Made by a program: the position numbers and the translations under genes. Below the pieces are notes generated by a model. The model ran no database searches. It was not told the origin of the DNA and saw only the letters and a list, made by a program, of their open reading frames with translations. This document shows, piece after piece, positions 1-64,000 of a stretch of 64,000 nt of DNA (positions are counted from its first letter, which is position 1; the number at the start of each line of letters is the position of its first letter). Source of the DNA: Qipengyuania pacifica (GTDB taxonomy: Bacteria > Pseudomonadota > Alphaproteobacteria > Sphingomonadales > Sphingomonadaceae); assembly GCF_019857205.1 (NCBI RefSeq), contig NZ_JAHWXO010000001.1:372001-436000 (forward strand), given 5' to 3'.

Positions 1-25
1 GAAACGGGTGAAAGGTTACACAGCC

Positions 26-1366
26 TCAGAAATCGGTGATTTCGACCTCGAGCTTGCGGAAGCCGTGGACGAAGTTCGCTTTGACCCGCTCGATGTCCCC
101 GGCAAGATGCACCCGCATGCGCCGTTTGTGCAGTTCTTCGAGCAAGATGCGCAGCTGTAGTTCGGCCAGCCGGGCTCCCACGCAGCGGTGAATGCCATAA
201 CCGAAAGCGATGTGGCGGCGGGCGTTTTCGCGGGTCAGGTCCAGCTTGTCGGGGTTTTCGAACACTTCCTCGTCGCGATTGGCCGATAGATACCACAGCA
301 CGACCTTGTCCCCGGCCTTGATCTGCTGGCCGAATACCTCGGTGTCTTCCACGCAGGTGCGGCGCATATGGGCCAGCGGGGTCTGCATGCGCAGCATTTC
401 CTGCACGGCATTCGGAATGATCGAAGGATCCTGCTCGAACAGCTTGCGCTGCTCGGGATTCTTGTCGAGCTGATAGACGAAACCGCTCATCGAATTGCGC
501 GTGGTGTCGTTGCCGCCAACGATCAGCAGGATCAGATTGCCCATGAATTCCTGCGGGCTCATCTGGTTCATGGCTTCGGAATGGATCATCATGGAAATCA
601 GATCGTCGCCCGGTTCCTTGTCGTGCGTGCGCTCGATCCATAGCGACTGGAAATAGGCCGCCATTTCCTGAAGTATGCCCCAGCGCACCTCGTCCAGCTC
701 GCGTACGGTGGCCAGCTCCGTGTCGCCCGACCAGTCGGACCAGAACGTCAGCAGGCGGCGGTCCTCCCAGGGGAACCCGAACAGGATCGCCAGCATGCCG
801 GTGGTCAGTTCGATGCTGACGGTGTCGACCCAGTCGAACACCTCGCCGCGGGGTAGGGAATCCAGCAGTTCGCCGGTGCGCTGGCGAATCTCGCCTTCCA
901 TCTCGGCCATGCCGCTGGGCGTGAACTTGGGCGCAACGGTGCGCCGCTGGCCGGTGTGCTGGGGCCGGTCCATGGCAATGAACATCGGCAGTTCGCGGCG
1001 TTCGTCCAGCCCGCGCTCGGCAAGCTGCTCATCGGTCAGTCGCTCGAGGATAGTGATCCCGCCATGCTCCCAGCTTGAAGAGAACGTATCGGGCAGGGCC
1101 TCGATATGCTGGATCGCCTTGTGACCGACCACGGCCCAGTACGGACCGAAGGGGCTGTCATCGATATAGTGCAGGGGCCCGGCTTCGCGCATTTCGCGGA
1201 AGATCGGATGCCACGTATTCTCGGCATAGATATCGCTGCGGCTGACATCCCATTTGTGGGGATGATGCAGCTTGTCTTCGGGGTGTTCCGCGAAATGCTG
1301 TTTCAGCGCCTGATGGGCACTGGGCGATGTACGGCACTGGGGGCGTTCGATTGCAGCGGTTGCCAT
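26..1366 (-). CDS. Cytochrome P450, CYP153 family (terminal alkane/fatty acid hydroxylase type)
   Basis: Soluble class I P450 of 446 residues. Seen: the I-helix oxygen-activation motif GGNDTTR (284-290), the ExxR motif EMLR (323-326) and the heme loop FGYGIHRCVG with Cys395 as thiolate ligand. Sequence such as ENTWHP, FGPYW, LPMFIAMD and SIELTT matches what I know of CYP153 enzymes, which hydroxylate the terminal carbon of alkanes or acyl chains using a ferredoxin and ferredoxin reductase. The ATG has a good purine-rich Shine-Dalgarno (AGGAGAGAG). No ferredoxin gene adjoins it; a possible reductase lies about 4 kb away. A palindrome sits upstream of the start. The substrate cannot be read from sequence. 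Confidence 0.93.
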   Translation of the reverse strand: MATAAIERPQCRTSPSAHQALKQHFAEHPEDKLHHPHKWDVSRSDIYAENTWHPIFREMREAGPLHYIDDSPFGPYWAVVGHKAIQHIEALPDTFSSSWEHGGITILERLTDEQLAERGLDERRELPMFIAMDRPQHTGQRRTVAPKFTPSGMAEMEGEIRQRTGELLDSLPRGEVFDWVDTVSIELTTGMLAILFGFPWEDRRLLTFWSDWSGDTELATVRELDEVRWGILQEMAAYFQSLWIERTHDKEPGDDLISMMIHSEAMNQMSPQEFMGNLILLIVGGNDTTRNSMSGFVYQLDKNPEQRKLFEQDPSIIPNAVQEMLRMQTPLAHMRRTCVEDTEVFGQQIKAGDKVVLWYLSANRDEEVFENPDKLDLTRENARRHIAFGYGIHRCVGARLAELQLRILLEELHKRRMRVHLAGDIERVKANFVHGFRKLEVEITDF

Positions 1367-1436
1367 GTCTCTCTCCTCTCGAGAGGGGGCGATTCTTTAC
1401 GTTCAGCCTCCCTCTTTCCCGCCATCCTGCCCTAAC

Positions 1437-1451
1437 TGACACGTGTGTCAA
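1437..1451 (-). promoter_or_regulatory. Palindromic operator overlapping a -35 box upstream of the CYP153 gene
   Basis: A perfect inverted repeat, TGACAC-GT-GTGTCA, lies about 70 bp upstream of the P450 start. Its edge forms TTGACA on the minus strand, with CAGGAT 16 bp further as a weak -10. A short, tightly spaced palindrome over a -35 box is typical of TetR-family operators. The assignment to a TetR-type repressor is inference, and no such regulator is encoded nearby. Confidence 0.5.
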
Positions 1452-1519
1452 TAGTGCGTTGCAAATCGCCACCGATCTTTCGGTCAGCTTCGCCGGTCAG
1501 GGCCCTGCGATTGCCGGCA

Positions 1520-2731
1520 TCACGCCGATCGCGCCCTCCCGAACCGCGGCTTTCGCGCGCGTCCGCCCTTGCCCGATTTCATCACGCGCCGCCGGAAGAT
1601 CATCGCGCCGAACCTCACGAACAGGATCACGCACAGGGCCTGCCAGGCCAAGGCGAGAATATGCGGCCACAAGGCTTCCGACTGCGCGGCGCGGGCCAGC
1701 ATCGCGAAAGGCGAGGATAGCGGGAACATCGCGGCGCCGATCTCCAGGGGCGATCCAGGGCTGGTGATCGCGGAAGCGGCCAGGAAGAACACCAGCAATT
1801 GCGCCATGGTGACAGGCATCGACATGGTCTGCACTTCGCGCACGGTCGCCGCCATTCCGCCGATCGTCAGGAACAGCGACCCCAGCAGCAGATAGCCCAT
1901 TGCGAAATAGACGATCCCGAAGGCGATGAAGAGCGGCCAGCCCAGCGCCGGTTCGGGCAATTGCGGCAGGGCATTCCCGGCCAGCAAGGCTATCGCCCCG
2001 CCCGCTACGGCCCACACGGCGATCCCCACGAAGCTGACGCCCAGCATGGCGACCAGTTTGCCCAGAAACACGGCGTCCATCGGAATGGCCGCTGCGAGGA
2101 CCTCGATGACCTTGTTCGCCTTTTCCTCGACCAGATTGGACAGCACCATTCCAGCCAGCAGCATCATCAGCAGGAAAAGCAGCAATTGCCCAGCCTGCGC
2201 CGTACGGATGCGGTCGGTGCGTTGCGCAGCGACACTGGTCTCGACCGGGTTCTCCCGGACTGCGGGGAAGGATGCGACAGTTCCCGTCCGCGCCTCCGCA
2301 GCGATCAGGGCGATCGGGCCGCGCCAGAAATCGATGCTGTCCTGCGGGCCGGTCAGTTGCGGCTCCCCGGGTGTGCCACTGACGACAGCGATGTAATTCC
2401 TGCCCTTTTCGCGCAGGATCGCCTCGGGCTTTTCAGCGCTGCTGGCAATGCCCAGTTCGGGCAGCGCCATCCCGATTTGCGGCGCCAGCCGGGCTCTGGC
2501 CTCGACCATTGCCTGCGCATCGGGTTCGCTCATGGCAACGGCCACCAGCCTGGTGTTTGCATCGCGCTGCACCTGGCCGCCGATCCCGCCCGCCATCGCA
2601 CCGATGATGATCGGGAACAGGGGGCCGAGCAGGAAAAAGAAGAATGCCCGGCTGAACAGGATGGCATGGAAGTCGCGCCGGGCAACGACGCGGGCCGCTT
2701 CGAACAGCGACAGGCGCGTGGTATCGCTCAT
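1520..2731 (-). CDS. ABC transporter permease, ABC-2/NatB type
   Basis: Predicted 403-residue inner-membrane permease. A hydrophobic segment follows residue 25 (FFFFLLGPLFPIIIG). A periplasmic domain of about 150 residues comes next, then five or so further membrane segments in the C-terminal half, ending in a very basic tail. This is the ABC-2 layout of NatB-like exporters. The start is fixed by an ATGA overlap with the upstream ATPase gene, so the two are translationally coupled. NatAB systems export sodium or small compounds; the substrate here is unknown. Confidence 0.85.
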   Translation of the reverse strand: MSDTTRLSLFEAARVVARRDFHAILFSRAFFFFLLGPLFPIIIGAMAGGIGGQVQRDANTRLVAVAMSEPDAQAMVEARARLAPQIGMALPELGIASSAEKPEAILREKGRNYIAVVSGTPGEPQLTGPQDSIDFWRGPIALIAAEARTGTVASFPAVRENPVETSVAAQRTDRIRTAQAGQLLLFLLMMLLAGMVLSNLVEEKANKVIEVLAAAIPMDAVFLGKLVAMLGVSFVGIAVWAVAGGAIALLAGNALPQLPEPALGWPLFIAFGIVYFAMGYLLLGSLFLTIGGMAATVREVQTMSMPVTMAQLLVFFLAASAITSPGSPLEIGAAMFPLSSPFAMLARAAQSEALWPHILALAWQALCVILFVRFGAMIFRRRVMKSGKGGRARKPRFGRARSA

Positions 2732-3708
2732 TGCCCGGTTCCTTCGGCGCTGCCTTCGCGAAGCGCGCGGGCCGCTGCTTCGCCAGCTATCTCGACGAAG
2801 GCATCGTGCAGGCCGGCGCGCTCGATCGACAGTGACAGGATTCCGGCTTCCCCCTCGATCAGGGGTTTCAGCAAAGCCTCGATTCCGCTCTCTGGCACGG
2901 GGAAATACCAGAAATGGCTGCCGCTGGCCTTCACGTCGTGGCGGGTATCTGCAGGAAGGGCGCTGCACCACAACCCTTCGCCGGTGCGCGTCTCCAACCG
3001 GACCTGCGCAGGAATGCGGTCGCGCGCCACATCCACCGATCCGGCATAGGGCACCTTGCCTCCGGCAATGATCGCCACTTCATCGCACAGCCGTTCGGCG
3101 TGGTGGATGACGTGAGTGGAAAAGATGACTGTCGTTCCGCCCAGGGCCAGCTCGCGAATCATCGTTTCCAGCTTGCCCTGATTGATCGCGTCGAGCCCGC
3201 TGAACGGTTCGTCCAGCACCACCAGCTTCGGGCGATGCACCAGCGTGCCGAGCAATTGTACAGTCTGCGCCATGCCCTTCGACAATTGGCGGATCTGCCG
3301 GTCGATCGCATGGCCCATGCCGTGCCCTTCCAGCAATTCACGTCCACGCGCCTTGCCTTCGACCAGCGGCAGGCCGCGCACTGCGCCCATGAACGCGATC
3401 GCATCGTCGCATTTCATTGCGGGATACAGGCCGCGTTCCTCGGGCAGGTAGCCGATCAGCTTGGCAACTTCGTGCGGGCGGTCGTTGCCGAACACGCGGC
3501 GCACGCCTTCGTCGGGGTCGATGATGCCCAGCAACATCCGCAGTGTCGTCGTCTTGCCTGCGCCGTTGGGGCCCAGAATGCCGTAGATCGCGCCTTCGGG
3601 CACGGAAATATCCACCCCGTCGACAGCCAGCGTGTCGTCGAAGCGCTTGACCAGTCCGCGTGCCTCGATAGCGAGCGGTCGATGGCCGTCGGCCGGGGGT
3701 CGCGTCAT
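2728..3708 (-). CDS. ABC transporter ATP-binding protein, NatA-like
   Basis: ATPase partner of the downstream permease, 326 residues from the chosen ATG. Seen: Walker A GPNGAGKTT, a degenerate signature LSKGMAQ, Walker B VVLDEPFSGLD and the H-loop TVIFSTHVIHHAE. About 100 residues follow the nucleotide-binding domain, as in NatA-type proteins. An in-frame ATG seven codons upstream (at 3729) is also possible; neither has a strong ribosome site. It is divergent from queG with only about 65 bp between them, which must hold both promoters. Confidence 0.88.
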   Translation of the reverse strand: MTRPPADGHRPLAIEARGLVKRFDDTLAVDGVDISVPEGAIYGILGPNGAGKTTTLRMLLGIIDPDEGVRRVFGNDRPHEVAKLIGYLPEERGLYPAMKCDDAIAFMGAVRGLPLVEGKARGRELLEGHGMGHAIDRQIRQLSKGMAQTVQLLGTLVHRPKLVVLDEPFSGLDAINQGKLETMIRELALGGTTVIFSTHVIHHAERLCDEVAIIAGGKVPYAGSVDVARDRIPAQVRLETRTGEGLWCSALPADTRHDVKASGSHFWYFPVPESGIEALLKPLIEGEAGILSLSIERAGLHDAFVEIAGEAAARALREGSAEGTGQ

Positions 3709-3774
3709 GGTGCCTGTCTCGGTAAGCATGGGCGCATCGATAGCGGCTGGCAGTGAACGGGAGCACACGCAAGC

Positions 3775-4824
3775 GTGGTTAACGCGGAATTGCAGGATGA
3801 TTTGCGCAAGGAGGCGCAGCGGCTGGGCTTTGTCGCCTGCGGCTTCACCTCGGCTGCGCCCGATCCGCAGCGTGCCGCGCGGCTCGAAGAATATCTGGGC
3901 GAAGGCCGTCACGGGTCGATGGAATGGATGGAAGCGCGCAAGGCCCAGCGCGCCTCGCCGCAGGGGCTATGGCCCGAAGCGAGAAGCGTGATCGCGCTCG
4001 GCATGAGCTATGCGCCCGACATCGATCCGCTTGCGCTGGAATCGCAGCCGGAAAAGGCGCGTGTCTCGGTCTATGCCCAGGGGCGCGATTATCACGATGT
4101 CGTGAAGAAGACGCTCAAGGCCCTGGCGCGCTGGCTCATCGAACGTGCGCCCGAAAGCGAGCTCAAGGTTTTCGTCGATACGGCTCCGGTGATGGAAAAG
4201 CCGCTCGGTGAAGCGGCCGGGATCGGCTGGCAGGGCAAGCATACGAACGTGGTCAGCCGCAACCACGGCTCGTGGCTGTTTCTCGGCGCGATCTACTCGA
4301 CCATGGACTTCGCGCCCGATACCCCGGGCCGCGACCTGTGCGGCTCCTGCCGCGCCTGTCAGGATGCCTGCCCGACCGATGCCTTCCCAAGCCCCTACAA
4401 GTTGGATGCGCGTCGCTGCATTTCCTACCTGACCATCGAGCATAAGGGCGAGGTTGAGGAAGATCTCCGCCCCCTCCTCGGCAACCGCATCTACGGCTGC
4501 GACGACTGCCTGGCCGTCTGCCCCTGGAACAAGTTCGCCGATGCCGCGCACCGCCATCTGAAGCTCGCCCCGCGCCAGGAACTGGCCGCGCCCGACCTCG
4601 CAGCCTTCCTGCAGTTCGACGATGCCGGCTTCCGCCAGTTCTTCTCCGGCTCGCCCATCAAGCGCATCGGCCGCAACCGCTTCGTGCGCAACTGTCTCTA
4701 CGCTGCCGGCAACAGCGGTTCCGCCGGTCTGACGCCGCTCGTGCGCGGTCTGTGTTCGGATGAAGACCCCGTCGTCGCCGATGCCGCCCGCTGGGCGCTT
4801 GCACGGATCAGCGCAGCTCCTTGA
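3775..4824 (+). CDS. queG: Epoxyqueuosine reductase QueG
   Basis: Catalyses the last step of queuosine synthesis, reducing epoxyqueuosine to queuosine in the wobble position of GUN-anticodon tRNAs; known QueG enzymes are cobalamin- and iron-sulfur-dependent. The 349-residue protein carries two 4Fe-4S binding sets: CGSCRAC...CP (Cys189, 192, 195, 199), Cys215, and [10 protein letters not shown] (Cys242, 245, 249). A conserved [18 protein letters not shown] block lies in the N-terminal half and a HEAT-like tail at the end. It starts with GTG, with GGGAG upstream. Its last 17 bases overlap the 3' end of the convergent flavoprotein gene. Confidence 0.95.
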
Positions 4825-6034
4825 GCTGAACAGTCGCGTCCGCAAGCAGCTCCGGCTCGATCTCTGCGCGGTCCATCACCAGCTTGCGACCCTGAACGTA
4901 ATCCTTGGTGTTGTTGACGCAATCGAGCGCCACGACCCGCCCCTCGCGCAGATAGACCACGCTGAATTTCTTGTCCGCCGGATCGCCGCGCAGAACCGCC
5001 CGGTCATGATCGATGGAGATCCCGACAGTCTGCAGTCGCAGGTCGTACTGGTTCGACCAGAACCATGGGACTGCATCGTAATCCTGCTTGTCGCCCATGA
5101 TCGCCTTCGCAGCGACCGTGGCCATGTCATTGGCATTCTGTACTGACTCGAGGCGGATGACCTTGTTGTTGGCGTAGGGATTGGCATGCGCCGCGCAGTC
5201 GCCGATGGCGTAGATGTCGTCCAGCGTCGTACGGCAGAACGTATCGACATCGACGCCGCTCGATCCTGCCGCTCCTGCGGCGATCAGGGCTCCGACGGAG
5301 GGAACGATGCCGATGCCGGCGATGATGACGTCGCAGGCGATCTTCTCGCCGCTATCGGTCAGAGCAGCGCTGACCCGGCCATCTGCCCCTTCGATTGCCT
5401 CGACCCCGGTGGACAGCCGCAAGTCGACACCCTGTTCGCGGTGGTAGGCGGCATAGAAATCCGAAAGTTCGGGGCCCGCGACCCGTGCGAGGACCCGGTC
5501 CTGCATTTCCACCACGGTAACTTCGCAGCCCAGCTTGCGCAGCACCGCCGCCGCCTCAAGCCCGATATAGCCGGCGCCGACTATGACAGCCCGTTTTGCG
5601 CCTCCGGCCAGTTCTTCCTTCAGCGTATCGACATCGCGCCGCGTTCGCACATAGTGAATACTGCCCAGATCGCTGCCTGGGCAGGATAACCGTCGGGCAT
5701 CGCCACCGGCAGCCCAGATCAGCTTGCGATAGGTAATCCGGGTATCGTCCGACAGAACCAGTTCGCGCGCAATCGGATCGACTTCGTTGACGTTCCTGCC
5801 GAGACGAAGCTCGACATTCTTGTCTGCCCAGAATTTCTCGGGCCGGATCTGGATCCGCTCGAACGGCTTGTCGCCCGCGAGATATTCTTTCGACAGCGGC
5901 GGTCGTTCGTACGGTGGATTGCGGTCGCGGCTGACCATGAGGATCGTATCCTCATGGCCGTTCTGCCGCAGGGCGATGGCTGCCTGCGCACCGCCGTGCC
6001 CCGATCCCACGATGACGACATCGAAATGTTCCAT
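4808..6034 (-). CDS. FAD-dependent NAD(P)H:ferredoxin/rubredoxin reductase family protein
   Basis: Flavoprotein of 408 residues with the two-dinucleotide-domain fold. It has an FAD-binding GSGHGG near residue 10, [13 protein letters not shown] soon after, an NAD(P)H-binding [13 protein letters not shown] near residue 150, and an FAD-contacting segment [11 protein letters not shown] near 280. There is no redox CxxxxC, so it belongs with the CamA/ThcD-type ferredoxin reductases that feed electrons to P450s or dioxygenases. It may serve the CYP153 or the second P450 in this window, but that is inference because no ferredoxin gene is adjacent. Confidence 0.87.
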
Positions 6035-6079
6035 TGCCGCGCTGGCTGGCGCGAAAACGCCAGCCGGTCAAGCTCAGTC

Positions 6080-9000
6080 CTATCGAGCCAGCAGGTTGCG
6101 AGCCATGCTGGCCACCTGCGCGAGCGTGGCCGGAGCGACTTCACCCTGGGCCTGCGCGCGCCCGACCATGGTGCGAAACTGGCGGATTGCGGCGGCATGT
6201 TCTTCCGCCCAGATGGCGACGGTACCGACGGGATCCTTCTTCGCATCCTTGCGCCGCGAGAGCCGGCGCAGGAACTCGAGCCGCATCTGCTGGAAGTCGC
6301 GCGAAAGGCCGGCGACAAGCAGACGTTCCCATACATCGGACGGGTTCATCATGGCCGACGTGCTCTGCGCCCAGTCGAGACCAATGCGTTCGCCCAGATC
6401 GGTGAACGCAGCGGTGAGTTCCCGTACGTCGATTTCGGCACTGCGCGAGAGAGAAGCCAGACCAACCGCGCCGTCCAGGTCATAGAGGTGGGTGACGCGA
6501 GCGGCGAGCTTGTCAGGAGCGCCCATGTCGACGAATTCCGCGCGCAGCTTGTTGGACTGCCTGATCGATGCGTCGGTCAGCAATTCTTCCGATCCCGTCA
6601 TCAGGCGCTTCACGCGGTCCTGAAGGCTTGTGATCAGTTCGCCCGGGGGAATGGTGCTGGCGCCGACCCGGATGAGATCGGCCATCTGGCTGCGAAGCGC
6701 ACCGGCCATATGGCGGAAAAGGTAGATGCGAACATCTTCCGGCATCGCAGCCGTTTCAAGCTCCGCCCACAGTTCACTCGCGCTGAAGAGCCTGTCCGCC
6801 ACGATGAACGCTGCGGTCACATCAGCCAGGCCGACACCTTCTTCTTCCGACAGTTCGAAAGGATGCACGAAGCCCATGCGATTGACGAAGCGGTTGGCCA
6901 GTGCAGTTGCGATGATTTCACGCCGTAGCTGGTGCCCTTCGATCTGCGCCTTGAACTTCTTGCGCATCGCTGATGGGAAGTAGTCGAGCAGCAGATCGGC
7001 AACGCTCGGATCGTCTGGGAGGCTGCTCTGTTCGATGGCCTCCTGCAGCACCAGTTTGGTCGAGGAGAGCAGCACAGCCAGCTCAGGCCGGGTCAGGCCC
7101 ATACCTTCCGACGTTCTGCGCCCCAGAGCCTCGCTCGATGCGAGACCTTCCGTCTGGCGGTCCAGCGCCCCGCGATCTTCCAGCGCCTCGATCAGGCGAA
7201 GCTGGGGCGGTACCGCGCCAGCGCCGCCCTGTTCGGCAATTGAAAGCGCCAGCGCTTGCAGGCGGTTATCCTCCAGCACGATCTCGGCGACCTCGTCGGT
7301 CATCGATTCGAGCAGCGCCACACGCTTGGGTTCGCTCAGCTTGCCCGACCGCTTGGCCGCGGCCAGTGCGATCTTGATATTGACCTCGTTATCGGAGCAA
7401 TCGACCCCGGCCGAATTGTCGATGAAATCGGTGTTGCAGCGGCCGCCATGCAGCGAAAATTCGATGCGGGCTGCCTGGGTGATGCCCAGATTGGCGCCTT
7501 CTCCGATGACCTTGGCTTTCACATCGGCTGCATCCACGCGCAGGGCGTCGTTTGCAGGATCGCCCACCTGGACGTTATTTTCCTGGCTGGCCTTGATGTA
7601 TGTGCCGATGCCGCCGAACCAAATAAGGTCCACTGGCGCTTTGAGAATGGCGGAAATCAGGGCTTCCGGTTCGATCGCCGATTGGTCGATACCCAGCTTA
7701 GCCTGCATCACCTTGGACAGCTTGATGCTCTTGGTATCGCGCGGGAAGACCCCGCCACCTTTGGAAATCAGGCTGCGGTCGTAATCTTCCCAGCTCGAGC
7801 GCGGCAGAGCGAACAGGCGCTGGCGTTCCTTCCAGCTTGCTGCCGGGTCCGGGTCCGGATCGAGAAAAATGTGGCGATGGTCGAATGCTGCGACAAGCTT
7901 GATGGCCTTGGACAGCAGCATGCCATTGCCGAACACGTCGCCCGACATGTCGCCGCAACCGACAACCTCGATGCTTTCGTTCTGCACATCGATGCCCATC
8001 TCGCGGAAATGGCGCTGTACACTGACCCACGCGCCGCGGGCGGTGATGCCCATGGCCTTGTGGTCGTAACCTTTCGAGCCGCCGCTGGCGAAAGCGTCGT
8101 CGAGCCAGAAATCCCTCGATTCGGCAATCGCATTTGCGATGTCCGAAAAGGTTGCCGTGCCCTTGTCGGCGGCGACAACGAAATATGGATCTTCGCCGTC
8201 GGTAATGACCACGTGTTCGGGATGAACGACCTTGTCGTCGACGATGTTGTCGGTGACCGACAGCAATGTGCGAATGAAGGTTTCGTAGCTGCCGCGACCC
8301 TCGGCCGCCCAGGCTTCGCGATCGATGGCCGGGTTCGGGAGCTGTTTCGGATAGAAACCGCCCTTGGCGCCGGTCGGAACGATCACCGCGTTCTTCACGC
8401 GCTGGGCTTTCATCAGGCCGAGAATTTCCGTGCGGAAGTCGTCGCGCCGGTCGGACCAGCGCAACCCGCCGCGGGCAACCGGCCCGCTACGCAGGTGGAT
8501 GCCTTCCACCCGGCGGGAATAGACGAAGATTTCGCGATAGGGGACCGGCTTGGGCAGGTTCGGGACCTTTGCCGAATCGATCTTGAAGGCGAGCGCTTCA
8601 TGCGCAGCCGGTGCGAATGCGTTGGTTCGCAGGATCGCATCGATAAGCGAGTTGTACAGGCGCAGCAGACGGTCGTCATTGATCGCCTTGACCTTGGACA
8701 GGCCCCGCTTGATCGCCGCCCGCGCTTCCGCGATCGCTTCGTCGCGAGCATTGCCGAATTCGGGATCGTGACGGGCGGTGAACAGGGCCACCAGCGCACG
8801 CGTCACGTCGGGCGCTGCCGCAAGCGCATCGACCACGGTGTAGATCGTGAAGCTCATCCCGACCTGGCGCAGATAGCGATAGAAGGCGCGCAGCCAGTTC
8901 GCTTCGCGAGCCGACAGTCCCGCTTCGGGGACCAGGCGGTTGAACGGATCGTTTTCCGCCTCGGCATTCAGCACTGCAGCGATGGCTTCCTCGATTGCCG

Positions 9001-10768
9001 AGGAACGGTCGATCAACGCCTTGGGATCGGCGCCCGGTTTCAGATCGAGCAGGAAATCGTGAATCGTACCAAGACGGCCCTCGTCCAGCACGGTGGGCAT
9101 TTCGGATTGAACGTAAAATCCGAAATCCTCCAGCGCAGGAACGCCTTCCGATAGCGGCAGGCTGCCTTCGGATTGATACAGCTTCAGGCGCAGCGTGCCC
9201 TTGTCTTCAGCCTCGCCGAAGCACAACCGGGCGCCGCGCACGATTTCCTCGCTTTCCACGCTGGCCCCAAGGTCATGCAGGCGAGCGATATCGAGCGCGG
9301 CTTCGTGCGGACCGAAGCGGCCGCGGAAACCGGTGGGAAAATGTTCGGCGAAACGCAGGGCAAGGCCAGCCGCGCGGGTCGGATCCTCGAGCGCGCCGAG
9401 TTCGGCTTCCACAGCCTCGCTCCAACCGCGCAGGAGGGTCTGCATCTGCTCTTCGAGCTTCGCTTCGTCGGGCGCTTCTATGCCGTCACGGATGTCGAAC
9501 ACGAAGCGGATCGTGGCGAGATTTCCGCCTTCCACCTCGAGGCTCCAATCGAGCAGCCGCGCCGCGGCGGCCTCTTCCAGCAGAGCCTGGATTTCGAGGC
9601 GAACCTGTGTGGCCACCATGTCGCGCGGCAACCAGACGAAGGCGAAAAGGTGGCGGGCCAGCGGGGCCTCGACCAGAGCGAGACGCGGGCGCGGCCGATC
9701 GACAAGGCTCATCATCGTCGTTGCGACACGTTCGACATCCTCTTCGGAGAACCCGATGAGGAGATCGTGAGGAAGCGTTGTCAGGGCATGAACCAGCGCC
9801 TTGCCGGCATGCCCGGTCTCGTCGAAGCCATGGCGTTCGCGCAGCGCATCGAGCTGACGGCGCAGGCGTGGAACGCTGCGGGGCGGTGCGGCCAGTGCGG
9901 CGCTTGTCCAAACCCCGGCGTGAACCGAAAGGGCCACGACCTTGCCGCCTTCTTCGACCGGCACGATAAACAGATCCAGCGGCACGCGGCGGTGCACATT
10001 GCTCAGGTGATTGGCCTTGATGATGAGCAGCTTGCGCCCATCCTTGCCCTTGTCGAACCAGTCGAACGCGCGCTCGAACGATGCCTGGGCCAGCAATTCT
10101 TTCGCGCTCTTGCGGCAAATACCGCGAGCATCCTGCTGGCTGCCATCGCGCATCTGGATGACATGGCCGAGCTGGGTCAGCATCCCCGAATTCAACCATT
10201 CGAGAAGCTCTGCACCTTCTTCATCGCTCTCGCGGATGCGTGCGGCGTCTGCGGACATGGCCTCCTGCACGTCGGCCCAGTCGGTAACGGCAGCCCGGAC
10301 GTCGGCGAGCGTTTCCTTGAGGCTTTCCTGAAGCTGGCGGCGGGTCTTGGCGTCGACGCGCGCGGCTTCGATGTAGATCATCGATTCCCAATAGGCATCT
10401 TCCGGATCGCCGTCGGGAATGCCGGTAAGCAATCCCTTTTTGTCCCGTTCGACGGGAATGACGGGATGGACGAGCCGGTCGATCGAGAGGCCAAGCGCCG
10501 CGATGGAGGCGGCCACCGAATCTACGAGGAAGGGCATGTCGTCATTCACGATGGCAATGCGGGTCAGGCGACGTTCGTCGCTCACGCTTTCGATCGCCAT
10601 GGAAGATCGGCCCAGAGTTCGGTCCGCTGCCAGCGCACCCACGAATGCGGCGGCATCGGCGAGGCGCGCCTTTTCGAAAGGGGTATCGCCGCTCAACAGC
10701 GAAAGCCGCATCCTTTCGGTAATGGCGTTTTGAAGCTTTCCGGGAAGTGCTGCAGTCTTCGAACCCAT
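6080..10768 (-). CDS. gdhB: NAD-specific glutamate dehydrogenase, large (about 180 kDa) type
   Basis: A 1562-residue cytoplasmic enzyme interconverting glutamate and 2-oxoglutarate plus ammonium, usually in the catabolic direction. The length and the catalytic block RGGLRWSDRRDDFRTE followed by PTGAKGGF are diagnostic of the GDH180 class. A long N-terminal region (ACT-like and regulatory in the family) precedes the catalytic core, and a long C-terminal region follows. AAGGAG lies upstream of the ATG. It is transcribed alone; the 179-bp upstream gap must hold its promoter. With gltBD and glnE in the same window, much of the glutamate node is represented. Confidence 0.95.
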   Translation of the reverse strand: MGSKTAALPGKLQNAITERMRLSLLSGDTPFEKARLADAAAFVGALAADRTLGRSSMAIESVSDERRLTRIAIVNDDMPFLVDSVAASIAALGLSIDRLVHPVIPVERDKKGLLTGIPDGDPEDAYWESMIYIEAARVDAKTRRQLQESLKETLADVRAAVTDWADVQEAMSADAARIRESDEEGAELLEWLNSGMLTQLGHVIQMRDGSQQDARGICRKSAKELLAQASFERAFDWFDKGKDGRKLLIIKANHLSNVHRRVPLDLFIVPVEEGGKVVALSVHAGVWTSAALAAPPRSVPRLRRQLDALRERHGFDETGHAGKALVHALTTLPHDLLIGFSEEDVERVATTMMSLVDRPRPRLALVEAPLARHLFAFVWLPRDMVATQVRLEIQALLEEAAAARLLDWSLEVEGGNLATIRFVFDIRDGIEAPDEAKLEEQMQTLLRGWSEAVEAELGALEDPTRAAGLALRFAEHFPTGFRGRFGPHEAALDIARLHDLGASVESEEIVRGARLCFGEAEDKGTLRLKLYQSEGSLPLSEGVPALEDFGFYVQSEMPTVLDEGRLGTIHDFLLDLKPGADPKALIDRSSAIEEAIAAVLNAEAENDPFNRLVPEAGLSAREANWLRAFYRYLRQVGMSFTIYTVVDALAAAPDVTRALVALFTARHDPEFGNARDEAIAEARAAIKRGLSKVKAINDDRLLRLYNSLIDAILRTNAFAPAAHEALAFKIDSAKVPNLPKPVPYREIFVYSRRVEGIHLRSGPVARGGLRWSDRRDDFRTEILGLMKAQRVKNAVIVPTGAKGGFYPKQLPNPAIDREAWAAEGRGSYETFIRTLLSVTDNIVDDKVVHPEHVVITDGEDPYFVVAADKGTATFSDIANAIAESRDFWLDDAFASGGSKGYDHKAMGITARGAWVSVQRHFREMGIDVQNESIEVVGCGDMSGDVFGNGMLLSKAIKLVAAFDHRHIFLDPDPDPAASWKERQRLFALPRSSWEDYDRSLISKGGGVFPRDTKSIKLSKVMQAKLGIDQSAIEPEALISAILKAPVDLIWFGGIGTYIKASQENNVQVGDPANDALRVDAADVKAKVIGEGANLGITQAARIEFSLHGGRCNTDFIDNSAGVDCSDNEVNIKIALAAAKRSGKLSEPKRVALLESMTDEVAEIVLEDNRLQALALSIAEQGGAGAVPPQLRLIEALEDRGALDRQTEGLASSEALGRRTSEGMGLTRPELAVLLSSTKLVLQEAIEQSSLPDDPSVADLLLDYFPSAMRKKFKAQIEGHQLRREIIATALANRFVNRMGFVHPFELSEEEGVGLADVTAAFIVADRLFSASELWAELETAAMPEDVRIYLFRHMAGALRSQMADLIRVGASTIPPGELITSLQDRVKRLMTGSEELLTDASIRQSNKLRAEFVDMGAPDKLAARVTHLYDLDGAVGLASLSRSAEIDVRELTAAFTDLGERIGLDWAQSTSAMMNPSDVWERLLVAGLSRDFQQMRLEFLRRLSRRKDAKKDPVGTVAIWAEEHAAAIRQFRTMVGRAQAQGEVAPATLAQVASMARNLLAR

Positions 10769-10947
10769 GAGGGGCCTCTCTCCTTGCGGCGCATGATCAT
10801 TTCGGCGCCGGGAAATATCCGAGTCGTGCGCGCCACGACCTGCGCGCCGCGCCTAGGCCGGTTGGAAACGGCTATCAAGGTGGCACAACGCAAATTTCGC
10901 AAACGTATGCGAGCATGACGCCGAACTGCCCCGCCGTTACGGCATGC

Positions 10948-11925
10948 CTAACTTCCGAGCGCGTCCATTGCGAGCTCGAGCGAACGGTTGCGCGCTTGCG
11001 GATCGTACATGCTACCGCCGAATATAATCTCGTCGGCCCCTGTACGGTCGATAAAGGCGCGAACCGTGTCGGCCGCCTGTTGCGGAGTTCCGGTCGCACT
11101 CGCCTGGCCGACATGGGCCAGCATCGCCTGGGCCTGCGACGGAAGGCTGCCACGATAATCGCGGACGGGCGGCGGAAGCTTGCCCGGTTTGCCCGTGCGC
11201 AGCGATACGAACGCCTGCAATTGCGAACTGGCGAGGTATTCCGCCTCGTCCTGCGTATCGGCGACGAACAGGTTCATCGCAGCCATGACATGCGGCTTTT
11301 CCCATGCCTCGGACGGCTGGAAATCGCGCCGATAAAGCTCGAGCGCCCCATCGAGATGATCCGGGGCGAAATGGCTGGCAAAAGCGTAAGGCATGCCCAG
11401 CTTCGCGGCGAGTTGCGCGCCGAACAGGCTCGATCCCAGCATCCAGAATTCGGGTTTCGCGCCCAGTCCGGGGGTGGGGTGAATTGTCGTTTCGCCCGCC
11501 ATGAACGCCATGAGCTCCACCACGTCCTGCGGAAACATTTCGGCAGCCCGGTGAAGATCCTTCCGCAACGCGCGCTGCAGTTCAGGCCCCGCGCCCGGGG
11601 CACGGCCGAGACCTAAATCAATACGGCCCGGAAACAATGCATCGAGCGTTCCGAACTGTTCGGCGATCTGGAACGGCGTGTGATTGGGCAGCATGATGCC
11701 GCCCGATCCGATACGGATGGTCGACGTCGCATTGCCGATATGCGCGAGAACCACGGATGTCGCCCCGCCCGCGATGCCTTCCATGGCGTGGTGTTCGGCC
11801 ACCCAGAAACGCTTGCAACCCACTTTTTCCGCCGTTCTGGCAAGCGTCGTGGCGGCGTCGAACGCCTCTCCCAATGTGCCGCCCTGGCGGACCGGGACGA
11901 GGTCGAGAATAGAAAAATCGGTCAC
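10948..11925 (-). CDS. LLM-class (luciferase-like) flavin-dependent oxidoreductase
   Basis: A 325-residue bacterial-luciferase-fold protein of the FMN/F420 monooxygenase superfamily. It has the N-terminal hallmark LDLVPVRQG, then RFWVAEHHAMEGIA, GSGGIMLPNHTPFQIAEQFGTLDALFPGRIDLGLGRAPG and a C-terminal barrel. These motifs match the group commonly annotated as MsnO8-like LLM oxidoreductases. The substrate is unknown. Its ATG overlaps the stop of the upstream TPR gene (ATGA), making it the last gene of a tightly packed minus-strand run. Confidence 0.88.
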   Translation of the reverse strand: MTDFSILDLVPVRQGGTLGEAFDAATTLARTAEKVGCKRFWVAEHHAMEGIAGGATSVVLAHIGNATSTIRIGSGGIMLPNHTPFQIAEQFGTLDALFPGRIDLGLGRAPGAGPELQRALRKDLHRAAEMFPQDVVELMAFMAGETTIHPTPGLGAKPEFWMLGSSLFGAQLAAKLGMPYAFASHFAPDHLDGALELYRRDFQPSEAWEKPHVMAAMNLFVADTQDEAEYLASSQLQAFVSLRTGKPGKLPPPVRDYRGSLPSQAQAMLAHVGQASATGTPQQAADTVRAFIDRTGADEIIFGGSMYDPQARNRSLELAMDALGS

Positions 11926-12761
11926 GGTTTCAGTTGCTCCAGATAGGCGCGGGCACGCGTGGCTTCATCGCTCTCGGGCGCGACCAGGAGGACGGAATCG
12001 AAACTGCGGCGGGCCTCTTCTTCCCTGCCCGATAGCGCGGCGATCACGCCTGCTTCCAGGCCAACCGCGGGGTCCTGCGGGGCAAGCGTGGCGGCTTGAG
12101 CAATCTGCTCCTGCGCCTCTCCCAAGCGTTCGAGGCGGCGCGAAAGGGTAGCCGAAAGCAGCCAGGCGCGGGCATTGGCCGGATCGCTGGTTCGCGCTTC
12201 TGCCAGGGCTTTCGCCGCTTCGTCGTTGCGACCCAATGCAACGAGCGCCCGAGCACGGTCGACCGAAACGCTGGCCGAAAGTACGGTATCGCCTGCATCT
12301 GCAGCATAGCTGACTGCCCGACCGAACGCGAGTTCGCCAATGGCCGGTTTGCCCTGAGCCATGGCCGCATTGCCAGACATGGCCGAAAGCCGTGCCTGAT
12401 AGGCCGGTGCGCCGTCCGGAACTTCCCCGGCAGCCAGATCGAAGGCCTGCTGCGCCCCTTCAAAGTCGTCCAGTCTTACAAGCGCCAGACCCAGGCAATG
12501 AGCCGACTGGGCGAGCTCAAGCTGGGTTTCGGCGGTTTCGCGCCATTTCTGCGCCATGTCGCTGGCCGCCTCGGCATCTTCGGCCGCCATCGTCACGCAT
12601 TCAGCAAGCTTTCCGCTAGCCGCATGGGCGGTCGCGGGCGCATTTTCCGCATGTGTCTGGCGCGCTCGTTCGCGCGTTTCGTCCGGAATGTCGGGAAATG
12701 TGGTGCTGGTGGGTGCAGGGCCGACCTGCATGAGCAGCAAGGCAAGGGCAGAGGCAATCAT
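11922..12761 (-). CDS. Exported tetratricopeptide-repeat protein
   Basis: A 279-residue protein with a short hydrophobic N-terminus (IASALALLLMQVGPAP) that probably acts as a signal or anchor. TPR-like helical repeats follow, including ALVRLDDFEGAQQAFDLA, ARALVALGRNDEAAKALAEA and QIAQAATLAPQDPAVGLEAG. It is likely periplasmic. The start is set by the ATGA overlap with the upstream hydrolase gene, and its own stop overlaps the downstream oxidoreductase start. No enzymatic motif is seen; TPR proteins usually act as scaffolds. The specific role is unknown. Confidence 0.75.
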   Translation of the reverse strand: MIASALALLLMQVGPAPTSTTFPDIPDETRERARQTHAENAPATAHAASGKLAECVTMAAEDAEAASDMAQKWRETAETQLELAQSAHCLGLALVRLDDFEGAQQAFDLAAGEVPDGAPAYQARLSAMSGNAAMAQGKPAIGELAFGRAVSYAADAGDTVLSASVSVDRARALVALGRNDEAAKALAEARTSDPANARAWLLSATLSRRLERLGEAQEQIAQAATLAPQDPAVGLEAGVIAALSGREEEARRSFDSVLLVAPESDEATRARAYLEQLKP

Positions 12762-13501
12762 GAAGGGCCTTTCAAAAGCGCTTCGACCGTTTGCAATATC
12801 AGGGCGATGTCCTGATCGCGCGACAGCCGGTGATCGCCGTCCTTTATCAAGGTGACCTGTATGTCGTCCGAACGGAGCGCTTCGGCAAGACGTGTGCTGA
12901 TATCCCACGGCACATCGTCATCTCTCTGACCGTGGATCAGCCGAACGGGCGCTTCGATGGGTATTTCGCTGCCCAGCAGCAATTGCGACTGTCCATCGGC
13001 GAAGAAGCCCGGATGCGTCGGCGTCGGTTCGGGGCCATAGGGATTGTCGTCATAGACGGTCTCGCCTGCTGCGAGCTTGTCCTTGTCCGTATCGGAACGG
13101 CCCCATTCGGTGAAATCGGGTGCAGGAGCAATTCCGACCAAGCCTGCCAGCCTGTCGCCCAGTTCCATGCCGGCGAGCAGCATCAGCCAGCCGCCCATCG
13201 ACGATCCGACGATCACGACCTGTCCTTCGATTTTCGCGTCGATCAGCGCTAGGATCTCCTCTCGCCACCTCGACAGGGTTCCGTCAGCAAAGCTGCCACC
13301 GCTCTGACCGCACCCGGAATAATCGAACAGCAGACAGGCCCGGCCCTGCTGACGGGCCCAGTCGAACATGGCGGTAGCCTTGCCGCCTGCCATGTCGGAC
13401 ATGTAGCCGGGCAGGAAGACCAGAGCGGGGCCCATCCCACGGATATGGCGATAGGCGATGCGTCGCCCGTCGGGCATGGTGAACTGCTTGGTGTCGAACA
13501 T
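12758..13501 (-). CDS. Alpha/beta hydrolase (ABHD10-like esterase/thioesterase)
   Basis: A 247-residue serine hydrolase. Seen: an oxyanion region FLPGYMSD, DYSGCGQSGG, the nucleophile elbow GSSMGG (Ser101), an acid in LIHGQRDDDVPWD (around Asp194-196) and His224 in DGDHRLS. The overall pattern resembles ABHD10-type acyl-protein thioesterases or esterases. The ATG giving MFDTKQF is preferred because the family starts there; it lacks a clear ribosome site. It sits mid-way in the minus-strand cluster and overlaps the downstream TPR gene by four bases. Confidence 0.82.
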   Translation of the reverse strand: MFDTKQFTMPDGRRIAYRHIRGMGPALVFLPGYMSDMAGGKATAMFDWARQQGRACLLFDYSGCGQSGGSFADGTLSRWREEILALIDAKIEGQVVIVGSSMGGWLMLLAGMELGDRLAGLVGIAPAPDFTEWGRSDTDKDKLAAGETVYDDNPYGPEPTPTHPGFFADGQSQLLLGSEIPIEAPVRLIHGQRDDDVPWDISTRLAEALRSDDIQVTLIKDGDHRLSRDQDIALILQTVEALLKGPS

Positions 13502-13542
13502 GGCGGGCGATGTCGGCCCGCAACCTGTCGATTGCAAGTCTT

Positions 13543-14619
13543 TCAGAAGAACTCGAATTCCTCGACGTCCGGGTCGTCTGCACACATGGTCTTCAGCGCT
13601 TCGAACTCATCATCGGTAATGGCAGGCGGGTAAGCCGTTCTTCCGGCCGCCGCGTCACGATAGGCTTTCGCGCGCTCGTTCGACGAAGGATGGCTGGCTA
13701 TCCAGCCGAGCAGGGCAGAAGAGTTATCCTCTCCGCCATGCTCTTTGGCCATACGCTCGAAGAAACTGGCTGCACCCAAAGGGGATATGTCGCTCTGCGC
13801 CATGCGTGCTCGCGCATAATCGTCGGCTTCGCGTTCGGCATCGCGCGAATAGCCCATCGACGCCAGCCCGACCGCCCCATTGGTGAGCCCCGAATCCGCG
13901 CCTGCGAGTAGAACAGACAGACCGAACTGCCTGAGCAGCGCCGTCATGACATGCCGTTCGCGTACATGGCCGACTTCGTGGGCCAAGACGCCCGCAAGTT
14001 CCTCCGGAGATTCGGCCTGCTGGACCAGGCCATCGAAGAGCAGTACCTGCCCCCCTGGCAATGCTATCGCATTGACCATGTCCATGTTCGCGATCCCGGC
14101 TCGGACCTTCTCTCGTGCCGGATCGACTTTCCCCAACAGTTTGGCGAGGGCGGCATCACCTTCGGGGGTATGGCATATCCGGCCGCCGAAATCGCCGACC
14201 ATCGCCTCGCCGATGTTGCGCTCCCAGCTGGCCGGAATGCGCGGGCCGAGCCAGTCTGGTGCAGTCATGAACAAAGCCACGGCGGCCACGCTCACGGCAC
14301 TGAAAATCGCGGCGGCTTTGCCAAGACCCAGCTTGTCTACCCACGCCCCGTATTCGCTCTTCCCCGGAAGCTGCGAGGCGAGGCCCGGCGGCAGGTCGTT
14401 TGGCAGAAATAGGCGAAAATCGGGGACGCTCTCGCTGCGATAGAGGGTGCGGTCCGTGCGTGTCTCGCCAAACCGCAGATCGGCTGCGTTCAGTTCGACG
14501 CGGGAGCTACTTGCCTGAAGCGACAGGCCGCCCCGACCATCCCACCGCAGCACCCCCGAATGCCGCAGCGCATTCGTGCCGTCGTACCATTCGGCAGGAA
14601 CTTCGAAGGCATCATCCAT
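13543..14619 (-). CDS. M48-family zinc metalloprotease, membrane-anchored
   Basis: A 358-residue protein. The N-terminal 60 residues form a small beta-rich domain (WYDGTNALRHSGVLRWDG) of the type found before some M48 peptidases. One transmembrane helix spans roughly 101-119. The peptidase domain has the zinc motif HEVGH (214-218) and the downstream glutamate in SRDAEREADDYA. The family degrades or processes envelope proteins. The start lies five bases after the stop of the DUF898 gene; this membrane protein plus protease pairing suggests a joint envelope function. The active site is intact. Confidence 0.86.
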   Translation of the reverse strand: MDDAFEVPAEWYDGTNALRHSGVLRWDGRGGLSLQASSSRVELNAADLRFGETRTDRTLYRSESVPDFRLFLPNDLPPGLASQLPGKSEYGAWVDKLGLGKAAAIFSAVSVAAVALFMTAPDWLGPRIPASWERNIGEAMVGDFGGRICHTPEGDAALAKLLGKVDPAREKVRAGIANMDMVNAIALPGGQVLLFDGLVQQAESPEELAGVLAHEVGHVRERHVMTALLRQFGLSVLLAGADSGLTNGAVGLASMGYSRDAEREADDYARARMAQSDISPLGAASFFERMAKEHGGEDNSSALLGWIASHPSSNERAKAYRDAAAGRTAYPPAITDDEFEALKTMCADDPDVEEFEFF

Positions 14620-14623
14620 CAGT

Positions 14624-15715
14624 TCAGATCGCGCCCATGTCGAAAGCGTCGAGCAGGCCTTCGCCATGCTTGGCGGTCCTGGTTTGCGACTGGGTCAGCT
14701 CGTCGAGGAGTATTTCTCCGCCGGCCTCGAGATGCGTCATGAAGAATTTCCAGTGGCGATAGGATAGGAAAACGAAGCCCAGGCCCAGCGTGAAAACAAC
14801 CAGCAGCGCATCGCCGATGAGCAGCTTGACCCAATCCATGGTCGATGCCTCGAAACTGAAATGAAGCGAGCGCCACCGTGTTGCCCCCACCACTTCGCGA
14901 TAGAATTTCGCATAGAACGCAACCGCGATCAGGCCGAGGCCGAGATAGAAGAACAGCACGATGCCGATGATCCCGACTATGCCGCCGATGGCCCTCCCAT
15001 TGTCGCCGCCGATTCCATAACCGGCAAGCATGCCCATGCCGCCCATGATGAGCATTCCGACGAACATCACGAACGGTGCCAGATAAAACAGCAGGAAACG
15101 CGCGAAGACCCCGCCCGCTTCCGCGTCGGCCTCGAAGGCGAACGGTCCGAAGCTCATCTTGCTCCAGCGCTCGTTCCAGAGGCTTGTCATCGACCAGGGG
15201 ATGAGCAGGCCGAGCGGAAGCCAGCCGACCATCGTCTTCCACATGTAGGACAGGCCGAAAAGGAAACCGCCGCTGTCGCTCCCGCCACGTATGCTGCGCC
15301 AGCGGGTCCGCGACAGGCGATAACGAAGTGCGCGGAAGCGGGCGACCCCGCCCAGATAGAAAATCGATATGAGCGCGATTGCCCCGAGTCCGGCGCCGAT
15401 GGCTTCGTATCCGCGAGCGATCAGTGCCTGTGCCACGAAGCTCAACCCGAAATAGGGCAGGCCGAACAGCAGGATGACCATCACGAAGCCGAGCAACAGT
15501 TCCATGCCGGTGCCGGCCCATTCGAGGTGCTCATCGACGAAGCGCGTCCGCGACCACAGATAACGGCGTTCGCGGGCAGTCGCCCAGAACCGGTAAATGC
15601 CCAGCGTCACGATGGTCAGCAGAAGGTTGGGCAGCGCAATCCGCGCGAAATCCTTCCAGTTACCTTCGAAAACGAAGGCGCTGTCACTGCCTTCCATGTC
15701 CTGCGACCCCTGCAT
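14624..15715 (-). CDS. YjgN/DUF898 family multi-pass membrane protein
   Basis: A 363-residue inner-membrane protein. It has an N-terminal FVFEGNWKDFARIALPNLLLTIVTLGIYRFWA block, which recurs in variant form late in the protein as LHFSFEASTMDWVKLLIGDALLVVFTLGLG. This is the internal duplication typical of DUF898. About eight membrane segments are visible. Function in the family is unknown. ATG at 15715 was chosen over an upstream TTG because GGAGG lies at proper spacing. That GGAGG is part of a long hairpin, which may control translation. Confidence 0.85.
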   Translation of the reverse strand: MQGSQDMEGSDSAFVFEGNWKDFARIALPNLLLTIVTLGIYRFWATARERRYLWSRTRFVDEHLEWAGTGMELLLGFVMVILLFGLPYFGLSFVAQALIARGYEAIGAGLGAIALISIFYLGGVARFRALRYRLSRTRWRSIRGGSDSGGFLFGLSYMWKTMVGWLPLGLLIPWSMTSLWNERWSKMSFGPFAFEADAEAGGVFARFLLFYLAPFVMFVGMLIMGGMGMLAGYGIGGDNGRAIGGIVGIIGIVLFFYLGLGLIAVAFYAKFYREVVGATRWRSLHFSFEASTMDWVKLLIGDALLVVFTLGLGFVFLSYRHWKFFMTHLEAGGEILLDELTQSQTRTAKHGEGLLDAFDMGAI

Positions 15716-15724
15716 AATCAATGA

Positions 15725-15758
15725 CCTCCGATCCCCACCGCGTGGTCGGGGATCGGAG
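15725..15758 (-). promoter_or_regulatory. Long hairpin sequestering the DUF898 Shine-Dalgarno
   Basis: CTCCGATCCCC and GGGGATCGGAG form a perfect 11-bp stem. Inside it, ACC/GGT can pair further with one bulged C. Read on the minus strand, the 3' arm ends in GGAG, four of the five bases of the GGAGG ribosome site for the next gene. No T-run follows, so an ordinary intrinsic terminator is less likely than a translation-control or mRNA-stability hairpin between the XRE gene and the DUF898 gene. Confidence 0.55.
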
Positions 15759-15766
15759 AGCCAGTG

Positions 15767-15976
15767 TCAATCGGCGCGCGGTTCTTCTTCACGCAGGAAG
15801 ATTTCCTCGATCGTCATGTCGAAGATGTCGGCAATACGAAAGGCCAGCGGCAGAGATGGGTCGTAGCGTCCGGTTTCGATGGCGTTGACGCTTTGGCGCG
15901 ACACTTCCAGTCGCGCCGCGAGATCCTGCTGGCTCCAGTCCCGCTCGGCGCGCAGGACCTTGAGGCGGTTCTTCAT
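15767..15976 (-). CDS. XRE-family helix-turn-helix regulator, small
   Basis: A 69-residue protein that is essentially one Cro/CI-type HTH domain: NRLKVLRAERDWSQQDLAARL, then SRQSVNAIETGRYDPSLPLA, then a C-terminal dimerisation segment FDMTIEEIFL. It belongs to the short YgzD-like group found next to small membrane proteins. The start is set by an ATGA overlap with the upstream membrane-protein gene. It probably represses its own operon through the dyad about 1 kb upstream, in front of the first gene (inference). Confidence 0.88.
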   Translation of the reverse strand: MKNRLKVLRAERDWSQQDLAARLEVSRQSVNAIETGRYDPSLPLAFRIADIFDMTIEEIFLREEEPRAD

Positions 15977-16569
15977 GCGTCGCGCACCTTTTGCCAAAGC
16001 TGTGCGAAGCCCAGGCCGATGGCCCAGACTGGCAAGACCCACCACGCCCAGACATGCGGCACCAGTTCGAACATTTCCAGGAAGCCCCAGAAGATGCCCA
16101 GCGCCAGCACAAAGCCAAGTGCAATCAGGGCAGCCATGATCGTGCGGTGCCGGAGATACTCATCCTGCTCTTCGGCAAGGTAGCGGGCCATCGCCCAGAT
16201 CACGCCGAAAGTGGGCAGGGTGGGCAATAGCGAGATTGCGAACACGACCGGACGGGACAATTCGTAGTTGTCCCACAGGGTGACCGCGATGCCCAGTCCG
16301 AGCGCATAGCCGAAGCTGCTGACCAGCACACGACGATTATAGTCCACCATCGCCTTGCTCGCACAGCCGGCTGTTCGCTGCCGCGCGATCGGAATCAGCA
16401 GGCCGGTGGCCAGTGCAAGCAGGATAAAGCCTGTCGGCCCGTTAATTGCATCGGTGAGCTTGAGAGTGCCAACTATCCCCATGGCGACCAGATAGAGCAC
16501 AACCCAAAGATAGGGAGAACGGCCCCGAGGCCGATCACTCGATGCTGCGCTCAAGACACGCTCTCGCAC
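15973..16569 (-). CDS. Hypothetical six-helix membrane protein in XRE cassette
   Basis: A 198-residue very hydrophobic protein with about six predicted membrane helices (for example YLWVVLYLVAMGIVG, FILLALATGLLIPIA, VVFAISLLPTLPTFG, MAALIALGFVLALGIFWG). A charged loop between helices carries the sequence RYLAEEQDEYLRHR. The start is GTG and overlaps the end of the preceding small gene by 19 bases. A second GTG four codons later is also possible. I do not recognise the family; the layout suggests a conserved unit with the XRE regulator and two small membrane proteins. Confidence 0.7.
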   Translation of the reverse strand: MRERVLSAASSDRPRGRSPYLWVVLYLVAMGIVGTLKLTDAINGPTGFILLALATGLLIPIARQRTAGCASKAMVDYNRRVLVSSFGYALGLGIAVTLWDNYELSRPVVFAISLLPTLPTFGVIWAMARYLAEEQDEYLRHRTIMAALIALGFVLALGIFWGFLEMFELVPHVWAWWVLPVWAIGLGFAQLWQKVRDA

Positions 16570-16727
16570 GAGCGGCCGCCGACCTTGCGCATGTGGGTCA
16601 AGGCAATGACGGCAAGGCCGATGGTGACGGTCAATGCGATACCGTCAGACACTTCGAGATGCACCATTAACATGGCGGCAGCTATGATCAGCGAACTATA
16701 GGCAAGGGCTATCCGGCGAACCTTCAT
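16551..16727 (-). CDS. Small two-helix membrane protein in XRE cassette
   Basis: A 58-residue protein with two hydrophobic stretches (ALAYSSLIIAAAMLMVHL and GIALTVTIGLAVIALTHM) and a short polar tail. The ATG has CTGGAG upstream. It is in the same orientation as its neighbours and overlaps the following gene. Function is unknown; it is called on codon pattern, ribosome site and gene packing. Confidence 0.6.
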   Translation of the reverse strand: MKVRRIALAYSSLIIAAAMLMVHLEVSDGIALTVTIGLAVIALTHMRKVGGRSCESVS

Positions 16728-16783
16728 GGTTGTGGTCTCCAGAACTGTAAGATTTCGAACGAATTGGAATCGGGCGGACCCGG

Positions 16784-16966
16784 TCACTGTTTCAGCGCGC
16801 ACACCCCACAATCGGTGTTGCCTCTACGACGGTTGAGTATCGCAAGCAGAGGGAGCGTGAATATGGCGAGAAAGGTCGACCAGTCCGGCAGTATGTCGAA
16901 AATGTTGAGCAAGGCGACACACAGAACCGCGGCGGCCCATAATAGATTGCGAACTCTGGGGTTCAT
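16784..16966 (-). CDS. Small two-helix membrane protein, first gene of XRE cassette
   Basis: A 60-residue protein: LLWAAAVLCVALLNIFDIL and STFLAIFTLPLLAIL are two hydrophobic helices, followed by RRR and a Cys-x2-Cys tail (CGVC). The strong ribosome site AAGGAGAG five bases before the ATG fixes this start over two upstream ATGs. It is the first gene after the dyad-bearing promoter region. Function is unknown. Confidence 0.65.
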   Translation of the reverse strand: MNPRVRNLLWAAAVLCVALLNIFDILPDWSTFLAIFTLPLLAILNRRRGNTDCGVCALKQ

Positions 16967-17018
16967 GACAACTCTCCTTTTCATCGTGTAAAGGCTATTT
17001 GTCATTATCATAGCACAG

Positions 17019-17036
17019 TGTCAAGTAGAGTTGACA
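17019..17036. promoter_or_regulatory. Dyad operator TGTCAA-N6-TTGACA in front of the XRE cassette
   Basis: A perfect 6+6 inverted repeat lies 52 bp upstream of the first cassette ATG. On the minus strand it contains TTGTCA and TTGACA as candidate -35 boxes; TATGAT follows 6 bp after the dyad. This gives non-ideal spacing, so the exact promoter is uncertain. A dyad of this size fits binding of a small dimeric XRE protein such as the one ending the operon (inference). Confidence 0.5.
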
Positions 17037-17123
17037 AAGTGACGCGTGACCTTTCCGCGCGTGGTTTTTGGCTTGTCATGATATGGCCATGAGGCGCAGG
17101 CAGACACGAGACGAGGAGATTTC

Positions 17124-18785
17124 ATGACTGCCACCGAGCCCCCCGCTTCGCCGAAGCTTCCCGCACTTGACCGCCGCAGCCTTTTAAAGGCCGGCTTGCT
17201 GGGTTCCGGCATGCTTGCCACCCCCCTTTCTGCAAGCCAGCCGGGACGGGGCTTTACCCATGGTGTGGCCAGCGGCGAGCCTGGACCTGATCGCGTATTG
17301 TTGTGGACCCGTTTCCAAGCCGATCAGGATACGCCGCTGGAGTTCGAGGTCAGCGATTCGGTTGATTTCACCCGCAAGATTGCCGGTGGCTCAATCGCCG
17401 CGAGGGCAGAGAACGACTGGTGCTGCAAGACCTTTGCCGAAGGCCTCGAGCCGGCACAGTCGTATTACTTCCGGTTCATTGCGCCGGACGGCAGCATTTC
17501 CGACATCGGCCGCACCCGCACATTGCCCGAGGGGCCAGCCGATCGTTTTCGCATGGCTGTGTTCTCCTGCGCGAACATCGGCTTTGGCTGGTTCAACGCC
17601 TATGCCCATGCCGCGGCAGACGGCAACTTCGACTGTGTGCTGCACCTTGGCGATTATTTTTACGAATACGCCCCGGGTACGTATCCCTCGACCGACGAAA
17701 CCGTTTCCGGCCGCAGCGTGTGGCCCTCGCACGAACTCGTCGCGCTGGCCGATTACCGCGCACGGTACGCGGCGTATCGGCAGGATCCGGACCTGCGGCG
17801 ATTGCACCAGCTTTTCCCTATGATCGCGGTCTGGGACGACCACGAAAGCGCCAACGATTCCTGGGAAGGGGGGGCAGAAAACCATCAACCCGACAGCGAG
17901 GGCGAATGGTCGGTTCGCAAGGCGGCAGCGATGAAGGCCTATCGCGAATGGATGCCGGTATCCGACGAGCCATGGGCAGAATACGAGGTTGGCGACCTCG
18001 CAACGCTCTATCGCCTCGAAACGCGGCTCACGGCACGCGCCAAGCAATTCAGTCTTGGTGACGTGCTGCGAGGTGGCAGCTCGCCGGAGGAAGCCAAGGC
18101 GGCACTCATTGCTTTTCGTGATGGCGACTACAGGGATCCTGCGCGCGAATTGCTCGGTTCTGCTCAGCAGGGTTGGTTGGCGGAAGGCTTCAGCCGCTCG
18201 AAGGCTGCCGGCAAGACTTGGCAGGTCCTCGTCCAACAGGTCTTGATGGGCAACCTCATCTCTTCTCCATCTCTGGCTGCTGCGCTTCCCAAGGATGCGC
18301 CCGACTACATTCGCCAAAGGGTGCTCGCCGGCGCCATGGCCGGGGCAGAGGGCGTACCCTTCAGTATGGATGCATGGGATGGGTATCCCGCCGCGCGTCG
18401 GCGGGTGTTCGAAGCGGCACTGTCAGCGGATGCGAACCTTATCAGCCTTGCCGGCGACACCCATAACGCCTGGGCCTTCGATCTCGATCTCGAGGGAACA
18501 CCGGTCGGTGTGGAGTTCGGGGGCCAGTCTGTAACCTCTCCCGGTTTCGAAGGTTATCTTCCGCAAGTCCCGCCCGATGTGCTGGCCCGGGATGCAGTTG
18601 CAACAAATGCACAGCTGCAATGGATGGATTCGTCGCGCCGCGGATATATGGCCGTCGAACTTACACCCGGCAGCGCCACGAGCGAATACCGCTTCCTTGG
18701 CAGCGTCCGCGAAAAGGGCGCGGGCGTGGTAGCAACAAAGCGGATGACGACCCTCGCAGGCAGCCGCAAGCTGGATATGGGTTGA
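17124..18785 (+). CDS. phoD: Tat-exported alkaline phosphatase D (PhoD) family protein
   Basis: A 553-residue phosphodiesterase/phosphatase. The N-terminus carries a twin-arginine signal DRRSLLKAGLLGSG, indicating folded export to the periplasm. The PhoD N-terminal beta domain (FTHGVASGEPGPDRVLLWTR) comes next. The catalytic domain has SCAN, LHLGDYFYEY, WDDHES and a late LAGDTHNAWAFDL segment supplying metal ligands. Known members release phosphate from phosphodiesters and monoesters during phosphate limitation. No Pho box was identified. Its 3' end abuts the thrS leader with no obvious terminator between. Confidence 0.9.
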   Translation: MTATEPPASPKLPALDRRSLLKAGLLGSGMLATPLSASQPGRGFTHGVASGEPGPDRVLLWTRFQADQDTPLEFEVSDSVDFTRKIAGGSIAARAENDWCCKTFAEGLEPAQSYYFRFIAPDGSISDIGRTRTLPEGPADRFRMAVFSCANIGFGWFNAYAHAAADGNFDCVLHLGDYFYEYAPGTYPSTDETVSGRSVWPSHELVALADYRARYAAYRQDPDLRRLHQLFPMIAVWDDHESANDSWEGGAENHQPDSEGEWSVRKAAAMKAYREWMPVSDEPWAEYEVGDLATLYRLETRLTARAKQFSLGDVLRGGSSPEEAKAALIAFRDGDYRDPARELLGSAQQGWLAEGFSRSKAAGKTWQVLVQQVLMGNLISSPSLAAALPKDAPDYIRQRVLAGAMAGAEGVPFSMDAWDGYPAARRRVFEAALSADANLISLAGDTHNAWAFDLDLEGTPVGVEFGGQSVTSPGFEGYLPQVPPDVLARDAVATNAQLQWMDSSRRGYMAVELTPGSATSEYRFLGSVREKGAGVVATKRMTTLAGSRKLDMG

Positions 18786-18810
18786 GATATCAGCTCGACG
18801 GAGTTATCTG
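18782..18810 (+). promoter_or_regulatory. Candidate promoter of the thrS leader
   Basis: TTGAGA and TATCTG are separated by exactly 17 bp, overlapping the last bases of phoD. Transcription would start near 18817, which is the A of an ATG that opens the threonine-rich leader ORF. If so, the leader message would be leaderless. The hexamers are only moderately good matches, so this is a prediction. Confidence 0.4.
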
Positions 18811-18816
18811 AGGGGC

Positions 18817-18888
18817 ATGACGCCCATGCGCATCACGACCACGACAACTACCACCCCGGGCAACCGGGGGTGGTCGGTCGCGGCTTGA
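18817..18888 (+). CDS. Threonine-rich leader peptide upstream of thrS
   Basis: A short ORF of 23 codons (or 20 from the second ATG at 18826, which has GAGGGG about 10 bases upstream). After MRI come seven consecutive threonine codons, ACG ACC ACG ACA ACT ACC ACC, which sample all four Thr triplets. Then come PGNRGWSVAA and TGA. The pattern resembles the E. coli thr operon leader peptide. It lies directly before threonyl-tRNA synthetase and its codons run into the first arm of a hairpin set. The peptide itself probably has no function beyond sensing charged tRNA-Thr. Confidence 0.75.
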   Translation: MTPMRITTTTTTTPGNRGWSVAA

Positions 18889-18929
18889 GCGATCCACCGC
18901 CGCCCGGTTTCGGGTGGTTGGCGTTTCTT
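18851..18929 (+). terminator. Transcription attenuator before thrS
   Basis: Three alternative stems are visible. Arm 1 (18851-18859, CCACCCCGG) pairs with arm 2 (18864-18873, CCGGGGGTGG). Arm 2 can instead pair with arm 3 (18894-18907, starting CCACC and ending CCCGG). Arm 3 can also form a compact stem CCGCCCG-GTTT-CGGGTGG with arm 4 (18900-18917), followed by TTTCTT. Arm 1 overlaps the last Thr codons. A ribosome stalled there would free arm 2 to capture arm 3 and disrupt the terminator. The terminator T-run is short, so its strength is uncertain. Confidence 0.65.
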
Positions 18930-19025
18930 CCCGAAATCGGAATTCTTCGCAAACGCCGCTTCAAGGCTGCGCCTCCTTGTGCCATGGGCGCGGCAATTAA
19001 CGGCGAAAAGCCCTAGGACGACACG

Positions 19026-21008
19026 ATGACGGAACTTCTCAAGATTAACCTGCCCGATGGTTCGGTGCGTGAAATGGAGCCCGGTTCCACGCCTGCCGAC
19101 GTAGCGGCCGCGATCGGGCCGGGACTTGCGAAGGCAGCCATTGCTGCCCGCGTCGATGGCGAATTGCGCGACATCAATCGTCCATTTGAGAGCGATTCCG
19201 AACTGGCTCTCGTCACGGCCCGCGACGAGGATGACGCGCTTGAACTTGCGCGCCATGATTTTGCCCATGTGCTGGCAGAAGCGGTGCAGGCCCTGTGGCC
19301 CGGCACGCAGATCACTTTCGGTCCATCGACGGATGACGGCTTTTACTACGATGTGAAGGCGCCCGCGGACCGTGACCCGTTCAGCATGGACGATCTTCCC
19401 GCGATCGAGGAAAAGATGCGCGAGATCATCAAGGCGGACAAACCCCTGCGCCGGGAAGTCTGGAGCCGCCAGCAATTGATCGACAAGTGGGAGGCCGAGG
19501 GCGAGGCCTTCAAGGCGGAATGGGCCAGGGAACTGCCGGAAAACGAAGAACTCACGGTTTACTGGTCGGGGGAAGACTGGCTCGACATGTGTCGCGGTCC
19601 TCATCTTGCCAGCACGGGCAAGCTCGACCCGCAGGCCTTCAAGCTCATGCGTGTCGCCGGAGCATACTGGCGCGGCGACCAGAAGAATGCGCAACTCACA
19701 CGTATTTACGGCACCGGCTGGCTCAACAAGAAGCAGCTCAACGCGCATCTGACGCGGCTGGAGGAAGCGGCCAAGCGCGATCACCGCAAACTGGGCCGCG
19801 AGATGGACCTTTTCCACTTGCAGGAAGAGGCGCACGGCAGCGTCTTCTGGCATCCCAACGGCTATCGCATCTGGCGCCAGCTCGAAGCCTATATGCGTCG
19901 CAAGATGGATAAGGCGGGCTATCGCGAGATCAAGACGCCTCAGGTAATGGACGCGCGTCAGTGGGAACAGTCCGGTCACTGGGGCAAGTACCGCGAAAAC
20001 ATGTTCGTTATTCCAGACGAAGTGCCCAATACCGAGGAAGACGGTCCGGTCATCTCCGGTGAAGCCGACTGGATGGCGTTGAAGCCCATGAACTGCCCGG
20101 CCCACGTGCTCGTGTTCAAGCAAGGCATCACCTCCTACCGCGACCTGCCGATCCGGCTGGGCGAGATGGGCTGTTGCCACCGCAACGAGCCGCATGGCGC
20201 GCTTCACGGTCTGATGCGCGTGCGCCAGTTCACGCAGGATGATGCGCATATCTTCTGTACGGAAGGCCAGGTTGTAGAGGAGGTGCAGGCCTTCCTTGCG
20301 CTGGCGGATACGGTCTATCGCGATTTCGGGTTCAGCTATGACATCAAGCTTGCGCTGCGACCGGAACAGCGGTTCGGCTCGGATGCGGATTGGGACAAGG
20401 CCGAACAGGAACTGCGCGACGCGCTGACAGCAAACGGCCTCGAATGGGAAGAATTGCCCGGTGAAGGGGCGTTCTATGCCCCCAAGCTCGAATGGCACCT
20501 GACCGACGCGATCGGTCGCACATGGCAGGTCGGCACGATCCAGTCCGACCGCGTCCTGCCCGACCGCCTCGACGCCACCTATGTCGGAGAGGATGGGGAG
20601 AAGCATCGCCCCGTCATGCTGCACCGCGCGATCTTCGGTTCGTACGAGCGCTTCATCGGCATTCTGATCGAGCATTTCGCCGGTCGCCTGCCCGTTTGGC
20701 TCGCCCCGACGCAGGCGGTGGTCGCTACCATCGTGTCCGATGCGGACGATTACGCCAAGGAAGCCGTCGGAAAGCTGGAGGCCGCGGGGATCCGGGTCGA
20801 CAGCGATCTGCGCAACGAAAAGATCAACTACAAGGTGCGCGAGCATAGCCTCGCGAAGGTTCCGCACCTGCTGGTTGTCGGCAAGCGCGAGGCGGAGGAA
20901 GGCACCGTCGCGGTCCGCACGCTGGGCGAGAAGGACCAGCGCGTGATGAGCCTCGAGGAAGCCATCGACATGCTGCGCACCGAGGCGACGCCGCCCGATC
21001 TGCGATGA
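19026..21008 (+). CDS. thrS: Threonyl-tRNA synthetase
   Basis: A class II aminoacyl-tRNA synthetase of 660 residues charging tRNA-Thr. It has an N-terminal TGS domain (residues 1-65), an editing domain with [10 protein letters not shown] (the HxxxH site that hydrolyses Ser-tRNA-Thr), and a catalytic core with the zinc-binding MNCPAHVL. Motif 2 is around [23 protein letters not shown] and a C-terminal anticodon-binding domain follows. All functional regions look intact. The upstream 240 bp hold a Thr leader peptide and attenuator, suggesting expression rises when charged tRNA-Thr is scarce. Confidence 0.97.
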
Positions 21009-21029
21009 TCGTCAGAAAGGGCGCGGTAC

Positions 21030-21776
21030 ATGGATGTAATCGCCGGCTACAGTATCGCAGCCGTACTCGCTGCGCTGGCTGCAGCTTTCGGATCGGCTTT
21101 CGTTCGGGGCCTCACCGGCTTCGGCATGGCGATACTGATCGTCCCGATCCTGGCGCTCGCCCTCTCGCCGGTTCACGCGGTGCTGGTGACCAATTTCCTT
21201 TCGGTTTTCATCGGTGTTTCCGAAATCAGGCGGCTACTGCGTGAGGCGGAAAGATCGGCCTGGTTTATCATCGCAATGGTCGCGGTGACCACGCCCGTCG
21301 GTCTTTACGCGCTGAGCCTGACCACCCCCGCGATCGCACGGGTCGTGATTGCCTTCATCGCTCTTTCGGCGTTTGTGGCCATACTCCTTCCGCGGCGTAG
21401 GGCCTCGCATCACCACCCGGCGACAACGGGCGGCGTGGGGCTGCTTAGCGGGCTGATGACAGGATACGCCGGAATGCCCGGCCCGCCGGTCGTTCCCTAT
21501 TACGTGGGGCGCGACATACCTCGCGAAACGGCCAAGGCGTCGATGCTGCTGATCTTTACCTGCGCATCCAGTGTCGGTCTGGCGAGCGGTGCGGCGATCG
21601 GCGTTCTGGAGTGGAAGCTGGCCCTGCTCGCGGCGCTTCTGTTTCCGGCGGTGCTGCTCGGTAACTGGCTGGGCAACAAGGCATCGGGCCGTATTGGCGA
21701 CCGTAGCTGGCGCATATGCGTGGGCATGGTGCTCGGTGGCGCAGCCGCGGCTGCGCTATGGAAGGCGATCGTCTGA
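21030..21776 (+). CDS. TauE/SafE (TSUP) family membrane permease
   Basis: A 248-residue protein with about eight membrane segments and the family hallmark FVRGLTGFGMAILIVPILAL near the N-terminus. It is repeated in weaker form mid-protein (GLLSGLMTGYAGMPGPPVVPYYVG). TSUP proteins export sulfite, sulfoacetate or related anions; the specific substrate here is unknown. It lies 21 bp after thrS on the same strand and may be co-transcribed, so it may share the leader control. Confidence 0.85.
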   Translation: MDVIAGYSIAAVLAALAAAFGSAFVRGLTGFGMAILIVPILALALSPVHAVLVTNFLSVFIGVSEIRRLLREAERSAWFIIAMVAVTTPVGLYALSLTTPAIARVVIAFIALSAFVAILLPRRRASHHHPATTGGVGLLSGLMTGYAGMPGPPVVPYYVGRDIPRETAKASMLLIFTCASSVGLASGAAIGVLEWKLALLAALLFPAVLLGNWLGNKASGRIGDRSWRICVGMVLGGAAAAALWKAIV

Positions 21777-21780
21777 CCGC

Positions 21781-21909
21781 TCAGAAGGGGATGATAGGTC
21801 CGGCGAGTGCCAGAGCAAGGCCGCAACCGCTGACGATCACGGCACGCGCGATATTCGCCACCGGAAACGGGGCGAAATGTGTGCGGGCGAGTGCGATTGC
21901 ATGGGCCAT
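21781..21909 (-). CDS. Possible small single-helix membrane peptide downstream of aguA
   Basis: A 42-codon ORF starting MAHAIALARTHFAPFPVAN and ending in one hydrophobic helix (AVIVSGCGLALALAGPIIPF). The third codon positions are mostly G or C, as in neighbouring genes. It lies 34 bp downstream of aguA on the same strand and convergent with the TSUP gene. The ribosome site is weak (GCGGGA). No family is recognised; it may be a real small protein or chance. Confidence 0.35.
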   Translation of the reverse strand: MAHAIALARTHFAPFPVANIARAVIVSGCGLALALAGPIIPF

Positions 21910-21943
21910 TCCCGCATTCTGGGCCTGAACCCCTAACGAAGTG

Positions 21944-22936
21944 TTAAGGCCGCCACCCGGCCGATGGCATTTGCTGGCTCGCACAATGGAAACCGCCTCC
22001 GCCGGCAAGCACGGCATCACCGGCAAGTCCGATTGTCGCACGGTCGGGAAACAACTCAGCAATGGCCGCAACGCCCTCCGCATCATGCGGGCTCCCGAAC
22101 GTCGGCACAACGACGAGATGGCTTGTGATGGCGAAATTCGCATAGCTCGCTGGCTCGACGTGGTCGCCGCTGGTTACGAGGCCGGGCGAAGGGATCTCCT
22201 TTACCGTGACGCCGGCATCCTCGGCACGCCGCCTGGCATCGGCATAGATTGCGGCGTTGGGATCGTTTCTGCCCGTCACGCGGGGTAGGCAGAGCGTATT
22301 GGCAGCCACGAAGCGGGCAAGATTGTCGACATGCCCGTCGGTGTGATCGTTGATCAGTCCCTCGCCCAGCCAGAGAACACGGTCGAAGCTGAGGTCGCGC
22401 CGCAATCGCTCTTCGATTTCGTCCTTTGTAAGCTGCGGATTTCGGTTGGGATTGAGCAGGCATTGTTCGGTCGTTACGACCAGCCCCGTACCGTCTCCGT
22501 CGATCGCACCGCCTTCGAGGATCCAGTCCGCGACCTCGAGCGGCAAGCCGGCATCCCTAGACAGTTCTGCGCCGACCGTCTGGTCGCCTTCCATCAGATA
22601 TTTGCCGCCCCAGCCGTTGAAGCCGAAGCGCTGCGCACAACGCTCGCCACTCTCATTGCACAGCACGAGCGGACCGGTATCGCGCAGCCAGATGTCGCCA
22701 TAGGCACGCTTTTCCAGAACGACGCTACCGGTTACCAGCTGGCGCGCGCGCGCTTCATTGGCGCCGTCCGTTACCAGCAGGCGGACCTCCTGACCGCTTT
22801 CGGCAACGGCATTCGCAAAGGCAGCGATCTGCTCTTGGGCGCGTGGAAGCGTGTCGGGCCATTCCTTCGCATCATGAGGAAAGCCGATCCACAGCCAGTC
22901 CTGCGGCGCCCATTCGGGCGGCATCCGAAAGGTCAT
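21944..22936 (-). CDS. aguA: Agmatine deiminase / peptidyl-arginine deiminase family
   Basis: A 330-residue enzyme converting agmatine to N-carbamoylputrescine and ammonia on the route to putrescine. Seen: DIWLRDTGP, EGGAIDGDGTG, QCLLNPNRNP, the catalytic NDHTDGHVDN and the nucleophile Cys318 in GGGGFHC. These match agmatine deiminases closely. The usual partner, N-carbamoylputrescine amidase (aguB), is not in the window. The stop codon lies inside a TTAA-N7-TTAG motif. It is 14 bp downstream of the M28 peptidase gene and may be co-transcribed. Confidence 0.9.
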   Translation of the reverse strand: MTFRMPPEWAPQDWLWIGFPHDAKEWPDTLPRAQEQIAAFANAVAESGQEVRLLVTDGANEARARQLVTGSVVLEKRAYGDIWLRDTGPLVLCNESGERCAQRFGFNGWGGKYLMEGDQTVGAELSRDAGLPLEVADWILEGGAIDGDGTGLVVTTEQCLLNPNRNPQLTKDEIEERLRRDLSFDRVLWLGEGLINDHTDGHVDNLARFVAANTLCLPRVTGRNDPNAAIYADARRRAEDAGVTVKEIPSPGLVTSGDHVEPASYANFAITSHLVVVPTFGSPHDAEGVAAIAELFPDRATIGLAGDAVLAGGGGFHCASQQMPSAGWRP

Positions 22937-22950
22937 GGATCGGTTCCTGC

Positions 22951-24663
22951 TTATGGGGCTTCAGGCGTGCCGCAGAGCGCGCCATCGACGGCGCAATCTT
23001 CGTCGCGCGTCGCCTTGAACTCGTCACCCTCGACCCAGTTCGGCCAGCTGGTCGAATCGCCAAGCATCCGGCCGATGCGATAGAACAGCCGCAGGTCGGC
23101 CATTACGCCTGACCAGTCCCAGTTCGGATCGTATTCGTCCTTGGGCCCGTGATACCGGTTGTCGCGATAATCGGCCTGGACGGCTGCGCCCGCTTCCTTG
23201 CCCCCGTCTACGAGATCTTCGCCGCCATCGAGGTAGAGCATCGGCACGCCTCGCTTCGCGAACGCGAAGTGGTCCGAGCGGTAGTAATAGCCCGCTTCGG
23301 GGTTCGGATTGGGCGTCGTTACCCGGTCATCGCTCATCAGCGCCTTGTCCAGGAACAAGTCGAGCTGCGATTTGCCCGGTCCAACGACGATCACATCCTT
23401 CGCCGGACCGGCCACCAGGAACGCATCCATGTTGATACCGCCGACCGTCTTGTTGAGCGGGAAGACCGGGTTTGCAGCGTAATAGTCGGCACCGAGCAAG
23501 CCGGATTCCTCGGCAGTGACCGCCAGGAACACGAGACTGCGTTTGGTCGGCCCCGCTTTCGCGTGCGCTTCAGCCAAGGCTACGAGAGCAGCAGTGCCGG
23601 TGGCATTATCGACTGCTCCATTGCAGATGTCGTCGCCATCGGGTGCCGGCGTGCATCGGCCCAGGTGATCCCAGTGTGCCGTGTGCATCACATATTCGTC
23701 GGGACGTTCGCTGCCGGGAAGAATGCCGATCACGTTCTTGGATGCGAATGTACGAATGTCGTTGCGGAAGCTGGTCGATGCCTTGAGGCCGAGTGGGACC
23801 GCCTTGAAATCGTCCTTGCGCGCAGCAGCCATCAGATCGTCGAGATCCTGACCCGCAGCGGCGAGAATTTCACGGGCCTTCTCCTTCTGCACCCAGCCGT
23901 TCAGCTTTGTCATCGGGGGAGGATTGTCGCCGCGGTCGGCGTATGCCTGAGGGCCCGACCAGCTGCTTTCGACGACGTTCCAGCCATAGGCGGCAGGTTC
24001 GGTGTCGTGGATGATGATAGCGGCTGCCGCGCCCTGCCGTCCGGCTTCTTCGTATTTATACGTCCAGCGACCGTAATAGGTCATCGCCTTCCCGTTGAAG
24101 GGGCCGTCTAGGGTTTCGGCGCCGAAGTCCGGATCATTGACGAGAATGACCGCAGTCTTACCCTTCATGTCCAGGCCTTCGTAATCGTTCCAGCCCTTTT
24201 CCGGTGCGTTGATGCCGTAGCCCACGAATACCAGCTCGCTGTCATCGAGTTTGGTTTCCACGTCTTCGCGATATGTCGCACCGACCCAGTCGGTGGCGTA
24301 ATTGAGCTTGATATCGCCATTGTCGCCGCCTGAAATTGTAAGCGGTGCGAAATCCTTGCCGGTAATCTCGACCAGGGGCACATCCTGCACCCAGCTGCCA
24401 TTGTTGCCAGGTTCGAGGCCGGCTTTTCCAAATTCCTCGATGAGATAGGCGATCGTCTTTTCTTCGCCAGCCGTGCCGGGGGCGCGCCCTTCGAATTCGT
24501 CGGAAGAAAGCCGCTCGGTCACGCGCTTCATCGTTTCTTCGGACAGGGTCCCGTCGGCCACATCGGGCAGATCGAGCGCGGCATCGGGGCTTTCCACGTC
24601 CTGGCCCATCGAACAGGCCGACAGAATGAGCGCGGCGGCCGCACCGATCGTAAAGCGTTTCAT
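22951..24663 (-). CDS. M28-family zinc aminopeptidase lipoprotein
   Basis: A 570-residue exported peptidase. The ATG giving MKRFTIG was chosen because it opens a lipoprotein signal with lipobox LSAC (Cys17). A protease-associated (PA) domain lies in the middle and is followed by the M28 catalytic domain. That domain shows the zinc and catalytic residues in HTAHWDHLG, AVDNATG, TAEESGLLGADYY, INMDAF and YRSDHFAF. It is likely anchored to the outer membrane and hydrolyses peptides. It is divergent from glnE, with 106 bp between the starts. Confidence 0.9.
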   Translation of the reverse strand: MKRFTIGAAAALILSACSMGQDVESPDAALDLPDVADGTLSEETMKRVTERLSSDEFEGRAPGTAGEEKTIAYLIEEFGKAGLEPGNNGSWVQDVPLVEITGKDFAPLTISGGDNGDIKLNYATDWVGATYREDVETKLDDSELVFVGYGINAPEKGWNDYEGLDMKGKTAVILVNDPDFGAETLDGPFNGKAMTYYGRWTYKYEEAGRQGAAAAIIIHDTEPAAYGWNVVESSWSGPQAYADRGDNPPPMTKLNGWVQKEKAREILAAAGQDLDDLMAAARKDDFKAVPLGLKASTSFRNDIRTFASKNVIGILPGSERPDEYVMHTAHWDHLGRCTPAPDGDDICNGAVDNATGTAALVALAEAHAKAGPTKRSLVFLAVTAEESGLLGADYYAANPVFPLNKTVGGINMDAFLVAGPAKDVIVVGPGKSQLDLFLDKALMSDDRVTTPNPNPEAGYYYRSDHFAFAKRGVPMLYLDGGEDLVDGGKEAGAAVQADYRDNRYHGPKDEYDPNWDWSGVMADLRLFYRIGRMLGDSTSWPNWVEGDEFKATRDEDCAVDGALCGTPEAP

Positions 24664-24769
24664 GGGAGAATTTCCTCTCTTCGCATCTCGCATTCGGCGC
24701 GCTTCTTGTCAGCATGGCGGCGTAAGGGCAAGCTTGCGCCGTGCGTCGCGGGGAGGCAGGGGGCAGGCG

Positions 24770-27451
24770 ATGGCTGTCGACTGGACCTCAGCGCTGGACC
24801 GCGCCCGTGCCCATGCACCATTCCTCGCGCGCGCGCTCGAGCGGCGGCCCGAACTGGCCGAGTTGCTGGCCCAGGGGGATGGCGAGGTGGCCCTGCGCGC
24901 TGCCAAGCGAGTAAGGGAAGGCAGTGCGGCAAGCGCGCTGCGCGACGAGCGGCTCGGCCTGGCCCTGGTGCTTGCGATCGGCGATCTGGCCGGGGCGTTC
25001 GACCTCGACAAGGTCATGCGGGAATTGTCGACCTTTGCGGATCGAGCGCTTGATCGGGCGCTGAACACCGCCATGAACAGTCGTGTTCCGGACGCTGAAC
25101 CGTCGGGAATGATAGGGTTGGCGCTCGGCAAGCACGGGGCTGGCGAGCTTAATTATTCCTCCGACATCGACCCTATCCTGCTTTACGATCCCGAGAAGCT
25201 GCCACGGCGCGAACGCGACGAGCCGGGAGAGGCGGCCCAGCGGTATGCGCGCGAAGTCGTGCGATTGCTGTCCGATGTGACGAGCGAAGGGTACGTGTTC
25301 CGGGTCGATCTGCGCCTGCGCCCCGCATCGGAAGTGAGCCCACTTGCCATTCCGCTGAACGCCGCCATCACCCATTACGAAAGCTCGGCACTGGCGTGGG
25401 AGCGGGCGGCTTTCATTCGTGCACGCGCCTGTGCCGGCGACATTGCAGCCGGCGAAGAGTTTCTCGATCATATCAGGCCATTCGTCTGGCGCAGGAGCCT
25501 TGATTTCGGTGCCATCGATGAAGTCCGCCGACTGACCCACCGCATTCGCGATCAGCACAGCGGTCCCAGCGTTCCGGAGCCCGGCTACAATTTGAAGCTG
25601 GGTCGCGGCGGCATCCGCGAGATCGAGTTCTTCGCCCAGACCCATCAGCTGATCCACGGTGGACGCGACCCCTCCCTCAGATCGCGAGGCACGCGGGCGG
25701 CACTGGATGCGCTGGCTGCCACCGGCCGGATCGGCGAGGAAGACGCGAGGGCGCTCGGCGAAAGTTACGACGGCCTGCGAACGATCGAGCACCGCCTGCA
25801 GATGGTCGGCGACAAGCAGACGCATTCGCTTCCCGCAGGTGATGCGCTGGATAATGTCGCGCAGTTGCATGGTCTGGCTGACGGCGCAGCGCTGGTGAAG
25901 CATGTGCAGGAGCTTGCGCGACCGGTCGCCGAGCGTTTCGACGCACTTCTCGATGAGGACAGGATTTCCGTGCCGGCTAGCGCGCCGCACGTTCTGGCAG
26001 GCGGTACGGCCGAAGGCGATGTGCCAGCAGAATTGGTCGATCGGATCGCGGGTTGGACCGACGGGAAATATCAGGCGCTGCGCAGCACCGCGGCTCTCGG
26101 CGCTTTCGAAGCCATCCGTCCGGATCTGATCGCGTCGATTTCCGGATCGCCAGATCCCGATGCAGCCGTCGTGCGCTGGGAGGGTCTTATCTCCCGATTG
26201 CCGAGCGCCATAAACCTGTTCCGCCTGCTCGAGGCGCGGCCAGGATTATTCGCCCTGCTTGCCGATTGCCTCACGCTGGCGCCGCCTCTGGCGGACGAAC
26301 TTGCCCGCCGACCGAACCTGCTCGATGCCCTAATCGACCGAACAGCTCTCGATCTGCCGGGCAGCGTGGATGACATCGTCGCCCTGATGGGAAGGCGTGA
26401 GCGTGGGGACGATTACGAAACGCGGCTCGACCGGCTGCGCGTCGTCACCAGCGAGACGCGGTTTGCGCTGGGGGTCCAGCTGATCGAAACGGCGCATGAC
26501 CCGCTGGATATCGCGGCGGGCCTGTCGCGCACGGCGGAAGCTGCCCTTCAGGTTGCAGTCGATGCGGCCGAAAGCGAGTTTGCGTTAAAGCACGGACGCA
26601 TCGCTGGCAGCGAACTGGTGGTGGTGGGCCTCGGGCGACTGGGGGGTGGTGCGCTGACGCACGCTTCGGATCTCGACATCATCTATCTTTTTACAGGTAC
26701 GCACGAGGGCGAATCCGATGGCGAGCGGCCGCTCGGCGCGACGCTGTATTTCAACCGGCTTGCCCAGCGAGTGACGGCAGCGCTCAGTGTCCCGACTGCG
26801 CAGGGCGCGCTTTACGAGGTGGACACCCGGCTGCGCCCCCAGGGCAATCAGGGGCCATTGGCCGTAAGCGTGGAGAGTTTTGCGCGGTATCAGCGCGAGG
26901 ATGCCTGGACGTGGGAACACATGGCGCTGACGCGTGCCCGGGTGCTCGTCGGTAGCGAGGCCGCCCGCCAGCAGGTCGGTGACGTCGTGACGTCCATTCT
27001 TCGCGGCGAACGGGACGGTGATGCCCTGCGTGACGATGCCCTGAAAATGCGCACGGAAATGGCGGCTCACAAACAGGCGCGCGGGTCGCTTGACGCCAAG
27101 CTGTTGCGGGGCGGCTTGGTCGATATCGAGTTTCTCGTCCACGTCCTCCAGCTACGGCATCGCGAAGCACTGACGCCGCATCTGGACGAGGCGATAAGCC
27201 AGTTGATCGAGACGGGCCGCTTGCCTGGGACCATCGCCGAAGCGCACAGTCTGATGACACGCCTGCTGGTGGGGACGCGCCTGCTCGCGCCCGATCTCGA
27301 AAAGCCCAAGTCTGCGGCGGCTGCCTTGCTCGCCAGGCAGAGCGGGTGCGAGGATTATGACGAGCTGATACAGCGTCTGCACGAGGCACGCCGTGATGTC
27401 GCGGCGGCGTGGCGGGACATATACGGTGAAACCCTGGAGATAGACGAATGA
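24770..27451 (+). CDS. glnE: Bifunctional glutamine synthetase adenylyltransferase/adenylyl-removase
   Basis: An 893-residue regulator of glutamine synthetase activity. It has two nucleotidyltransferase domains. The N-terminal adenylyl-removing domain has LALGKHGAGELNYSSDIDPILLYD. The C-terminal adenylyltransferase domain has VVGLGRLGGGALTHASDLDIIYLF. A central linker and C-terminal helical segments complete it. Start MAVDWTS is preceded by GGGAGG-like sequence; longer readings run into the divergent M28 gene. It overlaps bcp by ATGA. In the family, PII proteins and glutamine control its activity. Confidence 0.95.
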   Translation: MAVDWTSALDRARAHAPFLARALERRPELAELLAQGDGEVALRAAKRVREGSAASALRDERLGLALVLAIGDLAGAFDLDKVMRELSTFADRALDRALNTAMNSRVPDAEPSGMIGLALGKHGAGELNYSSDIDPILLYDPEKLPRRERDEPGEAAQRYAREVVRLLSDVTSEGYVFRVDLRLRPASEVSPLAIPLNAAITHYESSALAWERAAFIRARACAGDIAAGEEFLDHIRPFVWRRSLDFGAIDEVRRLTHRIRDQHSGPSVPEPGYNLKLGRGGIREIEFFAQTHQLIHGGRDPSLRSRGTRAALDALAATGRIGEEDARALGESYDGLRTIEHRLQMVGDKQTHSLPAGDALDNVAQLHGLADGAALVKHVQELARPVAERFDALLDEDRISVPASAPHVLAGGTAEGDVPAELVDRIAGWTDGKYQALRSTAALGAFEAIRPDLIASISGSPDPDAAVVRWEGLISRLPSAINLFRLLEARPGLFALLADCLTLAPPLADELARRPNLLDALIDRTALDLPGSVDDIVALMGRRERGDDYETRLDRLRVVTSETRFALGVQLIETAHDPLDIAAGLSRTAEAALQVAVDAAESEFALKHGRIAGSELVVVGLGRLGGGALTHASDLDIIYLFTGTHEGESDGERPLGATLYFNRLAQRVTAALSVPTAQGALYEVDTRLRPQGNQGPLAVSVESFARYQREDAWTWEHMALTRARVLVGSEAARQQVGDVVTSILRGERDGDALRDDALKMRTEMAAHKQARGSLDAKLLRGGLVDIEFLVHVLQLRHREALTPHLDEAISQLIETGRLPGTIAEAHSLMTRLLVGTRLLAPDLEKPKSAAAALLARQSGCEDYDELIQRLHEARRDVAAAWRDIYGETLEIDE

Positions 27452-27921
27452 CGACGACCTACGGCGAAGGCGATGCCTTTCCCGAATTCGAGATGGAAAC
27501 GCCGGACGGCGGTACCGTCACCAAGGCTGACCTGTCCGGCAAAAAGGCAGTAATCTTCTTCTATCCGAAGGACAACACACCGGGCTGCACCACCGAAGCC
27601 AAGGATTTTTCCGCTCTCAAGTCGGCATTCGACAAGGCGGACGTATCGCTCCTCGGGGTGAGCAAGGATTCGGCCAAGAAGCATCAGAACTTCATCGCCA
27701 AACATGATCTGACCGTCGATCTTGCGACCGATGCGGCAGACGGCGGGCTGTCGGACGAGTTGGGTGTCTGGACCGAGAAACAGATGTACGGGAAGACCTA
27801 TATGGGCATGGTCCGGTCGACCTTTCTTATCGGTGGAGACGGCCAGATCCTGCGCGTCTGGCCAAAGGTGAAGGTCAAAGGGCACGCCGAAGAGGTGCTG
27901 GAGGCTGCAACCAAGGTATGA
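27448..27921 (+). CDS. bcp: Thioredoxin-dependent thiol peroxidase (BCP/PrxQ), single-cysteine form
   Basis: A 157-residue peroxiredoxin reducing hydroperoxides. The peroxidatic Cys47 is in FYPKDNTPGCTTEAKDF, with the conserved Pro and Thr. The resolving cysteine usually found five residues later is replaced by Lys52, and no other cysteine exists. It should therefore act as a 1-Cys enzyme needing an external thiol. Start and stop overlap glnE and the DUF455 gene by ATGA, so the three are translationally coupled. Confidence 0.92.
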   Translation: MTTTYGEGDAFPEFEMETPDGGTVTKADLSGKKAVIFFYPKDNTPGCTTEAKDFSALKSAFDKADVSLLGVSKDSAKKHQNFIAKHDLTVDLATDAADGGLSDELGVWTEKQMYGKTYMGMVRSTFLIGGDGQILRVWPKVKVKGHAEEVLEAATKV

Positions 27922-28718
27922 CGGGACCGCGCCGATCCGTCGCCAGTGCCATTCGCGATGCGCTGCTCACGGGCGAGGCGAAGGCCAAGGTCTTCGCCGC
28001 CCGCCAGGTGGCGCGCGACTGGCGTCTCGGACGGCTGGATTTCGTGTTCGAGGTTACAATGCCGGATCGTCCGGAATGGCCTGATCGTCTGGAACTTCTG
28101 GCACCGGGCGCCATGCCCCGTCGCGGAAAGATGGGGTCGGAACGCAATCGTGCCGCCTTGTGGCACGCGCTCGCCCATATCGAATTCGTCGCTATCGATC
28201 TCGCGCTGGATATGGCCGGTCGCTTCGGTGAAGCGATGGGTCCTGACTTCGTTTCGGACTTTCTCGAAGTTGCTGCCGACGAAGCGATGCATTTCGCGCT
28301 GCTGTCCCGAAAACTTGATTCGCTGGGGAGGTCCTACGGAGCGTTGCCTGCGCACGACGGGCTGTGGAGTGCGGCTCAGGACACGGCTCACGATGTTGCG
28401 GCGAGGCTGGCGATCGTTCCCATGGTGCTCGAGGCGCGCGGCCTGGACGTCACACCGGCCACATTGACAAGGGTTCGCGCGCAAGGTGATGAAAACGGGG
28501 CGAAAATTCTCGAACGAATCCTTGACGATGAAATTCGTCACGTTGCCGCAGGGTCAAAGCACTTTCATGCGATCTGCGAAATACGTGCGCAGAACCCGCA
28601 GAAAACATGGCAAAATCTGGTCGGAATGCATTTCGCAGGTGGTTTGAAGCCGCCGTTTAACGACTCAGCGCGTTTCGCAGGCGGCCTGCCGCGCGACTAT
28701 TACGCGGGTATTGCCTGA
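27918..28718 (+). CDS. DUF455 ferritin-like domain protein
   Basis: A 266-residue helical protein. It carries paired carboxylate/histidine motifs of a ferritin-like di-metal site: HIEFVAIDLALDMAGRF, then ADEAMHFALL, and a third LDDEIRHVAAGSKHF. This pattern matches DUF455 proteins. Their function is unresolved, though the di-iron-type fold suggests oxidation or metal chemistry. It is the third gene of the glnE-bcp overlap group. The tail GGLKPPFNDSARFAGGL is conserved-looking. Confidence 0.85.
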   Translation: MTGPRRSVASAIRDALLTGEAKAKVFAARQVARDWRLGRLDFVFEVTMPDRPEWPDRLELLAPGAMPRRGKMGSERNRAALWHALAHIEFVAIDLALDMAGRFGEAMGPDFVSDFLEVAADEAMHFALLSRKLDSLGRSYGALPAHDGLWSAAQDTAHDVAARLAIVPMVLEARGLDVTPATLTRVRAQGDENGAKILERILDDEIRHVAAGSKHFHAICEIRAQNPQKTWQNLVGMHFAGGLKPPFNDSARFAGGLPRDYYAGIA

Positions 28719-28854
28719 TTAACCTTTTCACCGATAACTCGAACTCACGAGACGCCGGGGGGTTCCGGCAGTGACTTAAAAGGTGGGTTCGACACGGGAC
28801 GTCGGGTTCACTCAGGATCGAAAGGCGCGCAAAGCGCCAGATGGACGGGTTAGC

Positions 28855-29535
28855 ATGATCACCAAGCGCAATACGCTTGCTCTCGCAGTAGTGGCCAGTT
28901 TCGGCATCGCAGCAGCTCCGGCTCAGGCGCAGGAAACCAACACCGCTGCTGCAGTCGGTGCGATCGACATGAGCAAGGTGGCTGCTCCTACCCAGACCGG
29001 CGAAGATGCCCAGTTCAAGCAGCTGTTCGCACAATGGGACAATCTGGATCGCGCTACTCCGGCAGCGACCAGTGTCTCGGTTCCCTCGCGCATGCCGCTC
29101 GATAACACCAAGCTGACCAGCGATTACGGAATGCGCACCCACCCGGTTCTGGGCGGACGTCGCAATCACAAGGGCGTCGATCTGGCCGCACCCGTCGGCA
29201 CACCGATCTATGCTACCGCCGATGGCTATGTCAGCAAGGCCGAATGGTTCTCCAGCTACGGCAAATATGTTTCGATCGAACACGGTGCGAACCTGCAGAC
29301 CCGCTTCGCACATATGTCGGATATCGCTGTAAAAGCCGGCACCCGCATCAAGAAGGGCGACATCATCGGCTATGTCGGCTCGACCGGTCGTTCGACCGGC
29401 CCTCACCTTCACTATGAAGTCCGCGTCGACGGCCAGGCCGTGAACCCGGTTCCCTACATGGTCGAATCGGAAGCCCAGCGTGCATTCGCTCTTGCGACGG
29501 GCACGGGCGGTCAGGGCGACGGCGACGACAACTGA
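28855..29535 (+). CDS. M23-family (LytM) peptidoglycan metallopeptidase
   Basis: A 226-residue exported protein with signal peptide MITKRNTLALAVVASFG...APAQAQ. A linker of about 60 residues follows. The LytM domain has GMRTHPVLGGRRNHKGVDLAAPVGTPI and TGPHLHYEVR, giving zinc ligands His105, Asp109 and His186 plus catalytic His184. Such enzymes cut cross-linked cell-wall peptides. The alternative upstream start would destroy the signal peptide, so this ATG is preferred. It has its own promoter space of 136 bp and a strong terminator behind it. Confidence 0.92.
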   Translation: MITKRNTLALAVVASFGIAAAPAQAQETNTAAAVGAIDMSKVAAPTQTGEDAQFKQLFAQWDNLDRATPAATSVSVPSRMPLDNTKLTSDYGMRTHPVLGGRRNHKGVDLAAPVGTPIYATADGYVSKAEWFSSYGKYVSIEHGANLQTRFAHMSDIAVKAGTRIKKGDIIGYVGSTGRSTGPHLHYEVRVDGQAVNPVPYMVESEAQRAFALATGTGGQGDGDDN

Positions 29536-29557
29536 TTTTCGGGCCTTCGGGCTTCGC

Positions 29558-29596
29558 AAAAAGGGCGGCGGGAGCGATCCTGCCGCCTTTTTTCTT
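29558..29596 (+). terminator. Strong intrinsic terminator after the M23 peptidase gene
   Basis: A ten-base-pair stem, GGCGGCGGGA paired with TCCTGCCGCC, is closed by a GCGA tetraloop. It is flanked by A-runs on the left and TTTTTT on the right, so the stem can extend by A-T pairs and may work in both directions. Confidence 0.9.
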
Positions 29597-29623
29597 GCCC
29601 GTGCGGATGGGTTAGGTAGGTTT

Positions 29624-29658
29624 CTTCTCGAAACTGGAAGAGTCCCCTCGTCGAGAAG
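29624..29658 (+). promoter_or_regulatory. Spaced inverted repeat upstream of the acyl-CoA synthetase
   Basis: Arms CTTCTCGA and TCGAGAAG are separated by 19 bases, ending 29 bases before the start codon. It could be an operator half-site pair or a leader-RNA hairpin. No T-run follows, so it is not an intrinsic terminator. Confidence 0.3.
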
Positions 29659-29687
29659 GTGGCCGCCGGAGAGGAGAAAGCAAGCCA

Positions 29688-31235
29688 ATGCACCCCATCG
29701 CCCATGCGCAGACGCGTCCGGACCATCCCGCCATCATCATGGCCCCCAGCGGCGAGACCGTAACATTCGGCCAGATGGACGATTACGCCAATCGCTTTGC
29801 GCAACTGCTGCGGTCGCGGGGCTTGAAGCGCGGCGATCACTTTGCAGTGCTGATGGAGAATAACTCCCACTATCTGCAGGTCGTCTGGGGTTCGCAGCGT
29901 GCGGGCACGATGATGGTGCCGATTTCCACCCGGCTGACCGCGCCCGAGATCTGCTATATTCTGAAGGATGCAAACGCCAAATTCCTGCTGACGACCCGCA
30001 AGTTCGCCGATGTGATCGAGGGCATCCGTGGCGATTGCGCCGATCTGCCGCTGCTGATTGTCGGCGGCGAAGGCGATGAGGATTACGATGCGGCCCTTGC
30101 AGCGCAACCTGCGGAGCCGATAGCGGATCAGGCGCCGGGCCAGTACATGCTCTATTCCTCCGGCACGACCGGAAGGCCCAAAGGGGTGAAGCCTGCGCCG
30201 CCTGCGGATGAGGACATCCAGGCCGTCAATCCGCTGGTCGGATTGGCAGTCATGGGGGCGGGCATGCCGGCAGACGGCAGCATGGTCTATCTCTCCCCCG
30301 CGCCGCTCTATCATGCCGCGCCGCTTGGCTGGTGCACCACCGCGCAGCGCCTGGGCGGCACCGTGGTGGTGATGGAGAAATTCGATCCCGAACTCGCGCT
30401 CGCCACGATCGAGCAATACCGCGTGACCGACAGCCAGTGGGTGCCCACGCATTTCGTCCGGATGCTCAAGCTCGATCCCGAACTTCGCACCCGCTACGAC
30501 CTGTCCAGCCACAAGCGCGCACTCCACGCCGCCGCGCCGTGCCCCGTTCCGATCAAGCGCGAGATGATCGAATGGTGGGGCCCGATCATCAACGAATATT
30601 ACGCCGGGTCGGAAGGGATCGGCATGACGCTGATCAAGGCCGAGGACTGGCTGGACCATCCCGGCAGCGTGGGCAAGGCGATCCATGGCACGCTGCATGT
30701 CTGCAATCCCGATGGCGAGGAAGTACCGGCCGGGCAGGACGGGCTGCTGTTCTTCGAGAACGAGAATATCCCGACCTATCACAACGATCCCGACAAGACG
30801 CGCGAGGCGATGCATCCAAAGGGCTGGATGACGCTGGGCGACATCGGGCATCTCGATCCTGACGGCTATCTCTACCTGACCGACCGCAAGAGCCACATGA
30901 TCATTTCGGGCGGGGTGAACATCTATCCGCAGGAGATCGAGAACCTGCTCGTCACCCATGACAAGGTGATGGATGCCGCGGTGATCGGCGCGCCCTGTCC
31001 CGATTTCGGCGAGAAGGTGGTAGCGGTGATCCAGCCGATGGACATGGAGGCTGCGGGCGACGCGCTGGAGGCGGAACTGCGCGACTTCCTGGCGCCGAGC
31101 CTGTCCAAGATCAAGATGCCCAAGCAGTTCGACTTCCGCCCGCAACTGCCGCGCGAGGCGAACGGCAAGCTCTACAAGCGCGAGTTGCGCGATGAATATC
31201 TCGCCAAGGCGGAGATCGAGACGGAGCAGGCCTGA
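29688..31235 (+). CDS. Acyl-CoA synthetase (AMP-forming, ANL superfamily)
   Basis: A 515-residue adenylating enzyme activating a carboxylic acid to its CoA thioester. Seen: the ATP-binding P-loop YSSGTTGRPKG, the motif YYAGSEGIG, the hinge region LGDIGHLDPDGYLYLTDRKSHMIISGGVNIYPQEIE and the C-terminal catalytic lysine in NGKLYKREL. The stop shares a base with the ATG of the following P450. Coupling to a P450 suggests a catabolic route in which an oxidised lipid, terpenoid or sterol-type acid is activated; the actual substrate is unknown. Confidence 0.9.
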   Translation: MHPIAHAQTRPDHPAIIMAPSGETVTFGQMDDYANRFAQLLRSRGLKRGDHFAVLMENNSHYLQVVWGSQRAGTMMVPISTRLTAPEICYILKDANAKFLLTTRKFADVIEGIRGDCADLPLLIVGGEGDEDYDAALAAQPAEPIADQAPGQYMLYSSGTTGRPKGVKPAPPADEDIQAVNPLVGLAVMGAGMPADGSMVYLSPAPLYHAAPLGWCTTAQRLGGTVVVMEKFDPELALATIEQYRVTDSQWVPTHFVRMLKLDPELRTRYDLSSHKRALHAAAPCPVPIKREMIEWWGPIINEYYAGSEGIGMTLIKAEDWLDHPGSVGKAIHGTLHVCNPDGEEVPAGQDGLLFFENENIPTYHNDPDKTREAMHPKGWMTLGDIGHLDPDGYLYLTDRKSHMIISGGVNIYPQEIENLLVTHDKVMDAAVIGAPCPDFGEKVVAVIQPMDMEAAGDALEAELRDFLAPSLSKIKMPKQFDFRPQLPREANGKLYKRELRDEYLAKAEIETEQA

Positions 31236-32536
31236 TGGCCACGCAGGAAAGGCCCCGGCTGGACCCGGCAACTGCCCGCCAGGTCATCGACCCGTCCAGC
31301 TATGCCGAGTGGGACGGACTGCTCGATACCTTCGACCGCCTGCGCGCCGAAACGCCCGTCGCCTGGGTCGAGCCAGAGGACGGCGGCGTCCATCCGCCGT
31401 TCTGGCTGGTCACCCGCTATGACGACGTCATGCGCATGTCGAAGGACAATGCCACCTTCCTCAACAACCCGCATACCGTGGTCTTCAGCCTGACCGAGGG
31501 CATCGAATTCGCCAAGGCGTTCAGCGGCGGGAGCGAGCATATGGTTGCTAGCCTGGTGACCTTCGATGCGCCGATCCACATGAAATATCGCAAGCTGACG
31601 CAGGAATGGTTCATGCCCAAGAACCTGCGCACGGTCGAAGACGAGATTCGCGCCATCGCGCACGCAGCGGTCGACCGCCTGGTGGCAGGCGGCGGGGAAG
31701 CCGACTTCGTCAAGACGGTGGCCGCGCCCTATCCGCTGCATGTGGTGATGCAGATCCTGGGTGTGCCGGAAGAAGACGAGCCACGCATGCTGATGCTGAC
31801 CCAGCAGATGTTCGGCGGGTCCGACGAGGATCTCAACCAGTCCGGCATGAAGGACCTGCCGCCCGAAGCGATCACGCAACTGGTGGCAGGCGCGGTCAAG
31901 GACTTCGAAGCCTATTTCGCCAAGCTCACCGCGGAACGCCGAGCCAGCCCGACCGCGGATGTCGCCAGCACCATCGCCAATGCGGTGATCGACGGCGAGC
32001 CGCTGAACGACCGCGACATGATGGGCTATTACATCATCCTGGCCGCCGCGGGGCACGATACGACCAGCGCCAGTACGGCAGGCGCCATGCTCGCCCTGGC
32101 GCGCGATCCGGAGCAATGGGCCCGCGTGCGCGCCGATCGCAGCCTGCTGCCGGGTATCGTCGAAGAGGCGATCCGCTGGACCACGCCGGTCCAGCATTTC
32201 ATGCGCACTGCCGCCGAGGATACCGAGGTCGGCGGCCAGCCCATCGCCAAGGGCGACTGGCTGATGATGAACTATGTCGCCGCCAATCACGACCCGGCGC
32301 ATTTCGAGAACCCGCGCCGCTTCGATGCGGCGCGCAGCCCCAACCGGCACCTCGCCTTCGGGGCGGGCGCACACCAGTGCCTCGGCCTCCACCTCGCCCG
32401 GCTGGAAATGCGCATCCTGTTCGAGACGCTGCTCGACCGGATCGAGACGGTCGAACTGGCAGGCGAACCGGCGCGCAGCAGATCGACCTTCGTCGGCGGG
32501 CTGAAGACCCTGCCGCTGCGCTTCACCCCGGCCTGA
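31235..32536 (+). CDS. Cytochrome P450, second copy, co-transcribed with acyl-CoA synthetase
   Basis: A 433-residue soluble bacterial P450. It has the I-helix AAGHDTT (271-277), an ExxR motif in VEEAIRWTTPVQHFMR and the heme loop FGAGAHQCLG with Cys382. It is clearly a different family from the CYP153 at the start of the window (canonical AGHDTT rather than GGNDTT). The one-base stop/start overlap makes it translationally coupled to the synthetase. The electron-transfer partner is not encoded beside it. Confidence 0.92.
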   Translation: MATQERPRLDPATARQVIDPSSYAEWDGLLDTFDRLRAETPVAWVEPEDGGVHPPFWLVTRYDDVMRMSKDNATFLNNPHTVVFSLTEGIEFAKAFSGGSEHMVASLVTFDAPIHMKYRKLTQEWFMPKNLRTVEDEIRAIAHAAVDRLVAGGGEADFVKTVAAPYPLHVVMQILGVPEEDEPRMLMLTQQMFGGSDEDLNQSGMKDLPPEAITQLVAGAVKDFEAYFAKLTAERRASPTADVASTIANAVIDGEPLNDRDMMGYYIILAAAGHDTTSASTAGAMLALARDPEQWARVRADRSLLPGIVEEAIRWTTPVQHFMRTAAEDTEVGGQPIAKGDWLMMNYVAANHDPAHFENPRRFDAARSPNRHLAFGAGAHQCLGLHLARLEMRILFETLLDRIETVELAGEPARSRSTFVGGLKTLPLRFTPA

Positions 32537-32963
32537 TTCGCCCGGCAGCTGTTCTGCTTCGCGCCGCGATGGGCCGAGACATGGACCGGGTGTTACACAG
32601 TCCAGGGGCAAAAACCTGTCGGTTTACGCAAGATCGCGTCAGCTTGCGCGGAAAGGCGTCGGCTTGCGCAGAAACGGCGTCAGCTTGTGCGAACCGGATG
32701 TCGGCTTGCGCAGGCGAAATGTCGGCTTGCGACGCGTACGTGTAAACTTGCGGCCTGGCAGACTGGGCGCGGCCGCGGGTGATGGACGGTAGGAAAGAGC
32801 CGCCGCGAAGCTAGCAGGCCAAGCGCTTGTAGGAAATCCGCCACCTTCTTCCGGTACGCTGCATCCGCGCCGCGAATTTGCTATCGCTGAGCGTGCCCGG
32901 TTGCTACGCCTAAAGCACCGTAAAAAGGACAGAAACGAGCATCGCCATCAGGGGGACAGGGGG
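32537..32963. other. 427-bp non-coding gap between P450 and yqiJ
   Basis: The left half holds the seven-unit direct-repeat array described separately. The right 200 bases contain no convincing ORF, tRNA or terminator. They must carry the promoter of yqiJ-yqiK; a purine-rich ribosome site GGGGGACAGGGGG lies before the yqiJ ATG. Confidence 0.6.
32618..32755. repeat. Seven-unit direct-repeat array, 20-21 bp period
   Basis: Units begin at 32618, 32638, 32658, 32679, 32700, 32721 and 32742. The core is GTCGGCTTGCGCA, varying to GTCAGCTTGCGCG, GTCAGCTTGTGCG and, at the two ends, GTCGGTTTACGCA and GTAAACTTGCGG. Each core is followed by a 7-8 base variable part. The spacing is close to two helical turns, so all cores would face the same side of the DNA. 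It is not a CRISPR, because the spacers are far too short. Possible roles are cooperative protein binding or iteron-like control. Confidence 0.85.
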
Positions 32964-33596
32964 ATGACCATCTTCGAGCCGCATAACCTGCCCTTCGCCG
33001 TCGCGCTGGCGGTGATGCTGGCGCTGGCGGCGATCCAGTTGGTAGGTCTTGGCGATGTCTTTGGCGGGGCGGATGTGGACGCCGATATCGATGGCGATGC
33101 CGCGATTTCTTCCGGGCCGATAGATGGCATGTTCACCCTCCTCGGTATCGGGCGGGTCCCCCTGACAATCTGGCTCGCACTTTTTCTGCTGCTGTTCGCC
33201 GGTATCGGCGTAGGTGGTCAGGCGTTGGCCGACAGCCTGATCGGAGCGCCGCTGGACCGCTGGCTCGCTGCAGTCATGGCGGGCATTGCCGCATTACCCG
33301 TTACCGGACTTCTGGCGCGACCGCTCGGGGCAATCTTGCCGCGCGATGAGACGACTGCAGTCTCTCTCGACGCATTGCTGGGTCGGCGAGCACGGATCAC
33401 CGATGGAACTGCGCGCAGCGGATCGCCCGCCCGCGCCCAGGTTCGCGATCACTACGGCCATCCGCATCACGTCATGGTCGAACCGCACGAAACGGCCAGT
33501 GAGATGCACGCCGGGGACGAAGTATTGCTGGTTCGCCGCGAAGGCGGCAGTTTTTACGCGACAGCGTTGGCCGAGCGCCGCCTGTCGCCCGATTGA
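32964..33596 (+). CDS. yqiJ: YqiJ-like OB-fold membrane protein
   Basis: A 210-residue protein with an N-terminal membrane helix (LPFAVALAVMLALAAIQLVGL) and an acidic Asp-rich loop. Two or three more helices follow (LTIWLALFLLLFAGIGVGG, AAVMAGIAALPVTGLLA). A C-terminal soluble domain has the OB/NfeD-like pattern GRRARITDGTARSGSPARAQVRDHYGHPHHVMVEP. Its position directly before a flotillin gene is the yqiJ-yqiK arrangement. The partner pair is thought to organise membrane microdomains. Confidence 0.82.
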   Translation: MTIFEPHNLPFAVALAVMLALAAIQLVGLGDVFGGADVDADIDGDAAISSGPIDGMFTLLGIGRVPLTIWLALFLLLFAGIGVGGQALADSLIGAPLDRWLAAVMAGIAALPVTGLLARPLGAILPRDETTAVSLDALLGRRARITDGTARSGSPARAQVRDHYGHPHHVMVEPHETASEMHAGDEVLLVRREGGSFYATALAERRLSPD

Positions 33597-33615
33597 TTTC
33601 TTCAAGGAGGGGTAA

Positions 33616-35355
33616 TTGAATAATCTTGTAGAACTGGCGGTACCGGTCGGTGCGGTCGTCGTATTTATTCTCGTCGTCGGGCTGACAATTGCACGGCTGT
33701 ACCGCCGCGCTTCGAAGGAAGTCGCTTTCGTACGCACGGGCGTGGGCGGGGAAAAAGTCGTGATGAACGGCGGCGCGCTGGTGCTGCCGGTGTTCCACGA
33801 AACGATGCCGGTCAACATGAACACCGTGGTGCTGGCCGTGGTGCGGCGCGACACCGAAGCGCTGATTACACTGGACCGCCTTCGTATCGACGTGAAGGCC
33901 GAATTCTATGTCCGCGTGCGGCCCGATGCGGGCGCGATCGCCATGGCCGCGCAGACGCTGGGACAGCGCACGATGGTGCCCGAGGCGCTGAAGGATCTGG
34001 TCGAAGGCAAGTTCGTCGATGCCCTGCGCTCCGTCGCCGCCGGCATGACCATGAACGAATTGCACGAGCAGCGCGCCGACTTCGTCCAGAAGGTGCAGCA
34101 GGCGAGTTCCAACGATCTCGCCATGAACGGGCTCGAACTGGAATCGGTTTCGCTCACCGGGCTGGACCAGACCAGCATCGAACATTTCAACGCCAACAAC
34201 GCCTTCGACGCGGAAGGCCTGACCAAGCTGACCGAGCAGATCGAAGCGCGCAAGAAACTGCGCAACGATATCGAGCAGGACACCCGCGTCCAGATGGAAA
34301 CCAAGAACCTCGAGGCGAGCCAGCGCTCGTTCGAGATCAGCCGCGATCAGGAATATGCGCGGCTGGAGCAGGAGCGTGAAGTCGAGGTCCGGCGCGCGGC
34401 GCAATCGGCCGAGATCGCCCGCGAACAGGCCGAACGCAACCGCGAGGCGGATGCCGCTCGGATCGAAGCGAAGAAGCAGGTCGATGCCCAGCAGATCGAA
34501 GCCGACCGGCTTGTCGAGGAAGCGCGAATCGACCAGCAGCGCGCGCTCGAGATCGCACGGCAGGAGCAGCAGATCGCCGTTCAGAACAAGAGCCGCGAGG
34601 AAAGCCAGGCCAAGGCCGACGCCGACGAGGCCCGCGCCAAGGCGGTGGCTGCGGAAGAACAGGTCGCTACCTCACGCGAAAGCGAAATCGCCGAGCGCCA
34701 GAAGAAGATCGAACTGATCGAAGCGTCGAAGCAGGCCGAACGTGATGCCATCAAGATCCGCGTCGATGCCGAAGCCGAAAAGGATGCTGCATCCAACCGC
34801 GCCGAGGCCGCCCGCCGCGAAGCGGAAGGCGAGGCGGAGGCCGAAAAGCTGCGCGCCGAAGCCGCCCGCGTGCGTTTCGAGGTCGAAGCTGCGGGTCAGA
34901 GGGCGATCAACGAGGCGGCCAACCTCCTGTCGTCCGACCAGATCAGCCTGCAGACCAAGCTGGCGCTGCTGAATGTGCTGCCCGAAGTCATCCGCGAAAG
35001 CGCAAAGCCCATGGAAGCGATCGATTCGATCAAGATCGTTCAGGTGGACGGGCTGACCAACGGCAATGGCAAGAGCGGGACGTCGACCACCGGAAACGGT
35101 TCGGGCAACCTTGCAAGCGATGCGGTGAGCGCAGCGCTTGCCTATCGGGCGCAGGCGCCCGTGCTAGACGGTCTGATGAAAGAACTGGGCCTCGACGGTT
35201 CGTCCTTGGACAATCTCGTGAAGGGGCCCGCAGCAGCCGAAACCTCGCCTCGCCTCGCCGAAGTGCAGGATGAACCGGCAGAAGAAGCGACAAAGCCTCA
35301 GGGCAAGGCGAAGACCGAGAAGGCTTCCGCCAAGGACGACGCCGAGGTTGGGTAA
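33616..35355 (+). CDS. yqiK: Flotillin-family (SPFH/band 7) protein, YqiK-like
   Basis: A 579-residue membrane scaffold. It has an N-terminal helix LAVPVGAVVVFILVVGLTIARLYRR, then an SPFH domain, then a long coiled coil rich in Ala, Glu, Arg and Lys (about residues 215-440). A C-terminal region holds the flotillin-like LLSSDQISLQTKLALLNVLPEVI. Translation appears to start at TTG: a very strong AAGGAGG lies five bases upstream and no ATG is near. Flotillins assemble large oligomers at membrane microdomains. A strong terminator follows. Confidence 0.9.
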   Translation: MNNLVELAVPVGAVVVFILVVGLTIARLYRRASKEVAFVRTGVGGEKVVMNGGALVLPVFHETMPVNMNTVVLAVVRRDTEALITLDRLRIDVKAEFYVRVRPDAGAIAMAAQTLGQRTMVPEALKDLVEGKFVDALRSVAAGMTMNELHEQRADFVQKVQQASSNDLAMNGLELESVSLTGLDQTSIEHFNANNAFDAEGLTKLTEQIEARKKLRNDIEQDTRVQMETKNLEASQRSFEISRDQEYARLEQEREVEVRRAAQSAEIAREQAERNREADAARIEAKKQVDAQQIEADRLVEEARIDQQRALEIARQEQQIAVQNKSREESQAKADADEARAKAVAAEEQVATSRESEIAERQKKIELIEASKQAERDAIKIRVDAEAEKDAASNRAEAARREAEGEAEAEKLRAEAARVRFEVEAAGQRAINEAANLLSSDQISLQTKLALLNVLPEVIRESAKPMEAIDSIKIVQVDGLTNGNGKSGTSTTGNGSGNLASDAVSAALAYRAQAPVLDGLMKELGLDGSSLDNLVKGPAAAETSPRLAEVQDEPAEEATKPQGKAKTEKASAKDDAEVG

Positions 35356-35376
35356 AAAATCCAGCTAGAAGGGAGC

Positions 35377-35400
35377 AAGGGGGCGCCGCGGCGCCCCCTT
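35377..35400. terminator. Bidirectional terminator between yqiK and galU
   Basis: AAGGGGGCGCC and GGCGCCCCCTT form a perfect inverted repeat of 11 bp arms with only two bases between, followed by TTCTTGG. It lies between two convergent genes and can serve both. Confidence 0.85.
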
Positions 35401-35410
35401 CTTGGTCCTC

Positions 35411-36301
35411 TTACTCCCCCAACAACCGCTCCGCCATCGCGCGTACTTCCGCGCCCATGTCTTCGCGTTCCATGGCGAGGGCCAGGGTTGCTTCGACGAA
35501 GCCGGTCTTGCTGCCGCAGTCGAAGCGGCGGCCGGCGAAGGTCACGGCGTGGAAGGGCTGGTTGCCGATCATCCGGGCCATGGCGTCGGTCAGCTGGATT
35601 TCACCGCCCGCGCCCTTTTCCTGGTCTTCCAGCAGGCGCATGACTTCGGGCTGGAGGATGTAGCGGCCCGAAACGATCTTGTTGCTGGGCGCTTCGGCCA
35701 CCGGCGGCTTTTCGACGAGGCCGGTGACTTCGGTCAGCGTCTCGCTCTTCACCTCGCCCGGCGCGATGACGCCGTAGCTGGAGACGGCTTCCTGCGGCAC
35801 TTCCAGCACCGAGATGAGGTTGCCGCCGACGTCGTTATAGGCATCGACCATCTGTTTCATGCAGCCGGTCCCGTCGCCCTTCTGCGCCACCATGAGCTCG
35901 TCCGGCAGCAGGATGGCGAAGGGTTCGTCGCCCACGATGGCGCGGGCGCACCAGATGGCATGGCCGAGGCCGAGCGGCACCTGCTGGCGCACGGTGATGA
36001 TGTCGCCCGGCGTCGCCCGGGTCGGCTCCAGCACCGAGAGGTCCTTGCCGCGTTCGCGCATCGTGTGTTCGAGCTCGTAGGCGATGTCGAAATGTTCGAC
36101 GATCGCGGTCTTGCCCCGGCCGGTGACGAAGATGATCTGTTCGATCCCCGCCTCGCGCGCTTCGTCCACCGCATACTGGATCAGCGGGCGGTCGACGATG
36201 GGCAGCAGTTCCTTGGGGATCGCTTTGGTCGCGGGGAGGAAACGCGTGCCCAGCCCGGCGACGGGAAAGACGGCTTTCTTGATCGGCTTGTGCTGGTTCA
36301 T
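35411..36301 (-). CDS. galU: UTP--glucose-1-phosphate uridylyltransferase
   Basis: A 296-residue enzyme making UDP-glucose for envelope polysaccharides. It has the nucleotide-binding GLGTRFLPATKAIPKELLPI, the segment FVTGRGKTAIVEHFD, the sugar-nucleotide motif GLGHAIWCA and ITGLVEKP-like VTGLVEKPPVAEAPSN. Length matches the family. It is transcribed alone on the minus strand, divergent from murA with 136 bp between. Confidence 0.95.
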   Translation of the reverse strand: MNQHKPIKKAVFPVAGLGTRFLPATKAIPKELLPIVDRPLIQYAVDEAREAGIEQIIFVTGRGKTAIVEHFDIAYELEHTMRERGKDLSVLEPTRATPGDIITVRQQVPLGLGHAIWCARAIVGDEPFAILLPDELMVAQKGDGTGCMKQMVDAYNDVGGNLISVLEVPQEAVSSYGVIAPGEVKSETLTEVTGLVEKPPVAEAPSNKIVSGRYILQPEVMRLLEDQEKGAGGEIQLTDAMARMIGNQPFHAVTFAGRRFDCGSKTGFVEATLALAMEREDMGAEVRAMAERLLGE

Positions 36302-36437
36302 GGCTGCAGGGGGTAAGTCGCCAGCGGTATCGGGTCAATCGACATAGGTTATGCGGCATGCGCGCTCCTGGCCCGCTGCCGTGATGCGACAGCGGCGTGA
36401 CGCTTGCCAGCGGCGCTGCCTTCTCTAAGGAAGCGGC

Positions 36438-37721
36438 ATGGACAAACTGATCATTCGTGGCGGCAATCGCCTTTCCGGTACCATTCCGATTTCGGGCGCG
36501 AAGAATGCCGCGCTCACCCTGATTCCCTGTGCGCTGCTGACCGAAGAGCCGGTGACGCTGCGCAATCTGCCGCGGCTGGCCGATATCGACGGGTTTCAGC
36601 ACCTGATGGGCCAGTTCGGCGTGGCGCACACGATCCAGGGCCAGCGACCGGAAGATTTCGGCCGCGTGGTCACGCTGGAAGCGACGCGGCTGACCGGCAC
36701 CGTCGCGCCATACGAACTGGTGCGCAAGATGCGCGCCTCCATCCTCGTGCTCGGCCCGATGCTGGCGCGCATGGGCGAGGCGACCGTGTCGCTGCCCGGC
36801 GGCTGCGCGATCGGCAACCGTCCGATCGATCTGCATCTGAAGGCGCTGGAGGCGTTCGGCGCGCATATCGAACTGGCGCAGGGTTACGTAAAGGCGAGCG
36901 CCCCCGACGGCGGCCTGCCCGGCGGCGATTTCGATTTCCCCATCGTGTCGGTCGGCGCGACGGAAAATGCGTTGATGGCGGCGGTGCTGTGCAACGGCAC
37001 CAGCAGGCTGATCAATGCCGCGCGCGAACCGGAAATCGTCGACCTGTGCCGGTTGCTCACCGCCATGGGTGCGGAGATCGAAGGTATCGGCACGTCCGAA
37101 CTGACGATCCACGGCGCCAAGCGGCTGCACGGTGCGACCTATCGCGTGATGCCGGACCGGATCGAGGCAGGCTCCTATGCCTGCGCTGCGGCGATCACCG
37201 GCGGCGACGTGCGACTGGAAGGTGCGGAAGCGGAAGACATGGGGTCCACCCTTCACGCGCTGCGCAATATCGGCGTCGAGATCGAGAGCGACAAGAAGGG
37301 AATCGATGTGCGCGCCAATGGACCGCTGAAGGCGCACAACCTCACCACCGCGCCATTCCCCGGCCTTGCCACCGACATGCAGGCGCAGCTGATGAGCCTG
37401 CTGACTCGGGCCGAAGGCACCAGCGTGCTGAAGGAAACGATTTTCGAGAACCGCTTCATGCATGTGCCCGAACTGGCGCGCATGGGGGCGGACATCGAAA
37501 CCGAAGGGCGCACGGCAATCGTGCGCGGGCCGGTCAACCTCACCGGCGCCGAAGTCATGGCGACCGATCTGCGCGCCTCGATGAGCCTAGTGATCGCGGG
37601 GCTTGCTGCAGAAGGCGAGACCACGGTGCGCCGGCTCTACCACCTCGACCGCGGTTACGAGCGGCTGGAAGAGAAGCTCCAGCTTGTCGGCGCGGATATC
37701 GAACGGGTTGGCGACGATTGA
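36438..37721 (+). CDS. murA: UDP-N-acetylglucosamine 1-carboxyvinyltransferase
   Basis: A 427-residue cytoplasmic enzyme that adds enolpyruvate to UDP-GlcNAc, the first committed step of peptidoglycan synthesis. Seen: the N-terminal [16 protein letters not shown], the active-site loop [18 protein letters not shown] with the phosphoenolpyruvate-adduct and fosfomycin-target cysteine, and [23 protein letters not shown]. The cysteine (not the resistant aspartate variant) is present. AAGGAAG precedes the ATG. Confidence 0.96.
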
Positions 37722-37783
37722 GCCAGCGGGTGCGGACCTTTCCGCGATGACGGGCGTTGGGTCAGCAACAAAGGAGTTTTGTC

Positions 37784-38005
37784 ATGCTACTCAAGCTTTT
37801 GACCCTCGGCGGGCTCGGATATGCCGGCTATCGCTATTACGAAAAGAACAGATCGCAGCCGGCGTTTTCCGGCAACCAGGGCAATGCCTCGGTGCGCGAC
37901 GCTGGTCCGGAATCCATGCGCGACAGTTCGGGCCGCAAATGGACGCAGGCTGACGAGGAAAGCGACCAGAGCTTCCCCGCCAGCGATCCGCCGGCCAATT
38001 ACTGA
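37784..38005 (+). CDS. Small protein with N-terminal helix and acidic SFPASDPP tail
   Basis: A 73-residue protein with a short hydrophobic N-terminus (LLKLLTLGGLGYAGYRYY), a polar middle and the C-terminal motif EESDQSFPASDPPANY. I recall similar SDP-rich tails in sphingomonad small proteins, but no function. The ribosome site AAGGAG supports this ATG. A strong hairpin terminator follows within 40 bases. Confidence 0.7.
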   Translation: MLLKLLTLGGLGYAGYRYYEKNRSQPAFSGNQGNASVRDAGPESMRDSSGRKWTQADEESDQSFPASDPPANY

Positions 38006-38037
38006 CCCGTTTACTCCAGTTGGAGAGGACGAGAGTC

Positions 38038-38298
38038 CTAAGGGGCGGTTGGAGCGATCCAGCCGCCCCTTTCATGTGTAACGAGCCAGATACGGATTGC
38101 CCCGGCAAGGCCCGGCGGCGTCGCGGCGCGGATACGCTCGGCATCGATCTGGGCGACCAGCGCGTTGATCGACTGGCTGCGCGCGGCAGCCGCTGCGGTC
38201 AGCATCTCCCAGAACATGGGTTCGAGACTGATCGACGTGCGATGGCCGTCGATCCGGACGGAGTATTTTTTCGGCGGATGGTACGGGGGCATTTCCAT
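38038..38298 (-). CDS. Ribbon-helix-helix domain protein
   Basis: An 86-residue protein. The segment KYSVRIDGHRTSISLEPMFWEMLTAAA gives the beta strand and first helix of a ribbon-helix-helix DNA-binding fold of the RHH_4 type. SINALVAQIDAERI is the second helix. It is probably a small dimeric transcription factor of unknown target. Its C-terminal codons lie within a terminator hairpin, so the end WIAPTAP may be a by-product of that structure. Confidence 0.78.
   Translation of the reverse strand: MEMPPYHPPKKYSVRIDGHRTSISLEPMFWEMLTAAAAARSQSINALVAQIDAERIRAATPPGLAGAIRIWLVTHERGGWIAPTAP
38041..38073 (+). terminator. Intrinsic terminator overlapping the 3' end of the RHH gene
   Basis: AGGGGCGGTTGGA pairs with TCCAGCCGCCCCT over 13 bp (one G-T wobble), with a GCGA tetraloop, then TTTC. 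It ends transcription of the 73-residue protein gene. On the other strand it encodes the last ten codons of the convergent ribbon-helix-helix gene. The core GGAGCGATCC is shared with the terminator after the M23 gene. Confidence 0.85.
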
Positions 38299-38386
38299 AA
38301 GCGGCGGCCCCTTACATCGCCGGGGCCGGGCCCGATACGATTTTTTTGGGGTGTGCGGTGAACCGTGCTGCGCCTAGGTTTCAGGC

Positions 38387-39124
38387 ATGGCTGACGGCTA
38401 TGACGAACTCACCGACAAGGAAAAGCAGACCCTGCGCCTGATGGTGCGCGGGCATGATGCGAAATCCGCGGCGAGCGAACTGGCGCTGTCGGTCCATACG
38501 ATCAACGAACGCCTGCGCGCCGCGCGACGCAAGCTGGAAGTCACCAGCAGCCGCGAGGCGGCCCGGCTGGTGCTGGAACGCGAAGGCGGGGACCCCGAAA
38601 AACCTGTATCCAGAGATTTGGGGGATGCGGCGGCCCGGCAAAGCGATGACGATGGCGGGGCAACGGCAGGCATGTCCGCCCGCCGTCGGATCCTTGCAGG
38701 AGTTGTCATCATGCTTACCCTTGCCGCAGCCGCACTGTTTCTCGTCCCCGCGATCGTCCAGAGCGACAATGCGGGCGGGGCAACCCGATCGTTACCCAGC
38801 GATGCCGAGGTCGAAAGCGCCGCGCGCACCTGGCTCGCGCTGCTCGATGCGGGCGACTGGGAGGCGAGCTATGCCGCGACCGCATCCTCGTTTCGCAAGG
38901 CCAACACGCTGAAGCTCTGGAGCGATACGGCGGAAAAGGTCCAGTCGGGCCTCGGGAAGACGCTTTCGCGCGACTATATCGGGCAGGACGATGTCCCGTC
39001 GCCGCAGGGCATCACCATCGTGAAGTTCCGGACGGATTTTGCCAATCGTACAGGCGTGGTCGAAACGATCTCGCTGGTGCGCGAAGACGGTGCGTGGAAA
39101 GTCGCAGGCATTTACGTGTCGTGA
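38387..39124 (+). CDS. LuxR-type HTH, membrane helix and DUF4019 domain protein
   Basis: A 245-residue protein. Residues 1-65 form a LuxR/GerE-like helix-turn-helix (LTDKEKQTLRLMVRGHDAKSAA then SVHTINERLRAARRKL). A transmembrane helix lies near 104-125 (ILAGVVIMLTLAAAALFLVPAIV). A periplasmic DUF4019 domain follows (AARTWLALLDAGDWEASYA...REDGAWKVAGIYVS). The layout suggests a one-component membrane-bound regulator that could sense an envelope signal, although the family is uncharacterised. It is convergent with phaB across a terminator hairpin. Confidence 0.82.
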   Translation: MADGYDELTDKEKQTLRLMVRGHDAKSAASELALSVHTINERLRAARRKLEVTSSREAARLVLEREGGDPEKPVSRDLGDAAARQSDDDGGATAGMSARRRILAGVVIMLTLAAAALFLVPAIVQSDNAGGATRSLPSDAEVESAARTWLALLDAGDWEASYAATASSFRKANTLKLWSDTAEKVQSGLGKTLSRDYIGQDDVPSPQGITIVKFRTDFANRTGVVETISLVREDGAWKVAGIYVS

Positions 39125-39129
39125 TGGGA

Positions 39130-39159
39130 GAGGGCGGATGCCTTGCGCGGTCCGCCCTC
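39130..39159. terminator. Hairpin between convergent DUF4019 and phaB genes
   Basis: GAGGGCGGA and TCCGCCCTC form a perfect 9-bp stem with a 12-base loop. The T-run is missing on both sides, so the efficiency as an intrinsic terminator is uncertain. Confidence 0.55.
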
Positions 39160-39166
39160 CCGCCGA

Positions 39167-39892
39167 TCAATACATGTGCTGGCCGCCGTTGATGCTCATG
39201 GTCGAACCAGTGACGAATTCGGCATGGTCGGAACACAGGAAGCTGACGCCGCGTGCGATCTCGCTCGCCTTGCCGAGCCGGCCGACGGGAATCTTGGCGA
39301 CGATCTTTTCCAGCACCGGTTCGGGCACGGCGGCGACCATGTCGGTGTCGATATAGCCCGGGGCGATGGCGTTGACGGTGATGCCGAAACGCGCGCCTTC
39401 CTGCGCCAGCGCCTTGGTGAAGCCGTGGATGCCGCTCTTCGCGGCGGCATAATTGACCTGGCCATACTGGCCCGCCTGCCCGTTGATCGAACCGATGTTG
39501 ACGATCCGGCCCCAGCCGCGTTCCTTCATGCCCGAAAAGGTCGCTTTGGCGAGGTTAAAGCAGCCGCCCAGATTGGTCCGCATCACGGCGTCCCAGTCTT
39601 CGTAGCTCATTTTTAGCAGCGTGCCGTCACGGGTGATGCCGGCATTGTTGACGACGACGTCGATCGGGCCGTGTTCTTCTGCCACCTTGCCGCAGGCATC
39701 CTGCACCGCGTCGAAATCGCCGACGTCGAACTTGATCGTCGCAATGCCGGTCTCATCGGTGAACTTGCGCGCCGCATCGTCATTGCCCGCATAATTGGCG
39801 ATGACGGTGAATTCGCGCTCGTCGCGCAGGCGTTCGCAGATGGCGCGGCCGATTCCGCGCGTGCCCCCGGTAACGATGGCAACACGTGTCAT
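39167..39892 (-). CDS. phaB: Acetoacetyl-CoA reductase (3-ketoacyl reductase, SDR)
   Basis: A 241-residue short-chain dehydrogenase. It has TGGTRGIGRAI for NADP(H), NNAG, catalytic Ser/Tyr/Lys in NIGSINGQAGQYGQVNYAAAKSGI, and the ending SINGGQHMY, which is characteristic of PhaB enzymes. It reduces acetoacetyl-CoA to (R)-3-hydroxybutyryl-CoA for polyhydroxybutyrate. The ATG is preceded by GGGAGAAAG. The synthase (phaC) and thiolase (phaA) are not adjacent, though a thiolase occurs elsewhere in the window. Confidence 0.9.
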   Translation of the reverse strand: MTRVAIVTGGTRGIGRAICERLRDEREFTVIANYAGNDDAARKFTDETGIATIKFDVGDFDAVQDACGKVAEEHGPIDVVVNNAGITRDGTLLKMSYEDWDAVMRTNLGGCFNLAKATFSGMKERGWGRIVNIGSINGQAGQYGQVNYAAAKSGIHGFTKALAQEGARFGITVNAIAPGYIDTDMVAAVPEPVLEKIVAKIPVGRLGKASEIARGVSFLCSDHAEFVTGSTMSINGGQHMY

Positions 39893-40005
39893 GATCTTTC
39901 TCCCAAGCTTTCCGTAGCGTTGCCACGACTTAAGCGAGGGATGCACGACGCGCCAAGTCCTTTCGCCCAGACGGGCGAGGATGCAGACGTATTTTCCGGT
40001 AGTGC

Positions 40006-40770
40006 CTAGAAGTTGACGCGGGTGCCGACGTAAACGGCCTGATCGTCTTCGACCCCATCGGTCAGCGGGGCAAGGCGGTTGTTATCCTTCGACAGGCGAA
40101 CGCCAGCCGTCACGTTGACGTTGCCGATCACGCGATAGGATGTACTGAGATCCACGCTCTGGCCGGGCAGGCCGTCGGGCGTGCGCAGTGAACGGGTGCC
40201 GCTGTCTTCCCGGTTGATCGCGACGCGCGAATTGAAGCGACTCGGCTTGTCGGCCTTTTCGCTCTTGTCCGGTGCGAAGGCGGCCAGATCGGGCATGCCC
40301 ATGTCGCGCAGGCCGACCGAAACGGTCTTGGGCTGCGTGGGCTGCGAGAAGCTCTGGTAACCGCGGGCGACGCCGAGGTTGTAACTGGTCGGGTTGACCG
40401 CAAGAACGCGTTCGCGGTTACCGGCGGTACCGACCGAATCGATGCCGCTGCGGATCGAAATCGCGCGGGCCGTTGCATCGTCCACCCGGACGGCCACGGT
40501 GACGGTGCGGTCCTTGCTCAGTCCCGGCTTGCTGGCCGGGGTGAAGCGAAGACCCTTTTCCCCCATCACGGCAGCGACGCGCGCAGCAAGCTGCGGATCG
40601 ATCTTGGCCGGGGTGAAGGGCAGGTAGGCGATGTCTTCGGGAAGTTCCGCGGCAGCACTGGCCTGAACGACGGCAAGGCCGGCAGCGGGAATGGAAAGGG
40701 CCAGACCGGCAGCAACCAGCGCCGCGGGTACGAACCGCGCCTTGCTCTGGTTTTTGACCGAATGTGCCAC
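40006..40770 (-). CDS. Exported protein of unknown function with outer-membrane-like C-terminus
   Basis: 254 residues if started at the GTG that has AGGAAAAG upstream; an ATG 23 codons earlier would put charged sequence before the signal. The signal peptide FVPAALVAAGLALSIPAAGLAVVQASAAAE is clear. The mature protein is rich in beta-prone segments. It ends NVNVTAGVRLSKDNNR...QAVYVGTRVNF, an aromatic-terminated strand as in outer-membrane barrels. I do not recognise the family. Confidence 0.65.
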   Translation of the reverse strand: MAHSVKNQSKARFVPAALVAAGLALSIPAAGLAVVQASAAAELPEDIAYLPFTPAKIDPQLAARVAAVMGEKGLRFTPASKPGLSKDRTVTVAVRVDDATARAISIRSGIDSVGTAGNRERVLAVNPTSYNLGVARGYQSFSQPTQPKTVSVGLRDMGMPDLAAFAPDKSEKADKPSRFNSRVAINREDSGTRSLRTPDGLPGQSVDLSTSYRVIGNVNVTAGVRLSKDNNRLAPLTDGVEDDQAVYVGTRVNF

Positions 40771-41103
40771 CGAATTTCTTTTCCTATGTTGCTGCACCAG
40801 TAAGCCAGAAATCCGCTGAACGGTCCCTGACTCCTGCATTAAAGGCGCAGGCGATTCCCTCTACTCCGGCAAACATCCTACCACTCGCCCATGCCTTGGC
40901 CAGCTTTTCCACAAAGCCTGGTGGTAATTGACAGAAAGTGTTGCCCAGTTTCCACAAGCACGCGCACCCTAACTTGTTCCCGGGCAATGAATTAAGGCCA
41001 TATTCACGCGCTGGAGACTGTGTGGGCCGCTGGCCCGTTTGCCTTGCTCCGAGGCGTGCAGGCATTATAGAGCCAAGAAACCTGCAGGATACCAAGGACC
41101 GAC
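40771..41103. other. 333-bp divergent intergenic region with promoter and TTTCCACAA repeats
   Basis: For the plus strand, TTGCTC (41044-41049) and TATAGA (41066-41071) are 16 bp apart and make a reasonable promoter for the DUF3576 gene. Two near-identical motifs, TTTTCCACA (40905-40913) and GTTTCCACA (40948-40956), resemble the DnaA-box consensus but are only two in number. No ORF or RNA gene is seen. Confidence 0.5.
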
Positions 41104-41553
41104 ATGAGCGCTTTCGCAAACATCCGCCGCCCCGCAACCTTCGCCGTTGCGATCGCAGCCACGGTTGGCCTCGCGGCATGCGGTGGCGGGCGCGAACGGC
41201 CGCGGGCCGACGTCGCAGCCTCACAGGTCACCACCATCGGTGTGAACTCCTATCTCTGGCGTGCCGCGCTCGATGCGGTCAGCTTCGCACCGCTGCTGCA
41301 GGCCGACAGCAATGGCGGCGTGATCGTGACCGACTGGTACGCCAACCCCAGCAATCCGGGCGAACGGGTGAAGATGACCGTCACCATCCTCGATTCGGAT
41401 CTGCGTGCCGATGCCCTGCGCGTTGCAGCAAGCCGCCAGGTCAATCAGGGCGGGACATGGGTCGATGCGCCGGTGCAGGCGGCAACCGTTCAGAAGCTGG
41501 AAGACGTCATCCTGACGAAGGCCCGCGAACTGCGCCGCGAAGCGATGGGCTGA
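41104..41553 (+). CDS. DUF3576 family lipoprotein
   Basis: A 149-residue protein with a lipoprotein signal ending GLAACGGG (Cys26). The mature domain has NSYLWRAALDAVSFAPLLQADSNGGVIVTDWY and a conserved-looking C-terminal part. This matches the alphaproteobacterial DUF3576 family, commonly encoded just before leuS. The function is unknown; an outer-membrane or periplasmic location is likely. It probably starts a DUF3576-leuS-lptE-holA transcription unit. Confidence 0.85.
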   Translation: MSAFANIRRPATFAVAIAATVGLAACGGGRERPRADVAASQVTTIGVNSYLWRAALDAVSFAPLLQADSNGGVIVTDWYANPSNPGERVKMTVTILDSDLRADALRVAASRQVNQGGTWVDAPVQAATVQKLEDVILTKARELRREAMG

Positions 41554-41629
41554 CCTGCGCAGGCATTGGCGGGCGCTGGCCTGAAAAGCGCCTTCCAATA
41601 GCCGGCAAAATCCGTAAACGCGGCTGCCT

Positions 41630-44146
41630 ATGAGCAGCGATACCCGTTTCGATCCGGCCAGCGCCGATGCGCGCTGGCAAAATGCGTGGGACCAGGCGCA
41701 GACCTTCCGCGCCGACAGCAATTCCGCCAAGCCCAAGAGCTACGTGCTCGAGATGTTCCCCTATCCTTCGGGGCGCATCCACATCGGCCACGTGCGCAAT
41801 TACACGATGGGCGACGTGCTGGCGCGCTACAAGAAGGCGATTGGGCACGAAGTGCTGCATCCCATGGGCTGGGACGCCTTCGGCATGCCTGCCGAAAATG
41901 CGGCGATGGAAAAGGGCGTCCACCCCGGCGGCTGGACCCGCGCCAATATCGAACACATGAAGGCGCAGCTGAAGCGGCTGGGCTTCGCGCTCGACTGGAG
42001 CCGCGAGCTGGCAACCTGCGAGCCGGATTATTACGGCCACGAGCAGGCGCTGTTCATCGATCTCTACGAAGCGGGTCTCGTCTATCGCAAGGAAAGCGAG
42101 GTCAATTGGGACCCGGTCGACATGACCGTGCTGGCCAATGAACAGGTGATCGACGGCAAGGGCTGGCGCAGCGGCGCCGAGGTCGAGAAGCGCAAGCTGG
42201 CGCAGTGGTTCCTCAAGATCACCGACTTTGCCGAAGAATTGCTCGAAGGGTTGGGCAGTCTAGAGAATTGGCCCGACAAGGTCCGGCTGATGCAGGAAAA
42301 CTGGATCGGCAAGAGCAAGGGGCTGGAATTCAGCTTCGACCTGTCGAATGGCGAGAAACTGCCGGTCTATACGACGCGGCCCGATACGATTTTCGGCGCC
42401 AGCTTCGTCGCCGTCGCGGCCGATCATCCGGTGGCGCAGTCCCTGGACAGCGACGAGGCACGCGAATTCATCGCGCTGTGCAAAAAGGGCGGCACGACTG
42501 CCGCCGAACTGGAAACCGCGGAAAAGCTCGGTTTCGACACGGGCATTACCGCGAAGCATCCGTTCACCGGCGCAGACCTGCCGGTCTATATCGCGAACTT
42601 CGTGCTGATGGATTACGGCACCGGCGCGATCATGGCGGTGCCGGGCCATGACCAGCGCGACTTCGAATTCGCGACCAAATACGGCCTGCCGATCCCGCGC
42701 GTGGTCGCTGCCAGCGCCGAAGATGCCAGCAAGCCCTTCGAGGGCGAGGCCGAGGCGGGCGAGGGCGTGCTCGTCAACTCCGACTTCCTCGACGGGATGG
42801 CGGTCGAAGATGCCAAGCGCGAAATCATCGCCCGGATAGAACAGCAGGGCCGCGGCCAGGGCAAGACCGTATGGCGCCTGCGCGACTGGGGCGTATCGCG
42901 CCAGCGGTACTGGGGCACGCCGATCCCCTTCATCCATTGCGACACATGCGGCGTGGTGCCCGCGTCCAAGGACAGCCTGCCGATCACCCTGCCCGAGGAT
43001 GTCGATTTCCAGACGCCGGGCAACCCGCTGCTGCGCCATTCGACATGGAAGCATGTCGACTGCCCCAAATGCGGCGGCAAGGGGACGCGCGAAACGGACA
43101 CGCTCGACACTTTCGTCGATTCGTCCTGGTATTTCCTGCGCTTTGCCAGCCAGCCCGCGGACAAGCCCTTTGACAAGGACGAGATCGCCAAGTGGCTGCC
43201 GGTCGAACAGTATATCGGCGGCATCGAGCATGCGATCCTGCACCTGCTCTACGCCCGCTTCTGGACCCGCGCGCTGGCCCACATGGGGCAGATCGATGTG
43301 AAGGAACCTTTCGCTTCGCTGTTCACGCAGGGCATGGTCACGCATGAGACCTACAGCCGCAAGACGGGCGGCAAGACCGTCTATTATGCGCCCGACGAAA
43401 TCAGCCGCGAAGCCGAACGCGCGCTGCTGAAGGACGATGGCGGCGAGGTCGAGATCGGCCGTGTCATCAAGATGTCGAAGTCGAAGAAGAACGTCGTCGA
43501 CCCCGACACCATCGTCGACACCTATGGCGCAGATGCCGTGCGCTGGTTCATGCTGTCCGACAGCCCGCCCGAACGCGACTTGCCCTGGTCCGAAGCCGGG
43601 ATCGAAGGCTGCAGCCGTTTCGTCCATCGCCTGTGGCGCCTGTTCGGTGCGTTCGATGCAGATGTTCAGGGCACCGATCAAACGCTTGATCGACATGTGC
43701 ACAAGACCGTTCAGGCGGTCGCGGGCGATATCGAATCGCTCGGCTTCAACAAGGCCGTGGCGCGGATTTATGAACTGACCGGCGCGGTGGAGAAGGCACA
43801 GCCTTCCGCCAGCCGCTCGGCCGCGATCCGCACGCTGGTCCAGCTTGTCGCACCCATGATGCCCCATCTGGCCGAGGAAGCCTGGGCCACGCTGGGCGAA
43901 ACGGGTCTGGTCGCCGATGCGGATTGGCCGACGGTCGATCCAACGCTTCTGGTCGACGATGAAGTCACCATCGCCGTCCAGCACAAGGGCAAGCTGCGCG
44001 ATACGCTGACCGCACCCAAGGGTGCTTCGAAGGAAGATCTCGAAGCCATGGCGCTCGCCAGCGAGAAGGTCCAGCGCTCGCTCGACGGGGCAGAAGTGCG
44101 CAAGGTCATTGTGGTCCCCGACAGATTGGTGAATATCGTCACCTGA
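41630..44146 (+). CDS. leuS: Leucyl-tRNA synthetase
   Basis: An 838-residue class I synthetase. HIGH motif in [20 protein letters not shown] motif in [13 protein letters not shown], zinc-like knuckles CDTCGVVP and CPKCGGKG, and a CP1 editing insertion between them. It charges tRNA-Leu in the cytoplasm and looks complete. The TGA stop shares its A with the ATG of lptE. A possible GGCGCT/AGCGCC stem lies between DUF3576 and this gene, but no leucine leader peptide is seen. Confidence 0.97.
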
Positions 44147-44634
44147 TGCGTATCCTCCTCGCCAGCCTCGCCCTCGCCACACTGTCGGCCTGCGGCCTTT
44201 CGCCCATGTATGCGGGCGGCGGCAGCGGTGCGGTGGCGCAATCGCTCGCCGCGATCGAAGTGGCGCCGATCGAAGGGCGCGCGGGCTGGCTGGTGCGCAG
44301 TGCGCTGGAAGAACGCTTTGCCGCAGCGGGTAATCCCGCGCCGCGCTACCGCATCGATATCCGCCTGGACGACCGGCTCGAAGGGTTGGCGATCCTGCGC
44401 GACGATACGATCAGCCGCGAACGCCGCACTTTGCGCGCACGCTATCAGCTGACCGACCTTTCGACGGGCGAGATCGTCCTCGATGCGACCGACGGGTCGG
44501 ATGCCGGCATCGACGTGGTGTCGAGCGAATATGCCGTCATCGCCGCCGAACAGACGGCGCTTGAAAATCTCTCGCAGGACCTTGCCCAGCGGATCGTGAC
44601 GCGCGTCGCGTTGGCGCTTCGCAACCAGCGGTGA
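44146..44634 (+). CDS. lptE: LPS assembly lipoprotein LptE
   Basis: A 162-residue outer-membrane lipoprotein with lipobox LSAC (Cys16). It then has the family-typical CGLSPMYAGG start and a mixed alpha/beta domain (YRIDIRLDDRLEGLAIL, RERRTLRARYQLTDLSTG). It plugs the LptD barrel during LPS insertion. Stop/start overlap with leuS and GTGA overlap with holA indicate a single operon. lptA and lptC lie convergent just downstream. Confidence 0.88.
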   Translation: MRILLASLALATLSACGLSPMYAGGGSGAVAQSLAAIEVAPIEGRAGWLVRSALEERFAAAGNPAPRYRIDIRLDDRLEGLAILRDDTISRERRTLRARYQLTDLSTGEIVLDATDGSDAGIDVVSSEYAVIAAEQTALENLSQDLAQRIVTRVALALRNQR

Positions 44635-45677
44635 AGCTGACGAACCGCGATTTCGCGGCGAAGGGGCGTTCGGCCGCACAGGGCTGTTCGATTTTCTTCT
44701 TTTGCGGCCAGGACGAAGCCGGGGCGACCGCTGCGGCCAACGATCTGGTCAGCTGGCTTCCCGAACCGGGCGAGCGGCTGGAGATGTCCGGCGGCGAGGT
44801 GAAGAACGATCCGGCCAAGCTGGGCGATGAAGCGCGCACCAATTCGCTCTTCGGCGACAAGCGCCACATCTGGATTCGCGCCAATGGAGACGAGGCGGCA
44901 GAGGCGCTGAAAGTGCTGATCGAAACCAGCGATGCGGGGGCGGGCGAGGCCTGCCCGGTGATCGTCGTGGCCACGTCCGCCACCGACAAATCTCGCACCG
45001 CCAAGCTGCTCGAAAAGCGCAGGGATGCGCTGGTGGCCATGTTCTATCCGCCAGATCTGCCCTCCGTCACACGCAGCGTGCGCGCATTGGCGGATGGGGC
45101 GGGCGTGCGGCTGGGCGGCGATCTGGCAGAACGGATCGCGCGCGCCGCCAATCTCGACATCCGACTGGCCAAGAGCGAGGTCGACAAGCTGGCTCTTTAT
45201 CTGGATGCCAGCGCGCAAAGTCCGCAGACGGCCACCGCGGACGATCTCGATGCCATCGGCGCATCGAGCGAAGACGATGGTTTTGCCTCGCTCGTCAATG
45301 TCGTGATGGGTGGGCAGGCCGCCAAGCTCGGGATCGAACTGGGGCGGATGAAGCAGCTCGGCCTCAATCCGGTGGGCGTGCTGCTGGCCTTTGAGCGGCG
45401 TGCGGCGCAGCTGGCGCGGATCGCCGCAGCACTCGGCTCGCGCGGGTTTGGCGATCTGGATCGGGGCGAAGAGGCGCGGCTCGGCATCTTCTTCAAGGAA
45501 AAGCGCGAGATCGGGCAGCAACTGGCGCTGTGGCGGCACGGCGACAAGCTGGACCGGCTGACCCGGCGGCTCGTCTCCCTGCACCGCGAACTGCTGACCA
45601 ACAGCCAGGCGGCCGAACTGCTGCTGGCGCAGGGCCTGGCCGACATCGCCAGGGTGGCGACGGCGCGGACCCGCTAA
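44631..45677 (+). CDS. holA: DNA polymerase III subunit delta
   Basis: A 348-residue clamp-loader subunit. It shows FFFCGQDEAGATAAANDLVSWL (degenerate AAA+ P-loop region), RHIWIRANGDEAAEAL, the helical lid region with DIRLAKSEVDKLALYL, and a C-terminal helical collar domain (LLAFERRAAQLARIAAAL). The GTG start is fixed by GTGA overlap with lptE, the usual alphaproteobacterial order. It opens the sliding clamp in the replisome. Confidence 0.88.
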   Translation: MKLTNRDFAAKGRSAAQGCSIFFFCGQDEAGATAAANDLVSWLPEPGERLEMSGGEVKNDPAKLGDEARTNSLFGDKRHIWIRANGDEAAEALKVLIETSDAGAGEACPVIVVATSATDKSRTAKLLEKRRDALVAMFYPPDLPSVTRSVRALADGAGVRLGGDLAERIARAANLDIRLAKSEVDKLALYLDASAQSPQTATADDLDAIGASSEDDGFASLVNVVMGGQAAKLGIELGRMKQLGLNPVGVLLAFERRAAQLARIAAALGSRGFGDLDRGEEARLGIFFKEKREIGQQLALWRHGDKLDRLTRRLVSLHRELLTNSQAAELLLAQGLADIARVATARTR

Positions 45678-45687
45678 GCGGCAGGTA

Positions 45688-46236
45688 TCAGTTTTCGGGG
45701 ACCGAGAACGTGCCTGTGACGCGGCCGCCCGACTGGCCCTGGCCGGTGACCGAGGACGATCCGCTGGCACGGCCATCCACGCTCGACACGCCGGTCGCCA
45801 GATCGATGACCAGCCGTCCGCCGTTCAGCGTATCGCCGCCGCGATTGAGGCGGACATTGCCCGCCATGGTAATGATCCGGCGGTTGAAATCATAGACCGC
45901 GGTATCGCCGCGCGCGCGCTCGTTCCCGCGGGTCACCTGGACGCCGCCTGTGGCCATGATGCGCTGGATTTTCAGCGAACCGGCATCGGTATAATTGACG
46001 ATGGTGCGCGCCGCATCGAGATTGAGACCAGCCTGCGTGATCTTCACATTGCCCGACAGGACGACGCGGTTCTGCCGGTCCTGCAGTTCGATGCGATCGG
46101 CCGCATAGCTGACCGGCGCATTGGAATTGTGCCCGGCAATCGCCTGCGCCGAAAGCTGGATACCGGCAAAGGCGGCCGCCGTGACGGCAAAAGACCCGAT
46201 GCCCCAGCGGGCGATGGTGGGGAGCAACGGCTTCAT
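45688..46236 (-). CDS. lptA: LPS transport periplasmic protein LptA
   Basis: A 182-residue exported protein with an N-terminal signal. An OstA-like beta-jellyroll follows: APVSYAADRIELQDRQNRVVLSGNVKITQAG and GDTAVYDFNRRIITMAGNVRLNRGGDTLNGGRLVIDLATG. It bridges LptC and LptD across the periplasm. The last 25 residues are Gly/Ser-rich. It overlaps lptC by one base. No lptB follows, since holA is convergent 10 bp away. Confidence 0.88.
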   Translation of the reverse strand: MKPLLPTIARWGIGSFAVTAAAFAGIQLSAQAIAGHNSNAPVSYAADRIELQDRQNRVVLSGNVKITQAGLNLDAARTIVNYTDAGSLKIQRIMATGGVQVTRGNERARGDTAVYDFNRRIITMAGNVRLNRGGDTLNGGRLVIDLATGVSSVDGRASGSSSVTGQGQSGGRVTGTFSVPEN

Positions 46237-46904
46237 CAGGGCATCCTCAGCTTTCCGGGTTCCATGCGCAAGCGCGCATTGCCCGTCAGGGTAATGGTGC
46301 GTGCCGACAGATCGGCGTTCAGGCGGTCGGCGCTGAAGGTACCGGCGGGTATGGCGCCGTCGACCCCGCCCGAACCGACGAGCTGCTTGTTCGCAAGATC
46401 GAGCGATACGCCGCGTGCGACCATGCGGTAGCCATCGGCGGCCGTCAGGCGCAACGGCCCGCGTACTGCGACGATTTCGTTGTCGATACTATATTGCCCG
46501 CCCTGCGCGACCAGCCTTGCGGGACCTTCGTCGAGCAGCAGACGCGCCACGACATCGTTCATGCGCACGATGCCTTCGGCGCTGGAGCGCTGGACCGCTT
46601 CGCCAGCCGTCAGAGAGAAGGGACGGTTCTTGTTATCGGCACCGCGATAAAGCGCATTGTCGACACGCAGCCGCTCGTTGATGACGGCCACCTTGTTCCG
46701 ATCGAGCAGAAAGCTGACTTCACCGCGCGGACTGAGCGGTGTGATCACCATCAGCGCCGCCAGCACGCCTACGCCCATGGGCAGAGCGCGCGACAGGAAA
46801 GCAACCATGCGATCGTGCGAGCCACCGGGCTCGGCCCAGTGCTGGCGCTCGCTGCGGCGCGCTTTCGCTTCCTGCGTTTCTATCCTGCGGTGCCGCGATA
46901 CCAT
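46236..46904 (-). CDS. lptC: LPS export membrane protein LptC
   Basis: A 222-residue protein with a basic cytoplasmic N-terminus, one membrane helix (MGVGVLAALMVITPL) and a periplasmic beta-jellyroll (RPFSLTAGEAVQRSSAEG, LLLDEGPARLVAQGGQYSI, RGVSLDLANKQLVGSGG). It takes LPS from the LptBFG complex and passes it to LptA. The order rnd-lptC-lptA is typical of alphaproteobacteria. Confidence 0.86.
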   Translation of the reverse strand: MVSRHRRIETQEAKARRSERQHWAEPGGSHDRMVAFLSRALPMGVGVLAALMVITPLSPRGEVSFLLDRNKVAVINERLRVDNALYRGADNKNRPFSLTAGEAVQRSSAEGIVRMNDVVARLLLDEGPARLVAQGGQYSIDNEIVAVRGPLRLTAADGYRMVARGVSLDLANKQLVGSGGVDGAIPAGTFSADRLNADLSARTITLTGNARLRMEPGKLRMP

Positions 46905-46928
46905 GGGTTATGCCTGACCGGCCTATCC

Positions 46929-47546
46929 TTACATATGGCTGAAGATGTCGTGGTCGGCCCAGCCTGCCACGTCCAGCCGCGCGCGTGTGGGAAGAAAATC
47001 GAAGCAGGCCTGTGCCATCTCCGTGCGCCCTTCGCGTTCCAGCCGACGGTCGAGTTCTTCCTTCATCCGGTGAAGATAGCGAACATCGCTCGCGGCGTAT
47101 TCCCGCTGCGCATCGTTCAGCACCGGGCCGCCCCAGTCGCTCGACTGCTGGGCCTTGGAGATATTTTCGCCGAGCAGTTCCTCGACCAGCATCTTCAGTC
47201 CGTGGCGGTCGGTATAGGTACGGATGAGCTTGCTGGCGATCTTGGTGCAATAGCAGGGCGTCGCCATGACGCCGAGATAATACTCGATCGCGGCCAGGTC
47301 GAAGCGGGCGTAATGAAACAGCTTCAGACGGGCCGGATCGGCCAGTACGGCTTTCAGGTTCGGCGCATCGTAACTGCTGTCGGGGCCGAACCGGATAAGA
47401 TGCTCGTCGCCCTTGCCGTCGCTGATCTGGACGACGCAAAGCCGGTCGCGGATCGTGACCAGACCCATGGTTTCGGTATCGACGGCAACGGGGCCGTCGG
47501 CGAGTACGCCTGCGGGGAGGTCTTCTTCGTGGAAATGCACTGCCAT
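46929..47546 (-). CDS. rnd: Ribonuclease D, catalytic-domain-only form
   Basis: A 205-residue 3'-5' exoribonuclease of the DEDDy class. DTETMGLV, HYARFDLAAIEYY and YAASDVRYLHRM hold the acidic metal-binding residues and tyrosine. The HRDC domains of E. coli RNase D are absent, as is usual for this short alphaproteobacterial form. It lies 24 bp upstream of lptC on the same strand. It probably trims tRNA and other RNA 3' ends. Confidence 0.88.
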   Translation of the reverse strand: MAVHFHEEDLPAGVLADGPVAVDTETMGLVTIRDRLCVVQISDGKGDEHLIRFGPDSSYDAPNLKAVLADPARLKLFHYARFDLAAIEYYLGVMATPCYCTKIASKLIRTYTDRHGLKMLVEELLGENISKAQQSSDWGGPVLNDAQREYAASDVRYLHRMKEELDRRLEREGRTEMAQACFDFLPTRARLDVAGWADHDIFSHM

Positions 47547-47625
47547 GTGCGCGGCCTTAGGCCGATTGGGGATTGGTGGGAAGGGGGGCTGGCGAGCAAA
47601 GGCGGATCGGCCTAGTCCATCTGTC

Positions 47626-48309
47626 ATGGCAAGCGAACCGATCCCCGAAAGCTGGCAACTCGTACTGGAACCGGTCCTGGCGACGGCAGAGGCGCGGCAA
47701 CTGGGTGGGTTTCTGGTCGCAGAAGAACAGGCGGGCAAACAGATCTATCCGCCGCGCGGCTGCCGGTTGAAAGCGCTCGAACTGACGCCCTTGGACGAGG
47801 TAAAGGTCGTGATCCTGGGACAGGATCCCTATCATGGGCCGGGTCAGGCCATGGGGCTGTGCTTTTCCGTCCCCGAAGGGGTGAAGATCCCGCCGAGCCT
47901 GGTGAACATCTACAAGGAACTGGAAGCGGACCTTGGTGTGGCGCGCGCCGATCATGGCGATCTGAGCAAATGGGCGCGGCAGGGCGTGCTGCTTCTCAAT
48001 GACACGCTTACGGTCGAGGCGGCCAAGGCCGGCAGCCACGCCAAGCGAGGATGGGACGCTATCACCGACGCGTGCGTCGCAGCAGTCGCGGCACGCGATC
48101 AACCGAGCGTGTTCATTCTCTGGGGCAGCCACGCGCAGGCGAAGGCAAAGCGGATCGCCGGCCTGCGCGAAGGGCAGCATTGCGTGACCGAAAGCCCGCA
48201 CCCCAGCCCGCTATCGGCGCATCGCGGGTTTTTCGGCTCGAAGCCGTTCAGCAGGACCAATGCCTTTCTTTCAGACCATGGCCGCGAGGCGATCGACTGG
48301 GCATTGTAA
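47626..48309 (+). CDS. ung: Uracil-DNA glycosylase, family 1
   Basis: A 227-residue repair enzyme excising uracil from DNA. Motif A GQDPYHGPGQAMGLCFSVP supplies catalytic Asp67, LLLNDTLTV is the uracil-recognition strand, and HPSPLSAHRGFFGS is the minor-groove intercalation loop. All are intact. The ATG giving MASEPIP was chosen because upstream sequence is antisense to rnd and its 5' region. Confidence 0.95.
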   Translation: MASEPIPESWQLVLEPVLATAEARQLGGFLVAEEQAGKQIYPPRGCRLKALELTPLDEVKVVILGQDPYHGPGQAMGLCFSVPEGVKIPPSLVNIYKELEADLGVARADHGDLSKWARQGVLLLNDTLTVEAAKAGSHAKRGWDAITDACVAAVAARDQPSVFILWGSHAQAKAKRIAGLREGQHCVTESPHPSPLSAHRGFFGSKPFSRTNAFLSDHGREAIDWAL

Positions 48310-48364
48310 TCGCTTGCCAGTCGCCGGCACCTGTAGGATGATCGGTGGGATGGCAGGGGGAACG

Positions 48365-49858
48365 ATGAAGCAAGCGATATTCAGGGCGAGCACTGCGCTG
48401 GCGGTGCTGGGCATGGCGATACCTGCGGGGGCGCAGACCGACAGGGCGCCCGCCGTGCAAGCCGAACCCGCTGCGCAAATGGATGCTGCCAAGGCAGCGG
48501 CGCTGGCCGAAGCCATGCGCGCCAGCGAATTATGGATCGAAGGACAGCGCCGATACCGCAACATTCCTGCGATCTCCGCCGCTGTGGCTCTGGGCGACCG
48601 GACGGTGTGGGCGAAGGGTTTCGGCGCGACCGATCGCGGGCAGGACAAGCCCGCTACACCCGAGACGATCTATTCGATCTGCTCGATATCCAAACTGTTC
48701 ACCGCCGTCGCGCTGATGCAGCAATGGGAACAGGGCAAGGTCGCGCTCGATGCGCCGATTACGCAATATCTGCCGTGGGCGAGGCTGGCCGACGATCCGC
48801 GTGAAAGCGTGCCGATCACCTTGCGCGGCGCGTTGACCCATTCGGCAGGCCTGCCGCGCGAAGCGGACTTTCCCTACTGGACCGGGCCCGATTTTACCTT
48901 TCCCTCGCAGGAGCAGGTTCGCGCGACCATCGGCAGCCAGTCGCCGCTCTATCCTGCATCGACAACCTGGCAATATTCGAACCTCGGCCTGACGCTGGTC
49001 GGCGAGACGGTCGAAGCGGTGAGCGGCCGACCCTATGCGGACTATGTGACCGCGAACATCCTCGAGCCTCTCGGCCTCAGCGATACGCGTCCGGGCATTC
49101 CGGCGGAACTCTACGGCAAGCAGATGGCTGTGGGCTGGGGCGCGCTGGAGGCGGATGGCACACGTCCGGAACTGAAGCTGTTCGATCCGGCGGGCATCGC
49201 GCCTGCGGCAGGCTTCAGCGCCAGCGTGGCAGACCTCGCCAAATTCGCCAGCTGGACCTTCCGCCTTGCCCGGACGGGGCAGCGCGAAGTCCTGCGGCCC
49301 TCGACCCTGCGCGAGATGGAACGGGTGCATTACGTGTCGCCCGATTGGGAGACCAATTGGGGCTTAGGCTTTGCCGTGCGCAATATCGGCGGCACCACCG
49401 TGGTCGGGCATGGCGGCAGTTGCCCCGGCTATCGCAGCATGCTGATGCTGGCGCCGGCCGAAGAGATGGGCGTGGCCATCGCCATGAATGCGATGGACGA
49501 TCCCGGGCGCCTCGCCGAAGGGATCGCGGCGCTGATCAAGGCGCGCGGCGAAGCCAAGCCGTTCGATGCGGTCGAGGGAGTCGATCTGGCCGAGTTTGCG
49601 GGCGTCTATGACGGGCAGCCGTGGTCGGGCGAATTCATGTTCGTGCCATGGGCTGGCGGGCTCACCTGGATCGATCCCGATGCCGGGGCACCGGCGGACA
49701 AGATGTCGCGCCTGAAACCCCTGGGCGGCGATCGCTTTCGGGTCATCTCGCCCAGCGGCGAAGAGCGCGAGGAAGTCGTCTTCGAACGCGGCCGTGCAGG
49801 CAAGATCCACACAGTCCGGCAGCATTCGAATACCAGCCGCCGGCTCAGGCCGTTGTAG
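48365..49858 (+). CDS. Serine hydrolase, beta-lactamase/class C penicillin-binding family
   Basis: A 497-residue exported protein with signal peptide MKQAIFRASTALAVLGMAIPAGAQ. The beta-lactamase-like domain has SISK (Ser107-Lys110), the Tyr motif YSNLG near residue 200 and a HGGSCPGY segment in place of KTG. An additional C-terminal domain of about 110 residues follows. Such proteins are often esterases or D-amino-acid peptidases rather than true beta-lactamases. It is convergent with the SDR gene, with one base between the stops. Confidence 0.87.
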   Translation: MKQAIFRASTALAVLGMAIPAGAQTDRAPAVQAEPAAQMDAAKAAALAEAMRASELWIEGQRRYRNIPAISAAVALGDRTVWAKGFGATDRGQDKPATPETIYSICSISKLFTAVALMQQWEQGKVALDAPITQYLPWARLADDPRESVPITLRGALTHSAGLPREADFPYWTGPDFTFPSQEQVRATIGSQSPLYPASTTWQYSNLGLTLVGETVEAVSGRPYADYVTANILEPLGLSDTRPGIPAELYGKQMAVGWGALEADGTRPELKLFDPAGIAPAAGFSASVADLAKFASWTFRLARTGQREVLRPSTLREMERVHYVSPDWETNWGLGFAVRNIGGTTVVGHGGSCPGYRSMLMLAPAEEMGVAIAMNAMDDPGRLAEGIAALIKARGEAKPFDAVEGVDLAEFAGVYDGQPWSGEFMFVPWAGGLTWIDPDAGAPADKMSRLKPLGGDRFRVISPSGEEREEVVFERGRAGKIHTVRQHSNTSRRLRPL

Positions 49859-49859
49859 C

Positions 49860-50639
49860 TCAGAAGATCGTATAGCCGCCGTCGATCACTACCGAATCGC
49901 CGGTGTGAAACCGGCTGGCATCGCTGGCGAAATAGACGGCGATGCCGGCAAAGTCCTCGCCTTCGCCCCAGCGCCGCATGGGCACCCGGCCGATGGCCTT
50001 TTCGTTGAAGGCATCCCAGTTCTGCAGGCGTTCAGTCATGTCGGTGGCGATCCAGCCGGGCAGGACGGCATTGGCGCGAATGCCGTGCCGGGCAAGCTCC
50101 ACCGCCGTGCCGCGCACCATCGCCAGCACGCCCGCCTTGGTACCGGCATAGGCCTGATTCTGCGGGGCGCCGTGGATCGCCGATACGCTGGATGTCACCA
50201 GCAGCGAACCGCCCTTGTCACCCCGTTCCGCGCGTTCGACCATGTGCCGCGATGCTTCGCGCAGCGTCCAGAATACCGCGTCGAGATTGACCGTGGTCAC
50301 CTTGCGCCATTGCTCGGTCGTCTGCTCAATCAGCGGGGCGCTGCCGCCCACGCCCGCATTGGCGATGCAGGTGTCGATCCGGCCCATCCGCGAAAGGCTT
50401 TCCGCCATCGCGTCCACCACGGCGGCCTCGTCCGACACGTCGACCGACAGCGCTTCTATCCGCGTGCCATACGCCTTCAGCTGTTCGAGGGCGGCGGCGT
50501 TCTTGTCCGCCTTGCGGCCCCAGATGACGACATCCGCGCCCGCCCCGGCAAGCCCTTCGGCCATGCCCAGCCCGATCCCGCCATTGCCGCCGGTCACCAC
50601 CGCCACTTTGCCGGTCAGATCGAAGGGGGTGAAGGCCAT
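49860..50639 (-). CDS. Short-chain dehydrogenase/reductase
   Basis: A 259-residue classical SDR: TGGNGGIGLGMA cofactor site, NAGVGG, catalytic SSVSAIHG...YAGTKAG, and the closing VVIDGGYTIF. The WGRKADKN stretch after strand two suggests a basic residue for NADP preference. The ATG is preceded by AGGAG. The substrate is unknown. It lies 14 bp downstream of gltD on the same strand but is probably not functionally linked. Confidence 0.88.
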   Translation of the reverse strand: MAFTPFDLTGKVAVVTGGNGGIGLGMAEGLAGAGADVVIWGRKADKNAAALEQLKAYGTRIEALSVDVSDEAAVVDAMAESLSRMGRIDTCIANAGVGGSAPLIEQTTEQWRKVTTVNLDAVFWTLREASRHMVERAERGDKGGSLLVTSSVSAIHGAPQNQAYAGTKAGVLAMVRGTAVELARHGIRANAVLPGWIATDMTERLQNWDAFNEKAIGRVPMRRWGEGEDFAGIAVYFASDASRFHTGDSVVIDGGYTIF

Positions 50640-50653
50640 GGCTGTCGCTCCTG

Positions 50654-52090
50654 TCAGCGGGGTAGTTCGCTCGCCCCCATCAGGGCGAGATCGACGGCGC
50701 GCGCGCACTGGCGCCCTTCGCGGATCGCCCACACGACGAGGCTCTGCCCGCGCCGCATGTCGCCGCAGGAAAACACATTCGCCTCGCTGGTGAGATACCA
50801 TTCGGTATCCGCCGCCACATTTCCGCGCCCGTCCAGATCCACGCCTGCCCGGTCGAGCAGCCCGCGGCGCTTCGGCCCGGTAAAGCCCATGGCCAGCAGG
50901 ATGAGATCGGCCTTCAGCGTGAAGGTGCTGCCTTCCACTTCCTGCATCCTGCCGTCTTTCCATTCGACGCGCAAGCATTCGAGCCCGGCGACATCGCCGT
51001 TTTCTTCGGTGACACGCTTGGTCAGGACGGCCCAGTCACGGTCGACCCCCTCTTCGTGGCTGGACGATGTGCGCAGCTTCAGCGGCCAGTCGGGCCAGGT
51101 CAGCGCCTTGTCTTCCTTCTCGGGCGGCTTGGGCATGATTTCCAGCTGGGTGACGCTGGCGGCGCCCTGCCTGTTGCTGGTGCCCACGCAATCGCTGCCG
51201 GTATCGCCGCCGCCGATCACGATCACGTGCTTGCCGGTAGCGGTGAGCGAGCCGCGCGGGGCGGCGCGCACTTCCTCGTCGCCTGCGTTGCGCTTGTTCT
51301 GCTGGGTCAGGAATTCCATTGCCAGCCGCACGCCATTGAGTTCCGATCCGGGAATGTCCAGCATGCGCGCTTCTTCTGCGCCGCCCGCCAGCACGACCGC
51401 GTCGAAATTCTCCTGCAGCGCCTGGAAGCTGACTTCCACGCCCACTTCGCTCGATGTGCGGAACTGGACGCCCTCGGCCTCCATCTGCACCGCCCGGCGG
51501 TTTATCAGGTGCTTTTCCATCTTGAAGTCGGGAATGCCGTATCGCAGCAGCCCGCCGATGCGGTCGGACTTCTCGAACACGGTCACGGCATGGCCGGCGC
51601 GCGCCAGTTGCTGCGCGCAGGCAAGCCCTGCCGGGCCGCTGCCGATGACCGCCACCGATTTGCCGGTGCGCTTTTCGGGCACTTCGGGTTTGACCCAGCC
51701 TTCCTGGAACCCGCGGTCGATGATTGCGCATTCGATCGACTTGATGGTTACCGGGCTGTCGACGATGTTGAGCGTGCAGGCCGCCTCGCATGGGGCGGGG
51801 CAGACGCGGCCGGTGAATTCGGGGAAGTTGTTGGTGGAATGCAGCACTTCGAGCGCATTCTTCCAGTCGTCCTCGTAGACCAGATGGTTCCAGTCCGGGA
51901 TGATGTTGTTCACCGGGCAGCCGTTGTGACAATAGGGGATACCGCAGTTCATGCAGCGCGCCGCCTGCGTCCGCAGTTGCTTTTCCGACAGCGGAACGAC
52001 GAACTCCTTGTAGTGCGTCAGCCGTTCTTCGGGATCGCGATAGGTGCGATCCTCGCGGTCGAATTCGAGGAAACCTGTTTCCTTGCCCAT
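50654..52090 (-). CDS. gltD: Glutamate synthase (NADPH) small subunit
   Basis: A 478-residue flavin/iron-sulfur protein that supplies electrons to GltB. It has an N-terminal cysteine cluster [17 protein letters not shown] and a second set around [15 protein letters not shown]-binding [20 protein letters not shown] and NADPH-binding [19 protein letters not shown] follow, with a C-terminal [18 protein letters not shown]. It is downstream of gltB, with a 113-bp gap carrying a REP-like element. Confidence 0.95.
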
Positions 52091-52117
52091 TCAATCAAAC
52101 CCTAAACTAAATTCGCA

Positions 52118-52190
52118 ATCCCCGCGAAGGCAGGGACCCAAGGCCGCGCCGCACCCGTAACGGCTGGATGTCCGCCCATGCGGGAATGGC
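52118..52190. repeat. REP-like palindromic intergenic element between gltB and gltD
   Basis: Two imperfect hairpins, CCCCGCGAAGGCAGGG and CCGCCCATGCGGG, flank a core containing GGACCCAAGG and CTGGATGTCC, which are themselves partly complementary. I recall GC-rich extragenic palindromes with CCCGC...GCGGG arms as common in sphingomonads. It may act as an mRNA stabiliser or partial terminator separating gltB and gltD expression. Confidence 0.55.
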
Positions 52191-52203
52191 GAGGCATGCA
52201 TGA

Positions 52204-55200
52204 TCATTCCGCAGCTTCCATCGCGGCCTGTTCGCGTTCTTCCTCGAGCGCCTTCAGCGCCCGGGCATAGTCGCGCGGCATCACCTTGCGGAAATTCTTG
52301 AGCTCGTTCGCCCAGTCATCCAGCAAGCCCTTGGCGCGGGCCGATCCGGTGTGCAGCAGATGGCGTTCGACCAGCACCTTTACGCGCTCCGCGTCGTGGT
52401 AGAGCGGATCGCCCATGCCGAAATTCTCGACCGAAACGCCGCGCTGCTGCGGCCTGCCCCAGCTCTTGTCGGCGCCTTCGCCATCGCCCGGCTGGACATC
52501 CAGCACATCGACCTGCGCCAGATTGCACAGCTTTTCGAACCGGCGCTCCGGGTCGTAGACATAGGCAATGCCGCCGCTCATCCCGGCGGCGAAATTGCGA
52601 CCGGTGGGGCCCAGCACACAGACCACGCCGCCGGTCATATATTCGCACCCATGGTCGCCCGTGCCTTCGACGACGGCGACCGCGCCTGAATTGCGCACGG
52701 CAAAGCGTTCGCCCGCCACGCCGTGGAAATAGGCTTCACCGGCAATCGCGCCGTACAGCACCGTATTGCCCACGATGATGTTTTCGCCCGGCGCGCGCGG
52801 GGCCTCTTCGGGCTGGCGAACGATGATGCGCCCGCCCGACAGGCCCTTGCCGACATAGTCGTTGGCATCGCCGGTCAGGCTAACGGTCACGCCGTGGACC
52901 AGCCACGCACCGAAGCTTTGTCCGGCAACGCCGGTGAAGTCGATCCGGATGGTGTCGGGCTGCAGGCCCGAATGCCCATGTACCTCCGCAATCCGGCCCG
53001 ACAGCATGGCGCCGACGGTGCGGTTCACATTGCGGATCGTGCGGGTGAGCTGGACGGCCTGCCCGCTTTCGATGGCGGGCGTGCAGGCCTTGATCAGTTC
53101 CACATCCATTGCCGCGGCAAGGCCGTGATCCTGCGTTTCCGTATGGTGGAGGGACTGGCCCTCTTCCAGCGGCACAGCGTGGAGAATGCGCTTCAGGTCG
53201 ACGCCATGCGCCTTCCAGTGGCGTTCCACCCGGCGCATGTCGAGCCTGTCGACCCGGCCGATCATCTCTTCGATCGTGCGGAAGCCCATTTCGGCCATGA
53301 TGGCGCGCAGTTCTTCCGCCACGAAGAAGAAGTAATTGATGACGTGCTCGGGCGTACCGGTGAACCGCTTGCGCAGCACCGGGTCCTGTGTTGCCACGCC
53401 GACCGGGCAGGTGTTGAGATGGCATTTGCGCATCATGATGCACCCGGCCGCGATCAGCGGAGCCGTGGCGAAACCGAATTCGTCCGCGCCCAGCAGCGCG
53501 CCGATGGCCACGTCCCGGCCCGTGCGCAGGCCGCCATCGACCTGCACCGCGATGCGGCTGCGCAGATCGTTGAGCAGCAGCGTCTGCTGCGTTTCGGCAA
53601 GGCCGATTTCCCAAGGGCTACCGGCATGCGTCAGCGACGTCAGCGGGCTCGCCCCGGTGCCGCCTTCATATCCCGAAATGGTGATATGGTCGGCCTTGGA
53701 TTTCGATACGCCCGCAGCGACCGTGCCCACTCCGACTTCGGACACCAGCTTGACCGAAATACGGCTCTTGGGCTGGACGTTCTTCAGGTCATGGATCAGC
53801 TGGGCAAGATCCTCGATCGAATAGATGTCGTGATGCGGCGGGGGCGAAATCAGGCCCACACCCGGCGTCGCATGGCGCACCGCGCCGATACGCTTGTCCA
53901 CCTTGTGTCCGGGAAGCTGGCCGCCTTCGCCCGGCTTTGCACCCTGCGCCATCTTGATCTGGATATCGTCGGAATTGACCAGATATTCGGTGGTCACGCC
54001 GAACCGGCCGCTGGCGACCTGTTTGATCCGGCTGCGCATCGAATCGCCATTGTCCATCGGGCGGAAGCGTTCCGGTTCCTCGCCGCCTTCGCCCGTGTTC
54101 GAACGTCCGCCCAGCCGGTTCATGGCGATGGCCAGCGTCGAATGCGCTTCGTGGCTGATCGAACCGAAGCTCATCGCGCCCGTGCTGAAGCGTTTGACGA
54201 TCTCGACCGCTGGTTCGACCTCGTCGATGTCGATGGGCTGTTCGGCAGGCTTCAGTTCCATCAGTCCGCGGATCGTCAGCAGCCGTTCGGACTGCTCGTT
54301 GATCGCCGCTGCGAACTCCTGGTAATTCTTCGGATCGTTGCCGCGTACCGCGTGCTGCAACTGCGCGACCGATTGCGGCGTCCAGGCATGCGCTTCGCCG
54401 CGCAGGCGATATTGGTAGATACCGCCGACATCCAGCATACCCTTGTAGAGCGGGCTGTCGCCATAAGCCTGCGCGTGGCGCAGCACGGCTTCTTCGGCCA
54501 CTTCTTTCAGACCGATGCCTTCGATCGTGGTGGCCGTGCCGTTGAAATAGGCATCGACGAATTCGGAATTCAGCCCGACCGCATCGAAGATCTGCGCGCC
54601 GCAATAGGACTGGTAGGTCGAGATGCCCATCTTGGACATGACCTTCATGATCCCCTTGCCGACGGCTTTGACGTAATTCTGGCGGACCTGATCCGCGTCG
54701 AGTTCGGGGAACCGCTTTTCGCGCAGGGTCTCGAGCGTTTCGAACGCCAGATAGGGGTTGATGCCTTCCGCGCCGTAACCTGCCAGCGCGCAGAAATGGT
54801 GTACCTCGCGCGCTTCGCCGGTCTCGATGACCAAACCGGTCTGCATGCGCAGCCCCTGCCGCACCAACTGGTGATGCACTGCCGATGTCGCGAGCAGCGC
54901 GGGCATGGGAATGCGGTCGGGGCCCTGGCCGCGATCCGACAGGATCAGGATGTTGGCATCGCCCAGTACGGCCTCGGTCGCAGCCCAGCACATTTCCTTC
55001 AGCGCCATGGCAAGTCCATTGGCGCCGGTGCTTGCATCCCAGGTTATATCGATCGTGGCGGTCCGGAACGCGCCGTCCAGCGCGACTTCCACCGAACGGA
55101 CCTTGGCCAGGCCTTCGTTGGTCAGGATCGGCTGGCTGACTTCCAGGCGCTTGTGCGTGCCGGCGTCGCGGCCCAGCAAATTCGGGCGCGGGCCGATCAT

Positions 55201-56856
55201 CGACAGCAGGCTCATCACCAGCTCCTCGCGGATCGGATCGATCGGCGGGTTGGTGACCTGGGCGAAGTTCTGCTTGAAATAATCGTACAGCAGGCGGCTG
55301 CGGTCCGACAGCACGGCGATCGGGGTGTCGGTCCCCATCGAACCGATCGGGTCCTCGCCGCCGCGCGCCATGGGCTCCAGGAAGCGGCCGATGTCTTCCT
55401 GCGTGTACCCGAACGCCTGCTGGCATTCGAGCAGGCTGGTGTCGGTGCTCGCGATCTCGCTCAGATCCGGCTCGATGTGATCGAGATCCTTGAGCTTGTA
55501 CTGTGCCGCTTCCAGCCATTCCTCGTAAGGTTCGGCATTGGAGAGCTGGGCCTTGAGCTCCTCGTCCTCGACGATGCGCCCTTCTTCCAGATCGATCAGC
55601 AGCATGCGTCCCGGCTGGAGACGCCATTTGCGCGTGATGTCCTCGTCCCTGAACGGCAGTACGCCGCTTTCCGATGCGAGGACGACGAGATCGTCCTTGG
55701 TCGTGCACCAGCGTGCGGGGCGCAGGCCGTTGCGATCGAGACAGGCGCCGATCTGGCGGCCATCGGTAAAGCACACGGCAGCCGGGCCGTCCCATGGCTC
55801 CATCAGGGCGGCATGGTATTCGTAGAAAGCGCGGCGCGCGGGATCCATCAGCGGGTTCTTCGCCCAGGCTTCCGGCATCAGCATCATCATCGAATGGGCC
55901 AGGCTGTACCCGCCCGTCACCAGCAGCTCGAGCGCATTGTCGAGGCAGGCGGTGTCGGATTGCCCATGCGGGATCAGCGGCCACATCTTGTCGAGATCGG
56001 CGCCGAGCAGCTCGCTTTCCATCGTCCGGCGGCGCGCTTCCATCCAGTTCACGTTGCCGCGAACGGTGTTTATCTCGCCATTATGGGCCATGAATCTGTA
56101 GGGATGCGCCAGGCGCCAGCTCGGGAAGGTATTCGTCGAGAAGCGCTGGTGGACGAGGCCGAGTGCCGAAACGCAGTCCGGATCGCGCAGGTCGTCGTAG
56201 AAACTGCCCACCTGATTTGCCAAGAGCAGGCCCTTGTAAACGACCGTGCGGCTGGAAAAGCTGGGAATATAGGCCTGGCTAAGCGCTTCTATTCCATGCT
56301 TTTCTTCCAGTGCCTTCAGCGGATTGAGCGTCTGCTTGCGGATCACCACCAGCTTGCGTTCGAAGGCGTCCTGATCGGGGCAATTGGGGCCGCGGGCGAT
56401 CACGCACTGGCGGATGCGCGGCATCGATTCGATCACGGCCTCGCCCAGTCCGTCGAGCGTTGTCGGAACGTCGCGCCAGCCGATCACACGCTGGCCTTCC
56501 TTCTCGGCGAAGCGTTCGAGCTGTTCGGTGACGAAATCAAACGCTTGATCCGCAGGTGGTAGGAAGCACATCGCGACCGCGTAATCGCCCGGCGCGGGCA
56601 GTTCCTTGCCTTCGCTCTGCGCCCATTTGCGGAACAGCGGATCGGGAATCTGCAGCAGAATGCCTGCGCCGTCGCCCAGCAACGGGTCCGCGCCTACCGC
56701 GCCGCGGTGGTCCAGATTTGCAAGTATTTCAAGCGCTTGCGTGACGATGGCGTGGCTCTTCTTGCCCTTGATATGGGCGACCATGCCGACGCCGCAGGCA
56801 TCGTGCTCGTTACGCGGATCGTAAAGACCCGTAGCGTGGGGCGGCGTGCGTCCCAT
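52204..56856 (-). CDS. gltB: Glutamate synthase (NADPH) large subunit
   Basis: A 1550-residue enzyme combining glutamine and 2-oxoglutarate into two glutamates. A short propeptide precedes the catalytic Cys21 in DACGVGM of the class II amidotransferase domain. The central domain and FMN-binding synthase domain ([35 protein letters not shown]) follow, with the 3Fe-4S cysteines in [17 protein letters not shown]-terminal GXGXG beta-helix ends the protein. ATG at 56856 was chosen since the family starts just before the propeptide. AAGGAGG lies upstream. Confidence 0.95.
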
Positions 56857-57083
56857 TGGCGAAGCGTCCTCCTTCGTGCCCACCGACCGCCCGCCCAAAG
56901 CACGGATCGGTCAGGAACAGGATCAATCGGCACCGCGCGCGATGCCTGCAAAATTGCGCGAAGGGACCTAATGCCGACAGGAACGGTTTTTTGCAACTGC
57001 GAGCAGCGTAGCAAAATTTCACGGGCTGCAAGATTTACGCTTTAACGGGCGTTACGCGCTGAAAAGCGCGTACGCTGCTTGCT

Positions 57084-57944
57084 TTATTGCGACTTGGTCG
57101 CCCTGTTGAGCTTTTCAAGCGCGCTGCGCAGTTCCGCCTCCGGATCGCCGGTCTCGTCCTGGCGAGGCCGCAAAGGTGTTTCATTCTCGGCCTCGCGGCG
57201 AAGAAAGGCAATGACCGGATCGGTATTCTCGCCCTGGCGCGCCGCCACGGGGCCTGCCTTGCATGCCTCCAGCGCGCGTCCAAGCCGCGCCGTTAGCGCA
57301 TCCAGCGACAGGTCGCCGACCGCTCCTGCAACAACCGGTGGAGCGACAGAGGATGTGTCGAAGGAAATCTCTTCCGTATCGCCAACGGATTGCCCACCGT
57401 CGGATTCGTGATCCCCGGAACCGCGCGTTTCATCGTCGATCGGTTCGACAACCTCAGACGGGGAGGCGCCGACTTCAGCAGAATAGTCCGTTGGCTCGTC
57501 AATTGGAGGCGCGGCAACCTCGGCATGATCTGCCTGAAAAGTCACAATCCCTTCTTCATGCATGTCTTCGCGCGGATTGAACGGGCGGCGCGGCGCGTCT
57601 TCGGTGGCGGCGACAGGAAGTGGCTCTTCCTCCTCGCGAAGCCAGGCGGGGTCTACGTCGTTTTCTTCATCGTCGTCGAGTACGGCGTCGTTTATCGCCG
57701 CGACACGCATGGCCAGTACGACACCTATCAGCAGGCCAAGCAAAGCCGCCATTACGGAAAGGACAATCCTGCTCGACGCGGCGCTCAGCACGCCATCCAG
57801 CGAAAGTCGTTCGGCCAGTGCCTGATGGATGCTCTCGGGCATTACAAACAGGCCAAGCCCCATCAGCAACGCAAACCACAAGCCGACGCCCCATTTGAAC
57901 GCGGGGTGTTTGCTGACTGGTGCAGTGCGGGTTGCGTCGGTCAT
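57084..57944 (-). CDS. Hypothetical two-helix membrane protein with long acidic cytoplasmic region
   Basis: A 286-residue protein with two N-terminal membrane helices (WGVGLWFALLMGLGLFVM and IVLSVMAALLGLLIGVVLAM). A low-complexity, Asp/Glu-rich region of about 120 residues follows (DDDEENDVDPAW, EEEEPLP, EPTDYSAEV). A short C-terminal helical segment (SLDALTARLGRALEACKAG) and an RQDETGDPEAELRSALEKL tail complete it. I do not recognise a family. It lies 28 bp after the exosortase-type glycosyltransferase and could be part of that locus. Confidence 0.65.
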   Translation of the reverse strand: MTDATRTAPVSKHPAFKWGVGLWFALLMGLGLFVMPESIHQALAERLSLDGVLSAASSRIVLSVMAALLGLLIGVVLAMRVAAINDAVLDDDEENDVDPAWLREEEEPLPVAATEDAPRRPFNPREDMHEEGIVTFQADHAEVAAPPIDEPTDYSAEVGASPSEVVEPIDDETRGSGDHESDGGQSVGDTEEISFDTSSVAPPVVAGAVGDLSLDALTARLGRALEACKAGPVAARQGENTDPVIAFLRREAENETPLRPRQDETGDPEAELRSALEKLNRATKSQ

Positions 57945-57972
57945 CGGTCGGTCTCAACTCACCATGGGCGGC

Positions 57973-59190
57973 TCAGGCGGCCGCGGACGGGGCACGTCCT
58001 AGCAGTTCTTGGTAAACGGCACGATAATGATCGATGTTCCTGGCCCAGTCGTGCTTTGCGGCCACATGCATGCGACCGGCCTCGCGCATGGCGGGCCAAA
58101 GCTCCTTGGCATCGACAAATCCAGCCAAGGCGGTCGCGATGGCCTGGGGGTCGTCAGGCGGAAAAAGGAGGCCGCTGACGCCGTCTTCGATCAGTTCGCG
58201 ATGCCCGCCGACATCGCTCGCGGCAACGATCCGCTGCTGCGCCATCGCCTCCAGCGGTTTCAGCGGGGTGACCAGATCGGTAAGCCGCGATTTTTTGCGT
58301 GGGTAGGCAAGCACATCGATCAGCGAATAATACCGTTCGACCTCGTCATGAGGGACCCTGCCGGTAAATACGATAGCCTCGCCCACACCCGAGGCGGCAG
58401 CTTGCGCACGCAGTGCCGCATCCATCGGGCCGCCACCGACCAGCAGCAATTGTGCGTTCGGATGATGTTTGCGTAGCGCAGGCATGGCGGCGATGAGATC
58501 GTCCAGCCCTTCGTAATCGTAGAAGCTGCCGATGAAGCCTATGACCGGCCCGGACCCGATCCCGATACTGGCGGCAAGGGTTTCGTCGCGCGCCGGGGGA
58601 TGTCCGAACAACGTAAGGTCGACCCCATTGGGCGAGAGGGCGATCTTGTCGCCATCGTGACCGCGGGAGACGAGATCGTTACGAAGGCCGTTGCAGATAG
58701 TGAAGACGGCGTCGGCCTTTGCGACCACGCGATTTTCCAGCGCGCGGGTCAGGCGGTATTTTATCGAGCCTTCGCTGCCGGTTCCGTTGCCGACTGCCGC
58801 ATCTTCCCAGAAAGCGCGTATTTCGTAAACGAAAGGCATGCCCAGACGGTGTGCGGCGCGTAAGCCGGCCATCCCGCATAAGGCGGGCGAATGGGCATGG
58901 ATGATATCGGGCCGCCATTCCTTTGCCACGCATTCGATCCCTGCGCGCAAGGCTTCGATTTCCTGCCATTCACAGATGATCGGGGGGCTGGATAATCTCG
59001 TGACGGTGCGATGGAAGGTCAGCCCGTCGACGGTTTCGACGGGCGGCCCTTGGGCCCGGTGGCGATTGCCCGTGATACCGCAAACCTCGATCCCGGCGCT
59101 CTGCGAACTCTTGAGTATGGCGCGCGTGCGAAAGGTATAACCGCTGTGCAGCGGCAGTGAATGGTCGAGAATGTGCAGAACACGGGTCAT
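57973..59190 (-). CDS. Glycosyltransferase, exosortase A system-associated
   Basis: A 405-residue GT4-type transferase: N-terminal HILDHSLPLHSGYTFRTRAIL, then IHAHSPALCGMAGL, and the C-terminal donor-binding half with GFIGSFYDYEGLDDLIAAMP, LLLVGGGP and KPLEAMAQQRIVAASDVGGHRELI. The opening DHSLPLHSGYTFRT is typical of the PEP-CTERM/exosortase-A-associated group. It transfers a sugar during exopolysaccharide assembly. It is divergent from the O-ligase gene; the exosortase itself is not in the window. Confidence 0.85.
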   Translation of the reverse strand: MTRVLHILDHSLPLHSGYTFRTRAILKSSQSAGIEVCGITGNRHRAQGPPVETVDGLTFHRTVTRLSSPPIICEWQEIEALRAGIECVAKEWRPDIIHAHSPALCGMAGLRAAHRLGMPFVYEIRAFWEDAAVGNGTGSEGSIKYRLTRALENRVVAKADAVFTICNGLRNDLVSRGHDGDKIALSPNGVDLTLFGHPPARDETLAASIGIGSGPVIGFIGSFYDYEGLDDLIAAMPALRKHHPNAQLLLVGGGPMDAALRAQAAASGVGEAIVFTGRVPHDEVERYYSLIDVLAYPRKKSRLTDLVTPLKPLEAMAQQRIVAASDVGGHRELIEDGVSGLLFPPDDPQAIATALAGFVDAKELWPAMREAGRMHVAAKHDWARNIDHYRAVYQELLGRAPSAAA

Positions 59191-59269
59191 AAGATCGGTT
59201 CCTGTGACACATCACGCTTAACGACGCGTCAACTGCATTGCATTAGAGGCGCACTGGAAAGACCTGCAC

Positions 59270-59455
59270 GTGATCGATTATTTCGCCCTTGCCCTTGCCC
59301 ACGCGCTTCTCGTCATTGCGCTTTTGCGCATACTTGCGCGCGGCGAGCTCGACCGAGAGGAGGCATTAGGCGATGTGATCGCCGAGCCCGAGGAACATTC
59401 GACGGGAAAACGACCGGCTGGTACCCGCCAACGCAAGAAGCGCGGCGATGCTTGA
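59270..59455 (+). CDS. Small membrane-anchored protein preceding the O-ligase
   Basis: A 61-residue ORF with GTG start. It has one hydrophobic helix (FALALAHALLVIALLRILA), then an acidic stretch (DREEALGDVIAEPEEHS) and a basic tail (TRQRKKRGDA). It overlaps the O-ligase ATG by eight bases, and codon pattern and packing support it as real. It may be a small accessory factor for the polysaccharide locus. No function is known. Confidence 0.55.
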   Translation: MIDYFALALAHALLVIALLRILARGELDREEALGDVIAEPEEHSTGKRPAGTRQRKKRGDA

Positions 59456-60830
59456 TGTAGCGCTCTTCCTGACCGTCATGGCCATGTTCCTGCTCGGTCT
59501 CAGGCGCCCGTTCATTTGGGTGCTGGCCTATCTCTATATCGATATTCTCGCGCCGCAGAAAATCGGATGGACGCTGACGCCGATGCTGCCGATCTCGCTG
59601 ATCGCATTCTTGCTGGCGTTTGCGGGATGGGCATTTGCAGACCCCAAGTCCGACACGAAGTTCACCCTGCGCCAGGGCATCATGTGCGCGTTGCTCGCCT
59701 ACTGCTTCATGACCCTGCAATGGGCCGATTTCCCGATCGAGGCCCATGAGAAGTGGGACTGGGTATGGAAGGCGCTGGTCTTTGCCATCTTCCTGCCGGT
59801 CACGCTGATAACCCGTCTGCGGATCGAGGCTGCGGCGCTGGTGCTGGTGCTGACCGCAGGGGCGATCATCATTTCGGCAGGCATGAAGACGGCGCTCGGC
59901 GGTGGCGGGTACGAAAATCTCTATCTGTTCGTGAACGACAATTCGAACATCTACGAAAGTTCGACCCTGGCAACGGTTTCCATTGCGCTGATCCCGATCA
60001 TCTTGTGGTTTACCAGGCATGGTACGATCTTCCCGCCCGACTGGCGCGTGAAGACCTTCGCCGGGCTGCTCATCTTCGCCTGCCTGCTGATTCCGATCGG
60101 CACCGAAGCGAGGACCGGCCTGCTCTGCATCGGCGTGCTCGGCATCCTGATGCTGCGCGATGTCAGGAACCGGCTGATGTATGTGATGGCCGCCGGCGCG
60201 CTGGGGGTTGCCGCGCTGCCTTTTCTTCCCGCCAGCTATTACGAACGCATGGCAACGCTGGGATCTGTCGAATCCGACGAATCGGCTTCGACCCGCATGC
60301 AGGTCTGGATGTGGACGCTGGATTATGTGTCCGAACATCCGCTGGGGGGCGGGTTCGACGCCTACCGCGGTAACAAGTTTACGTACCGCATGCCGGTAAC
60401 GCGCGAGGAAGGCGGTGCCCTGGTCACCGAAATACAGGATGTGACGGATGCAGGGCGTGCCTATCACTCCTCCTTCTTCGAAATGCTGGGCGAACAGGGC
60501 TGGCCGGGTCTGATCATGTGGCTCAGCCTGCATGCACTGGGCCTACTGCAAATGGAACGGATCCGCAGGAAGTGGCGGGACCGGACAAACCCTGCAGAGC
60601 AATGGCAGGGCCCGCTGGCAAGCGCATTGCAGTTTTCCAACATCGTCTATCTTGTCGGCGCAACCTTCCAGGGGATCGCCTATCAGCCGGTGTTCCTGAT
60701 GCTCATCGGCTTGCAGATCGCTTTGTGGACCTATTGCCGAAAACGCGATTCGGCGCGTGAAACAGCCGAGCACAAGGCGCGCCGCGACGCTCGTCGCGCG
60801 GCTGCTTCGGCCAAGCCCGCCATTCCGTAA
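59448..60830 (+). CDS. O-glycosylation ligase/O-antigen polymerase-like protein, exosortase A system-associated
   Basis: A 460-residue protein with about ten to twelve membrane helices and a large periplasmic loop (YENLYLFVNDNSNIYESS). It has the Wzy/ligase-type motif TEARTGLLCIGVLG, and HPLGGGFDAYRG and YHSSFFEMLGEQGWPGL late in the protein. These match the putative O-ligase of the exosortase A locus. It probably transfers or polymerises polysaccharide on the periplasmic side. Confidence 0.85.
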   Translation: MLDVALFLTVMAMFLLGLRRPFIWVLAYLYIDILAPQKIGWTLTPMLPISLIAFLLAFAGWAFADPKSDTKFTLRQGIMCALLAYCFMTLQWADFPIEAHEKWDWVWKALVFAIFLPVTLITRLRIEAAALVLVLTAGAIIISAGMKTALGGGGYENLYLFVNDNSNIYESSTLATVSIALIPIILWFTRHGTIFPPDWRVKTFAGLLIFACLLIPIGTEARTGLLCIGVLGILMLRDVRNRLMYVMAAGALGVAALPFLPASYYERMATLGSVESDESASTRMQVWMWTLDYVSEHPLGGGFDAYRGNKFTYRMPVTREEGGALVTEIQDVTDAGRAYHSSFFEMLGEQGWPGLIMWLSLHALGLLQMERIRRKWRDRTNPAEQWQGPLASALQFSNIVYLVGATFQGIAYQPVFLMLIGLQIALWTYCRKRDSARETAEHKARRDARRAAASAKPAIP

Positions 60831-60939
60831 CGGCACACTTCGCGCGGTTGCGCACCCCCTTTGCATGCGCCATGAGTCGCGCCGCATCGTGCGGTAGAGT
60901 CGCGCGAAACCAAGTGTTTTGAGTAGAGGAGAGGCGAGT

Positions 60940-61389
60940 ATGAGCCCGCAAGAACTGGCAGAGAAGGTTGGACAGCAGATCGGCACCAGCGAATGGGTCG
61001 AAATGAGTCAGGACCGCATTAACAAATTTGCCGATGCGACCGGCGATCACCAGTTCATCCACATCGATGAAGAAAAGGCCAAGATGACGCCCTTTGGCGG
61101 GACCATCGCGCACGGCTTCCTCACATTGTCGATGATACCCTATCTCGGCGCCAAGTCCGACATGCCCAAGATCGACGGCGTGAAGATGGGTGTGAATTAC
61201 GGCGGTAACAAAACGCGCTTCATCTCGCCCGTTCGCAGCGGCAAGCGCATTCGCGGCCACTGGAAGCTGGTCGAAATGATCGAAAAGCGTCCCGGACAGT
61301 GGCAGCAGACCAGCGAGATCACCATGGAGATCGAGGGTGAGGAAAAGCCGGCCCTGATCTGCGAGTGGATCACCCAGATTTTCGTCTGA
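60940..61389 (+). CDS. MaoC-family dehydratase (hot-dog fold)
   Basis: A 149-residue protein. The hydratase motif is FADATGDHQFIHIDEEKAKMTPFGGTIAHGFLTLSMIPYL, carrying the catalytic Asp/His pair of (R)-specific enoyl-CoA hydratases. The ATG is preceded by GAGGAGAGG. It lies 56 bp upstream of a thiolase gene on the same strand, suggesting joint acyl-CoA metabolism. The substrate is unknown; NodN-like members are similar. Confidence 0.88.
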   Translation: MSPQELAEKVGQQIGTSEWVEMSQDRINKFADATGDHQFIHIDEEKAKMTPFGGTIAHGFLTLSMIPYLGAKSDMPKIDGVKMGVNYGGNKTRFISPVRSGKRIRGHWKLVEMIEKRPGQWQQTSEITMEIEGEEKPALICEWITQIFV

Positions 61390-61445
61390 TTTCCCCCTCC
61401 TCCCCGGTGAGGATCAGGTACATTTAGCAATCCAAGGAAATACCC

Positions 61446-62624
61446 ATGCGTGACGCAGTCATCGTCTCCACCGCCCGCACCGCAATCGGCCGCGCTTACA
61501 AGGGCGGGTTCAACGACACCAAGGGGGCCACGCTCGGCGCTTATTCGCTGAAGCCCGCTATCGAACGCGCCGGCATCGAGCCGGGCGAAGTCGACGACGT
61601 ATTGTGGGGCAGCGCGCTCCAGCAGGGCACGCAGGCCGGCAATCTTGCTCGGCAGGTGGCCCTCCGCGCCGGTTGCCCGATCGGCACCAGCGGCATGACC
61701 ATCGACCGTCAGTGTTCAAGCGGCCTGATGAGCATTGCTACCGCTGCAAAGCAGATCATCACCGACCGCATGGACGTGGTTGCCGCCGGTGGTCAGGAGA
61801 GCATCAGTCTCGTCCAGACCAAGGAAATGCGCGTGATGCCGGATCCGGAACTGATGCAGATGCACGGCGCAATCTACATGCCCATGCTCCAGACTGCCGA
61901 GACAGTCGCGCAGCGGTATGGCATCAGCCGTGAGGCGCAGGACGAATATGCGCTGTCGAGCCAGCAGCGCACTGCCGCCGCACAGGAAGCTGGCCTGTTC
62001 GACGATGAGATCGTCCCCGTCACCACTACGCACAAGGTGCAGGACAAGGAAACGGGCGAGATCTCCGACGTCGAGATCACCATTGCCAAGGACGAAGGCA
62101 ATCGCCCCTCGACCACGCTGGAGGGGCTGCAATCGCTCAAGCCGGTAATGGGCGAAGGCACCACGATCACGGCAGGCAACGCTTCGCAGCTGTCGGACGG
62201 TTCGTCGGCCAGCGTGTTGATGGAAGCCAAGGTTGCAGAAAAGAAAGGCCTGACGCCGCTGGGCCGCTATGTCGGCATGGCCGTCGCTGGCACGGAACCC
62301 GATGAAATGGGTATCGGCCCGGTCTTCGCGATCCCCAAGCTGCTCGAGCGGTTCGATCTCAAGGTCGACGATATCGGCATCTGGGAGCTGAACGAAGCGT
62401 TCGCAGTGCAGGTGCTTTACTGCCGCGACAAGCTTGGCATCCCGGGCGATCTGCTCAACGTCAATGGCGGCTCCATCTCGATCGGCCACCCCTATGGCAT
62501 GACCGGTGCACGTTGCACCGGGCACGTGTTGCTTGAAGGCAAGCGTCGCGGCGCCAAATACGGCGTCGTCACCATGTGCGTCGGCGGCGGTATGGGTGCA
62601 GCCGGCCTGTTCGAGATCTTCTAA
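61446..62624 (+). CDS. Acetyl-CoA C-acyltransferase (thiolase)
   Basis: A 392-residue thiolase. The nucleophile is Cys90 in DRQCSSGL, the histidine is in [17 protein letters not shown] and the general-base cysteine is in [10 protein letters not shown]. It cleaves 3-ketoacyl-CoA with CoA, or condenses acetyl-CoA in reverse. The MaoC hydratase upstream fits a beta-oxidation role, although a PhaA-like biosynthetic use cannot be excluded. All active-site residues are intact. Confidence 0.92.
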
Positions 62625-62636
62625 GGAGAATTTTCG

Positions 62637-63590
62637 ATGACCGAGCGCTGGCCAGAACTCGATTTCGCGGCCCAGCGCTCGGTCATCGAAAGCTTACATG
62701 CCTATCTTCAGGTGATCGGCAAACTGCCGACGCGCAGTTTGCCCTGGTGTAACCACAGCTGGCATCTCGCCTTGCGCGTGGTCCCTCGCGGGTTCCGAAG
62801 CTACCCTGTCTTCGCGCAGAATGGCGAAGCAGAGGTAATGGTGGACTGCCACAGTTCGACCGTCCGGGTCGAAACATCGGCGGGCTTTGTCGAAAGCTTC
62901 GCAATTACCGGCCAGAGCGTTGCGGACTTCCACGAGCAGCTGACCCAACTCCTTCGCCAGGCAGGAGTGCAAACCGACATATCCGGAGCCCCGAACGAAG
63001 TCGAAGACGCCGTTCCTTTTGCGCAGGATACGCGCGGCAGGGTGTGGAACCAACAGGCGATTGCGAAGATACATCGCGCCTTTTCCGACGCCAACCGGGT
63101 CTTCGAGCAATTCCGGACCGGCTTTGTCGGAAAATCCAGCCCCAGCCACCTTTTCTGGGGAAGCTTCGATCTGGCAGTCACCCGTTTTTCCGGGCGGGAA
63201 GCGCCCGTGCATCCCGGCGGGTTTCCCAATCTTCCCGACGACGTGACGCGGGAGGCATACAGCCACGAAGTGGCAAGTGCCGGATTCTGGCTTGGCGGCG
63301 GGGGCGTCGAGGAAGCTGCATTTTATGCTTATGGCTATCCTTCGCCAGAAGGACTGGAGAACACGAAGGTGGGACCCCAAGCCGCCTATTGGCACGAACA
63401 GCTTGGTGAATGGGTGTTGCCCTATGCCCGTGTGCGCGGGTCGGATGACCCGGACGCGATGCTGATGGAATTTCTCGAAACGAGTTATACCGCAGTGGCT
63501 GAGCTTGCGAAATGGGACCGAACCGCGCTGGAAATTCCATTCGGTGCATACGGAAAGCCTTATGATGTGGCACATCATCGCGCTGATTGA
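62637..63590 (+). CDS. DUF5996 family protein
   Basis: A 317-residue cytoplasmic protein. It shows WPELDFAAQRSVIESLHAYLQVIGK, WCNHSWHLALRVVPRG, a central FWGSFDLAVTRFSGR and a C-terminal HEVASAGFWLGGGGVEEAAFYAY...YDVAHHRAD. These match the DUF5996 family. No catalytic motif is recognised; function is unknown. It starts 12 bp after the thiolase stop and is probably co-transcribed with it. Confidence 0.82.
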   Translation: MTERWPELDFAAQRSVIESLHAYLQVIGKLPTRSLPWCNHSWHLALRVVPRGFRSYPVFAQNGEAEVMVDCHSSTVRVETSAGFVESFAITGQSVADFHEQLTQLLRQAGVQTDISGAPNEVEDAVPFAQDTRGRVWNQQAIAKIHRAFSDANRVFEQFRTGFVGKSSPSHLFWGSFDLAVTRFSGREAPVHPGGFPNLPDDVTREAYSHEVASAGFWLGGGGVEEAAFYAYGYPSPEGLENTKVGPQAAYWHEQLGEWVLPYARVRGSDDPDAMLMEFLETSYTAVAELAKWDRTALEIPFGAYGKPYDVAHHRAD

Positions 63591-63628
63591 CTTGTCCCAA
63601 GGGGCATTGGCGGCGTAGCCTCTTAATC

Positions 63629-64000
63629 ATGGGCGTGATGGAGATCATCGGCATAGCGGGGAGCGTGAGCCTGCTGGCGGGATGGCGGCTCTATCTGTGC
63701 ATTTTTGCAACAGGGCTTGCCATGCGGATGAATGCGCTACCCTTGCCCGAACATCTCGCCAGTCTCGACGTCTTGGCGAACCCATGGGTTATGTACATTG
63801 CCGCGCTGGCGGCAATTGTGGAATTCCTTGCCGACAAGGTGATGTGGCTCGATACTGTCTGGGATGCCGTTCACACCATTGTCCGGCCGATCGGCGGGGC
63901 GCTACTGGCGCTGGCGATCATCGATCCGTCCGACCCTGGTACGCAGGTTATCGCTTTTCTGCTGGGTGGTGGCGCGAGCCTTGCTGCCCATGCAGGTAAA
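63629..64000 (+). CDS. DUF4126 family membrane protein, truncated by window end
   Basis: The first 124 codons of an ORF still open at the window edge. Hydrophobic segments include MEIIGIAGSVSLLAGWRLYLCIFATGLA, NPWVMYIAALAAIVEFLADKV and GGALLALAII. This fits DUF4126 proteins, which have four or so membrane helices and unknown function. It begins 38 bp after the DUF5996 gene. No convincing ribosome site is seen, so the exact start is tentative. Confidence 0.7.
   Translation, partial: MGVMEIIGIAGSVSLLAGWRLYLCIFATGLAMRMNALPLPEHLASLDVLANPWVMYIAALAAIVEFLADKVMWLDTVWDAVHTIVRPIGGALLALAIIDPSDPGTQVIAFLLGGGASLAAHAGK

What the first reader, a model, noticed from the sequence alone, without database searches (positions are those of the whole stretch)
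18782..18929. Threonine-coded transcription attenuator controlling thrS
Directly upstream of threonyl-tRNA synthetase is a short ORF with seven consecutive Thr codons covering ACG, ACC, ACA and ACT. It is followed by three mutually exclusive stems (arms 1:2, 2:3, 3:4), the last being CCGCCCG-GTTT-CGGGTGG with TTTCTT. The geometry is that of ribosome-mediated attenuation as in the E. coli thr operon, but placed before a synthetase gene, comparable to pheM before pheST. The described routes for thrS that I know of are translational repression by ThrRS in E. coli and T-boxes in Firmicutes. A peptide-coded attenuator would be a different solution. I cannot verify that it is undescribed.
Basis: partly seen in the sequence, partly recalled or inferred. 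Interest (0 to 1): 0.85.

Follow-up and report, generated by a model that had tools for sequence, protein, structure and literature searches.

The report
Threonine-sensing leader switch before thrS
Many sphingomonad bacteria carry a tiny threonine-rich reading frame and a set of competing RNA hairpins just before the gene for the enzyme that loads threonine onto its tRNA, which looks like a ribosome-read sensor that raises the enzyme when charged threonine tRNA runs short.

Summary
A 23-codon ORF with seven Thr codons in a row (18817-18888) stands before thrS. By a fixed rule, 75 of 190 Sphingomonadales thrS upstream regions carry such an ORF, and a model of the element matches 144 of 396 genomes of the order (eight matches weak). 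In 113 leaders the third base of the Thr codons varies most. Arms 1:2, 2:3 and 3:4 co-vary in 70 sequences and in 43 further ones. Folded alone, the window gives 2:3+4:5 when arm 1 is hidden and 3:4 when arms 1 and 2 are hidden.

The proposed intrinsic terminator is not supported: 1 of 70 sequences has four or more U in a row in the nine bases after the 3:4 stem. A ribosome-read Thr switch on thrS is likely; its output (Rho-type or atypical termination, or translation) is open.

Prior art: a leaderless thrL with two Thr codons before thrS in Streptomyces lividans (PMC8079986), also without a U-rich stretch. My ten literature searches showed no proteobacterial case.

The parts
18782..18810 (+). 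Putative promoter P1: -35 TTGAGA (18782-18787), 17-nt spacer, -10 TATCTG (18805-18810). The leader ATG lies 6 nt after the -10 box, so the transcript is probably leaderless.
   Evidence: Sequence and coordinates. In 70 sequences T (41) and A (38) dominate at -13/-12 from the chosen ATG. A TA[TAG] box ends 5-9 nt before an in-frame start in 67 of 70; that test allows several start candidates, while shuffled upstreams with one candidate give 9%. The scan does not list it as a sigma-70 site. Promoter reading is inferred.
18817..18888 (+). Leader ORF, 23 codons, MTPMRITTTTTTTPGNRGWSVAA
   Evidence: Thr leaders by rule: 48 of 110 and 27 of 80 thrS upstreams.
18835..18855 (+). Run of seven Thr codons (ACG ACC ACG ACA ACT ACC ACC)
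   Evidence: Over five aligned Thr codons of 113 leaders, third-base entropy 1.86 to 0.85, first and second base 0.15 to 0.87; the contrast fades at the last codon, inside arm 1.
18850..18859 (+). Arm 1 (overlaps the last Thr codons), pairs with arm 2
   Evidence: Fold of 18817-18936. Partner-swap z -2.8 in 70 and -2.9 in 43 sequences.
18864..18881 (+). Arm 2, pairs with arm 1 or arm 3
   Evidence: Swap z for 2:3 is -8.6 and -5.7.
18889..18907 (+). Arm 3: 18889-18901 pairs with arm 2; 18899-18906 pairs with arm 4
   Evidence: Swap z for 3:4 is -6.1 and -4.7.
18904..18918 (+). Arm 4: 18911-18918 pairs with arm 3; 18904-18917 pairs with arm 5
   Evidence: fold. Swap z for 4:5 is -9.1 and -3.9.
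18919..18926 (+). Arm 6 (TGGCGTTT), in the loop of 4:5, pairs with arm 7 (crosses 4:5; pseudoknot or alternative)
   Evidence: Swap z -6.9 to -7.1 anchored on 4:5 (-0.8 with an earlier, wider window) and -6.7 in the test set. Not in the window's predicted minimum-energy folds.
18927..18940 (+). Arm 5 (CTTCCCGAAATCGG), pairs with arm 4; weaker complementarity to the thrS start
   Evidence: With the thrS start: found by scanning (z -6.2), -5.0 within clusters, -2.9 in the test set and -1.5 with the broad window.
18951..18958 (+). Arm 7 (AAACGCCG)
18959..18987 (+). Putative second promoter P2 (CTTCAA-N17-CCATGG) between the leader and thrS
   Evidence: Seen by eye in leader-bearing genomes and in several without the leader, e.g. 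L045, L051, L063, L072, L076, L157. Not listed by the sigma-70 scan; no other tool scored it; inferred.
19026..21008 (+). thrS, threonyl-tRNA synthetase
   Evidence: TIGR00418 and Pfam TGS, tRNA_SAD, tRNA-synt_2b, HGTP_anticodon.

Best explanation
A leader-peptide switch that reads charged tRNA-Thr and controls thrS on transcripts from an upstream promoter (P1). With enough Thr-tRNA the ribosome runs through the Thr codons to the stop codon, hides arms 1 and 2, and 3:4 forms. When Thr-tRNA is short the ribosome stalls on the Thr run over arm 1, 2:3 forms, and arm 4, now free, pairs with arm 5; thrS is then expressed. Shown here: conservation of the Thr codons, co-variation of the arms, and the two alternative predicted folds. 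Inferred: stalling, the direction of response, P1, P2. The last step is open; I think premature termination without a U-tract, helped by Rho (whose C-rich site would be exposed when arm 5 is free), is the most likely, at about 0.4 within this explanation, with translational control of thrS and atypical intrinsic termination as the alternatives.
For: Thr leaders before thrS in 48 of 110 and 27 of 80 regions. Thr codons vary most at the third base; 79 of 113 leaders have exactly 10 codons from the last clustered Thr to the stop. Swap tests in 70 sequences and in 43 new ones, with controls at |z| 1.4 or less. RNAalifold on 35 of the 70, with no structure given, picks 2:3+4:5 (27 doubly changed cells against 5.6 in shuffles, 0 of 500 shuffles as high). 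Folds of the window. Two other alphaproteobacterial families, of 67 looked at, have Thr leaders before thrS, one followed by a hairpin plus TTTTTT (L209, L228). C over G from arm 5 on: 23.3 C and 14.4 G in 60 nt against 18.0 and 17.7 in 114 upstreams without the leader by rule.
Against: No expression data. 252 of 396 genomes of the order have no model match, so the switch is dispensable. P2, if real, gives thrS a supply that bypasses the switch. The C excess may come from the arms themselves. No rut site or pause was tested. For 1:2 and 3:4 the number of pairs with a change on both sides (3) is not far above shuffles (37 of 500 as high), though the number of such cells is (0 of 500). In 11 of 70 sequences at least one of 20 shuffles scored as well in the three-helix finder.
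Confidence: 0.8

Rival explanations
1. Translational output: in the Thr-replete state arm 5 is free and pairs with the thrS start, blocking its translation on P1 transcripts; 4:5 releases it.
For: The arm 5 to thrS start window has the lowest z of 84 scanned pairs (-4.8); the finer window chosen from 30 more pairs has -6.2, -5.0 within clusters and -2.9 in 43 new sequences, test fixed beforehand (note; result). Predicted start-site openness is 0.451 (3:4 forced) against 0.500 (4:5 forced), higher with 4:5 by more than 0.05 in 29 of 70 and lower in 5 of 70. In four genomes (L017, L335, L338, L344) the first gene's start follows shortly after the arms (by eye).
Against: The pairing is weak (about -6 kcal/mol) and broken; the broader window fails in the test set (z -1.5, 333 of 5000); the modelled effect is small; the window was found by scanning.
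Confidence: 0.25
2. Classical intrinsic transcription attenuation at 3:4, with a degenerate U-tract that still terminates.
For: Arms 1:2, 2:3, 3:4 co-vary; the window has TTTCTT from 18924; a genome in another family has a hairpin with U6 after its Thr leader (L209).
Against: 15 of 70 sequences have 4 or more U of 9 after the stem, 1 of 70 a run of 4 or more; the site is not in the terminator scan; arms 5 to 7 would be unexplained.
Confidence: 0.2
3. The short ORF makes a functional small protein and the RNA arms are by-products.
For: The ORF is conserved and leader peptides can act in trans, as peTrpL does (start of the abstract of PMC7298713, seen in the listing).
Against: Apart from Thr and residues forced by the arms, the peptide is variable, while the arms co-vary. 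L112 keeps a Thr ORF but lacks arms 3-7 (by eye), which is neutral.
Confidence: 0.04
4. The ACN repeat is a binding site for a protein (for example ThrRS) rather than a set of codons.
For: ThrRS of E. coli controls its own mRNA (recalled; named in a passage of PMC2965389). The repeat overlaps arm 1.
Against: Third-base freedom, an in-frame start at a near-constant distance from a -10-like box, and a mostly fixed codon distance to the stop point to translation; no Rfam match at gathering or E up to 1.
Confidence: 0.04

Closest known systems
thrL-thrS of Streptomyces lividans TK24 (PMC8079986, section 14 read)
   Same: Leaderless short ORF with Thr codons before thrS, reported from RNA-seq; [quoted passage not shown]
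   Different: 18 aa with two Thr codons, in an actinobacterium, one genome, no comparative test in that section. Here 4 to 9 Thr in ten codons (4 being my cut-off), five co-varying pairings, many genera.
thr operon leader of E. coli and pheM-pheST (recalled)
   Same: Cognate-codon leader, arms 1:2, 2:3, 3:4; pheM is also before a synthetase.
   Different: Those end in a U-tract terminator; here it is missing in nearly all sequences examined, and arms 5 to 7 are added.
LEU element of Actinobacteria (PMC1262725, passages read)
   Same: Leader with a run of cognate codons plus a conserved pseudoknot or alternative hairpin.
   Different: Before leuA; its base stem pairs the Leu codons with the Shine-Dalgarno box. 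No sequence relation was tested.
E. coli thrS operator and thrS T-boxes of Firmicutes (recalled)
   Same: Both control thrS.
   Different: One is bound by ThrRS, the other by tRNA itself; here a translated ORF is the proposed sensor. No Rfam family matches.

Membership tests
Leader-peptide (ribosome-mediated) transcription attenuator | Short translated ORF rich in codons of the regulated amino acid, before a cognate gene | tested here: met
   Translation itself is inferred from codon-level conservation.
Leader-peptide (ribosome-mediated) transcription attenuator | Mutually exclusive pairings 1:2, 2:3, 3:4 kept by compensatory change | tested here: met
   1:2 is the weakest (z -2.8, -2.9).
Leader-peptide (ribosome-mediated) transcription attenuator | Intrinsic terminator with U-tract at 3:4 | tested here: not met
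   15 of 70 with 4 or more U of 9, 1 of 70 with a run of 4 or more; not in the scan.
Leader-peptide (ribosome-mediated) transcription attenuator | Expression rises on starvation for the amino acid, depending on the leader codons | not testable with these tools
   Needs experiments.
T-box | T-box consensus and specifier loop | tested here: not met
   No Rfam match in the window at gathering or at E up to 1 in 18700-19060.
E. coli-type thrS operator | tRNA-Thr-like arms bound by ThrRS before the thrS start | not tested
   No model used; only the general Rfam search was negative.

The most novel reading that the evidence does not exclude
A relay attenuator: the ribosome's choice among arms 1 to 4 is passed on through a conserved fifth arm and a crossing 6:7 pairing (an H-type pseudoknot or a further alternative) to an output other than a U-tract terminator, giving Alphaproteobacteria a way to control a synthetase gene that is neither classical attenuation, nor a T-box, nor ThrRS autorepression.
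Probability: 0.4. Interest if true: 0.75.

Novelty: new variant of a known kind. Interest (0 to 1): 0.62.

Why it matters
It would add a ribosome-read route to the known ways of controlling thrS, in a large environmental group, with a downstream RNA machinery (arms 5 to 7) that classical attenuators lack. Leader peptides without obvious terminators have been reported in GC-rich Actinobacteria (passages of PMC1262725, section of PMC8079986); a deeply sampled, co-varying case makes the question of what replaces the terminator directly testable.

Tried and rejected
Column-pair covariation on a MAFFT alignment of 70 was swamped by misalignment; a few pairs of 3:4, 4:5 and 6:7 stood out among others that cannot pair, so I turned to alignment-free tests. 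The first arm finder confused 3:4 with 4:5 and was replaced (no shuffle of 20 as good in 59 of 70, at least one in 11; recount; my notebook's '68ish' was a guess). The 6:7 test with wide windows failed (z -0.8) and was re-anchored on 4:5 before the test set was fetched; the test set used the re-anchored form. A pairing 8:9 around P2 reached z -4.7 in discovery and failed in the test set (-1.6, within clusters -0.7): dropped. Thr or cognate leaders before hom (L302) and before genes found with PF00133 (L303-L305, L307, L310) in the same genome: none seen, a crude scan. Second Thr7 run of the genome (L192): end of a 265-aa ORF, not a leader; the notebook says 13 places for the (ACN)5 pattern, the right count is 14. 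Literature: ten searches, seen as listings; passages of PMC2965389, PMC4833913, PMC1262725, PMC4117421, PMC10117765 and PMC2330054 and section 14 of PMC8079986. Vitreschak et al. 2004 on proteobacterial attenuators was met only as a reference and not read, so a proteobacterial thrS case there cannot be excluded.

Limits of the evidence: the discovery and named sets overlap in part (5 near-copies dropped of 75). Swap tests do not fully remove shared descent, though within-cluster swaps agree. The 35 sequences of alignment A2 were chosen from 70 for a regular 3:4 stem. The 40 regions fetched for the test set were chosen by hand, all with model E of 5e-12 or lower; L234 was left out because its contig length equals that of L173. 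Of 144 model matches, eight genomes have a best E above 1e-5; two of these (G134, G126) have no leader by my scan, and one match (G125) is not on the thrS contig. The model search over 396 genomes used stricter filters that lose weak matches.

Full report
What was checked. The window holds a 23-codon ORF (18817-18888) with seven consecutive Thr codons, ending 137 bases before thrS. Upstream is a PhoD-like phosphatase gene in the same direction, downstream a TauE/SafE-family gene. Seven ACN in a row occur at two places in the whole genome; the other is the end of a 265-aa ORF, ExbB-like as recalled.

Conservation. Of 80 named loci, 27 do with a slightly wider window, among them Erythrobacter, Pelagerythrobacter, Parerythrobacter, Croceicoccus, Altererythrobacter, Allopontixanthobacter, Parapontixanthobacter, Novosphingobium, Blastomonas, Sphingorhabdus and Sphingomonas. 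After dropping 5 near-copies 70 remain, the window's own included. A covariance model from 35 of these matches 144 of 396 genomes of the order, in 24 of 84 genera, all in the window's own family group (one place per genome but for G492; eight matches weak). I read 52 matches from genomes not yet in hand: 49 have a Thr leader before thrS, 3 before another gene; 43 are left after removing 6 near-copies. On a thrS tree of 81 rows the leader needs 10 changes against 23.9 for shuffled labels, 0 of 500 as low (L112 counted as leader-bearing), so it is old and often lost, or gained more than once.

The Thr codons are read as codons. In 113 leaders, over the five best aligned Thr codons, third-base entropy falls from 1.86 to 0.85 towards arm 1 and first and second base entropy is 0.15-0.87; the contrast is small at the last of the five. 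All four ACN codons are used (ACC 435, ACT 165, ACG 157, ACA 41); 79 of 113 have exactly ten codons between the last clustered Thr and the stop. The start codon follows a TA-containing -10-like box at leaderless distance in 67 of 70 by a lenient rule (profile).

The RNA. I compared, without alignment, the duplex energy of each arm with its own partner and with partners from other species. In 70 sequences own partners are better for 1:2 (z -2.8), 2:3 (-8.6), 3:4 (-6.1) and 4:5 (-9.1); five control pairs lie between -0.6 and 1.3. Pairing 6:7 gave -0.8 with wide windows and about -7 when anchored on 4:5. In 43 new sequences the values are -2.9, -5.7, -4.7, -3.9 and -6.7, controls between -0.5 and 1.2; swapping only within clusters gives -2.2, -4.7, -2.7, -2.5 and -5.6, controls 0.3 to 1.4. 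RNAalifold, given no structure, finds 2:3 together with 4:5 on 35 sequences, 9 of 20 pairs with a change on both sides; 27 cells show such a change against 5.6 in shuffles, and sliding the partners destroys the pairing. 1:2 and 3:4 give 13 cells against 4.3, but only 3 pairs against 1.6 (37 of 500 shuffles as high). For the window itself, hiding arm 1 gives 2:3 plus the 4:5 hairpin; hiding arms 1 and 2 gives 3:4. 6:7 crosses 4:5 (order 4-6-5-7), so it is a pseudoknot partner or a further alternative; it is not in the window's minimum-energy folds.

The output. The U-tract expected of an intrinsic terminator is absent in most sequences: after 3:4, 15 of 70 have 4 or more U in 9 bases and 1 of 70 a run of 4 or more; after 4:5, 23 of 70 and 4 of 70; after 6:7, 4 of 70 and 4 of 70. 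The scan lists no terminator there. The 60 bases from arm 5 on are C-rich and G-poor compared with upstreams without the leader, as a Rho site would be, but the arms may cause this. Arm 5 also shows correlated complementarity to the thrS start: found by scanning, kept within clusters (z -5.0), then tested with a prediction written down first: z -2.9 with the narrow window, -1.5 with the broad one. A folding model gives only a small change in start-site openness (0.451 to 0.500). I therefore leave the output open, with Rho-type termination slightly ahead.

Second promoter. A block CTTCMRG-N17-CCATGG-like lies between the arms and thrS and is kept by eye in several genomes without the leader. 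If it is a promoter, thrS has a basal supply and the switch acts on the P1 transcript only. The sigma-70 scan lists neither P1 nor P2.

Outside the order. Of 109 genomes of other orders of the class with a thrS match I took the upstream of 67 (one cut to 161 nt by its contig end). Two have clear Thr leaders (L209: MFKRPTIETTATTTLLEGP followed by CCCTCC...GGAGGG-TTTTTT; L228: MRTHPVLRSTATTTTTATGGRWRMRA), one is doubtful (L206). These share no arm sequence with the sphingomonad element by eye, which suggests that Thr leaders before thrS arose more than once or are old and rare.

Compared with what is known. A leaderless thrL with two Thr codons was proposed before thrS in Streptomyces lividans, again without a uridine-rich stretch (PMC8079986, section 14 read). 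Leader peptides before trpS and leuS and the leuA pseudoknot element are described in Actinobacteria (PMC1262725, passages read). The Caulobacter paper shows leader ORFs before trpS and an ilv operon (PMC4117421, passages); the Sinorhizobium paper shows a leaderless trpL (PMC10117765, passages). The word thrS does not occur in the main text of either. In the listings of my ten searches I saw no proteobacterial thrS leader; the comparative study of 2004 on proteobacterial attenuators was not read. E. coli thrS operator, pheM and T-boxes are recalled.

Verdict. A conserved, ribosome-read Thr switch on thrS: likely. A classical terminator: not supported. The extra arms make it a new variant of a known kind.

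Noticed in passing
L017 (L017:2234-2737:-), L335, L338, L344: In four genomes the Thr leader and arms stand before a small gene (MRYYIDTEFNGTGG..., 168 aa in L017; Pfam PF16473, an exoribonuclease-like domain, 17.6 bits, below its cut-off of 27). In L017 thrS follows it directly; for the other three this was not checked.
   Followed up: partly
L112 (before its thrS at 3001): A Thr-containing leader ORF and arms 1 and 2 are present but the stretch with arms 3 to 7 is missing, by eye: a natural deletion in a metagenome-assembled genome, or an assembly fault.
   Followed up: no
L209 and L228: Thr leaders before thrS in two other alphaproteobacterial families, one with a hairpin and U6.
   Followed up: partly
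window 18959-18999: GC-rich inverted repeat around the putative P2 promoter; its pairing co-varied in the first 70 sequences but not in the 43 test sequences.
   Followed up: yes
L007, between arms 5 and 7: Extra sequence between arm 5 and arm 7 compared with its relatives, so this linker tolerates inserts.
   Followed up: no
window 18804-20867 (-): A 687-codon open frame runs antisense to most of thrS and the leader; in GC-rich DNA this is usually mechanical.
   Followed up: no
L192 773-1570: 265-aa ORF (ExbB-like as recalled) ending in ATTTTTTTVKK, the other seven-ACN run of the genome, about 3 kb from hom.
   Followed up: yes
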